A stretch of DNA of 40,510 nt from Balneolaceae bacterium. Its GTDB lineage: Bacteria > Bacteroidota > Rhodothermia > Balneolales > Balneolaceae. The DNA is taken from NCBI GenBank assembly GCA_007693395.1, contig REDS01000190.1:1-40510 (forward strand), given 5' to 3'. Both the position numbers and the translations under genes were made by a program. Each line of letters begins with the position of its first letter. Position 1 is the first letter of the stretch. This document shows, one piece after another, positions 1-40,510 of the stretch. The notes under the pieces were generated by a model, which had not been told where the DNA came from, did no database searches, and worked only from the letters and a program-made list of their open reading frames with translations.

Positions 1-48
1 AATAGCAACCTCACGGAAGATACCACAACTTTTGAGAATATTTAACAC

Positions 49-1056
49 TTAACGAACGCTGTTTTGTGTAAGTGTGTGGTACTTGTCCCACCATAGCGCA
101 AGGGGGCTTACTAAGAATACAATCAGCACGGAACAGGCATGTACTACGGTTGCGTATGTGAGTGCTGTAGTAAGCGGCACGCTATAAAGCAGCCATAATG
201 CCTGCTGCACAAGCAAGTGATACGAACCAATTGCAGCCGGAGTGGGTATGCTCACCCCAACGGATGACACAACTGTAATTACAACAGCCTCCTGCAAACC
301 AAGTGCGAATTGATCCTGCATGTTCATCATATAAAACGGCAGGAAAGTCATTAAAATGTATCCTATCCATATACCTGCGGTTAATGCCAGGAACAGCGGC
401 CAGTTTTTCACTTTATTCAATGAAACCATACCTTCGCCAAAAGATTTAGCAGAAGAGAGTACCTTTCGTATCACACTGTTTTTAAATAGTTCCTTTTCAT
501 TTACCCAGAGTATAAATCTGTAGAAAAGCCAAATTGCAGCAACAAGCATCAGAAACACCCCCGGCAGTGCCAGAAAGTAAAACCCGCTCCAGCTTTCAAA
601 ACCGAACAACTGCTGTACAACTAAAGTATCGCCAAGCAGAAGTGCTACAGTTATAAAAATGAGCAGAAAGAGAACCAAAATATCAAAAAGGCGTTCGGCA
701 ACAATGGTGCCCACAAGGTTGCCTGCACTCACATCCCCTTTTTTCGCCACGTAAACAGGACGTGAAACTTCACCAAGACGCGGCACAAGATTGTTTACAA
801 AGTAGCCCAGCATCACCCCTGCAAAGAGTGTACTTCGTGAAATATGTTTATTGTCATCAGGCAACAAGTGGCGCCAGCGTTCGGCACGCAACAGATGACT
901 TATTACGGTTGTGATTATAAAAAAGGGCAGCCAATAGAGTGAAACCGACTTCATCTGCTCCCATAGGTCGCCGAAATCAATATTTCTGAATGCCAGCCAT
1001 AACAGTATAGCGGCAATAAGAACAGAAACGGCAATGTTGAGGTATTTAACTCTCAT
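49..1056 (-). CDS. Flippase-like integral membrane protein (UPF0104/YbhN, LPG-synthase TM family)
   Basis: A 335-residue polytopic inner-membrane protein with about eight hydrophobic segments, starting with a membrane helix near residues 7-23. It matches the lysylphosphatidylglycerol synthase transmembrane/UPF0104 family in its landmarks: NNLVPRLGEVSRPVYVAKK near residues 88-106, a GT-VAERLFD stretch near 117-125, and PTPAAIGSYHLLVQQ near 273-287. Family members are thought to handle lipids or lipid-linked intermediates, but the substrate here cannot be read from sequence. The aminoacyl-transferase domain of true MprF is absent. It is the last gene of the gcvT-comB-ftsK-lolA operon, and its ATG overlaps the lolA stop codon by one base (TGATG), which suggests translational coupling. 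The family is secure, the function is not. Confidence 0.85.
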   Translation of the reverse strand: MRVKYLNIAVSVLIAAILLWLAFRNIDFGDLWEQMKSVSLYWLPFFIITTVISHLLRAERWRHLLPDDNKHISRSTLFAGVMLGYFVNNLVPRLGEVSRPVYVAKKGDVSAGNLVGTIVAERLFDILVLFLLIFITVALLLGDTLVVQQLFGFESWSGFYFLALPGVFLMLVAAIWLFYRFILWVNEKELFKNSVIRKVLSSAKSFGEGMVSLNKVKNWPLFLALTAGIWIGYILMTFLPFYMMNMQDQFALGLQEAVVITVVSSVGVSIPTPAAIGSYHLLVQQALWLLYSVPLTTALTYATVVHACSVLIVFLVSPLALWWDKYHTLTQNSVR

Positions 1057-1685
1057 CAGGAATCATGGCGCAGGTCTATCAATTCGGCTCCTTGTGGCGG
1101 TTCAAATCTGAATAAATCATCAGAATGCATGATAAACCTTCCGTTGCGAAAATAGGTAATAAGTTCGTTATCAACCTGGTCAATTGCCTCAATTCTGAGG
1201 GGGATACCTGAAGAACTGAGTATGATTGTTACATTTGCAAACATTGCAAAGGGATCGTCTGTGGAGAGGTGAACTCTTGTGCGCCCATCAGAAGCAGCTT
1301 CTTCCCTCACCATGTAAGAGTCATCAACACCCTGGAGCATTCGGGAAGGAGCAAAATCATCCTCTTCTTCCACATACTCACTGATGATAACCCTTCCTTT
1401 TGTGCCATCATAAACACGGGAAATTTCACCATCAACCACCATAATACTGTTGCTGCTCTCAATTTTGTAGCGATCTTTGCCTACCCAGATCGTGCCCTCA
1501 GTTATTTGCTGCTCGCCCGTAAAAGTATCATTAAACTCGTGAATGAACGTTGCATAGAATACCTCGTTCTGTTCAAACCGTTCTCTGAGATCATCAAATG
1601 TTGGGGATGTTTGCTCTGAGCCGGTTCCCGCCACAATCAGCATGGGCAGTAGTAAACTAAATACCAAGTTTCGCAAATATTTCAT
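1056..1685 (-). CDS. lolA: LolA-like outer-membrane lipoprotein carrier protein
   Basis: A periplasmic protein of about 209 residues in the LolA fold, which ferries lipoproteins from the inner to the outer membrane. An N-terminal signal peptide (MKYLRNLVFSLLLPMLIVAG) is followed by beta-rich sequence typical of the family, including GTIWVGKDRYKIESS and VYDGTKGRVIISEY. The open frame extends one codon upstream to a TTG at 1688, but the adjacent ATG at 1685 is the more natural start. The start lies inside the last codons of ftsK (29-bp overlap), and the stop overlaps the next gene by one base. The ftsK-lolA pairing is common in Bacteroidota. Identification rests on family pattern and context; lipoprotein specificity is unknown. 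Confidence 0.82.
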   Translation of the reverse strand: MKYLRNLVFSLLLPMLIVAGTGSEQTSPTFDDLRERFEQNEVFYATFIHEFNDTFTGEQQITEGTIWVGKDRYKIESSNSIMVVDGEISRVYDGTKGRVIISEYVEEEDDFAPSRMLQGVDDSYMVREEAASDGRTRVHLSTDDPFAMFANVTIILSSSGIPLRIEAIDQVDNELITYFRNGRFIMHSDDLFRFEPPQGAELIDLRHDS

Positions 1686-4098
1686 CAAGCTCTTCCTCTT
1701 CGGTTACTTTAACATCACGTGCGGTGCTTCCCTGAAACGGCCCTACAACCTCAGCATTGTATAGTTGATCAATTATCCGGCCTGCCCGGTTATATCCAAT
1801 TTTTAGCTTTCGCTGCAATAGTGATACAGATCCCTGCTGGTGCAGTACCACAATTTTTGCGGCCTCTTTAAACAGGTCATCAATATCATCGAGCGGATCA
1901 GGTATTCCTGCATCTTCTTTTTCAACAACCGGGAGCGGAAAAGGTTTCTTGTAGCCACGCTGGTTACCAATGAAAGAAGTAATACGCTCCACCTCATCTG
2001 TAGCCACATAGGCATTTTGTATTCTGGTCATACCCGCGCCGTTAGAAAAGAGCATATCTCCCTGCCCTACAAGCTGGTCGGCACCCCCAACATCAAGAAT
2101 GGTTCTTGAATCTACCTTGGATGCCACCTGATAAGCCATTCGCGCCGGGAAATTGGCTTTAATGGTGCCGGTGATTACGTTAACACTCGGGCGCTGTGTT
2201 GCAACTACCAGGTGAATACCAATAGCACGGGCAAGCTGTGCAATTCTCGCTATTGGCTCTTCAATCTGTTTGCCTGCAGTCATCATAAGATCGGCAAGTT
2301 CATCAATTACTACCACAATATACGGCAAGTGCCTGTGGCCAAGTTCTTCATCCAGTTCGCCATTGTCGAATTTTTCATTGTACGATTTCAGGTCGCGAAC
2401 CATCGCCATTTTCAGAAGATCGTAGCGTTCGTCCATCTCCATGGTTACGCTTTGAAGGGTTTCGAGCGCTGCACTTGTATCGGTAACTATCGGTTCTTCT
2501 GATCCCGGCAGAACCGCCAAAAAGTGGTTTTGAATATTTCTGTAGAGTGAAAGCTCAATCTTCTTAGGATCTATGAGTACAAACTTCAGATCATCAGGGT
2601 GGCATTTGTAGAGCAGGCAGGTAATCACCGTATTAATACCAACAGATTTACCCGACCCGGTTGCTCCTGCGATGAGCAGATGAGGCATTCGGGTAAGATC
2701 AATCATAAACACTTCATTCTCGATTGTTTTCCCGAGTGCTACAGGCAGTTCGAAGTTCGTATCTACAAATTTCTTAGTATTAACTACCGATTTTATGTAA
2801 ACCGTTTCCCGCGTTTTGTTAGGAACTTCAATCCCCACGGCCGACCGCCCCGGAATTGGAGCAATTATCCTGAGGCCATGAGCCGCGGTAGCCATTTTCA
2901 AATCGTTGGCATAGCTCTCAATCTTGCTGATTTTAACATCGGGTGCAGGTTCAATTTCATATAGGGTAACAGTAGGCCCAACAATGGCGTTGATGCTTAA
3001 AATTTCAATTTTATGCCGTTTCAGTTTCTCGAGAATAATCTTTTTGTTGATTTTGATCTCTTCAAGATCCACCTCATTGCCTTCGTTTGGCGGTGCATCT
3101 AACAGGTCAATTCCCGGGAATTTATATTTTATTACAGGTATTTCTCTGGCCTTCTCTTTGTTTTGCCTGTCTAGCTCTTTATGATCTGCTTCTTCATCGC
3201 CCTTGCCTACAAAAACAGATATTTCAACATCACCATCACCGGACTCTTTTACCCGATTTTTTTCAAGAACTGCACGGGGTGGCAGGTTTTCCAACTCGGC
3301 AGCCTCTTTTTGGCGCTTAAGTTCTCTTACTCTGTCTTCTTCCTCCGATCGGCTTACTATATCGTCAATAGTCTGAATTTTTTCTGCCTCTTTCTGTGCC
3401 TCATAATTCTCCTTTGCAGCGGCATCAGCTGCCTGTCTTTTCAGTATTGCCTCATTCCCGGCTTTTTGCTTCTCAGCTTTTTCTTTTCGGAACTTCAAAC
3501 CTCTGAACCAGCTCGAAAACCGATCGATACTTTTTTGAAGGTCGCGGTCAATCAAAAGAAGGGCAGACACAAGCAGAAGTACAAAGAGAATGAAAATAGA
3601 GCCCTTACCGGTAAAAAACTGTAATCTGTCGGCAAAGTAGAGCCCGGAGTGTCCGCTAACCGCAATAGAGTATGCTTCGTATTCGATGTAAAACCATCCA
3701 AAAATGGTTGAAAAAAGTACGATGATCCAAAGCGTGTATGCTGCCGGCCAGCTCAGGTCATTCAGGTCGTATCGGCGAAAAATATACCATCCCAATGAAA
3801 AGAGAAGTATGGGAATAAGCAGTGAGGAATACCCAAAAAGGGTTCTCACGAATAGCTGTGAGATGTAAGCCCCGGTTATACCAAGCCAGTTTTGCACCCT
3901 CAGGGCAGGCCCCTGATCCGGCTGAACAAGTGTTTCGTAGGAAAGAGTTTTTACAATGGAGTAATCATTTTCATTGTAAGAAGCGATACTGAGCAGCAAC
4001 AGAACAGAGATTGCCATAATCAGTATCCCCGTAATTTCCATTTTACGGGAATAAGTTAAACCACTAAATAAGGTATTTGAGCTTTTACGCTTTGCCAT
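1657..4098 (-). CDS. ftsK: DNA translocase FtsK/SpoIIIE
   Basis: An 813-residue divisome DNA pump that moves chromosome ends through the closing septum. About four N-terminal membrane helices (roughly residues 20-185) are followed by a charged, coiled-coil-like linker (200-320), the alpha/beta motor, and a C-terminal winged-helix gamma domain (about 745-798, including GSVSLLQRKLKIGYNRAGRI) that reads the polar KOPS/SRS-type sequences. Walker A is GATGSGKS at 478-485 and Walker B is VVVIDELADLM at 595-605. The length is typical of Bacteroidota FtsK. It starts immediately after the stop of the ComB-like gene (no gap) and overlaps lolA downstream, so it belongs to a compact operon. Confidence 0.97.
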   Translation of the reverse strand: MAKRKSSNTLFSGLTYSRKMEITGILIMAISVLLLLSIASYNENDYSIVKTLSYETLVQPDQGPALRVQNWLGITGAYISQLFVRTLFGYSSLLIPILLFSLGWYIFRRYDLNDLSWPAAYTLWIIVLFSTIFGWFYIEYEAYSIAVSGHSGLYFADRLQFFTGKGSIFILFVLLLVSALLLIDRDLQKSIDRFSSWFRGLKFRKEKAEKQKAGNEAILKRQAADAAAKENYEAQKEAEKIQTIDDIVSRSEEEDRVRELKRQKEAAELENLPPRAVLEKNRVKESGDGDVEISVFVGKGDEEADHKELDRQNKEKAREIPVIKYKFPGIDLLDAPPNEGNEVDLEEIKINKKIILEKLKRHKIEILSINAIVGPTVTLYEIEPAPDVKISKIESYANDLKMATAAHGLRIIAPIPGRSAVGIEVPNKTRETVYIKSVVNTKKFVDTNFELPVALGKTIENEVFMIDLTRMPHLLIAGATGSGKSVGINTVITCLLYKCHPDDLKFVLIDPKKIELSLYRNIQNHFLAVLPGSEEPIVTDTSAALETLQSVTMEMDERYDLLKMAMVRDLKSYNEKFDNGELDEELGHRHLPYIVVVIDELADLMMTAGKQIEEPIARIAQLARAIGIHLVVATQRPSVNVITGTIKANFPARMAYQVASKVDSRTILDVGGADQLVGQGDMLFSNGAGMTRIQNAYVATDEVERITSFIGNQRGYKKPFPLPVVEKEDAGIPDPLDDIDDLFKEAAKIVVLHQQGSVSLLQRKLKIGYNRAGRIIDQLYNAEVVGPFQGSTARDVKVTEEEELDEIFAKLGI

Positions 4099-4830
4099 TT
4101 ATGAAAGGGTTATCATCCCTTCTTTGTATCGGGGTAATGCATCAATAATATCAACCTGGCAGCAATAATCAATATCTTCAGTGCCAATCAATTCTTTGAG
4201 GCGGGCTGCATGATTGGATTGATGGATAACAGAAGCAATATCATCACCATATTTCTCAAAAAGTCCGTAAGCTACTTTTGCACCATCTCTCGAATCTTCC
4301 GGCAGTTCGCCTTCACCAAGAAGATGGATAATATTTCCCGCCAAGAGCACATCTTCAAACGCCAGCCTGCCCTTCCAGCCGGCACATAGAAGAACAATAT
4401 CTTTCTTCTGGGCTTTTAGAGCATCAACTATCACGCTTACATTCAGAAAGGCGGCAATATAGATATTCTGAGAGCCGGCAGCTTTCTTAACTGCTTTTGT
4501 TCCATTTGTTGTATTAAATATCAACGTTTTACCGCCCACAGTTTCTTTCGAAAATTCTATTGGCGAGTTTCCAAGATCGTATCCTTCAATTTTAATACCA
4601 TCTTTTTCACCACATAGCAGATAGTTTTCTGAGTCTACATTTTGTGCAATTTTGCTCGCCTCGCCCATATCGGCTACCGGGATAATTGCTTTTGCTCCAT
4701 TATGTAAAGCTGTAACAATTGAAGACGATGCCCTTAGCACATCAATCATCACCACAGTTTTGTAGCGCAGCTCCTCTTCCTGAAAAGAGTTTAAAGAATA
4801 AAATACATCCAGTGTTTTCAAATTTGCCAT
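4099..4830 (-). CDS. comB: ComB-family 2-phosphosulfolactate phosphatase
   Basis: A 243-residue protein with the signature of the ComB family: VVMIDVLRASSSIVTALHNGA near residues 26-46, LCGEKDGIKIEGYDLGNSP near 72-90, and FNTTNGTKAV near 105-114. ComB is a Mg2+-dependent acid phosphatase that dephosphorylates 2-phosphosulfolactate, known from coenzyme M synthesis in methanogens. Bacterial homologues are widespread in organisms that do not make coenzyme M, so the true substrate here is uncertain; sulfolactate formation is possible. It sits 10 bp after gcvT and abuts ftsK, with no other coenzyme M or sulfolactate gene nearby. Family membership is confident, physiological role is not. Confidence 0.85.
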   Translation of the reverse strand: MANLKTLDVFYSLNSFQEEELRYKTVVMIDVLRASSSIVTALHNGAKAIIPVADMGEASKIAQNVDSENYLLCGEKDGIKIEGYDLGNSPIEFSKETVGGKTLIFNTTNGTKAVKKAAGSQNIYIAAFLNVSVIVDALKAQKKDIVLLCAGWKGRLAFEDVLLAGNIIHLLGEGELPEDSRDGAKVAYGLFEKYGDDIASVIHQSNHAARLKELIGTEDIDYCCQVDIIDALPRYKEGMITLS

Positions 4831-4840
4831 AGCATTGGTC

Positions 4841-5938
4841 TTATTTTTTTATAAACGGTGGCCTTACTACAGTAGCTTCCACTCGTTTTTTCCTGATGTT
4901 AATCGTAATTTTTGTGTTCTCTTCTGCTTTATCTGCGCGGATATAACCCATACCAATGCCTTTTTCGAGGGTTATGGATTGCGTGCCACTCGTTACAAAA
5001 CCTAAAGAATTTCCCGCTTCGTCGGTAATCTCGTAGCCTGCTCTGGGTACATTTTTGGGCTCTTCTATAACAAAACCCATTAATTTTCTTTGCAGGCCTG
5101 CTTCTTTTTGTTTTACGAGGGCTTCCCTGCCTTTAAATTGGCCTTTCTCTATTTTCGTAAGCCAGCCCATTCGGGCCTCGAGCGGGTTTGTATCTTTGGT
5201 GATATCATTTCCATAAAGGGCATATCCCATCTCGAGGCGCAGTGTGTCGCGGGCACCTAAGCCTGCAGGCTGCAATCCCTCCTGTTCGCCGGTTTTCATC
5301 AGGCTTGCCCAAATTTTTGCAGGGTCTGCTGTTTTTGTGTTGATATAGAGTTCAAAGCCTTTTTCGCCCGTGTAGCCTGTGGCGGAAATAATCACTTCTG
5401 CCTCGCCTGCTACAGTACCGGTTGAAAATGCATAAAATGGTATAATTGAAGCATCAACATCGGTCAACTTTTGTAAAATCTCAACCGAAAGAGGCCCCTG
5501 AAGTGCAATAAGTGCATAATCATCCGAACGGTTCTCCAGCGCTGCACCCATGGTATTCTGGCTCTTTATCCACTCAAAATCCTTCTCAATGTTCGATGCA
5601 TTTACCACAAGCATATATTCGTTTTCATCCAGCATGTAAACCAGAAGGTCATCAACAATACCACCATCTTCGTAGCACATTGCTGTGTATTGCGCTTTTC
5701 CGGGCACAAGCTTTGAAGCATCATTAATTGTAACCATCTGAATAAGTTCCAGCGCATGCGGGCCGCTCACAAAAAACTCACCCATATGAGATACATCAAA
5801 CAGGCCTGCTTGTTCCCTCACGGCAGTATGTTCCTGCTTAATGCCGCTATACTGAACCGGCATTTCGAATCCACCGAAGTCAATCAGTCTGGCATTCAGT
5901 TTTTTATGCTCATCGTAAAGAGGGGTTCGCTTTAACAT
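4841..5938 (-). CDS. gcvT: Glycine cleavage system T protein (aminomethyltransferase)
   Basis: A 365-residue tetrahydrofolate-dependent aminomethyltransferase. It takes the aminomethyl group from lipoylated GcvH and releases ammonia and 5,10-methylene-THF. Family landmarks include LIDFGGFEMPVQYSGIKQEH near residues 18-37, GLFDVSHMGEF near 46-56, a TGYTGEKGFELYI stretch near 186-198, and GARDTLRLEMGYALYGND near 228-245, followed by the C-terminal barrel. Length equals the usual 360-370. It is the first gene of the minus-strand operon running to the flippase-like gene. gcvH and gcvP are not in the window. No glycine riboswitch is evident upstream. Confidence 0.96.
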   Translation of the reverse strand: MLKRTPLYDEHKKLNARLIDFGGFEMPVQYSGIKQEHTAVREQAGLFDVSHMGEFFVSGPHALELIQMVTINDASKLVPGKAQYTAMCYEDGGIVDDLLVYMLDENEYMLVVNASNIEKDFEWIKSQNTMGAALENRSDDYALIALQGPLSVEILQKLTDVDASIIPFYAFSTGTVAGEAEVIISATGYTGEKGFELYINTKTADPAKIWASLMKTGEQEGLQPAGLGARDTLRLEMGYALYGNDITKDTNPLEARMGWLTKIEKGQFKGREALVKQKEAGLQRKLMGFVIEEPKNVPRAGYEITDEAGNSLGFVTSGTQSITLEKGIGMGYIRADKAEENTKITINIRKKRVEATVVRPPFIKK

Positions 5939-6174
5939 CTCGGGTATAAACTCTGTTCTATATTAATCCACAATTAGTACTCTGCTTTTAAACTCATCAG
6001 AAATTCAAAAATCAAAACCTTGAAGAATATTCTCACTGATGAAGTTAAGCAAGAAAGGTAACTATTCTCTTCAACTTAAAACAATGCTAATAAACGTAAA
6101 TTGGGAATATTACGTTTAGTTTGCCTCATATTCTGATTATCTTTTCAACAAAATTATTGACCATATCATAAGCT
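5939..6174. promoter_or_regulatory. Divergent gcvT/mrp promoter region with a perfect palindrome
   Basis: This 236-bp AT-rich gap separates the divergently transcribed gcvT operon and mrp. It contains a perfect inverted repeat, TAAACGTAA at 6091-6099 and TTACGTTTA at 6110-6118, around a 10-bp centre. It lies 57 bp before the mrp start and about 150 bp from gcvT. The form fits an operator for a dimeric regulator, but no regulator gene is adjacent and no second copy was seen in the window. I could not place a convincing -10/-35 pair. Confidence 0.45.
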
Positions 6175-7308
6175 ATGTCTATCCATAAAGAACAAGTAAA
6201 AAGTGCACTATCTCACGTTATTCATCCACACTACGAGCGCGACCTGATTACCCTTGATCTTATTCAGGATCTCATCACGCAGGATAAATATATATCCTTT
6301 ACACTTGAACTACCTGCAAAGGACGATACCCTTGCCAGTCATCTTAAAAAAGAGTGTACAACTGCGGTTCATAAATTTATTGATAAAGACGCCATTCTTG
6401 ACATCACTGTTGGCATTAATATTTCAAAAAAGCGTGAGCTTGACGGGGATGAGCCAGCTCCAGCACAACCACAACAACCACAGCAGCAGCCTGTACTAAG
6501 CGGTGTGAAAAATGTGATTGCAGTTGCATCGGGCAAGGGCGGTGTTGGCAAATCTACTGTAGCCGCGAACCTTGCGGTTTCATTGGCACAAACCGGTGCC
6601 AGTGTTGGCCTTCTCGATACAGATATTTACGGCCCAAGTGTACCAACAATGTTTGGCGTAACAGAGCGCCCGAATGTTACCACACAGAAGAAACTTGTAC
6701 CCATTTTTAAGCATGGTGTACACCTGGTTTCCATGGGTTTTCTGGTTGATACCGACCAAGCCATGATCTGGCGCGGACCCATGGTCACCAGCGCTGTAAA
6801 ACAGTTTATGCAGGAAGTGGAGTGGGGTGAGCTGGACTATCTTGTGCTTGACCTCCCACCCGGCACCGGAGACATTCAACTTACTATTGTTCAAACCGTT
6901 CCACTTACAGGTGCTGTGATTGTTTCCACACCGCAAACCGTTGCGCTTGACGATGCCCGTAAAGGTGTTGCCATGTTCAATAAAGTGAACGTACCCGTTC
7001 TTGGCATTGTGGAGAACATGGCTTATTTCGTGCCGGATGACATGCCCGAAAAGAAATATTACATTTTTGGCAAACATGGCGCCCGAAAACTCGCTGATCG
7101 TCTGGAAGTGCCGTTTTTAGGAGAACTCCCTCTTCGGGAAGTTGTTCGACAAACTAGTGATAGCGGCAAGCCGGTTGTAGCAAGTGAACCTACATCTGCT
7201 GCTGCAATTGGGTTTAAGGAGATTGCAAATCGTGTGCATCAGGCGCTCATCGTTCGAAATAAAGAACAGGAAAAAACAAAAAAGATTGATATCAAAATCA
7301 GGCCCTAA
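6175..7308 (+). CDS. mrp: Mrp/NBP35-family Fe-S cluster carrier ATPase
   Basis: A 377-residue Mrp/ApbC family P-loop ATPase, expected to carry or insert Fe-S clusters in the cytoplasm. An N-terminal MIP18/DUF59 domain (about 1-85) is joined by a Pro/Gln-rich linker (about 94-106) to the ATPase domain. The deviant Walker A motif SGKGGVGKS is at 119-127, followed by LLDTDIYGPSVP near 146-157 and DLPPGTGD near 226-233. The CxxC motif that bridges a cluster in ApbC-type proteins is missing: the stretch after ENMAYF (about 280-300) reads VPDDMPEKKYYIFG with no cysteine. I believe this is usual for Bacteroidota Mrp proteins. The TlpA-like gene follows after 23 bp, so the two are probably cotranscribed. 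Confidence 0.93.
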   Translation: MSIHKEQVKSALSHVIHPHYERDLITLDLIQDLITQDKYISFTLELPAKDDTLASHLKKECTTAVHKFIDKDAILDITVGINISKKRELDGDEPAPAQPQQPQQQPVLSGVKNVIAVASGKGGVGKSTVAANLAVSLAQTGASVGLLDTDIYGPSVPTMFGVTERPNVTTQKKLVPIFKHGVHLVSMGFLVDTDQAMIWRGPMVTSAVKQFMQEVEWGELDYLVLDLPPGTGDIQLTIVQTVPLTGAVIVSTPQTVALDDARKGVAMFNKVNVPVLGIVENMAYFVPDDMPEKKYYIFGKHGARKLADRLEVPFLGELPLREVVRQTSDSGKPVVASEPTSAAAIGFKEIANRVHQALIVRNKEQEKTKKIDIKIRP

Positions 7309-7331
7309 CTGTTTATTCAACATTACATTAA

Positions 7332-7940
7332 ATGGCAGAAGATCAAAAGAAAAGAAGCAAAAGCAGAAAACGAAATTTCATTGAGTGGGGGGCAATCATT
7401 GGGGTTGTTCTTTTTCTTTATGTAACTGGCTTACACACTCAGGTAATCGGAACTATGCAGCGCGGTTTACTCGCTACTGGGTTTATTAAGCCATCAATCC
7501 CCGAGCTTACCAAAGACTTTCCTGTTGCGAACCGCGATTTCTATTTTTCTGATGTGAATGGACGTGTTATTTCACTGAATGAATTTGAAGACACGGTGGT
7601 ATTTATGAACATCTGGGCAACGTGGTGCCCGCCCTGTATTGCTGAAATGCCCTCTATTGAAGCACTCTACAATAACCTGAAAGATCATAAAAACGTGAAG
7701 TTTGTACTGGTTTCAGTTGATGAGGATTTTAACAGGGCGAAAGAGTTTATGGAGAGAAGAAATTTTGACCTACCCATCTACCACTTCCGCACAAAAGTAC
7801 CCGGCACATATGAAAGCACCGTTATCCCAACAACCTATGTAATCAGTAAAGATGGGCGGCTTGCACTGGAAAAGCGCGGCCTCGCAAAATATGATACTCC
7901 TGAGTTTGAAAGTTTTATGCTTGAGCTTGCAAACCTGTAA
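7332..7940 (+). CDS. Membrane-anchored TlpA/ResA-like thioredoxin
   Basis: A 202-residue thiol-disulfide oxidoreductase. After a basic N-terminus, one membrane helix (about 18-33) leaves the thioredoxin domain in the periplasm. The active site is WATWCPPC with cysteines 99 and 102, and a cis-proline stretch VIPTTYVISKDG lies near 158-169. These features match TlpA/ResA/AhpC-TSA-like proteins, which reduce disulfides in apo-cytochromes or other periplasmic clients. It follows mrp by 23 bp. Its stop codon abuts the stop of the convergent protease gene, so both transcripts end in the same short junction. The client protein is unknown. Confidence 0.9.
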   Translation: MAEDQKKRSKSRKRNFIEWGAIIGVVLFLYVTGLHTQVIGTMQRGLLATGFIKPSIPELTKDFPVANRDFYFSDVNGRVISLNEFEDTVVFMNIWATWCPPCIAEMPSIEALYNNLKDHKNVKFVLVSVDEDFNRAKEFMERRNFDLPIYHFRTKVPGTYESTVIPTTYVISKDGRLALEKRGLAKYDTPEFESFMLELANL

Positions 7941-9680
7941 TTAGCGCACGTACATCAGCTTTTTGCTTTCTACTTTATTTCCAACGATTAATCTGTAGAT
8001 ATACACACCGCTCGAAAGGTTACTCATATCAGGCATTTCATTGTAGCGTCCGGCTGCTCTTCTGCTATTAACCAGTGAATGAATATGCCTGCCATCTATG
8101 GAATAGAGATCAAGCCGAACATCAGAATCTTCAGAAATTACAAAAGGTATGGTTGGTGATGTACCTGCTGTTGCCACTGATGGGTTTGGAAAGCTTTGCT
8201 CAAGCCGAACAATCTGATCAGCTTGCAATGCCTCCCCTGAAAGCGGTATTACAATGGGTGAAGGAATGTTATTCGCATTATGGAAAATTGTAAGGTTGCC
8301 TGAGTGCCGTTCGTCAGTCTGCGGTACATATTGAATAGTAAACTGAGCCTCTGTTCCCGGCTGCAGGCCAAATGAAGTTTCTCCTTCAATTGAAAAGTTA
8401 TCATTATCTACTGTAAGCCCGCCGGAGAGCATCTCTGCAGAATCATTGTTACTACTGATAGTGATCGTTTGCTGAACTGTACTACCCACGTTCGAAACCC
8501 CAAATTCAATTCGATTTCTATCCACTGCAATTTGCGCATCTGCTGCAAGGAAACTGAGGCAGCCCACACCAAGCGGCCAGCCCATATCACTTAGCATTCC
8601 ACAAAACAACGGCCCCGGTGAATGAACTGCAAAAGCACGGTCAATTCTTGGGCGCATCAGCGCATTGGGAGTATTTGTAAAGGTTTCCTGATCTACATGG
8701 GAATAGCTTGAGCCCGGCGTATATTCCTCCGGTGTATAGAGTGTAGCTGTTTCAATTGGCAGTTCGGCAAGGGTAAACAAAGCGTCTTCCCCATCAAAAA
8801 AGAGACCGCCTCTGCGCCCGGTTACCGCTTCGAAAATGGCATTGGAAGGATTTGGATAGACTGCTGAGTTAAGGATGCTGTTTGTATTACCATCAATCGC
8901 AAAACGGTCATAAACCAGTGGCTGGAGTGGTGAGCCTAACCCTATAGTGCCAGTTTCTTCAATTACTTCCTGATCATCATCTGTAGGCACAGAAATGCCG
9001 CCAATAAATCCTATTCCGTGGCCAATCTCGTGGAGCACTACCGAAACAAAATCAATTCTTCCTGCCGGTGTATTAGCATCGGTGCCAAAATACCAGTCGC
9101 TGAAATTACAGTTTATATTAATGCGCACATCATGCTCAACCCCATCGATCTCATCACGTATCACCCGGTTCGCCATTGCACTTAGTTGCGAAATGGTGTA
9201 CCAGGTGTCCGGCATTCCTACCCCGGGAAGCTGAACAACTCTCGTAGGCCCCGCGCTGCCAAGTGTTCTCTCGCCAAGTTCTGTCCACACGGCATCGATC
9301 CGTATGGGCACGTTAGATGATAAGTGAACCGACCAGATATCCATAGCATACTCGAATGCCTCAAATACTTCATTTGGCCATGCTGTATCGCCACAGGCAT
9401 TGCCAATATCAACCCTATAGTTCACTTCGAAGGTAGAGGTTGCAGCTGCCTGAAAGTTTTTTGCAAGCTCACGGTCCGGAGCAATATAAAAGTGAGCATC
9501 AATATCAGTGGGGTCTAATGTGCAAACATGCTCCATATTTGGCGCAGGTTTTACCATTAAATTATCCATGTTGATTTCCTGGGCAACTATACCTTTACCA
9601 GAAACCAGTGTAATCCATACTGAAATGATAAAGATGGTATTTAGGCGCAAAAGATGGGTGAACAGCTTTTTATGAAGCAT
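7941..9680 (-). CDS. Secreted zinc metalloprotease-like protein with T9SS sorting domain
   Basis: The likely start is the ATG at 9680 (579 residues), because this Met begins a clear signal peptide ending near LVSGKGIVAQ. The open frame continues upstream to 9848 but would overlap the divergent tspO start. A central catalytic-type domain contains HEIGHGIGF at about residues 217-225 (two His plus Glu of an HExxH zinc site). The third metzincin histidine is not at the expected spacing, so the clan is uncertain. A domain of the choice-of-anchor D/ASH type follows (about 385-500). The last ~80 residues (FPNPS..., LYSIDGRHIHSL..., LSSGVYIYRL) form a type A T9SS sorting domain, so the product should be exported across the outer membrane. 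Confidence 0.85.
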   Translation of the reverse strand: MLHKKLFTHLLRLNTIFIISVWITLVSGKGIVAQEINMDNLMVKPAPNMEHVCTLDPTDIDAHFYIAPDRELAKNFQAAATSTFEVNYRVDIGNACGDTAWPNEVFEAFEYAMDIWSVHLSSNVPIRIDAVWTELGERTLGSAGPTRVVQLPGVGMPDTWYTISQLSAMANRVIRDEIDGVEHDVRININCNFSDWYFGTDANTPAGRIDFVSVVLHEIGHGIGFIGGISVPTDDDQEVIEETGTIGLGSPLQPLVYDRFAIDGNTNSILNSAVYPNPSNAIFEAVTGRRGGLFFDGEDALFTLAELPIETATLYTPEEYTPGSSYSHVDQETFTNTPNALMRPRIDRAFAVHSPGPLFCGMLSDMGWPLGVGCLSFLAADAQIAVDRNRIEFGVSNVGSTVQQTITISSNNDSAEMLSGGLTVDNDNFSIEGETSFGLQPGTEAQFTIQYVPQTDERHSGNLTIFHNANNIPSPIVIPLSGEALQADQIVRLEQSFPNPSVATAGTSPTIPFVISEDSDVRLDLYSIDGRHIHSLVNSRRAAGRYNEMPDMSNLSSGVYIYRLIVGNKVESKKLMYVR

Positions 9681-9820
9681 ATTTTGATAATAAAACTTAT
9701 TGATACGATTATTATATATTTTGGCTAAGTGCAGTATTTCAGCGACCGACACTGAGCTCAAACGAACCTTGTATTGAAAAAGTTTGTCTCTTTTGAAAAG
9801 CCAATATACACAAATATAGT

Positions 9821-10318
9821 ATGGATTCTGACTTACAAAGATCGACACCTCAGCTGGTTACCGGGCTGATTTTTTGGATTGGCCTCTGCTATTTTACCGC
9901 ATGGACCGGTTCTCAGGTATCTCCTGGAATTGCTCCGGCCGAGTGGTACGAGTCAATAAATAAGCCGAGCTGGAATCCTCCCGGCTGGCTATTCGGGCCG
10001 GTATGGACACTACTCTACACTTTTATGGGAATTGCTGCTTGGAACGTCTGGAAAAAATTTGGTTTTGAAAATGCCAAAGCAGCACTCACTTTATTTCTTG
10101 TACAGCTTGTGTTGAACGGGCTATGGTCGCAGATTTTCTTCGGAGCTCAGGAAATTGGCTGGGCTTTTGTTGAAATCATAGTTCTTCTTGTTGCTATTAT
10201 TGCAACTACCTATCTCTTTTTCCAGAAAAACAGGGTTGCCGGATGGCTGATGGTACCTTACATAGCGTGGGTGAGTTTCGCAACTGTGTTGAATGGCACC
10301 ATTTGGGTGCTGAATTAG
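9821..10318 (+). CDS. tspO: TspO/MBR family protein
   Basis: A 165-residue five-helix membrane protein of the tryptophan-rich sensory protein/peripheral benzodiazepine receptor family. These proteins bind porphyrins and sterol-like ligands and are linked to tetrapyrrole handling and stress responses. The sequence shows the family pattern WYESINKPSWNPPGWLFGPVW near residues 42-62, LNGLWSQIFFG near 97-107, and a helix near 112-131. Length is typical. It is divergent from the T9SS protease gene with about 140 bp between the chosen starts, and appears monocistronic. Nothing nearby points to tetrapyrrole synthesis. Confidence 0.95.
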   Translation: MDSDLQRSTPQLVTGLIFWIGLCYFTAWTGSQVSPGIAPAEWYESINKPSWNPPGWLFGPVWTLLYTFMGIAAWNVWKKFGFENAKAALTLFLVQLVLNGLWSQIFFGAQEIGWAFVEIIVLLVAIIATTYLFFQKNRVAGWLMVPYIAWVSFATVLNGTIWVLN

Positions 10319-10438
10319 GATTTCGTTACGGAAAAAAGAAAAAGAACCAGGTCTTTACGCCATTTTTAATATAGTGCCTACATTCCCCGCCCTTTATGCA
10401 TTGGACCATGCCATGCTGTAAACATCTTATTTACCTGG

Positions 10439-10530
10439 GTTCGATTTTAAATTGAAATAAAAAATGCTACCCAACCCTCTAAGGCGGAAGGTAACTTTTG
10501 AAATACATTAACAATTATTTAGAATCGAAC
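10439..10530. repeat. Inverted repeat element between tspO and tyrA
   Basis: Two 14-bp arms, GTTCGATTTTAAAT at 10439-10452 and ATTTAGAATCGAAC at 10517-10530, are inverted copies with one mismatch. They enclose 64 bp that include a short GC-richer stretch, within the 226-bp gap between tspO (plus) and tyrA (minus), which converge here. It could fold as a bidirectional terminator-like hairpin or be a small MITE-like element. I see no gene in the gap. Confidence 0.55.
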
Positions 10531-10544
10531 TCTGCTTATTTGGT

Positions 10545-11675
10545 TCACGAAAACCTATCGGCGAGGCGGTTAATCAGGTAGCTGCTCTCTGTTAATGCCT
10601 GTGATGCAAACTTGCCAAAGAAATCTGTAACGGCTTCAAACTCTCTCACAAACCCTTTTTTATCATCATTTTCTACCATCTCCATCAATTTTTTCTGATG
10701 ATTGAAAAACGACAGCAGAAGATCGCGCCGTTCTCTGTTTGCAAAAACAATATCTGCATAAAGCTCGGCATCCTGTGCAAAAATACGGCCGGTCATCATC
10801 AGCTCCGCACGATAAATCGGGCTTGAGTAATCAAGCATTTCCGCCGGATTCAAATCAAACTCTTTCATAAACGAGCCGTGTAGCAATGCCACAAAATGGC
10901 GCAAACCCTGTACCAGATTCATTACATGATCGTGCTTTTCAGGGTTGGCTTCAATCACACGCATTCCCCATAGTACGCACTGCTTTTTGAACCACTCTGC
11001 CTTTGCTGAATCGCGCCCATCGCAAATAACCATAAGCTGCTTCGAAAGATTGGGAACGTCTGGGCCATGCATTGGATGCAAACCAACTACAGGGCCCGGA
11101 TGCGCATCGAGCATAGCCCGTAACGGCTCTGACTTGTTGCTTGTAAAATCTGCAAGAATAGTATCAGGTGAAAGCTTCGAGGCGATTCGATTGATCACAT
11201 CAACGGTGATGTTTATAGGCACCGTAATGATAACCATATCCAGTTTCGGTGCCATCTCCTCAAGCTGATACCAGTTTCCCTTATCGATGCTGTACGCTTT
11301 ATGGCCGCTGTGTTCGGTAAAATTTCTGTAGAGTTTACCCATTCCGCCCTCACCGCCAACATAGAGAATATGTTTGGTCTCTTCCGTTGATGATGGAAAC
11401 GTTTGTGCAGATTGTTCTGCCCGGGATGCAGCCATTACCATTCGCAGAAAATCTTCAGCCCAATCGGGATCGAGCCCTCTTTTCTGGGCTTCTTTCCGGA
11501 ATGATTCCGTTTTTTCTGACTCTCTTTTCGCCACAAAAACAGGCAGCTGCTTCTCAACTTTCCGTTTGAGAACATCCTGTACAACTTCCTTACGTTTTTG
11601 AAGGAGGTCGAGAATCTCTTTATCGATTCGATCTATTTCTGAGCGTTGATCTTTTAAAATATGTTGGTCGGACAT
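10545..11675 (-). CDS. tyrA: Bifunctional chorismate mutase / prephenate dehydrogenase
   Basis: A 376-residue fusion that makes 4-hydroxyphenylpyruvate, the tyrosine precursor, from chorismate via prephenate. The N-terminal AroQ-type mutase (about 8-95) has the helical pattern RSEIDRIDKEILDLLQKRKE. The NAD-binding dehydrogenase (about 102-370) opens with ILYVGGEGGMGKLYRNF and carries GLHPMHGPD, with His200 at the position of the catalytic His in E. coli TyrA. Length, domain order and many motifs (SSPIYRAELMMTGRIFAQD) match the enteric fusion (373 residues) closely. Bacteroidota more often carry a separate prephenate dehydrogenase and a mutase fused to DAHP synthase, so this form is notable. 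No other aromatic amino acid gene is adjacent. Confidence 0.95.
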   Translation of the reverse strand: MSDQHILKDQRSEIDRIDKEILDLLQKRKEVVQDVLKRKVEKQLPVFVAKRESEKTESFRKEAQKRGLDPDWAEDFLRMVMAASRAEQSAQTFPSSTEETKHILYVGGEGGMGKLYRNFTEHSGHKAYSIDKGNWYQLEEMAPKLDMVIITVPINITVDVINRIASKLSPDTILADFTSNKSEPLRAMLDAHPGPVVGLHPMHGPDVPNLSKQLMVICDGRDSAKAEWFKKQCVLWGMRVIEANPEKHDHVMNLVQGLRHFVALLHGSFMKEFDLNPAEMLDYSSPIYRAELMMTGRIFAQDAELYADIVFANRERRDLLLSFFNHQKKLMEMVENDDKKGFVREFEAVTDFFGKFASQALTESSYLINRLADRFS

Positions 11676-11786
11676 TCCGATTCACTAACTGTCAGTTCAA
11701 GCCTTTTGCAGGCAATTTTACAATCATCAAAGTTAAAACTATAAAATGGATATTGGTAGCCGCCCGGCAGCAAACCACAAGAATTC

Positions 11787-13769
11787 TTAAAATCTCATTT
11801 CCACTCTTGCCATATAGCCAAAACGCTCTCTGACTCCAAGCGGGTGGGTTTGATAGTTGGTATTCAGAAGATTTTTGAGCAAAAGCTCGCCACGCAGGCG
11901 ATTTCCCCAAAACCATTTTCCCATTTTCAGATCGATTTTGAAATGGCTCGGTGTAGTATCAGAGAATTCAAAAAACCGAAACGGATATTGCACGTGGAAC
12001 GTACGGTTCAATTCTCCATCGAGGTTAGAAAATTCGCTCCATGTAGCCTCAGAACGGTACTGAAGGTTCAGAGCAAGGTAAACATCATAAAACGGTGTGT
12101 ATTCAATGGCGTATTGCACAAGAACTTCCGGGATCATTTTCCAGTACGCTTCGTATTCTGCGCCGCCGGAAAGCGTGCGAGTAATCGTTACATCTGCTTG
12201 GTGTATCATGTTTCTAAGAGGTACGAATTGCAGCTCCGCACCGGCCTGAAGCCGTTGGCCTGATATTTCTGAAAGCAAAGAGTAGTTACCCGGTATTGTG
12301 CTGTATTCCAGATCGTAAAGTGCTGCTTGGAACGGGATATTCATTGATATATGATGCATCCATTCCGCATTAAATCCCAGACTAAATGTATGTGCACTGA
12401 AAAACCGCTGGCTGGTACTCAGTGATATTTTTCTTGTATTTTTGATCTGTTCCGGCAACTGAAACGGGATTTCCAGATGCTGAAAAATGTAATAGCCGTT
12501 GCGAACCTGATGATCAAGCGGATTGGCAACTTCCGGAAGAAGTTCGCTGTATGAAGCTCCAAGGTCCATACCCCAGAATGATGTGGGTTTCAGCAACAGA
12601 TTGCCGCCTATCTGAATTGCACGCTCATCGTCCAGAAAACTTACCTGAGCATTAGCAGATAGTGCTATCTGAGGAATAACCTGCACCTGCTGATCCAGAA
12701 ATAATGACATAATGTCCAGATCATAATCACTAAGCCCGGGAGCCTGAACAGACCTATTCTCAAGAGCAGCTCCCGCCTCTGCGCTAAATCGTTCTCCAGA
12801 GAAGTAAACAGAGCCATGCATATTATGTGTCTCTTTTTGCCAGTCAAAATTATGATCAAATCGATTTAACCGATAACCCAATCCCTGTTCCCGCAATTGA
12901 TACAGCCCGCGAATTCCCAAGCGCCGGTGCAGTTTCAAATCTGTCGATGCTGAATATTGATTCATAGTCAACTCTGAAGGAATCTCCCTGGCAAATGGCT
13001 GGAAAAAAAGAAAATCTTCGCTTTCAGCCTGATATGCCTGCAGTTTTATCGATATCATAGAACCTTCAAAACCGGTCTCAGCAAGTGTTAATACAGAGCG
13101 CGTATCCACGCCAAGCCATTCTGCAGGATCTGTAGGTGAACGGCGGGAGTTTAGCATACGAAGCTGCACAAATTCATCCACATGTTTATACTCCTGAAAT
13201 TTCAGCAACCCCTTTGCATACCAATTACCAAATTTCAGCGATACACCCCCGTTTATCCACGGGCCAAAACGTTCAACATTAGGTGAAACTCGTTCAGGAT
13301 CGAAAACCCACGGGCCCGGCTCGCCACTATTATGCCCATACTGGCCTGATGCAAAGACTGAAAATCCATCTTTTAATGGCTCAGACCGGAGCCTCATTAT
13401 GCCCGATTGATATCGAATTCCGTTTATTACCCCATGTCCGCTAATCAGCTCTTTCTGATGGGTTTGAAAGTGCGGAACAGGAAAAAACTGTGAGTATGCC
13501 ACACCAAAAAAGGATGGTTCAAAAGGAATGCTATCCAGCATAAACATGGGCTGGGGGCCATAAAAGCCATAATCACCAGTGTTAACAAGCATCGACATCC
13601 GGTCGAGAGAGGCATAATTCCAGTCTGTTAGCCAAACGAAATCGTTCACTCCGGTAATTTTGGGTGCAAGAGTTGAATCATTTTCAGATACATTCATCGA
13701 ACCTGATGCATAGATGCTGCCAAATTGGAGCATCAACAACGCAGCAATCAGAAACTCCTTCCACTTCAT
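11787..13769 (-). CDS. TonB-dependent-receptor-like outer membrane barrel protein
   Basis: A 660-residue outer-membrane protein. A signal peptide (about 1-22) is followed by a reduced plug-like region (about 40-120, with FMLDSIPFEPSFFG and a GINGIRYQSGIMRL-like stretch) and a long beta-barrel rich in alternating aromatic residues. The C-terminus ends in a typical barrel strand (FGYMARVEMRF). Near residues 630-645, LRGELLLKNLLNTNYQTHPLG resembles the last strands of TonB receptors. No carboxypeptidase-like N-terminal domain or clear TonB box was seen. The ligand is unknown. It overlaps the preceding 194-residue barrel gene by four bases (ATGA), so the two are probably translated together. Confidence 0.75.
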   Translation of the reverse strand: MKWKEFLIAALLMLQFGSIYASGSMNVSENDSTLAPKITGVNDFVWLTDWNYASLDRMSMLVNTGDYGFYGPQPMFMLDSIPFEPSFFGVAYSQFFPVPHFQTHQKELISGHGVINGIRYQSGIMRLRSEPLKDGFSVFASGQYGHNSGEPGPWVFDPERVSPNVERFGPWINGGVSLKFGNWYAKGLLKFQEYKHVDEFVQLRMLNSRRSPTDPAEWLGVDTRSVLTLAETGFEGSMISIKLQAYQAESEDFLFFQPFAREIPSELTMNQYSASTDLKLHRRLGIRGLYQLREQGLGYRLNRFDHNFDWQKETHNMHGSVYFSGERFSAEAGAALENRSVQAPGLSDYDLDIMSLFLDQQVQVIPQIALSANAQVSFLDDERAIQIGGNLLLKPTSFWGMDLGASYSELLPEVANPLDHQVRNGYYIFQHLEIPFQLPEQIKNTRKISLSTSQRFFSAHTFSLGFNAEWMHHISMNIPFQAALYDLEYSTIPGNYSLLSEISGQRLQAGAELQFVPLRNMIHQADVTITRTLSGGAEYEAYWKMIPEVLVQYAIEYTPFYDVYLALNLQYRSEATWSEFSNLDGELNRTFHVQYPFRFFEFSDTTPSHFKIDLKMGKWFWGNRLRGELLLKNLLNTNYQTHPLGVRERFGYMARVEMRF

Positions 13770-14350
13770 TTCATCACCGTTCTAAACCATCGTGATGATG
13801 GAAATTTAAAGGTTAAGCCTGCTGTGCCATAGAATGCCGCAAACGGGATGTTAAAAATGGTGCGGTTGTAGGCGGTACCGAGGTAAAGCTCTACGTTTCG
13901 GCTTATTTCATACTCCAGACGAATCTGCAGCTCGTATGAAAATTCACTCTCCTCGCGGCTAAACCTGTAATCATCGTAGAACATATCCTCATCATGCAGC
14001 ATAAATTGCTTCCCAAATCGTACCCCGTAGACAAGAGCTACTTCATCTGATGCCCTGTAGCTGTAACTCCACCCAAAGAACAGGTAGTGGGAATCAAACG
14101 CCGAACCTTCGAAATCGATCTCGTTGAAGCGCAAATACCGGTAGCCTGCTTCAAGGTTACCAACATAGTAAGGCGTGGAAAGTTCAACCCCGAGACCAGC
14201 ATTAGGATCCCAGCTTCTCAGCAAGGTGTTGCCGGTCATCAATTTATTTCCCGTTAAGGTAACACGAACTTCTGAAAATGCATCCTGGCTATAGAGATCT
14301 TGTGCAACAGCGGCTGATATTATCAGGATTAAAAAAAAGTGTCGGATCAT
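13766..14350 (-). CDS. Small outer-membrane beta-barrel protein
   Basis: A 194-residue protein with a signal peptide (about 1-21, ending near AQDLYSQ) and repeated amphipathic beta-strands such as YYVGNLEAGYRYLRF, HYLFFGWSYSYR and VELYLGTAYNRTIF, ending with a basic tail. The pattern fits an OmpA/OmpX-like 8-10 strand barrel. I do not recognise a specific family. Its stop overlaps the start of the 660-residue TonB-receptor-like protein by four bases, which suggests joint production and perhaps a physical complex. Function unknown. Confidence 0.75.
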   Translation of the reverse strand: MIRHFFLILIISAAVAQDLYSQDAFSEVRVTLTGNKLMTGNTLLRSWDPNAGLGVELSTPYYVGNLEAGYRYLRFNEIDFEGSAFDSHYLFFGWSYSYRASDEVALVYGVRFGKQFMLHDEDMFYDDYRFSREESEFSYELQIRLEYEISRNVELYLGTAYNRTIFNIPFAAFYGTAGLTFKFPSSRWFRTVMK

Positions 14351-14581
14351 AAATCATTTATCATTATCTGCCTCTGAAGGTATCGGGTTTATTTGAATCA
14401 GACACATATAATCTTAATGAGTGAAAAGAATTCTTAGCCAGCGTAAAAAAAATCAACCATTAATGAGCTGTTTTTAAATCTTTTCTCGTATGTAAAGGCA
14501 CATAACGTTATTGAAACGGTCTATACGTAATCAAGAAGGGAAAAGCTCACGGGCTGATTTTTAGCCTGTGAGCTTATTTTT
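14351..14581. other. Intergenic gap with strong hairpin
   Basis: An AT-rich gap between the hydrolase gene and the outer-membrane operon, both on the minus strand. No ORF, tRNA or riboswitch pattern was seen. It holds the hairpin at 14543-14575 and presumably the promoter of the downstream barrel operon, which I could not define. Confidence 0.4.
14543..14575. terminator. Bidirectional rho-independent-type terminator
   Basis: Arms AAGCTCACGGGCT (14543-14555) and AGCCTGTGAGCTT (14563-14575) pair over 13 bp with one G-U pair and a 7-base loop. On the plus strand an ATTTTTTT run follows. On the minus strand, the sense of the hydrolase gene ending at 14582, the tail is a short CTTTTCCC run. It most likely ends the hydrolase transcript. 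Confidence 0.7.
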
Positions 14582-15403
14582 TTATCTGCCGAAAAAATTT
14601 TCCAGTGCACGTCTGTATTCAACCGATTTTGGCAGATCATTATGTGAACCACCTGTAATTCTAACCAATGTTTTATCGGATGATGGTGACACTTCATAGA
14701 GGCTTTCAGCCATTCTGAATGGAGTTATTTCATCATTTGAGCCGCCTATAACCAAGAGTGGTTTCTCGATACGTTGCACTCTTTCGGTGTTATTCTGAGA
14801 CCGGATTTCATCATCAATGTCAAACCGGATAAAAATTCGTGCAATCCAGGGCACCAGCTTTCGTGTCCAGCTGCGCACATCGCTAATCGGGCTTTCAAGA
14901 ATATAGCCGGCAACATCTTGCTCATCAGCGATAAGTGCAGACAGAAAAGAACCAATAGAATGGCCGTGCACATAGATTGGATGATCTTCTGCGCTGAGGT
15001 TACCGGCAAATGTAAATGCTGCAAGTGCATCTTCACGGATACCCGCGATTGTGGGATCGCCGGTACTCTGCCCATAGCCCCTGTAGTCAAACAGAAGCAA
15101 GTTAACCGGCACGGTTGCGTATGCTTCAATAAGCGGCCTCGACTTTACCATCAAAAATCCGTTGCCGCCAAAATATACTACAGTGGCCACGGCATCATCG
15201 CGTTCAAAAAACCATGCATCGAGAATTTCACCATCCTCAGTATCAATTGAGATATCATGCAATTCTATTCCTGCTTTTTCGAATAAATTCGGGTATATCG
15301 TACGGTGAGCATCAAATGCGTCGCTTTCCGTTATTTGAACCGTTGTACAACTTGCAAAAAACCATGTGGAAAGAAAAAGAACAACAAGAGCATATTTTTT
15401 CAT
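14582..15403 (-). CDS. Alpha/beta-hydrolase lipoprotein
   Basis: A 273-residue serine hydrolase with a lipoprotein signal: the lipobox FFAS-Cys puts the acylated cysteine at residue 19. The alpha/beta fold shows the oxyanion-type stretch YFGGNGF (about 77-83), a DYRGYGQSTG motif (about 106-115), the nucleophile elbow GHSIGS with Ser149, a likely Asp224 in GGSNDEITPF, and His254 in GGSHNDLP. The arrangement resembles the BEM46/YfhR family of membrane-associated hydrolases. The substrate is unknown; esterase or thioesterase activity is likely. It appears monocistronic, with a hairpin terminator directly after the stop. Confidence 0.85.
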   Translation of the reverse strand: MKKYALVVLFLSTWFFASCTTVQITESDAFDAHRTIYPNLFEKAGIELHDISIDTEDGEILDAWFFERDDAVATVVYFGGNGFLMVKSRPLIEAYATVPVNLLLFDYRGYGQSTGDPTIAGIREDALAAFTFAGNLSAEDHPIYVHGHSIGSFLSALIADEQDVAGYILESPISDVRSWTRKLVPWIARIFIRFDIDDEIRSQNNTERVQRIEKPLLVIGGSNDEITPFRMAESLYEVSPSSDKTLVRITGGSHNDLPKSVEYRRALENFFGR

Positions 15404-15508
15404 AGGAAGAACATCTAATAATTAACAGTGCGAGATAAGTTTAAATACCATTTTTTCTGATATGATGTATAAACATTTTTTTGGGTGAATTGTTCTGATT
15501 CTGCAAAA

Positions 15509-16396
15509 TTAAATGATACTGCCCGGCGCCATAATCCGCACACCAATTCCGATCAACGTTGCCGGTGCAGGGCGGACGGGAATTCCGCTATCACCTAAAC
15601 GTTCTGCATGGATTCCAAAGCGCAAATCACCGGCAGCGGTTGTTCGGCCAATTTCTGCTCGTAACATACCATTGAAAAGAGTTTCATTACGTAACATTGT
15701 ACCCATAGCATAACCATTCAGGTGCATATTTACTGTTCTTCTATTGGCAGACCAATCTGCATTCAACATCAAAGAGCCGGTCAAATCTTCCCAGTTTGGC
15801 CCTGCATCCCAAAACTGTGCTGGTGTACGTTTTTCCCAAGTGATGGTGTAATGATCGTAGCGCAGCGCAAACGTAGCCCTGCTTCTTTCTCTGATTTTCA
15901 CCGGGAGAATAATGGCTGCCATTGCGCTTCCAAATACCGATGTGCGTTCTTCCCCAATTCGAAGATTGTCTATATCGTGCTTACAGCGATGGTAATACCC
16001 AAACTGAAGATAAAGGCCGTTTTGCCGCCGGGTTACCATAACACCCTCTTCCCAGAAAATGGCACGCGGACTAAAGTTTACGTCATTATCATCGTTGGCT
16101 ATAAATTCTATTTGTGATGTGATGGCTACACTCCATTTATTTCCGTGCCTGTATATCTCAGCAAAAGCTGCCAGCTGCTGGTGCCAGTGATGATCACGAT
16201 CGCCCCCGAGTGCATAGCTCCCGAACGAACCCCAGCCACCAACTTGGGTGAACCACCTCCTTTCATAATCCTCAGGCTGATAGGCTACACTTTCCATTGG
16301 GTTCAATATCCAGCCGCGCTCAATAAGCCGCTGGGCTTCGGCACATTGAACAAACACAGCCACATAAAAAACGATGGAAATAACTATAGCTTTCAT
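15509..16396 (-). CDS. Putative outer-membrane beta-barrel protein
   Basis: A 295-residue protein with a signal peptide (about 1-21, cleaved near AEAQ) followed by amphipathic strands consistent with an outer-membrane barrel: FTQVGGWGSFGSYALGG, LYLQFGYYHRCKHDID, ATFALRYDHYTITW, and a final strand LIGIGVRIMAPG. I do not recognise the family. It is preceded by the decayed tRNA/GIY-YIG array and followed by a 105-bp gap before the hydrolase gene, so it is probably transcribed alone. Export to the outer membrane is inferred from composition; function unknown. Confidence 0.7.
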   Translation of the reverse strand: MKAIVISIVFYVAVFVQCAEAQRLIERGWILNPMESVAYQPEDYERRWFTQVGGWGSFGSYALGGDRDHHWHQQLAAFAEIYRHGNKWSVAITSQIEFIANDDNDVNFSPRAIFWEEGVMVTRRQNGLYLQFGYYHRCKHDIDNLRIGEERTSVFGSAMAAIILPVKIRERSRATFALRYDHYTITWEKRTPAQFWDAGPNWEDLTGSLMLNADWSANRRTVNMHLNGYAMGTMLRNETLFNGMLRAEIGRTTAAGDLRFGIHAERLGDSGIPVRPAPATLIGIGVRIMAPGSII

Positions 16397-16470
16397 AGAA
16401 AGAAATCTTCTCTTTAAATCAATGGAATCTCTCTGTAAATAAATAATTTAAAAGAAAAAAGGAATGAATG

Positions 16471-16578
16471 ATTTGATTAACTATCGTATTCGATTTCCAG
16501 GCGCTGCTCAAGATTGGATGTCTGCCCGATATCCTATCGATCGGCAACAACACTGAATAAAATGTATACGTAAAACAT
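16471..16578 (-). pseudogene. GIY-YIG gene remnant (5' part of a duplicate)
   Basis: Reading from an ATG at 16578, the sequence repeats the first ~28 codons of the intact GIY-YIG gene 406 bp to the right, but has TAG at codon 15 where the intact copy has TAT. It then loses about 17 bp and runs out of frame. The shared stretch GATTGGATGTCTGCCCGAT occurs in both copies. It is the distal end of a degraded tRNA-terminator-GIY-YIG unit. It cannot encode a working protein. Confidence 0.85.
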
Positions 16579-16599
16579 AAATCACTCCCAGCATAAAAA

Positions 16600-16630
16600 A
16601 AGGACAGCCCTGCATTTGAGAACTGTCCTT
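16600..16630 (-). terminator. Duplicate of the tRNA-Val terminator
   Basis: Arms AAGGACAG (16600-16607) and CTGTCCTT (16623-16630) enclose a 15-base loop beginning CCCTGCA. On the minus strand a run of T follows. It is a near copy of the hairpin at 17005-17039 and sits in the same place relative to the broken tRNA copy. Confidence 0.7.
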
Positions 16631-16640
16631 CAATTAGGTG

Positions 16641-16727
16641 TGGGCAATGAGTCCCGATGCACTTCTATCGGGAGAACCCCCGATGCACTACAATCGACAT
16701 GCTCTAAACCAACTGAGCTAATTGCCC
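16641..16727 (-). pseudogene. tRNA-Val pseudogene
   Basis: The 5' acceptor strand GGGCAAT, the D-arm (GCTCAGTTGGTTTAGAGC) and the 3' acceptor strand ATTGCCC with discriminator A match the intact tRNA-Val at 17047-17121. The anticodon and T arms are replaced by unrelated sequence and the copy is 12 nt longer. The replacement contains a 7-bp hairpin with arms TCCCGAT and ATCGGGA around GCACTTCT. The anticodon stem does not pair. It overlaps the last codons of the GIY-YIG gene. Confidence 0.85.
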
Positions 16728-16984
16728 TTCAACTCATTTCTGGAAGTATGGATAACCCGCCTTAGATACTCCCGGTTCTTCGAGGACTTTAATTTCTTTT
16801 CCCGATCCATAGCTTCAGCTCTCGTTTCAAACCCTTCTTTATATACCAGATTCCAAGGAATACCAAACTTCGTATATCGATTTTCTCCTTTATTGTGCCT
16901 TTCCAGGCGTTGCTCAAGATTGGATGTCTGCCCGATGTAATATCGATCGGCAACAACACTGAATAAAATGTACACGTAAAACAT
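16718..16984 (-). CDS. GIY-YIG domain nuclease-like protein
   Basis: An 88-residue single-domain protein of the UvrC/YhbQ-like GIY-YIG superfamily. Family residues are visible: MFYVYIL at the start, YYIGQTSNLEQRLERHN (15-31) with Arg26, and AEAMDREKKLKSSKNREYLRRVI (56-78) with the conserved acidic residue near Glu62. Such proteins can nick DNA, but cellular roles of these short chromosomal forms are poorly known. It lies 62 bp downstream of the tRNA-Val and its terminator, and its last codons (KGN-stop) are read from the 5' end of a broken tRNA-Val copy. That implies the C-terminus was acquired by the duplication. A broken second copy lies at 16471-16578. Confidence 0.82.
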   Translation of the reverse strand: MFYVYILFSVVADRYYIGQTSNLEQRLERHNKGENRYTKFGIPWNLVYKEGFETRAEAMDREKKLKSSKNREYLRRVIHTSRNELKGN

Positions 16985-17004
16985 GAATGACTCCCATCAA
17001 TAAA

Positions 17005-17039
17005 AAAAGGACAGCCCTGCACGTGAGAACTGTCCTTTT
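17005..17039 (-). terminator. Terminator of tRNA-Val
   Basis: A 10-bp hairpin with arms AAAAGGACAG (17005-17014) and CTGTCCTTTT (17030-17039) and a 15-base loop. On the minus strand it is followed by TTTTTTTATTG, a classical rho-independent terminator. It begins 7 bases after the tRNA 3' end, and separates the tRNA from the GIY-YIG gene. Confidence 0.85.
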
Positions 17040-17046
17040 GTAATTG

Positions 17047-17121
17047 TGGGCAATGAGGGATTCGAACCCCCGACCCCCTCGGTGTAAACGAGGTGCTCTA
17101 AACCAACTGAGCTAATTGCCC
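17047..17121 (-). tRNA. tRNA-Val (anticodon UAC)
   Basis: The minus strand folds into a full cloverleaf: acceptor GGGCAAT/ATTGCCC, D stem GCTC/GAGC, anticodon stem CCTCG/CGAGG with loop TTTACAC (anticodon TAC, plus-strand bases 17084-17086), and T arm GGGGG-TTCGAAT-CCCTC with one G-U pair. The discriminator base is A and CCA is not encoded. The terminator hairpin at 17005-17039 follows. It is flanked on both sides by degraded relatives. Confidence 0.97.
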
Positions 17122-17148
17122 TTCAAATAAGATTCAACTTTTCAAAAA

Positions 17149-17206
17149 ACCAATCCTGCCAATACACTGCAATCGGCATGATCTAAACTGATCGGCCTGA
17201 TTGGCC
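17149..17206 (-). pseudogene. Second tRNA-Val-like remnant upstream of the intact tRNA
   Basis: The minus strand carries GGCCAATCAG..., then AGTTTAGATCATGCCGATTGC, which aligns base by base with GGTTTAGAGCATGTCGATTGT of the left tRNA pseudogene (about 25 of 31 positions over the longer stretch). It retains terminal complementarity (CCAATC/GATTGG) but has no usable anticodon or T arm. This makes three tRNA-Val-like copies in about 570 bp. Confidence 0.65.
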
Positions 17207-17343
17207 TTTTTTGTTCAGACTTTAAATATAAGAACTTCGTGAATTCAATAAAACAGTTTTTATAGAGCAAGATTTTTTTTATTTATATTGGAGTGGTTAA
17301 CAGTGTTAAGCAGCTTTTAAACTCTCTAAACATCAAAACTGGT

Positions 17344-18657
17344 ATGGGTAAAAAACCGGGAAAAAGAGAAATTGTTTTTATTGATGGTGTACGCACACCA
17401 TTCCTGAGAGCACAAACCGATTTCAAGGACTTTTCTGCGTTTGATCTGGGCAGGTTTGCAGTAAGCGGGTTAATAACTAAAACCAAACTGGGAACGGCTG
17501 ATGTTGATCATGTTTACTTCGGAAATGTAATTCAGGATATTAGCACCAGTAATATTGCCCGTGAGGTTGCACTCGCTGCCGGACTGCCTGATTCGCTCCC
17601 CGCAACAACAGTTTCAATGGCGTGTATATCATCAAGCATGGCGCTTACCACCGCTATGGATGCGATTGGCTCTGCCCAAATTGACGGAGCAATTGTTGGT
17701 GGCATTGAAGTAATGAGCGATATTCCCATCCGGTTCAGAAAACCGTTCAGGCAAAAATTACTCGAAACACAACGCTACCGAAAACCAACAGACTGGCTGC
17801 AATTTTTTAAAGGGTTGCGTCCGTCACACCTGCTGCCCGAAATTCCCTCCATTTCCGAATTTTCTACCGGCGAAACGATGGGGCAAAGCTGCGATAAGAT
17901 GACTGCCAAATACGGCGTAACCCGCGAGGAGCAGGATGAATTTTCTGCACGTTCACATCAGCTTGCTGCCACCGCAACAGACGAAGGTTTTTTAGGCAAT
18001 GAAATTGTACCTGTACCAACCAGACGCGGTAAGGTGATAATCAAAACAGACAACGGCATTCGTGGTGATACTACCGTAGATAAGCTCTCCAAACTTAGGC
18101 CGGTTTTCATCAAACCGCACGGTACTGCTACGGCCGGTAACTCTTCGTTTTTAACAGATGGCGCCTCAGTTGCTCTGGTGATGGAAAAGCAAGCTGCACT
18201 CAAAGCAGGTTATAAACCAAAAGCAACACTGAGGGCATACAGCTACGTGGCACAGCGCCCGGGCGATGAGCTTCTGATTGGCCCCGCGTTCGCCGTGCCC
18301 AACGTTCTCGATCGGCTTAAGCTTACATTGAATGATATTGATGTATTTGAATTTCACGAAGCATTTGCAGGCCAAATGGTTACCGTACTGAAAGCACTGG
18401 CAAGTGATACGTTTGCACAACAGCGCTTAGGCAAAAAAGAGAAGGTAGGCGAAGTGCCGCCAGCAAAACTAAACAAATGGGGCGGATCTTTATCTATAGG
18501 CCATCCTTTTGGTGCAACAGGTATTCGCCTTGTAACTACAGCCGCAAACAGACTTATTCATGAAAACGGCCGATACGCACTCATCGCTGCTTGTGCCGCC
18601 GGAGGGCAAGGGCATGCGATGGTAATTGAACGATTTCGTGACACGTTAGAAAGTTAA
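17344..18657 (+). CDS. fadI: Acetyl-CoA acyltransferase (thiolase, FadI/FadA type)
   Basis: A 3-ketoacyl-CoA thiolase that releases acetyl-CoA in the last step of beta-oxidation. The ATG at 17344 gives 437 residues, the usual FadI length, and begins MGKKPGKREIVFIDG. The frame is open from a GTG at 17293, but that adds residues with no family support. The nucleophilic cysteine lies in VSMACISSS (Cys94 from this start). The C-terminal GHPFGATGIR and CAAGGQGHAMV motifs supply the catalytic His and second Cys. It lies 83 bp before the multifunctional fadJ gene, and together they complete the cycle apart from the acyl-CoA dehydrogenase. Confidence 0.94.
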   Translation: MGKKPGKREIVFIDGVRTPFLRAQTDFKDFSAFDLGRFAVSGLITKTKLGTADVDHVYFGNVIQDISTSNIAREVALAAGLPDSLPATTVSMACISSSMALTTAMDAIGSAQIDGAIVGGIEVMSDIPIRFRKPFRQKLLETQRYRKPTDWLQFFKGLRPSHLLPEIPSISEFSTGETMGQSCDKMTAKYGVTREEQDEFSARSHQLAATATDEGFLGNEIVPVPTRRGKVIIKTDNGIRGDTTVDKLSKLRPVFIKPHGTATAGNSSFLTDGASVALVMEKQAALKAGYKPKATLRAYSYVAQRPGDELLIGPAFAVPNVLDRLKLTLNDIDVFEFHEAFAGQMVTVLKALASDTFAQQRLGKKEKVGEVPPAKLNKWGGSLSIGHPFGATGIRLVTTAANRLIHENGRYALIAACAAGGQGHAMVIERFRDTLES

Positions 18658-18740
18658 TACTAACCTGTTTATTTAATTGGAAAATCGTGCTTGTCGTTTC
18701 ACTTTTCAATGTTGCTTTTTAAAAATTTTAAGCCACCATC

Positions 18741-20882
18741 ATGAGCAAAAAAAATATCCTCCAAACCGAGATCATCAACAGTGTTGCAGTTGTTACACTT
18801 GATACCCCCGATGAGAAGGTAAATAAACTGGATGAACGACTAATCAAAGAGTTTAAAGAAGTACTTGATCAGGTAAAATCAGACCATTCCATCTTAGGCG
18901 CGGTTTTGATTAGCGGGAAGGAAGAGAATTTTATAGCGGGTGCCGACATCGAGATGTTCAAGACAAGAGACACGGCCGAGGAGCTCGCTGCCCTGAGCTG
19001 GACCGGCCACGAGATTCTGCTCGAAATTGAACATTCAACAAAACCAATTGTTGTTGCAATTAACGGATCGTGCATGGGGGGCGGTACTGAACTTGCTCTT
19101 GCCTGCCACAGCAGAATTGTATCGGATGATTCCTCCACCAAAATCGGCCTACCCGAAGTTAAACTTGGCCTACTGCCCGGCATGGGGGGTACACAGCGCC
19201 TTCCGCGATTGATAGGTATCCAGAAGGCTCTTGGCTACATGCTGCCGGGAAAAAACATGTATAGCTATCAGGCAAAGAAAACGGGTTTTGCCAACGAACT
19301 TGTCCACAAGCATGCCCTGAAGAGTGCTGCAATCAAAGCAGCAACCAAGATTGCCAAGGATGGATCAACGAAAAAAGGCCGTCGTTCACTTCTTGAAAAA
19401 ATAGTGGAGGGCAACCCCATTGGCCGGAAAATTATATTCAATCAAGCAAGAAAACAGACACTCGGCCAAACAAAAGGCAACTATCCGGCTCCACTGAAAA
19501 TAATTGAGAGTGTGGATTATGGCTACAAACATGGCTTTGAGAAAGGAATCAAAAATGAATCGAAGTTATTTGGTGAACTTGCCGTATCGCCGGAATCGAG
19601 GGAACTTGTAAATCTCTTTTTTGGCATAACTGCTGCTAAAAAGAACCCGCACCCTGAAAAAATAAAATCCGTTTCCAATATCGCCGTTTTAGGTGCCGGC
19701 TTGATGGGGTCGGGAATTACAGAGGTAAGCATAGATCAGAAGTACCATGTATGGCTGAAAGATCAAACCATTGATAATGCGTTAAAAGGATCGGAAACCA
19801 TCCGGGAAAATCTGAATCAAAAAGTGAACAAGCGCATTCTTTCGCGTTTTGAACGGGATGAAAAACTGAGCCTGATTCACGCCACCGATACCTACAACGG
19901 TTTTGATAAAATCGATGTAGTGATTGAGGCTGTTTTTGAGGATCTCAGCCTTAAGCAATCCATCGTGGAAGATGTGGAAAGTGCAGCATCAGAAACTACC
20001 ATCTTTGCCAGTAACACATCATCACTACCAATTTCCGATATTGCCGAAAAAGCAAAGCGCCCCCAGAATATCATCGGGATGCACTATTTTTCACCGGTTC
20101 AAAAAATGCCGCTGCTTGAGATCATCAAAACGGATAAAACTGCAGACTGGGTTGTTGCCACGGCGTACGATATTGGCGTAAAACAAGGAAAAACGGTGAT
20201 TGTAGTGAACGACGGGCCCGGATTTTACACCACTCGTATTCTGGCTCCTTACATGAATGAAGCACTTCTTCTGCTTGAAGAAGGTGCTTCAATTGAACAG
20301 CTCGACAGGGCGATGAAACAATTTGGTTTCCCGGTTGGGCCGGTAGCACTTTTTGATGAAGTGGGGATTGATGTTGGCGCGCATGTGGCCGATGTTTTGA
20401 GCGATAAATTTGAGTCCCGTGGGGCCAAAACCAGCAAGAAAGCAAGAGAGCTGGTTGATGCCGACTTTAAAGGTAGAAAAAACGGGAAAGGGTTTTACAG
20501 ATATGAAGCGGGTTCAAAGAAAAAGAAGGAGGTGAATAAAGAGATCTACAGCTTTTTCGGAGATTCTGCCCGTAAAGATTTTTCTGATGAAGAGATTCAA
20601 CAGCGTCTTATACTGATGATGGTTAACGAAGCTGTCTATTGCCTGCAGGATGGCATCTTGCAAAGCCCGGTTGATGGTGACCTCGGGGCAATAATGGGGC
20701 TTGGTTTTCCGCCATTTCTTGGCGGGCCATTTCGTTATGCTGAGGGAGTGGGGCTTGCAGAACTGACGGATAGAATGCTAAAATTGCAGAAAACCCACGG
20801 TGATCGTTTCAGGCCTGCTGCACTTCTGGGTGAGTATATTTCAGACAAAAAATCATTTTACGAAACTTATACCCCTGTTTAG
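18741..20882 (+). CDS. fadJ: Fatty acid oxidation multifunctional protein (enoyl-CoA hydratase / 3-hydroxyacyl-CoA dehydrogenase)
   Basis: A 713-residue FadB/FadJ alpha subunit that hydrates trans-2-enoyl-CoA and oxidises L-3-hydroxyacyl-CoA with NAD+. The crotonase domain (about 1-190) has the oxyanion stretch FIAGADIEMF (64-73), MGGGTELALACH with Glu117, and GLPEVKLGLLPGMGGTQRLPRL with Glu139. The dehydrogenase half starts with the Rossmann motif VLGAGLMGSG (316-325), carries HYFSPVQKMPLLEII with the catalytic His near 448, and ends with two C-terminal helical domains (about 500-710). Length fits FadJ (about 710). It forms an operon-like pair with the thiolase upstream. Confidence 0.95.
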   Translation: MSKKNILQTEIINSVAVVTLDTPDEKVNKLDERLIKEFKEVLDQVKSDHSILGAVLISGKEENFIAGADIEMFKTRDTAEELAALSWTGHEILLEIEHSTKPIVVAINGSCMGGGTELALACHSRIVSDDSSTKIGLPEVKLGLLPGMGGTQRLPRLIGIQKALGYMLPGKNMYSYQAKKTGFANELVHKHALKSAAIKAATKIAKDGSTKKGRRSLLEKIVEGNPIGRKIIFNQARKQTLGQTKGNYPAPLKIIESVDYGYKHGFEKGIKNESKLFGELAVSPESRELVNLFFGITAAKKNPHPEKIKSVSNIAVLGAGLMGSGITEVSIDQKYHVWLKDQTIDNALKGSETIRENLNQKVNKRILSRFERDEKLSLIHATDTYNGFDKIDVVIEAVFEDLSLKQSIVEDVESAASETTIFASNTSSLPISDIAEKAKRPQNIIGMHYFSPVQKMPLLEIIKTDKTADWVVATAYDIGVKQGKTVIVVNDGPGFYTTRILAPYMNEALLLLEEGASIEQLDRAMKQFGFPVGPVALFDEVGIDVGAHVADVLSDKFESRGAKTSKKARELVDADFKGRKNGKGFYRYEAGSKKKKEVNKEIYSFFGDSARKDFSDEEIQQRLILMMVNEAVYCLQDGILQSPVDGDLGAIMGLGFPPFLGGPFRYAEGVGLAELTDRMLKLQKTHGDRFRPAALLGEYISDKKSFYETYTPV

Positions 20883-20986
20883 TATTTTGATATCTGCTTT
20901 GCAAAAAAATAGCTTAAAATAATCTTCTGCAAATACGTTGCTCCTATTAATCAAACTGCTTGTTATGAAATACATTGCCTGCTTTA

Positions 20987-21820
20987 TCACCATTTTTCCA
21001 CAGTAAGTGCTTCAGGGTAGATCTTTCTGGTATCTTCTATGATGGATTCAGGCTCTTTGTATTGCAGCATCCAGAGAAACATTTTGTAGAGATCTTTCTG
21101 CATCAATTTGAACAGCCATGCCGGAGCCGGTATTCTTTTTGGCGGGTTACCATAGAGCGAGGTGTAAATTTCCCTGCACTCTTTTACGGATTGTTTATCA
21201 GCTGCAAGTTGTAGTTCTTTACCTGCAAATTCTCCCGGATTATTGAAAACAGATGCTGTAACCGCACCCACATCATGTGCTGAAATCCATATCACCGGGA
21301 ATTCATCCCCGATTATTTTTGGCATTACATTCCACATCACCAGTGGTGGCAGAAAATCTTTATCCCTCATCAGCTCCATAAAAGAGGCTGACCTTAGTAT
21401 GGTAAATGGTATACCCGAAGCTTTTACCGATTCTTCAATTTCTGCTTTCGTGTTAAAATGCGGTACACCGGTTGATTTATCGCCTGTTCCCGCTGATGCA
21501 TACACCAAATGTTTTACACCGGCATCACTTGCTAAATCCACAATACGCCGGCCATGCTCAACCTCTTTTTTTAAGCCGGTTATCCAGGGGTTTTGTACGC
21601 TGAAAACACCATGAACCCCTGAAAACGCATCTTTTACTGTTTCAGGATCATCAAGATTGCCTTTTACCATCTCAATACCGGCAGCAACCATTTTTTTTGC
21701 TTTATCCTTTTCAGGATTCCTCGACACTCCACGTACCTTCCAGCCTGCTTTTTGCAAATATACAGCCGCTGCACCACCCTGCCTTCCGGTTACTCCAAAA
21801 ACAAGCACAGTCTTTTCCAT
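20987..21820 (-). CDS. NmrA-like NAD(P)-binding protein
   Basis: An atypical short-chain dehydrogenase of the NmrA/HSCARG family. It opens with a dinucleotide-binding motif (VLVFGVTGRQGGAA) and continues with VRGVSRNPEKDKAKKM and GNLDDPETVKDAF, as in family members that bind NADP and act as redox sensors or as reductases. The frame is open to a TTG at 21850, but I choose the ATG at 21820 (277 residues) because AGGAG lies 3 bases upstream and the protein then starts directly at the Rossmann strand (MEKTVLVFG). It is alone on the minus strand, divergent from the methyltransferase gene. Catalytic activity is not certain. Confidence 0.85.
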   Translation of the reverse strand: MEKTVLVFGVTGRQGGAAAVYLQKAGWKVRGVSRNPEKDKAKKMVAAGIEMVKGNLDDPETVKDAFSGVHGVFSVQNPWITGLKKEVEHGRRIVDLASDAGVKHLVYASAGTGDKSTGVPHFNTKAEIEESVKASGIPFTILRSASFMELMRDKDFLPPLVMWNVMPKIIGDEFPVIWISAHDVGAVTASVFNNPGEFAGKELQLAADKQSVKECREIYTSLYGNPPKRIPAPAWLFKLMQKDLYKMFLWMLQYKEPESIIEDTRKIYPEALTVEKW

Positions 21821-21965
21821 GATCTCCTGCATTATTTGATTCATACCCAATCAATTTCTTTCTCTTGATACTAATAAAGCAAATTATGTTATCAGATGTT
21901 TTTGAAATATTTTACTCATATAGAATGTAATTCAGGAGTAAATAACAAAATGAGGGAGGTTCACC

Positions 21966-22562
21966 ATGCAAGAATTTTGGAACAAACGATATTCTGATAA
22001 AAACTACGCTTACGGAATCGATCCTAATGTTTTTTTCAAAGAACAGCTTGGAAAATTAAAGGCAGGAAAGCTGTTGCTCCCGGGTGAAGGTGAGGGACGA
22101 AATGCTGTTTATGCCGCAAAGAGAGGCTGGGAGGTAACCGCTGTTGATTTTAGCGTGAAAGCACAAATAAAGGCTAATAATCTCGCGGCTGAGCATGACT
22201 TAACCATCAATTACATCATCAGCAATCTGATGCAGGCCGAAATTCCTGAGGAAGAGTTTGATGCTGCCGCCTTTATCTACGTACATCTCACCAACGAGGA
22301 TGCTGAAAAAGTTTTACTGAACGTTATTGCCGCACTAAAACCGGGTGGCACTTTTTTTATGGAGTGCTACTCCGAAAAACAGCTGGGACGAAAATCAGGC
22401 GGGCCGAAAGATATTAACCGGCTTTATACAATTCCGCAAATGCGGAAACTACTCTCCGGGCTAAAGATAACCAAACTTAATGAAGTGGAAGTGCCACTTC
22501 AGGAGGGCGAATTCCATCAGGGAAAAGCAATGGTAATACGGGCGGTAGGCGTTAAACCTTAA
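21966..22562 (+). CDS. SAM-dependent class I methyltransferase (TehB-like)
   Basis: A 198-residue methyltransferase. FWNKRYSDKNYAYGIDPNVFF (4-24) matches the N-terminus common to TehB/thiopurine-type enzymes. The SAM-binding loop LLLPGEGEGRNAVYAAKRGW lies at 36-55 and AVDFS follows. Related proteins methylate tellurite, thiols or small toxic compounds; the substrate is not predictable. A good Shine-Dalgarno sequence (GGGAGGT) lies 6 bases before the ATG. The gene ends shortly before the convergent carbonic anhydrase gene. Its position next to the sulfur island makes a thiol substrate conceivable but unproven. Confidence 0.88.
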   Translation: MQEFWNKRYSDKNYAYGIDPNVFFKEQLGKLKAGKLLLPGEGEGRNAVYAAKRGWEVTAVDFSVKAQIKANNLAAEHDLTINYIISNLMQAEIPEEEFDAAAFIYVHLTNEDAEKVLLNVIAALKPGGTFFMECYSEKQLGRKSGGPKDINRLYTIPQMRKLLSGLKITKLNEVEVPLQEGEFHQGKAMVIRAVGVKP

Positions 22563-22625
22563 CATAGAGGTGGTGTTTATATAGGTGTTTCACGATTCAC
22601 TTTAGCCGTGCAACGAATCAGTTTT

Positions 22626-23210
22626 TTAAACCACGCGTTTTAACAATCCGGTACCGGTATCGTAAACCAGGCCGTGCAGTGCTACCTGCTGTCCGCGCTT
22701 TCTGGCTTTTTTGATGGTGGATGATGTTTTGATATTGCGAACCTGCTCTGTCACGTTGAGATCTACCAGGCGATCTTCGCGCTTTACAGGATCTTTTTCT
22801 TCCATCAGCTCCTTTTCATACATACGCCTGATATCACGAATATGCTGAATCCAGTGGTCAATTGAATCAGGAGCCGGCTCGGCAGAGCATGCCGCATGAA
22901 CGCCACCACAGTTGTAATGCCCGGCAACCACTACATGCTTAACCTTCAAAACGTCTACGGCATACTCTAAAACCGCGTGAAATGCTGCATCGGTGTGAAC
23001 CGCTAAATTTGCAATATTCCTGTGCATAAATAGCATTCCGGGGTCAGCGCCGGTTATTACACTCGGGGGCACCCTGCTGTCTGCGCAGCCAATCCAGAGA
23101 ATTTCCGGTTTCTGCCCCTTCGCCAACTCTTTAAAATAACCGGGCTTTTCATAGTTGGTAGATTTAGCCCAGGTTTTGTTCTGCTCAAGCAGTTGTTCGA
23201 GTGTATCCAT
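22626..23210 (-). CDS. Beta-class carbonic anhydrase
   Basis: A 194-residue beta-carbonic anhydrase that interconverts CO2 and bicarbonate. The zinc and catalytic residues are in place: Cys42, Asp44 and Arg46 in GCADSRVP, and His98 and Cys101 in GHYNCGG. Length is usual for the clade. It is the last gene of the minus-strand series sulP - SLC13 - MFS remnant - rhodanese - carbonic anhydrase, 17 bp after the rhodanese. Linked SulP and carbonic anhydrase genes occur elsewhere and can indicate bicarbonate uptake, but here the permease is several genes away and the sulfur context is as strong. Confidence 0.95.
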   Translation of the reverse strand: MDTLEQLLEQNKTWAKSTNYEKPGYFKELAKGQKPEILWIGCADSRVPPSVITGADPGMLFMHRNIANLAVHTDAAFHAVLEYAVDVLKVKHVVVAGHYNCGGVHAACSAEPAPDSIDHWIQHIRDIRRMYEKELMEEKDPVKREDRLVDLNVTEQVRNIKTSSTIKKARKRGQQVALHGLVYDTGTGLLKRVV

Positions 23211-23227
23211 TACAGATAGCCGTTTGC

Positions 23228-23614
23228 TTAATTTGGTTCGAAACCGCTGGAAACAAGATCATCAAAACCGCCAACATTATAGACGTTTTCAAATCCTTTA
23301 TTTTGCATGATTCGTGCCGCCTGACCGCTTCTGTTTCCTGATCTGCAGTAGAGATAGTAGGTTTTATCTTTGTCGAGATTTTCGAGCTGATTCTGGAAGT
23401 CACCGTTCAGAAAGTCGTGCTGAGCATCTGTAATTTTAAGATGGCCAGCGTTGTACTCATCCTGAGTTCGTACATCAATTATAACACCGGGGTTGCTTTC
23501 GAGCTTCTGTTTAAACTCATCAGCACTGATGTCTACGTTATTTGAGTTAGAGAAAAAATTAAACATTGTGATACCTATAATTAAGATTAATACTGTTAAT
23601 ACGTGCTTTTTCAT
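23228..23614 (-). CDS. Membrane-anchored single-domain rhodanese
   Basis: A 128-residue rhodanese that probably transfers sulfane sulfur through a Cys90 persulfide in YLYCRSGNRS. An N-terminal hydrophobic segment (about 4-21) should anchor it or direct it to the periplasm. The core follows the family order IIDVRTQDEYNAGHLK (45-60) then the active loop then NVYNVGGF. Its ATG overlaps the stop of the MFS remnant by four bases, and the carbonic anhydrase follows after 17 bp. The nearby SQR, YeeE and CstB-like genes suggest it accepts or donates persulfide sulfur outside the cytoplasm. Confidence 0.92.
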   Translation of the reverse strand: MKKHVLTVLILIIGITMFNFFSNSNNVDISADEFKQKLESNPGVIIDVRTQDEYNAGHLKITDAQHDFLNGDFQNQLENLDKDKTYYLYCRSGNRSGQAARIMQNKGFENVYNVGGFDDLVSSGFEPN

Positions 23615-24159
23615 GATGATAAAAATCGTTTACTGACCGGTTTATTTAGTGCATTCATCCGCAGAGCAATGTATATAGCTGAACCAACTGCAATAATACC
23701 GGTTATGGATATGGCTGCAGAGAGATCAATCATATCAGCAACAATTCCTGCAAAAATAGCACCAAATGCGTAACCGCTGTCCCTCCATAACCGGAAAGCA
23801 CCAATACTCTCGGCTCTGTCATCCGGATGAACCAAATCGGCTACTGCTGTCAAAAACGTAGGATAAACCATTGCGGTTCCAATGCCAAGCAGTGAAGCCA
23901 CAATTACAAATTGGTAGAACTCTGTAAGTAATGTAAATAAGATCAGGCTCAAACCTTGTACAACCATACCAGCCACCAGCATTTGTTTACGCCCCGTAAA
24001 ATCAGACAGTTTACCGGTAGCTATTTGAAATACTCCCCAAAATACAGGGTAAATGACTACAATTAATCCGGCCTGTGCAAGAGTAAACCCTGAGGCTGCC
24101 AGGAGCAGAGGAAAAACTCCCCATGCCGTCTTTAAAGCCTGTTTTTCGGGTTTTGCAAC
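23611..24159 (-). pseudogene. MFS transporter remnant, C-terminal half only
   Basis: An open frame of 183 codons from 24159 encodes the last six helices of a major facilitator protein. LSDFTGRKQMLVAGM is the TM8-9 loop motif, and GIGTAMVYPTFLTAVADL and GAFRLWRDSGYAFGA follow. Two in-frame TGA codons at 24160-24165 close it upstream, and the SLC13 gene stops only a few bases further, so TM1-6 are absent. The longest ATG-started version is 23611-23982, which would begin inside a helix. A functional product is unlikely. Its stop overlaps the rhodanese start. Confidence 0.82.
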
Positions 24160-24169
24160 TCATCAAAGT

Positions 24170-25963
24170 TTAAAAGAACGTAAAGTAGAAGAAGAATACA
24201 GATACAAATAGAAATACTACTGTCATTCCTCCGCCTGCTTTAAAATAGTCTTTGGTTTTGTATCCGCCTGCCGTCATCATCAGGGCGTTTACCTGATGTG
24301 TGGGTAGAATAAACGAATTGCCCGCATTCACGGCTGCTAAAAGCACAAGCGGCCGGGGATCCACACCTGCAATCATACCAATACCAACTACAAGCGGTGC
24401 TAATACAACTACCGCACCCACGTTCGACATAACCAGTGAAAAACCCGTTGCCAGCAACGCTACTGTAAATAACAGCACCAGCAAGTGGCTGCCATCTACC
24501 ACAGTCATCACACTTTCAGCCAGAAATTCGGCTGTTCCGCTATTCTGCATGGCAATACCAAGAGGAATCAAACCCACAAGCAGAAATACCACTTTCCATT
24601 CAATGGCTTTGTACGCATCCTGAATACTCATCACATTGGTTAAAATCATTACAATGGCGCCGGTAAGGAATGAGATGGAGATCGAAAAGCCCGACATCGC
24701 CAGAACAATTGCCAGTAAAAAACTGCCTGCTGCCTGCCAGGTTTTGGCCGGATGCTTCTCTTCAACCGAAAATGGTGTTGCAACCACAAATGGGTCTGTA
24801 CTTTGAAGCCGTTTGATGTGGCTCCAGGGGCCATAAATAATGAACGTATCTCCGGTTTTGATTGTATGATCGGAGAAATCGCCTTCCACCCGTTTTCCGT
24901 CACTAAAGAGCATAATCGGTTCAACGGCATACCGCTTTCGCATGGAGAACTGGCGAATACTTTGCCCAACCAATTCTGATCGCGGGGGTACAATCACTTC
25001 AACAAAACCTGACTCTTCGGGATCATCAAGGTTTTCGAACATCGGGTGAGTTTTTACTGCTTCAAGGTTGTAATCTGCCGCAAATCGGCTCACTCGATCC
25101 TCTTCTCCGTAAAGTGCCATGATCTGGCCATCATTGAACTCTGTTTCGCGCCACGGGGCATAATCAGCGTGCTTTTCGTGAGAGAGTGCAAGTATGTTGA
25201 TATCGTACATGTTCCAGATGCCGGATTGCTCAACGGTTTGATTGACAATCGAACTTCCCTTCGGAATTTTGAAATATCTGATGTCTTTCTTCAGGTTGAA
25301 CGCCTCGATAACTTTTTCCTGCTCGGTTTGCTCAAGCTTGCCATCGGGTGCCCCCTGCGGCAGAAAAAATTTCCCAAAAAAGAGAAAGAATATAATTGCA
25401 GCCACGAGCAAGGCCACACCCACCGGTGTTACAGCAAAAAGGCCATATGGCTCAAGATTAGCTGCTTCCAGAAGATCATTTGTTAGAATCAGGTGGCCGG
25501 AACCAACCATGGTGAGCGTGCCACCAATAATTGCCATAAAACCAATCGGCATAATGAGTACCGATGCAGATACTTTAATTCTTCGTGCGATATCAATTAT
25601 GCTTGGCAGGAAAAGTGCGGCTGCTCCAATATTTTGTATTACACCGGAAAGTGTTCCCACAGAGAGGGAAAGTGACCCAAGAACGGTTGATTTTTTTGTC
25701 CCCACCCGCTTTAGCAGCCACTTGGAAAAACGAGACATCATACCGGTTCGGGCAACACCTTCTCCCAAAATCATAACGGCAATCATAGCCACAACAGCAT
25801 TACTTGAAAACCCTGAAAGTGCCTCGCTGCTTGTTAATATGCCGCTCCAGCTAAGTGCCAGCATGGTGATTATGGCTGTAACATCAATACGCACCTTCTC
25901 TGTAACCAACATAAAGATGGTGAATGCCATTATGGAGAGTACAATAATAATTTCTGTATCCAT
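24170..25963 (-). CDS. SLC13/DASS-family permease with RCK_C (TrkA-C) domains
   Basis: A 597-residue anion permease with about 11-12 membrane helices, interrupted near residues 205-385 by two cytoplasmic TrkA-C type domains (EVIVPPRSELVGQSIRQFSMRKRY marks the second). This layout is typical of the sulfate/thiosulfate/organic-acid branch (CysP/SAC1-like) of the DASS/SLC13 family. Transport motifs include SNAVVAMIAVMILGEG, GTLTMVGSGHLILTNDLL and, near the end, NAGNSFILPTHQVNALMM. It is 15 bp downstream of sulP, so the two permeases are cotranscribed. Sulfate or thiosulfate is the probable substrate from context. Confidence 0.9.
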   Translation of the reverse strand: MDTEIIIVLSIMAFTIFMLVTEKVRIDVTAIITMLALSWSGILTSSEALSGFSSNAVVAMIAVMILGEGVARTGMMSRFSKWLLKRVGTKKSTVLGSLSLSVGTLSGVIQNIGAAALFLPSIIDIARRIKVSASVLIMPIGFMAIIGGTLTMVGSGHLILTNDLLEAANLEPYGLFAVTPVGVALLVAAIIFFLFFGKFFLPQGAPDGKLEQTEQEKVIEAFNLKKDIRYFKIPKGSSIVNQTVEQSGIWNMYDINILALSHEKHADYAPWRETEFNDGQIMALYGEEDRVSRFAADYNLEAVKTHPMFENLDDPEESGFVEVIVPPRSELVGQSIRQFSMRKRYAVEPIMLFSDGKRVEGDFSDHTIKTGDTFIIYGPWSHIKRLQSTDPFVVATPFSVEEKHPAKTWQAAGSFLLAIVLAMSGFSISISFLTGAIVMILTNVMSIQDAYKAIEWKVVFLLVGLIPLGIAMQNSGTAEFLAESVMTVVDGSHLLVLLFTVALLATGFSLVMSNVGAVVVLAPLVVGIGMIAGVDPRPLVLLAAVNAGNSFILPTHQVNALMMTAGGYKTKDYFKAGGGMTVVFLFVSVFFFYFTFF

Positions 25964-25978
25964 CGCTTTTAATTTCCT

Positions 25979-27700
25979 CTATTTGGTATCGAGATGAATG
26001 GTATATGTTGTTTCATTTTCCTTTTTTTCACTGTCTGAGAAAGACATTATGGCATCCTCTATCTGCATATAAAATGTCCACTCTTTGTCTGTATTTGAAC
26101 TTGATTTAAGCATGTCGCGAACGGGCGCTTTAACCTCGGCAAGCTTAACTGCTATTTTTTTCTCTCCGAGGTCTTTCATGGTTTCCAGAAGTTCATCGAG
26201 TCCGGTAGAATCGATCTCATTTACACCGTTTAGATCAAGGACCATGCATGCTGTACCCGACCTCTCGATTATGAGCTCATTTACTTTTTCTCTGAAATAT
26301 TCTGCGTTGGCAAAGTGCAGAGGGGCATCAAATCTAAATACCACCACATCAGGATCTTGCTCGGTTTCGTATCTCTTTATACTTCTGTAAACCGAAGTGC
26401 CCGGTATTTTCCCGATAACGGCATGATTTGGCCTTGCTGACCGATAGAGCAGCATGATTACCGAAAGGGTTACCCCAAGCAAAATACCCTCTTTAATTCC
26501 AACAAATAGGGTGCCGGCAAATGTTGCCAGAAACATGTAGCGGTCGTAATGGCCAATCTTCCAGAGGCGTTTAAACTCCTTGTAATCAATCAATCCAAAC
26601 ACGGCTACAATAATGATCGCACCCAGCACAGCATTTGGCAGATAATAGAAGAGAGGAGTTAAAAACAGCAGGGTTACCGCTACTACTGCCGCACTAATTA
26701 AACCGGTAATACCGGTTTTTGCCCCTGTTTCGTAATTAATAGCGGTTCGGGAAAAGCTACCTGTTACAGGAAATGCCTGAAATAACGAACCGCCAATATT
26801 TGCTGCACCCAAAGCTATAAGCTCTTTGTTCGAATTAATTTTATACTCTTTCGATTTTTGCTGGATTGCTTTCCCTACAGCAATCGATTCCATAAATGCT
26901 ACGAGCGCAATCGCCACAGCCATAGGCATTAATTGCATGATGGTTACCCATTCGATGGCAGGCATTACAAGAGCGGGCAACCCTCTGTTGATTTCTCCAA
27001 CCACTGCTACTCCGGCTTCATGTAGACCTGTTAAATAGATAAAAAGAATGCCTGCAGCCACGGCAAGAACCGGCCCGGGCAAAGCCGGGAGTTTTTTCTT
27101 TGCAAAAACGATCAGCGCGATGGCTCCGGCACCGGTTGCAAGGGTTAATACATTCAGGTCAGACACCTGTAGTGCAATACCGTACAAAATATCATGCAGG
27201 CCGCCTGTTACGGAACCAACTCCAAGAATATGGTGCAGCTGGCTCAAGCCAATAATTATGGCAGCGGCCGACACAAAACCGGAGAGTACCGGGTGGGATA
27301 AAAGGTTCACCAGAAAACCCATTCGCATCAATCCGAATGAGAACTGAAGAACACCTACCATTAATGCAAGCAAAATACTAAGTGCTATATACTCATCAGG
27401 TGTTTCTGCAATAGGGGCTACAGCTGAAGCAACCAACAGGGCAATCAATGCAACGGGGCCTATTCCCAAATGCTTCGAGGTGCCAAGAAAAGCATAGATA
27501 AGCAGGGGAACTACCGATGCATATAAACCATACTGTGGAGGTAAACCCGCAATTAGTGCATATGCCATTCCCTGTGGGATCAACATCACACCAACGGTTA
27601 GTCCCGCGCTCAAATCACCTTTAAATTTTTCCCTGCTGTATGTTGCAACATCCTGCAAAAGAGGGAAAATCTGATTGATATGATATTTTAGAGAGTTCAA
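25979..27700 (-). CDS. SulP family anion permease with STAS domain
   Basis: A 573-residue SLC26/SulP permease. The N-terminal membrane domain starts with DLSAGLTVGVMLIPQGMAYALIAGLPPQYGLYA, the sulfate-transporter signature, followed by about 12-14 helices. A C-terminal STAS domain (about 435-560) has a DSTG motif with Ser498, as in anti-sigma-antagonist folds. Substrates in this family include sulfate, bicarbonate and dicarboxylates. There is no in-frame ATG before the signature, so a TTG at 27700 is the best available start. It heads the sulP-SLC13-rhodanese-carbonic anhydrase series, 183 bp after the CstB-like gene. Confidence 0.92.
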   Translation of the reverse strand: MNSLKYHINQIFPLLQDVATYSREKFKGDLSAGLTVGVMLIPQGMAYALIAGLPPQYGLYASVVPLLIYAFLGTSKHLGIGPVALIALLVASAVAPIAETPDEYIALSILLALMVGVLQFSFGLMRMGFLVNLLSHPVLSGFVSAAAIIIGLSQLHHILGVGSVTGGLHDILYGIALQVSDLNVLTLATGAGAIALIVFAKKKLPALPGPVLAVAAGILFIYLTGLHEAGVAVVGEINRGLPALVMPAIEWVTIMQLMPMAVAIALVAFMESIAVGKAIQQKSKEYKINSNKELIALGAANIGGSLFQAFPVTGSFSRTAINYETGAKTGITGLISAAVVAVTLLFLTPLFYYLPNAVLGAIIIVAVFGLIDYKEFKRLWKIGHYDRYMFLATFAGTLFVGIKEGILLGVTLSVIMLLYRSARPNHAVIGKIPGTSVYRSIKRYETEQDPDVVVFRFDAPLHFANAEYFREKVNELIIERSGTACMVLDLNGVNEIDSTGLDELLETMKDLGEKKIAVKLAEVKAPVRDMLKSSSNTDKEWTFYMQIEDAIMSFSDSEKKENETTYTIHLDTK

Positions 27701-27837
27701 TGTTTTATTGCGGGCAGTTAATGTTTCTTCTCTTTTCTGTATGCATGGAAAGATGAGAGTTGTCCATATCCATCAAGACCGGGTTATGAACCATAAAAGA
27801 TGGAAAGAGTGATTTATCTCATTTCCGGATAAAGTAA

Positions 27838-27859
27838 CCGGCAACTTTCACATTGCCGG
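27838..27859 (-). terminator. Hairpin after the CstB-like gene
   Basis: Arms CCGGCAA (27838-27844) and TTGCCGG (27853-27859) form a 7-bp GC-rich stem with an 8-base loop, 25 bases after the stop at 27884 on the minus strand. The U-tract that follows is weak, so it may be an attenuator or RNA-end stabiliser as much as a terminator. It separates yeeE-yeeE-cstB from sulP. Confidence 0.55.
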
Positions 27860-27883
27860 CACTATTGTTTTAACTAATCGGGA

Positions 27884-29290
27884 TTATGCTGTTTGAAGCT
27901 TATTGTAGTTTGCGAATTCATCTTCAACCAGTGCTACATTGAATCCGTCTCTCTTCAACAGGGCAGCTGCAACCGCTGAGCGCCCGCCTGACTGGCAATG
28001 CACGAAGAACTTCTTATCTCTTGGCAGTTCCTCTTTTCTTGGAAGAAGTCTTGTATGTGCATAGTTTAATGCGCCCTCTACGTGTGCTTCTTCAAACTCA
28101 GAACCTTTACGTACGTCAAGTACAATTTCGCCTTCCTTCAGCCCGGTGATATCTTCGAACGTTACTGTTTCCAGTTTATCGAATGCACCGTCTTGCTCTT
28201 TGTAGATCTGAAGGTCTCTCGGTGTTACATATCCGGCTACGTTATCGAGGCCGATGTTGTAAAGGTCGAGAACGGCTTCCTTTACCTGATGTTCGTTCAC
28301 TATCAGATAGATCTCTTCATCTTCTGTGATGTAAGAACCTGCAACTGTGTTGAACTGCTTGTTTAGCGGAGAGAGCAGTGAACCGGGAATATGGCCTGCT
28401 GCAAACTCATTTCTTTCGCGAGTATCAAGAAGTACAGTGTTCTCTTTACCTGCAAGGCCTTTCAACTCTTTGATTGTTAGCCTTTTTGGCTGTGGCATTC
28501 CACCAATAAGCGCGGGCCCAATCTTGTTATCCCGCTTCATTCTTGCGAAATAGAGTGGCGGCTCAGGCTGGCCTTCAAGTATAAACTTCACAAAATTATC
28601 TTCTGATGAAGCTGACTTCAATGAGTTGTTATATTTCAGCTCATAACCAACTGTAGTTTTTGGTATTGCACCAAGTGCTTTACCACATGCACTACCGGCA
28701 CCATGGCCTGGCCAGATCTGCATGTACTCTGGCATATTTTTGAAAGCTTCTACTGTTTTGAAAAGTGTTCGTGCTGATGGTTCCATAACATCTGCCATTC
28801 CTGCAGCAGATTCAAGAAGATCAGGGCGGCCAACATCGCCTACGAATACAAAATCTCCGGTTGCCATTCCCATTGGCTCATTTGCCGCTGCACCGTCTGT
28901 AACAAGGAAGGTTAAATGTTCAGGTGTATGGCCCGGTGTATGCCACGCTTTAATGGTGATGTTTCCAATTTTGAATTCATCTCCATCATGCATCAGCTCA
29001 TAGTCATAGTCGCTGCCAATGAGCCACTCATACTTCCAGTCTGCATCTCCTTCATCTGATGCATAAACCTTTACACCTCTTTCAGCAAATTCACGAAGGC
29101 CAGAGATGTAGTCAGCATGGATGTGGGTATCTGCTGCTGCAACAATGGTAAGATTCTGTTTTGCTGCATGGTCAATATACTGATCGATGTCTCTCATCGG
29201 ATCAATTACTACTGCTGTACCATTGGCCTGGCAGCCGATTAAGTATGCGTATTGTGCGAGTTTTTCGTCAAAGAATTGTTTGAAATACAT
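27884..29290 (-). CDS. CstB-like persulfide dioxygenase-rhodanese fusion
   Basis: A 468-residue three-domain protein matching CstB of Staphylococcus: an MBL-fold persulfide dioxygenase, an inactive rhodanese and an active rhodanese. The MBL domain (about 1-245) shows THIHADY at 55-61 (metal ligands His56, His58), TPGHTPEH with His121, Asp152 in GDVGRPDL and His196 in WPGHGAGSACGK. Tyr61 replaces the second His of the canonical HxHxDH, as in several CstB/ETHE1 relatives. The first rhodanese (about 270-365) lacks the active cysteine (IYLIVNEHQ). The second (about 375-465) has Cys432 in VHCQSGGRSA. Expected reaction: oxidation of low-molecular-weight persulfide to sulfite and then thiosulfate. 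It follows the two YeeE genes by 48 bp. Confidence 0.92.
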   Translation of the reverse strand: MYFKQFFDEKLAQYAYLIGCQANGTAVVIDPMRDIDQYIDHAAKQNLTIVAAADTHIHADYISGLREFAERGVKVYASDEGDADWKYEWLIGSDYDYELMHDGDEFKIGNITIKAWHTPGHTPEHLTFLVTDGAAANEPMGMATGDFVFVGDVGRPDLLESAAGMADVMEPSARTLFKTVEAFKNMPEYMQIWPGHGAGSACGKALGAIPKTTVGYELKYNNSLKSASSEDNFVKFILEGQPEPPLYFARMKRDNKIGPALIGGMPQPKRLTIKELKGLAGKENTVLLDTRERNEFAAGHIPGSLLSPLNKQFNTVAGSYITEDEEIYLIVNEHQVKEAVLDLYNIGLDNVAGYVTPRDLQIYKEQDGAFDKLETVTFEDITGLKEGEIVLDVRKGSEFEEAHVEGALNYAHTRLLPRKEELPRDKKFFVHCQSGGRSAVAAALLKRDGFNVALVEDEFANYNKLQTA

Positions 29291-29338
29291 GATTAATTGT
29301 CCTTAGTGTTTGTTTTGTTTTTTTGATATTCGTAAAAA

Positions 29339-29764
29339 TTAGTGAGGTAATTTGTCTCTCAGTAAGCCATAGGTATAGGTGCCTGCAAGTGCGGCAAGAA
29401 TTGGAATCACCATGATGGTAAGCCCGCTTCCAAGCAGTGCAAACATCGGGCCGGGGCATGCCCCGAGAAGTGCCCAACCAAGGCCAAACATTGAGCCACC
29501 AATCAGGTATCGTTTTACCTGCGATGCATCTTTAGGGGGAATCGAAATAGGATTGCCCTGTGCATCTTTCATATTATTTCGTTTGATGATCTGAACAGAA
29601 ATAATACCGACAACTACTGCAAGGCCGATAATTCCGTACATGTGAAATGCATCAAACCGAAACATCTCCTGGATTCTGAACCAGGATACCACTTCTGATT
29701 TCATCAGCACAAAACCAAACGCCGTGCCGATCAATAAATATTTTAGATATTCTGAAAATTTCAT
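29339..29764 (-). CDS. YeeE/YedE family sulfur transporter, second half-size subunit (DUF6691 type)
   Basis: A 141-residue membrane protein with about four helices and the family signature GLGWALLGACPGPMFALLGSG, whose cysteine lies in GACPGP. YeeE/TsuA proteins carry thiosulfate or sulfane sulfur through conserved-cysteine relays; full-length forms are about 350 residues. Here the protein is split into two genes, this one corresponding to the C-terminal half. It follows the 187-residue partner by 13 bp and precedes the CstB-like gene by 48 bp, so import of sulfur compounds is tied to persulfide oxidation. Cargo is inferred from the family and context. Confidence 0.88.
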   Translation of the reverse strand: MKFSEYLKYLLIGTAFGFVLMKSEVVSWFRIQEMFRFDAFHMYGIIGLAVVVGIISVQIIKRNNMKDAQGNPISIPPKDASQVKRYLIGGSMFGLGWALLGACPGPMFALLGSGLTIMVIPILAALAGTYTYGLLRDKLPH

Positions 29765-29777
29765 AGCTGATTGCTGT

Positions 29778-30341
29778 TTAGGATAAGATGATTGGATAGA
29801 TGAACCATGTCATAAGCAGGCCGCCGATAAAGAAACCGATTACCGCTATGAGTGATGCAAGCTGTAGGTCAGACAAGCCGGAAATAGCATGACCTGATGT
29901 ACAGCCACCGGCATAACGTGCGCCAAAGCCTACCAAAAAACCGCCCAAAATAAGCACGATTAATCCCGGCACAGTCCCCAAAGCACCCCAGGTAAAGAGA
30001 TCATCCGGCACAAGGCCATTAAAATCCTGAATACCCATTGCCTGCAAATCTGCAATTGTAGATTGTGCCAATGCAATTGGCTCGGGATTGGCAAATACAA
30101 AGCCGCCTAAAAAACCGCCTAAAACTGAACCAACTAAAAATGTAATGTTCCATTTACCGGCTTTTTTCCAGTCGTAATTAAAGAACTCTACATTGCCAAA
30201 GTTGCATGCGGCGCAGGCGTGCCGAAGATTGGCTGATACACCAAACATCTTGCCGCCCAGCAGCAGAAGAACCGGTACTGTTAACCCGATAATGGGGCCG
30301 GCCACGTACCAGGGCCAGGGTTGATATAGAATGTCAAACAT
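29778..30341 (-). CDS. YeeE/YedE family sulfur transporter, first half-size subunit
   Basis: A 187-residue membrane protein with about five helices. It has the YeeE motif GARYAGGCTSGHAISGLSDLQ near residues 139-159, which carries the conserved transport cysteine, and a periplasm-facing loop with CAACNFGNVEFF near 42-53. With the 141-residue gene after it, the pair makes the split form of the thiosulfate/sulfane sulfur transporter. The promoter and operator at 30378-30417 lie directly upstream, so it is the first gene of the yeeE-yeeE-cstB transcript. Confidence 0.9.
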   Translation of the reverse strand: MFDILYQPWPWYVAGPIIGLTVPVLLLLGGKMFGVSANLRHACAACNFGNVEFFNYDWKKAGKWNITFLVGSVLGGFLGGFVFANPEPIALAQSTIADLQAMGIQDFNGLVPDDLFTWGALGTVPGLIVLILGGFLVGFGARYAGGCTSGHAISGLSDLQLASLIAVIGFFIGGLLMTWFIYPIILS

Positions 30342-30377
30342 GATTTAAATTCATTTTGTGTTTTTGTTTCTGAGATA

Positions 30378-30406
30378 AATATATAACAAATGTTACTACT
30401 TGTCAA
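30378..30406 (-). promoter_or_regulatory. Sigma70-type promoter of the yeeE-yeeE-cstB operon
   Basis: On the minus strand TTGACA (30401-30406) and TATATT (30378-30383) are separated by exactly 17 bp. The start codon at 30341 is about 37 bp further on. The -35 box lies inside the operator palindrome at 30394-30417, a position that suits repression by a bound dimer. This is a sequence-based prediction. Confidence 0.65.
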
Positions 30407-30417
30407 TACAAGTAGTA
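30394..30417. promoter_or_regulatory. Operator palindrome, site 1
   Basis: A perfect inverted repeat, arms TACTACTTGT (30394-30403) and ACAAGTAGTA (30408-30417), around CAAT. Its 16-bp core ACTTGTCAATACAAGT (30398-30413) is matched at 14 of 16 positions by site 2 in the sqr-gntR intergenic region. The ACTTGT-N4-ACAAGT layout is like that of GntR/HutC-subfamily operators such as those of NagR/DasR. It overlaps the -35 box before yeeE. Confidence 0.72.
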
Positions 30418-30425
30418 TTGTTTTC

Positions 30426-31685
30426 TTATGCTCTTCCTTTAAGCATTCCCTCCCAATACATTATGGGGAGTAAATCTTTCTTCATATGATACATCGATCG
30501 CCTCTCTTTCATCTGATTGATAGGAAAAGAGGGCGTTATTTTGTTGTTGTAATCGAATTCTGCGAGTATCAGCTTACCAAAACCTGTTATCAACGGGCAA
30601 GAACCATAGCCATCATAGGATAGAGATGTATCGATCTTACCTGATTTAAGCAGTGATACCAAATTGCCGGTAACCACGCGAGACTGCTTACGTACAGCAG
30701 CTCCGGTTTTCGCATTTGGTGTACTGCCTGCGTCACCCAGAGAAAATATGTTCGGAAATTTATTATGCTGCATGCTATGTTTATCCACATCAACCCATCC
30801 TTCCGAATCTGCAAGCGGACTATTTTTGATAAAGTCTGGTGAGCTTTGCGGGGGAGTTACATGAAGAAGATCAAATTTAATCTCTGTTTGATCTACAACT
30901 TTTCCATCCTTGTAGATATCGTAAACTGCAATTTTTTCGTCTGCTTTAACAGCTATCAAATTGTGAAAGAATTTTGGCTCTACTCCATACCGCTTTACAA
31001 CAGGGCCAAGTGCTTCTGCCACTTCCTTCACCCCAAAGATTACCGATCCGCCAGTTGTGAATTGCACATTAATGTTACCCAGATCGCCACGCTTTTTCCA
31101 CGTATCTGACGCGAGGTACATAATTTTCTGAGGCGCTCCTCCACACTTAAATTTAGTGTTTGGCTGTGTGAATAGTGCAGTTCCGCTCTTCAAATTTTTA
31201 ATACACTCTTCTGTATAGTCGAGGCTTCTGTAGGAATAAATGCTGCAAATTCCGTTTGTGCCAATGCTTTCTGCAAGTCCATCAACTTTATCCCAATCTA
31301 TTTGAATGCCGGGTGCAACCACAAGGTATTCGTAAGAAATCATTCTGCCACCTGCTGTTGAAACTGTGTTAGCATCCGGATTGAAAGACACAACACTATC
31401 TTTTATCCATGCTACATCTTTCGGCACCACCTCTTCCATCAGTTTTTTCGACTTCTCTTTTTCGAAAACTCCGGCTGCATTAAACGTCCACACCGGCTGA
31501 TAGTAATGAACTTCAGAAGGCTCGATAATGGCTATATCGTGGTTAGATAATTTATTTTTCAATTGAGCGGCAACAGTAATACCTGCCGAACCACCGCCCA
31601 CAATCAGAATTTGATGGTGAGTTGTAAATGGCACTGTTTTTTTCTCATCAACATTCTTCCCTGATACCGTATATAATTTCTTCAT
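30426..31685 (-). CDS. sqr: Sulfide:quinone oxidoreductase, type II-like
   Basis: A 419-residue FAD-dependent membrane-associated enzyme that oxidises sulfide to persulfide/sulfane sulfur and passes electrons to quinone. The N-terminal dinucleotide fold shows LIVGGGSAGI (27-36), and a second fold lies near 170-330, with NIFSLGDAGSTPNAKTGAA for FAD. The two redox cysteines are Cys181 in KCGGAPQK and Cys363 in GYGSCPLITGFGK, as in the type II group that includes mitochondrial SQOR. The C-terminal amphipathic stretch (about 400-419) fits membrane attachment. It is divergent from gntR, and the operator at 31732-31747 lies in the shared promoter region. Confidence 0.93.
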   Translation of the reverse strand: MKKLYTVSGKNVDEKKTVPFTTHHQILIVGGGSAGITVAAQLKNKLSNHDIAIIEPSEVHYYQPVWTFNAAGVFEKEKSKKLMEEVVPKDVAWIKDSVVSFNPDANTVSTAGGRMISYEYLVVAPGIQIDWDKVDGLAESIGTNGICSIYSYRSLDYTEECIKNLKSGTALFTQPNTKFKCGGAPQKIMYLASDTWKKRGDLGNINVQFTTGGSVIFGVKEVAEALGPVVKRYGVEPKFFHNLIAVKADEKIAVYDIYKDGKVVDQTEIKFDLLHVTPPQSSPDFIKNSPLADSEGWVDVDKHSMQHNKFPNIFSLGDAGSTPNAKTGAAVRKQSRVVTGNLVSLLKSGKIDTSLSYDGYGSCPLITGFGKLILAEFDYNNKITPSFPINQMKERRSMYHMKKDLLPIMYWEGMLKGRA

Positions 31686-31731
31686 GATTTTATTGATTAC
31701 TTAGTTTTATTCAATCAAGATAATTAGCTTT

Positions 31732-31747
31732 ACATGTAAATACAAGT
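31732..31747. promoter_or_regulatory. Operator palindrome, site 2 (sqr-gntR intergenic)
   Basis: ACATGTAAATACAAGT matches the core of site 1 (ACTTGTCAATACAAGT) at 14 of 16 positions, with one mismatch in the left half-site. It lies between the divergent sqr (start 31685) and gntR (start 31798). One bound dimer could control both, giving regulation of sqr and autoregulation of gntR. Confidence 0.68.
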
Positions 31748-31797
31748 ATTGTTGTTTTGTACTTTTCTTCGTACATTCAAATAAAAATTTTCGTTAC

Positions 31798-32583
31798 ATG
31801 ATTTTAAAAGAAGGTATTCCACGCCACATTCAAATCTCACAATGGCTCCGCCAACAAATTGATGCAGGTACTTTTAAACCCGAAGAAAAGCTTCCCTCAG
31901 AGAATGATCTTGCCACAAAATTTGATGTTAGCCGTGTAACAGTGCGCCGGGCCTTACAGTCGCTTGAAAGTGAATCCATTATTTATCGCTGCCAGGGGCT
32001 TGGCTCTTTTGTTAGCGATAGCCGTGTTTCACAAAATCTTGTAAAGCTTACAGACTTTAATGAAGATATGTCGCAGGCAGGGTTAAGCGCTTCATCAGAA
32101 GTGAAGCTCTTTACAACAGTTGATGCCCCCGACTGGCTTGCTGAACTTCTTCAGATTGAACCCGGAAATAAAGTGTTACAGGTAGACCGCCTTCGTAAAG
32201 GAGATGGTGAGCCGATTGCTTTCGACAGCACCTGGTTACCCATTTTTTACGGTCAGCTTCTCGACGAGAAAAAGCTGCAAGACTCTACCATTTACGATCT
32301 TCTCGAGCAAGACTACGACATCTCTGTTATAAAAGGTTGTTACAGAATGTCGGCCGAAGCTGCTGACGATCATCTTGCTGAAGAGCTAAACGTACAACTG
32401 GGGTCACCCCTGTTTTTAATCGACAGAATTACATACACCATCGGCAGCAAACCACTCTATTACCAAAAACGCTATTACCGAAACGACAAAGTAATCTACG
32501 AAATGACCCTTGAACGCTCCGCAGATAGCACCCCTGGCGACAATATGCCACTCAAAGAGTTCACCCCAATTTTTAAATCATAG
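31798..32583 (+). CDS. GntR-family regulator, HutC subfamily (UTRA domain)
   Basis: A 261-residue transcription factor. The N-terminal winged helix (about 5-74) has LPSENDLATKFDVSRVTVRRALQSLE and a wing ending in GLGSFVSD. A UTRA ligand-binding domain follows (about 85-240, with FDSTWLPIFYGQLL and LFLIDRITYTIGSKPLYYQKRYYR). UTRA regulators usually sense small organic ligands. Here the context is sulfide and persulfide oxidation. Two cysteines are present: Cys65 in the wing (YRCQGLGS) where family members normally have Arg or a similar residue, and Cys181 in the UTRA domain. It is divergent from sqr with the palindrome between them, and the DsrE-like gene follows after 9 bp. The ligand is unknown. 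Confidence 0.92.
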   Translation: MILKEGIPRHIQISQWLRQQIDAGTFKPEEKLPSENDLATKFDVSRVTVRRALQSLESESIIYRCQGLGSFVSDSRVSQNLVKLTDFNEDMSQAGLSASSEVKLFTTVDAPDWLAELLQIEPGNKVLQVDRLRKGDGEPIAFDSTWLPIFYGQLLDEKKLQDSTIYDLLEQDYDISVIKGCYRMSAEAADDHLAEELNVQLGSPLFLIDRITYTIGSKPLYYQKRYYRNDKVIYEMTLERSADSTPGDNMPLKEFTPIFKS

Positions 32584-32592
32584 ACTACAAAT

Positions 32593-33012
32593 ATGTATCT
32601 CATTCTAACCTTACTCTCATTAATCATGATTAATCCTGCCGAAAACAGTGCTGCAGAAAGAGAACTTTTCATTGTACTAACATCAGCCGATCAGGAGACC
32701 CAGATGATGGCGATGGTTCTTGCTACACAAACTGCAAATCAAGAGGTACCGGTACGCATTTTACTGTGCAGTGATGCAGGTTATCTGGCGATTGAGGGTA
32801 CCGAATCAAGACAGTTTGAACCAGCAGGCAGATCACCAAAAGAGTTGCTGAACAGCCTCATGCAGAGAGGAGCAACTGTTGAAGTTTGCGGAATATTTCT
32901 GCCCAACCGAGAGCTTACCCAAAACGATCTTATTGAGGGGATTGGGGTGGCAAGCCCGCCTGAAGTTGCTGCATACATGATCAAAGATAGTGTGAGATAC
33001 TTCACGTTTTGA
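32593..33012 (+). CDS. DsrE/DsrF-like protein, probably exported
   Basis: A 139-residue protein of the DsrE/F-like sulfurtransferase fold. A hydrophobic N-terminus with small residues (MYLILTLLSL..., NSAAE near 17-22) suggests export. The core begins ELFIVLTSADQETQMMAMVLA, then VPVRILLCSDAG, then a strand ending in VEVCGIF. Cys99 is at the position of the conserved sulfur-carrying cysteine of DsrE/TusD proteins, and Cys59 is a second one. It lies 9 bp after gntR in the same orientation. Binding of sulfane sulfur is inferred. No other Dsr component is present. Confidence 0.78.
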   Translation: MYLILTLLSLIMINPAENSAAERELFIVLTSADQETQMMAMVLATQTANQEVPVRILLCSDAGYLAIEGTESRQFEPAGRSPKELLNSLMQRGATVEVCGIFLPNRELTQNDLIEGIGVASPPEVAAYMIKDSVRYFTF

Positions 33013-33165
33013 GGAAAATCCAGGGCTACTTTCAACGTAAGCAGAAGCAGAATTATGCTTACTTATCAGTTCTGTGCCTGTCTTCGCAGGTTTAAATTCA
33101 ATTGCCCTATCTGTAATAATACGCTATCTTAATCAGTTGAATTTATAACCCACAAAACCTTATTT
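33013..33165. other. Intergenic gap with weak hairpins
   Basis: The gap between the DsrE-like gene and yajC contains a 6-bp hairpin, GTAAGC (33037-33042) and GCTTAC (33057-33062), and a 4-bp one (CCTG/CAGG). Neither has a strong T-tract. They may end the gntR-dsrE transcript. No coding signal was seen. Confidence 0.3.
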
Positions 33166-33483
33166 ATGACATTTCTGACAACATTTTTCCTTATGGCTCC
33201 ACCCGATGGTGATGGCGGCGGTGCAATGATTAATCTGCTGTTTCTTGGAGCGATATTTTTTGTCTTTTACTTTTTCATCATTCGTCCGCAAACCAAACGC
33301 CAAAAAGAGATTCAGAAAAAAGTAAGCGAAATGAAAAAGGGTGATAAAGTGGTAACCGGTGGCGGAATGATCGGCATTGTGAATACTATTGATGAAGATT
33401 CCGTACTCCTTGAAATAGACAGCGGCGTTAAAGCCCGTTTTCAAAAAGGATCTATCACGGATGTGAATCCAGGGAAGAAATAA
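33166..33483 (+). CDS. yajC: Preprotein translocase subunit YajC
   Basis: A 105-residue single-helix protein of the SecDF-YajC complex, which assists Sec-dependent export. One membrane segment (about 22-42: NLLFLGAIFFVFYFFIIRPQ) is followed by the family signature RPQTKRQKEIQKKVSEMKKGDKVVTGGGMIGIV and a C-terminal beta domain ending KARFQKGSITDV. Length is typical. An alternative start at Met10 is possible but the longer form is preferred. secD and secF are not adjacent. It is followed by a 172-bp gap with an inverted repeat before ribBA. Confidence 0.95.
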   Translation: MTFLTTFFLMAPPDGDGGGAMINLLFLGAIFFVFYFFIIRPQTKRQKEIQKKVSEMKKGDKVVTGGGMIGIVNTIDEDSVLLEIDSGVKARFQKGSITDVNPGKK

Positions 33484-33516
33484 TTCAGTTGTACAATGAC
33501 AATCTGATTCAGCAGG

Positions 33517-33602
33517 AAATTCCAAATTCCATTATACAAACACCAAGTCGATATAGATCTGCATTATAGAGCCTTTGATATGGTGCTCTTAATTTGGAAT
33601 TT
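33517..33602. repeat. Inverted repeat between yajC and ribBA
   Basis: Perfect 12-bp arms AAATTCCAAATT (33517-33528) and AATTTGGAATTT (33591-33602) enclose 62 bp that hold a further hairpin (AGAGC/GCTCT near 33568-33588) and a CACC...GGTG pairing. A TTTT run follows on the plus strand. It could be the yajC terminator or a small palindromic mobile repeat. No FMN-riboswitch pattern is visible here. Confidence 0.6.
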
Positions 33603-33655
33603 TTTAGCCCGACATACATATTTATCCACTTAAGTTGCTCATAAAAACATAACCA

Positions 33656-34879
33656 ATGCCCAAGTTCTCCTTCAATACCATCCCAGAGGCCATCGAAGAT
33701 ATCTGTGCAGGTAAAATGATTATCGTGGTGGATGATGAGGATCGTGAGAATGAAGGAGACTTTCTGATGGCGGCTGAAAAGGTTACCCCCGAGGCCATCA
33801 ATACCATGGTTATTCATGGGCGCGGGCTGGTTTGTGTGCCGATTACCACGTCCCGTGCAAAGGAGCTTGAGCTCGATTATATGGTTACCGAAGGTGCCGA
33901 TCCTGACGAAGCCGCATTTACCATCTCGGTAGATCACAAACAACTTACCACAACCGGTATTTCTGCACCGGACAGGTCCAACACGATTCGGGAGCTGATA
34001 AACCCCGATGCCAAACCACTTGATTTTCGGCGTCCGGGGCATGTATTCCCGCTTACAGGCGTTGATGGCGGTGTTCTTCGCCGTGCAGGCCATACCGAAG
34101 CAGCTATTGATCTTGCACGGCTTGCAGGCTGTGCCCCTGCCGGCATCATCTGTGAAATCATGCATGATGACGGTGAAATGGCTCGCCTGCCTGAGCTAAT
34201 TAAGTTATCGAAAAAGCTCGATATGAAGCTCATCACAATTAAAGATCTTATCGCATATCGGATGAAGCATGAATCGCTCGTGAAAAATATCATGAGCGTA
34301 AACATGCCAACCATCTTTGGTGATTTCAAACTGCATGTATTTGAGGAAAAACTGACCGGCGAGCACCATCTTGCCTTTACAAAAGGAGAATTAACTGAAG
34401 ACGACCCTGTTTTGGTACGTGTACACTCATCCAATTTACTGGCCGATATTTTTGGCAGTAAACGGAGTGATAAAACAGGAATTCTGCAACAATGCCTCCA
34501 AATGATTGAAAAAGAGGGGAAAGGTGCTGTGATCTATATGGATCAGATGAGCAAAGAGTATAGTATTACCGATCAAATTATTGCGATTAAACTTCAGGAT
34601 GATGGACTCTCCAAAGATGAAATCCGTTCACGTTTAGGCGCAAAAATGGATTCCAGAGATTATGGAGTGGGGGCACAGATTCTGCACGCCCTCGGCATTC
34701 GCAAACTGCGTCTGCTCACAAATAATCCTGTGAAGCGAGTGGGCCTTAACAGTTTCGGACTCGACATGATAGAGGAGGTTTCCATACCACTCGATCACAT
34801 CGACACCGATCATCCAGAAGAAAAACTCGACAAACCCCTGCAGCGCGATGAGTTTTTGAAACGACTGATTTTGGAGTGA
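33656..34879 (+). CDS. ribB: 3,4-dihydroxy-2-butanone-4-phosphate synthase fused to a degenerate GTP cyclohydrolase II domain
   Basis: A 407-residue RibBA-like protein of riboflavin synthesis. The N-terminal RibB domain (1-205) is complete: DDEDRENEGDF (26-36), GISAPDRSNT (101-110), RPGHVFPL (126-133), RRAGHTEAA (142-150) and CEIMHDDGEMAR (166-177). It should convert ribulose 5-phosphate to dihydroxybutanone phosphate. The C-terminal half keeps the RibA fold (DYGVGAQIL, LRLLTNNPVKR) but the zinc cysteines of ECxxxD...RCDCG are replaced by Asn260, Ser271 and Lys273. The catalytic EGRGIG loop reads MSKEYS (298-303). GTP ring opening is therefore not expected, and a separate RibA must exist elsewhere. 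Similar RibBX forms are known in other lineages. Confidence 0.93.
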   Translation: MPKFSFNTIPEAIEDICAGKMIIVVDDEDRENEGDFLMAAEKVTPEAINTMVIHGRGLVCVPITTSRAKELELDYMVTEGADPDEAAFTISVDHKQLTTTGISAPDRSNTIRELINPDAKPLDFRRPGHVFPLTGVDGGVLRRAGHTEAAIDLARLAGCAPAGIICEIMHDDGEMARLPELIKLSKKLDMKLITIKDLIAYRMKHESLVKNIMSVNMPTIFGDFKLHVFEEKLTGEHHLAFTKGELTEDDPVLVRVHSSNLLADIFGSKRSDKTGILQQCLQMIEKEGKGAVIYMDQMSKEYSITDQIIAIKLQDDGLSKDEIRSRLGAKMDSRDYGVGAQILHALGIRKLRLLTNNPVKRVGLNSFGLDMIEEVSIPLDHIDTDHPEEKLDKPLQRDEFLKRLILE

Positions 34880-34882
34880 TTT

Positions 34883-34914
34883 CAAGGCGCAAGGTTCAAG
34901 GCCCAAGGCGCAGG
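34883..34914. repeat. Short degenerate direct repeats after ribB
   Basis: Four imperfect 7-8 bp units of the type AAGGCGC / AAGGTTC / AAGGCCC / AAGGCGC follow the ribB stop. Such runs are frequent in Bacteroidota intergenic DNA. No hairpin or gene is apparent. Confidence 0.5.
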
Positions 34915-34985
34915 GGAAAACTTCTAAACGTTTGTCTTTCTAAGGCCAACCTTCTCCATTAGGTATCCAGATTTGAAAAGTTTGC

Positions 34986-36986
34986 TTACTGCTGACCTAT
35001 TTTCGCCGCTTCATCGTACATACCGAGTCGATAGAGTGCTTCGCGTAAATACCTTCTCAGTTTTTCATTATCGGGATTGGCCATGTACTGCGGCTGCCAG
35101 CGCCGTACAAGTTCGTCAAGTTCTTCGGTTTGCCTGTATGCACTGATCAGCCCCTGGTATGCGCGGTCGCTATCCGGTTTAAGAGAGTGATAGCGGTGCC
35201 ACGCTTGCCGGGCTTCTCGCCAGTTCTCCTCTTTTTCGTGGATACGTGCCTGCAAAAGATGTGCCTCTGGCAGTTCCGGCATGCGGCTGATGGAACTTTC
35301 CAGATCTTTCAATGCAGCCTCATCATTACCAAAAAAAAACTTTTTCTTCGCTGAGAAGTAGAGAATCTCACCCTGATTCCCAAATTCTTCAACAAGATAT
35401 TTAACTGTACGTTCCGCATCTTGCACACTGCACTGTTCAAGCAGAAAATCGAATCCGCCAAATACCAAAGAACGCGTTGCCTGCAAGCGCTCTGGCCTGC
35501 GATCGATATCTCGTGATTTTTGCAATAATGCACCGGGTTGACCCATTTCCTGCGCAAGCTGTGCTCGCTGATGTTTGATTTCATTATACCCTGTGTGTAT
35601 TGCATCAACCTTTTGGGTGCAGGCTTTATCCAATTCATTTTTGGTTGCAAAGTATCGTGCAGATCCAAAAAGAGCCCGGGTGGGTACATTTTCCACCTGC
35701 AACATTTGAGAGTATAATGGCCATGCTTTTTCGATCCCAAATGCCTGTTCCTCAGCTTCGGCCCATAACAGTAAATCATCAGTCTGCTCCGTGATTTGGT
35801 AAAGTTTTTTCCATGTCTCAGCGGCATCTTCCCACAGTTCCAGGTCCATCTGAGCCCAACCAAGCCTGCGGTTCAAGGTTTTTGACTCCGGAATAATGGT
35901 AAGCCCTCTTTTATACTCTTCAATTGCACGCTCCGGATTCTCATGCAGCTCGAGCATCCTTCCCTTGTTTGTATATGCAATTTCGGTAAATTCATTGTAT
36001 TTAGCCAATGTGTCGAGTTTTGCGATTGCCTTTTCCCACTCATTCATCATTTCATGAAGTTCAGACAGCTCAAGTAAAATATTCGGGTCATTGGGTATCG
36101 CCTGCCTTTTTTTACGTATGATGTTGAGCTCTCCCTCTGAATGCCCCATTCGCCGGTTAATAGCTGCAAGTTCATCATACAGTTTTGGTTCATCTGGAAA
36201 TTTGTCCATCAGTTCATCCGCATATTTCTGTGCTTCTTCCGGTTGGCCATCAGCAAGGAGTGCCCGGAGCCTTGAAAGCCTGGGCGTTAAATTCTTAGGA
36301 TTTTCTTCGATCTCTTCATCAAGCAGTTCAATTATTTTTTCCGAACGCTGAAGCTGAGAAAGCAGTGCAAGCCTGAACTCTCTGGACTGTTCATGCTGCG
36401 GATTGATCATAAGCGCACGCTCAAGATGGTCGAGTGCATCTTCATACTGCTGTAGATTGTAGTGAGCAAGCGCCCGGTTATACCATCCTGCAATCTCATC
36501 AGGACGGTAGTTCGTTACCTTACGAAACCAACGTGCCGCTTCTGTAAACTGATTCCGGCTTGCTGCCTCTCTTCCTAAACTTTCAAATATCCTGCCAAGC
36601 CGTTCACCTGCCTGCTTGTGGAGCTCCGGGTCGGTTCGTTCGGAGAGTCTCTCAAGATCCCGGTACAATTCCAGGGCCTGGTTCATTGCCCCGGATTGTA
36701 CATACAACTCTGCCTTCATCTGTTTCAAGTAGAGATTTTCGGGATATGTTCTCAGACCCTCTTCCAATTTTGATTGAGCTTCAATTAGCTCTCCTTTCAT
36801 CAACCAGGCAGCCGTATAAAACCTGTAGTAGTCTGAACCGAGTTGATCCGCATCCGTCCGCTGCAAAAGTTCGATGGCAATACCCGGCTCCTCGATGGAG
36901 AGATGGTACTCAATGTCGGCTGCCGTTTGGGCGTAGCTTTCCATACAAGCCAGGATAAAAATCAGTAAGAAAAACGAATACTTCAT
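34986..36986 (-). CDS. Exported TPR-repeat protein
   Basis: A protein of about 666 residues made of tetratricopeptide-type helical repeats. The ATG at 36986 (M9 of the longest frame, which opens at 37010) gives a clean signal peptide, MKYSFFLLIFILACMESYAQ, so export to the periplasm is likely. Repeats are recognisable at about 35-70, 145-215 (FRKVTNYRPDEIAGWYNRALAHY then DALDHLERALMINPQHEQ), 300-390, and 540-640. No catalytic domain is seen. Such proteins act as scaffolds in envelope complexes. It lies between ribB (convergent) and the fibronectin type III genes on the same strand. Partner unknown. Confidence 0.85.
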   Translation of the reverse strand: MKYSFFLLIFILACMESYAQTAADIEYHLSIEEPGIAIELLQRTDADQLGSDYYRFYTAAWLMKGELIEAQSKLEEGLRTYPENLYLKQMKAELYVQSGAMNQALELYRDLERLSERTDPELHKQAGERLGRIFESLGREAASRNQFTEAARWFRKVTNYRPDEIAGWYNRALAHYNLQQYEDALDHLERALMINPQHEQSREFRLALLSQLQRSEKIIELLDEEIEENPKNLTPRLSRLRALLADGQPEEAQKYADELMDKFPDEPKLYDELAAINRRMGHSEGELNIIRKKRQAIPNDPNILLELSELHEMMNEWEKAIAKLDTLAKYNEFTEIAYTNKGRMLELHENPERAIEEYKRGLTIIPESKTLNRRLGWAQMDLELWEDAAETWKKLYQITEQTDDLLLWAEAEEQAFGIEKAWPLYSQMLQVENVPTRALFGSARYFATKNELDKACTQKVDAIHTGYNEIKHQRAQLAQEMGQPGALLQKSRDIDRRPERLQATRSLVFGGFDFLLEQCSVQDAERTVKYLVEEFGNQGEILYFSAKKKFFFGNDEAALKDLESSISRMPELPEAHLLQARIHEKEENWREARQAWHRYHSLKPDSDRAYQGLISAYRQTEELDELVRRWQPQYMANPDNEKLRRYLREALYRLGMYDEAAKIGQQ

Positions 36987-37284
36987 ACGGTTGAAATTTA
37001 CTGCCGTCATGTCAAGTATAAACTTTCGGTTGTGGTCCTTCCAGAGACATGGTCTTTCTGGTTCTATATCGGAATATTAAATAGTTCAGGAATCTTTTAG
37101 AAGATCACCATTTAGACACCAAAGAAGAAATACCGTGTTGGGTCAGACCTGACAGCATTCCCGGTGCTTTTCCGGGTTTCTGGCAGCGTCGGTACTTTGG
37201 GTGAAGATTTCCCACAAAATCCAACGCTGTCAGATCCAGTAGGTGCTGACAGGTTTTGACCGACATTTCATATTTGACTTAATA
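36987..37284. other. Intergenic gap dominated by a palindromic element
   Basis: A gap of about 300 bp between two minus-strand genes. Nearly half is the nested inverted repeat at 37141-37261. The remainder is AT-rich, with no ORF or recognisable promoter. Confidence 0.4.
37141..37261. repeat. Nested inverted-repeat element (REP/MITE-like)
   Basis: The outer arms GGTCAGACCTGACAGC (37141-37156) and GCTGACAGGTTTTGACC (37245-37261) are imperfect inverted copies. Inside, CTGGCAGCGTCGG (37180-37192) pairs with CCAACGCTGTCAG (37221-37233). A third hairpin, CCCGG/CCGGG (37160-37164, 37172-37176), lies within the left side. The 121-bp element is non-coding and has the form of a repetitive palindromic unit. 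Confidence 0.65.
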
Positions 37285-39288
37285 CTACTGCCGCAACCTC
37301 ACCGGTTGGCTTGGCATACTTACGTTTCCGAATTCATCGAATGCCCGGATGCGGTACCACAGGCGCTGATCCGATATTTCATCTTCCCAAACTTCGCTGC
37401 CTGCATCCACCTCGGCAACCAGTTCATATCCCGTCGTGGAAATTTCCGAACGGTAGATTCGATAACCGGCCAGATTCCCTGATCGTACACCAGCCCATCT
37501 CAATTCAACCACTCCATTACCTGAGGGAACCAGGTGTACATTTCGCACAATGGGCGGCCGGTTTCCGTCAGCCACTAAAATTTCCTGGGCCGGAGGGTTC
37601 AGGCTTACATTATCAAAGGAGTCTACAGCGGCCACTTCGTATCGGTAGGTGGCGCCGCGTTGTACATCGCGATCTATGTACCTAATCTGATGGCGAGGCA
37701 GCATTTTCTCAAATGAATCATCCTGCTGCTCACCGGTTCGGGTGATGCGATAGTTTACCACATCGCCCGAGAGCGACTGGCTCCAGACAAGCGAAACCTG
37801 GCGTCCGTTGGTTCTGGCTGTGAGCTGGCCCGGAGCATTAGGCAGCGTAAGGCCGGGAATTTGAAGATCTACATAAAGTGTGTCACTAATATTTTGAGAG
37901 CTATCGGCCACAGCAATTCCGTAATTATAGAATGCACCTTCAATAAATCCTTCACCTGCAATACCCAGGTCCGTAAAGCTGAAATCGATTAAATTATCAT
38001 GGTTAATTTGTGAATAACTGATCTCTGCACCCGGAACCTCTATCCGGCGAATAACAAGATACGTTAAGAGGTCAGGCGCCGGATCATCATCTTCCCAGGT
38101 AAGCTCAACGGTGTCGTTCGCTTCGTTATAGGTTGCAACCAGATTTTGAGGAGGTGATGGCGGAGTGCGATCCGGTACAAAAATGGATGTAAAATTGCTC
38201 CACTCTCCTTCGGTTCCCCACTCGTTCACGGCACTTACTCTATAAAAATAATACCTGCGGTCATCCGGTACGGTATCTCTGAAAAATGGATCGTCAACCG
38301 GCAGCGGTTCATCGGTGATTAAATCATAATTGGAATGGGAATCCACAGCCCTGTAAACAAGATACCCGGTAACTCTCGGGTCGGGGCTTTGAAACCAGCT
38401 TAAAGCTACATCATGATCTGTCTGAAACAATCCACGTACACCGCGGACCATGGGCGGCGGGGTGGGATCGATTGCTTGGACCACTGCATTCTCAGATGAT
38501 CGGGTAGACTGCCTGATGATATCTATCGCTTCAACCCAAAATGTGAGTTCAACTCCCGGCTCCGGCAGCGGAATACGATAGGTGAAGGAATCCTGGTTGG
38601 AGTCGCGTGCTACCGGATTGGCATGTGCATGGGATGGAGATTGTTCCCCTTCTCTTTGCATCAGTACCCGGAATGCAATTACATCATCGGGACGGTTACC
38701 GGTTTCACGGGGATAGTTCCAGCCTATCTCTATAAAGCCCTCATCCTGGTGTGCTGCTACATTTCGCGGCTCCTGTGGCGTTACTACCTCAAGAAGAGCT
38801 GTATGCTCCACCGGGTCACCAATTTCTGTACCACGGTCATTCACAATCTGTACCCGGTAGGTAACTTCACTGCCAATGGGCGCTTCCCTGTCGATAAAGC
38901 GGCGGCCAAGCAGATCGGCCACTTCGGGCCTGAACACGGTCAGGAAACGGTTCACCTCGCGGTTGGTACGCAGAGCAAAAAAAGTGCCCTGTGCATCATC
39001 CCTGTTTAAAAAAGTCTGAATCTCATCAAACAACTCCGGGCCAAGCTGCTGTTCCATATCAGCAGCTCTATTAACAGGCATAACGGGTTCATCTGTAAGA
39101 AGCTCAAACTCTGCACCTTCAATGCTGCGGTAAACCAGTACTCCATTACCAAGTGCCGGGGTTAAAAAATGATAGATGTAGGCGGCCTGCTCTTCCTCGT
39201 GAACGGCTACATACATGTCCGGCTGCTGGGCCATTGTTGGTAAAGCCATTAAAAATAAAAAGGGTAATAAATAGATCGTATTTTTCAT
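37285..39288 (-). CDS. Exported multi-fibronectin type III protein
   Basis: A protein of about 667 residues. Choosing the ATG at 39288 (M7 of the longest frame, which opens at 39306) places a signal peptide, MKNTIYLLPFLFLMALPTMAQ, at the N-terminus. After a unique region (about 20-160) come about five fibronectin type III-like modules, with repeated starts such as PQEPRNVAAHQDEGFIEIGW, PPPMVRGVRGLFQTDHDVAL and APGQLTARTNGRQVSLVW. The C-terminus ends in a module (VPSQPVRLRQ-type), with no T9SS sorting domain, so it probably stays periplasmic or is attached by another route. No enzyme domain is seen. The neighbouring partial gene also has FN3-like repeats. Confidence 0.82.
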   Translation of the reverse strand: MKNTIYLLPFLFLMALPTMAQQPDMYVAVHEEEQAAYIYHFLTPALGNGVLVYRSIEGAEFELLTDEPVMPVNRAADMEQQLGPELFDEIQTFLNRDDAQGTFFALRTNREVNRFLTVFRPEVADLLGRRFIDREAPIGSEVTYRVQIVNDRGTEIGDPVEHTALLEVVTPQEPRNVAAHQDEGFIEIGWNYPRETGNRPDDVIAFRVLMQREGEQSPSHAHANPVARDSNQDSFTYRIPLPEPGVELTFWVEAIDIIRQSTRSSENAVVQAIDPTPPPMVRGVRGLFQTDHDVALSWFQSPDPRVTGYLVYRAVDSHSNYDLITDEPLPVDDPFFRDTVPDDRRYYFYRVSAVNEWGTEGEWSNFTSIFVPDRTPPSPPQNLVATYNEANDTVELTWEDDDPAPDLLTYLVIRRIEVPGAEISYSQINHDNLIDFSFTDLGIAGEGFIEGAFYNYGIAVADSSQNISDTLYVDLQIPGLTLPNAPGQLTARTNGRQVSLVWSQSLSGDVVNYRITRTGEQQDDSFEKMLPRHQIRYIDRDVQRGATYRYEVAAVDSFDNVSLNPPAQEILVADGNRPPIVRNVHLVPSGNGVVELRWAGVRSGNLAGYRIYRSEISTTGYELVAEVDAGSEVWEDEISDQRLWYRIRAFDEFGNVSMPSQPVRLRQ

Positions 39289-39657
39289 GATTCTGGAGTT
39301 CGTCATTAAATAACCTGAGTTCGATTAATATGATAATTGGTTTATTGTTCAAAGCTATTAAAAGAGATTCCCCCTTTGAAGGGGGCAGAGGCTCGTAAGA
39401 GCCGAGGGGGATGACCCTCTGAGCATTGATTTGGCGCGGATTTTCGTTTTTAGATTCAAATTCACCACAAATCATCCCCCATACCCCCTTCAAAGGGGGA
39501 TACTCTTCAAAAAATTCTTATATCGAACTGACGTTAAATAAGATTCTTTAGTTCACAATTGCAATCAGCCTGATGGCTACCGGCCACTCTAGATTCATTT
39601 CTCCTTGTATTCGGTTTACCGCAGACTAACCACTTCAATTGTGATTTATATGTTGAA
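39289..39657. other. Gene-free stretch with inverted-repeat pair
   Basis: About 370 bp between the two fibronectin type III genes. It contains the GC-rich repeat pair at 39361-39506. The rest is AT-rich with no ORF of substance. Confidence 0.4.
39361..39506. repeat. Inverted pair of CCCCCTTTGAAGGGGG palindromes
   Basis: The left unit (39361-39414) and the right unit (39473-39506, reverse orientation) both contain CCCCCTTTGAAGGGGG, itself a palindrome, preceded by AAGAG and followed by GGGGGATGA. The left unit has an extra hairpin GGCTC/GAGCC. A spacer of about 58 bp lies between. The pattern is that of a REP-like element, with each unit able to fold alone or with the other. Confidence 0.7.
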
Positions 39658-40510
39658 TTAACTGCCAAGAACAATTCCTCCTCCATTATTCATACTGATC
39701 TGTTCTTCGAAGCTTGAACGTACTCCTGCGCCGGTCTCCACTTCAACTGTCAGGTTCAGATTGCCATGATTCAGCATCTGGTGAACTGGAATTTTTAAAA
39801 ACTCTACATCATCCAATCTCGGCAGGTATGGTAGCTGGTCTGCATATCGCTTTATGTTCTGGTATAGCGTACTGCCTCCGGCATCAGTAATAGTCAGCCT
39901 GACTGAACTGATCCCGGCATCAAACCCATTAATGCTGGCTACTTTTACGTTCATAAACTTGCGTTCTTCGCCCCTCATTTCCCTCTCAAACAATTCTTTC
40001 TCTATGGATGCAATTTCGGCTTTTCGCAGGTCAAACTTCACGCCTGCTATAGAAACAGTTTGAGAATAGGTACCATTACCCGAAACAGCCCTGACCTGAA
40101 GATCAAATGCAGAGCTTACCGGCAGCATTGGAATGCGGAAATATGGGGCAGAATTACCCAGCGTTGTCAGACTACTGTGAGTAAAATCAACTGCGGGAGA
40201 TGAACCGGATCCCTCAGGCCAGTCCCTTTGTGCCGAACCATCATGACTCCTATAGGTGTACTGATAACCTGCAATGCCGCTTTCCGGGTCGTTGGCCAGT
40301 TGCGGCAGAAATACCCTCAGCCCATTGTTGCGCGGCTGCACAGAAACGAGAGGTGCTGCCGGTGGTGTGGGATCGGGATGTAATATTTGATACGTCCTCA
40401 CATCAGAAATGAGCCCGGCATAGTTTTGTGCCCGTACGTGCATATACCAGGTCCCGAAAGAGGGAAGGTCAACATTTTCAAAGTAAAGTACATGTGCAGT
40501 TTCCACATTT
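39658..40510 (-). CDS. Fibronectin type III-like protein, C-terminal part (cut by window edge)
   Basis: The reading frame is open to the right edge of the window, so this is the last 282-plus residues of a larger protein whose start lies outside. It contains FN3-like segments (FGTWYMHVRAQNYAGLISDVRTYQI, PAAPLVSVQPRNNGLRVFLPQ, VSSAFDLQVRAVSGNGTYSQ) followed by a beta-rich domain (about 185-282) ending in SMNNGGGIVLGS. A GTG near 40506 should not be taken as the start. It is on the same strand as the complete FN3 gene, so the two may belong to one surface-protein locus. Confidence 0.75.
   Translation of the reverse strand, partial: NVETAHVLYFENVDLPSFGTWYMHVRAQNYAGLISDVRTYQILHPDPTPPAAPLVSVQPRNNGLRVFLPQLANDPESGIAGYQYTYRSHDGSAQRDWPEGSGSSPAVDFTHSSLTTLGNSAPYFRIPMLPVSSAFDLQVRAVSGNGTYSQTVSIAGVKFDLRKAEIASIEKELFEREMRGEERKFMNVKVASINGFDAGISSVRLTITDAGGSTLYQNIKRYADQLPYLPRLDDVEFLKIPVHQMLNHGNLNLTVEVETGAGVRSSFEEQISMNNGGGIVLGS

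Follow-up and report, generated by a model that had tools for sequence, protein, structure and literature searches.

A GntR/UTRA regulator as the predicted autoregulated repressor of a sulfide and persulfide regulon in Balneolaceae

The window analysed here, a 40,510-nucleotide stretch of DNA from a Balneolaceae bacterium, very probably encodes a HutC-type (UTRA) repressor that controls its own gene together with a sulfide/persulfide regulon. The proposed regulon follows, by comparative genomics, from the conservation of an operator, its co-occurrence with the regulator, the existence of unlinked targets and the overlap of the operator with promoters. In the proposed mechanism, a dimer of the GntR/UTRA protein (31798-32583) would bind the palindrome ACWTGT-N4-ACAWGT. 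Occupancy of site 1 would cover the -35 element of the yeeE-yeeE-cstB-sulP-dass promoter and repress it, occupancy of site 2 would cover the -35 element of sqr and abut that of gntR-dsrE to give autoregulation, and a third operator would control an unlinked gene for a DUF302 membrane protein. The operators would be freed by an inducer reporting a surplus of sulfide or reactive sulfur, after which SQR, the CstB-type dioxygenase/rhodanese and the sulfur-anion transporters would be made.

Genes, operators and promoters in the window

The gntR gene (31798-32583, plus strand) encodes a 261-residue GntR/UTRA (HutC-type) regulator recognised by the Pfam GntR and UTRA models, and is followed after 9 bp by a dsrE-like gene (32593-33012, plus strand; Pfam DsrE/DsrF) that is found downstream of gntR in many relatives and is probably co-transcribed with it. 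On the minus strand lie sqr, for a sulfide:quinone oxidoreductase (30426-31685), yeeE part 1 (29778-30341; Sulf_transp, TsuA-like), yeeE part 2 (29339-29764; DUF6691/Sulf_transp), a cstB-like gene for a metallo-beta-lactamase with two rhodanese domains (27884-29290), a SulP-family permease with a STAS domain (25979-27700) and an SLC13/DASS-type anion transporter (24170-25963), with both yeeE parts and the last two genes assigned by profile matches. The initial annotation had set the regulator beside sulfide genes, and the identities of the SQR and CstB-type products are borne out by phmmer matches, at 387 bits to 6mp5/6oi5 for SQR, and at 390 bits to 3tp9 and 354 bits to 3r2u for the CstB-like protein, whose domains are also recognised by Pfam. 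The nearest solved relative of the sqr product is human mitochondrial SQR, and the window SQR is nearer to this mitochondrial type than to other bacterial SQRs in the PDB. On the comparative evidence, SQR and the CstB-type persulfide dioxygenase/rhodanese stand behind one shared predicted operator.

Two 16-mers that agree at 14 of 16 positions, as the initial annotation had described, are present at 30398-30413 (site 1, ACTTGTCAATACAAGT) and at 31732-31747, between sqr and gntR (site 2, ACATGTAAATACAAGT); neither carries a strand assignment. Each palindrome is almost certainly the binding site of the GntR/UTRA repressor, as predicted from sequence, and the ACWTGT-N4-ACAWGT form contains the palindromic GT-N4-AC core that characterises operators of the HutC subfamily (PMC4494728). 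Site 1 lies within an inverted repeat at 30394-30417 that had been called a perfect 24-bp palindrome; its two 10-bp arms are indeed perfect, whereas the CAAT spacer between them is not symmetric. Among 51 relatives, strong conservation is confined to the inner 16 bp of this repeat and the outer 4 bp on each side are lineage-specific. In these genomes the site has an information content of 1.90 bits per position against 0.26 and 0.59 bits in its flanks, and its consensus on the operon strand is ACTTGTATTGACAAGT, with TATaTT 17 bp past TTGACA. Site 2 was aligned across 66 orthologs.

A search of the 3.56-Mb genome for exact ACWTGTN4ACAWGT gave four matches, against none for a reversed control pattern. 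Two of the four occurrences are sites 1 and 2, and a third, on contig C161, lies 23 bp upstream of the unlinked gene for a DUF302 membrane protein (Pfam DUF302). The fourth (C208:32557) falls within a coding ORF and was treated as chance. Looser searches gave no excess: up to three mismatches returned 8 sites in the window against 6.8 expected from shuffles, and one mismatch, in a scan for further targets, returned 22 sites in this genome against 51 for the control. Because the one-mismatch count is at or below control, weak sites are not callable, and significance therefore rests on the exact sites and on their conservation in relatives.

The arrangement of promoters around the two sites points to repression. 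The TTGACA-17-TATATT promoter that had been placed over site 1 is present on the minus strand, with its -35 element (TTGACA, 30401-30406) in a half-site of the operator and its -10 element (TATATT, 30378-30383) after a 17-bp spacer; the TTGACA-N17-TATaTT arrangement, including the -10 element, is conserved in relatives. Also on the minus strand, the putative sqr promoter has a -35-like TTGTAT inside site 2 (31740-31745) and a -10 element, TATCTT (31717-31722), 17 bp away. The putative gntR promoter on the plus strand begins with a -35-like TTGTTG (31749-31754) one base downstream of site 2, followed after 17 bp by TACATT (31772-31777), and the corresponding promoter in relatives has the consensus TTGAT..TA..TT. 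Site 2 thus covers the sqr -35 element and abuts that of gntR-dsrE, so that a single operator would serve two divergent promoters. The sqr -10 element is retained at 12 of 15 loci with sqr, compared with 9 of 36 without it (Fisher p=0.00045). Since mainly the loci with sqr keep this element, the gene, an insertion between the two sites in some members of the genus, most likely draws on the promoter under the site 2 operator. At one locus (L055), the place between the two operators that sqr takes in relatives is filled by an ATPase-like gene of opposite orientation (-1845 to -398).

The location of site 2 just upstream of the gntR -35 element is a position open to activators, and the regulator could in principle activate these promoters. 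This is improbable, as the operator covers the -35 element at both yeeE and sqr, the yeeE -35 element (TTGACA) is already consensus, and repression is the mode of action of NagR and DasR, which are characterised members of the GntR/HutC group (PMC4333415, PMC4918961). Overlap with the -35 elements would thus argue for repression rather than activation.

Conservation of the operator and extent of the regulon

Orthologs of gntR are distributed throughout the order, and the pairing of site and regulator is held in about 80 related salt-loving bacteria. We compared the gene neighbourhoods of 79 gntR orthologs, counting sites with up to one mismatch, and found 3.58 sites per kb in upstream regions compared with 0.007 per kb elsewhere (144 versus 8 sites). 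The initial annotation had staked its proposal on conservation of the palindrome upstream of orthologous sqr or yeeE genes, and this expectation is borne out. At yeeE operons linked to gntR the site is present in 53 of 54 cases, the sole exception (L053) having lost the whole intergenic region, whereas it is found at none of the 12 yeeE operons in genomes without a gntR ortholog (p=3e-12 if independent; since the genomes are related, the counts are non-independent events and p-values, here as for the sqr -10 element, are optimistic). By eye, the gene upstream of two of the regulator-less yeeE operons (L285, L287) resembles a Crp/Fnr-type regulator.

At places unlinked to gntR, matches to the pattern precede a DUF302 gene in many genomes. 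When DUF302 orthologs were gathered regardless of the site (30 loci, six unscorable), the site was present in 12 of 14 genomes with gntR and in none of 8 family genomes without it. Two genomes have gntR and a DUF302 gene lacking the site (L271, L275), and in two genomes with fragmented assemblies (G047, G071) the DUF302 site is present and gntR was not found. The regulon thus connects the unlinked DUF302 gene with the handling of sulfide. Genes that have split off from the gntR locus in relatives also carry operators of their own: the SulP gene in one (L235), the SLC13/DASS gene in two (L237, L239) and the yeeE operon in another (L232). Single genomes have a peroxiredoxin (L222) or a thioredoxin (L234) behind the site.

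An RND efflux operon likewise stands behind the operator in some relatives. As judged by eye, it replaces yeeE-cstB divergently from gntR at L066-L068, L071-L076 and other loci from one group of genera, and likewise at L103 and L104, and encodes outer-membrane, membrane-fusion and RND efflux proteins, mostly together with DUF302-like and PII-like proteins. The regulon first proposed, in which sulfide and persulfide genes share an operator, is accordingly supported in its core and was drawn too narrowly, with sqr only an occasional member; gntR-dsrE, DUF302, SulP and DASS are to be added, along with the RND efflux operon in some relatives.

A+T-rich palindromes are bound by many regulators, and another protein might therefore occupy the site, with gntR a mere neighbour. 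The distribution of the site makes this very improbable. Of 80 gntR orthologs, 77 have it in the 260 bp ahead of the gene; it stays upstream of both gntR and the targets when these are unlinked (L046, L232) and is missing where the regulator is. Moreover, half-sites identical in sequence are found ahead of remote GntR homologs that belong to other phyla and have different neighbours. Those in Proteobacteria (~35% identity) are preceded by ACTTGTTATAACAAGT-like sites, as at L148, L162 and L186. In the Proteobacterial loci checked, genes for a PRK08275-type flavoprotein, a ferredoxin and HEAT-repeat proteins come next, and with such neighbours the idea that these relatives are GlcNAc regulators was dropped.

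Operators of clade B (L091-L109) often consist of three half-sites in 10-bp steps (ACTTGTTACAACATGTTATAACAAGT), equivalent to two overlapping palindromes. This 10-bp spacing of double half-sites agrees with the additional half-sites described for operators of GntR proteins (PMC4494728), and so do divergons with two sites.

The regulator and its candidate inducers

The HutC-type assignment made initially is upheld by Pfam, which places a GntR winged helix at the N-terminus (PF00392, 69.5 bits; cut-off 27) and a UTRA domain at the C-terminus (PF07702, 111 bits; cut-off 23.8). The protein matches no models other than those for GntR, UTRA and general HTH domains, and has no CsoR, ArsR or sigma54-activator domain, and among the NCBIfam equivalogs for named GntR subfamilies the best score (NF041547, 144.5 bits) is below the cut-off of 275. 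The predicted structural model (pLDDT 87) matches the fold of 2wv0, 4wwc and DasR, and the closest solved structures are YvoA/NagR and DasR, the TM-score of the effector-binding domain (EBD) to DasR being about 0.8-0.87.

NagR (YvoA) and DasR are GntR/HutC repressors of GlcNAc genes (PMC4333415, PMC4918961), and the present regulator resembles them in its GntR and UTRA domains, its palindromic operator, its conserved anion-site arginines and its closest solved structures. In NagR, the ligand phosphate is contacted by Arg133, Arg135 and Ser165, and the sugar by Glu145, Tyr228, Glu222, Ala224 and others (PMC4333415). In our alignment, in which the NagR row was transcribed by hand from the printed sequence and its ends were filled in by hand, the phosphate-coordinating R133, R135 and S165 are kept as R131, R133 and T164, whereas the sugar-contacting E145, E222, A224 and S226 become D143, Y221, Q223 and R225. 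Q223 and R225 are both invariant in the two sulfur-linked clades (60 rows of clade A, 19 of clade B). The regulator differs from NagR and DasR, then, in its replaced sugar-contact residues and its sulfur-gene targets, and the features of a GlcNAc repressor are lacking, as the NagR sugar contacts are changed and the targets are sulfur and transport genes with no GlcNAc genes among them.

The retained anion site bears on the nature of the inducer. An anionic sulfur metabolite bound in the UTRA pocket is ranked the most likely of the inducer modes, ahead of cysteine modification in the DNA-binding domain and of a non-sulfur ligand, and is advanced tentatively. The preserved phosphate-coordinating residues would also suit a real regulon with a non-sulfur inducer, in which a phosphorylated metabolite is sensed as in NagR and DasR and sulfur metabolism is coupled to carbon status; the Rhodothermales-type sister lineage, which shares the pocket signature near moeA-like and pgi-like genes (by eye), lends this some support. 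We consider it unlikely, since the sugar contacts are replaced by residues that include the invariant Q223 and R225, the recurrent targets in the Balneolaceae clades are all sulfur or transport genes, and none of the sites in the Balneolaceae loci compared has a sugar catabolic gene behind it. In the sister lineage itself (L131-L135, L139, L143), the pocket signature mostly occurs without the operator, and genes resembling moeA and pgi are nearby in several loci, as judged by eye.

Modification of a cysteine by a reactive sulfur species could alternatively free the operator, acting on Cys65 in clade A or Cys39 in clade B. Cys65 is present in 57 of 60 clade A orthologs, Cys39 takes its place in L062 and L064, and position 65 is Lys in clade B, where Cys39 is found in 19 of 19. 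One or the other thus occurs in nearly all sulfur-linked orthologs, whereas both are missing from most of the non-sulfur sister lineage, and BigR offers a precedent in that it works through a sensing dithiol pair (PMC7315123). Such a thiol switch is nonetheless doubtful, if somewhat less so than a non-sulfur inducer. Two orthologs (L065, L090) lack both cysteines and yet retain the sites and the sulfur operon, the second cysteine, Cys181, is present in 43 of 60 clade A orthologs and is often Ser or Thr, and the tree shows only eight state changes, which are subject to effects of lineage. Cys65 and Cys181 had been considered as an invariant redox pair, which was rejected because the pair is not invariant; nor is any other feature specific to sulfur sensing. 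In clade B, Cys39 and Cys211 are invariant, and Cys39 and Cys65 alternate between lineages. Taking the two sulfur-based modes together, it is reasonably likely that the HutC-type repressor senses sulfur species directly, either as a sulfur anion bound in the remodelled NagR-like pocket (R131, R133, T164, Q223, R225) or as a persulfide that acts on Cys65 or Cys39, which can stand in for each other in the DNA-binding domain.

Relation to known sulfide regulators

The sulfide and persulfide regulons described to date rely on CsoR-, ArsR- and FisR-type sensors, with side roles for MarR and OxyR, and in the open-licence literature no published case was found that ties a GntR/UTRA protein to sulfide, YeeE, SQR or persulfide. 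FisR and SqrR likewise control sqr and genes for persulfide dioxygenases, yet neither belongs to the GntR family: FisR is a sigma54 activator and SqrR is of the ArsR type. The BigR/yeeE-yedE-pdo2 system of Acinetobacter baumannii has a very similar gene set, with two YeeE/YedE proteins and a persulfide dioxygenase (PMC7315123), but BigR belongs to the ArsR family and senses through the pair C34 and C100, whereas the regulator here is of the GntR/UTRA type with another operator and no invariant cysteine pair. CstR of the Staphylococcus aureus cst operon likewise controls genes for a CstB-type MBL/rhodanese protein and SQR (PMC5480029), and the window CstB matches PDB 3r2u strongly; CstR, however, is a CsoR-family protein whose DNA-binding fold and sensing chemistry are unrelated to those of GntR/UTRA. 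By gene content, the best reading is that the regulator would fill the slot held elsewhere by BigR, CstR or FisR, and it may serve as a sulfide/persulfide sensor.

The sulfur physiology of Balneolaceae has been little studied. The regulator is widespread in this family. Given its exact operators, the defined regulon and the two candidate modes of sensing, a small number of experiments could place a new sensor family. If this protein does sense sulfur directly, the GntR family would join the known sensors of reactive sulfur.
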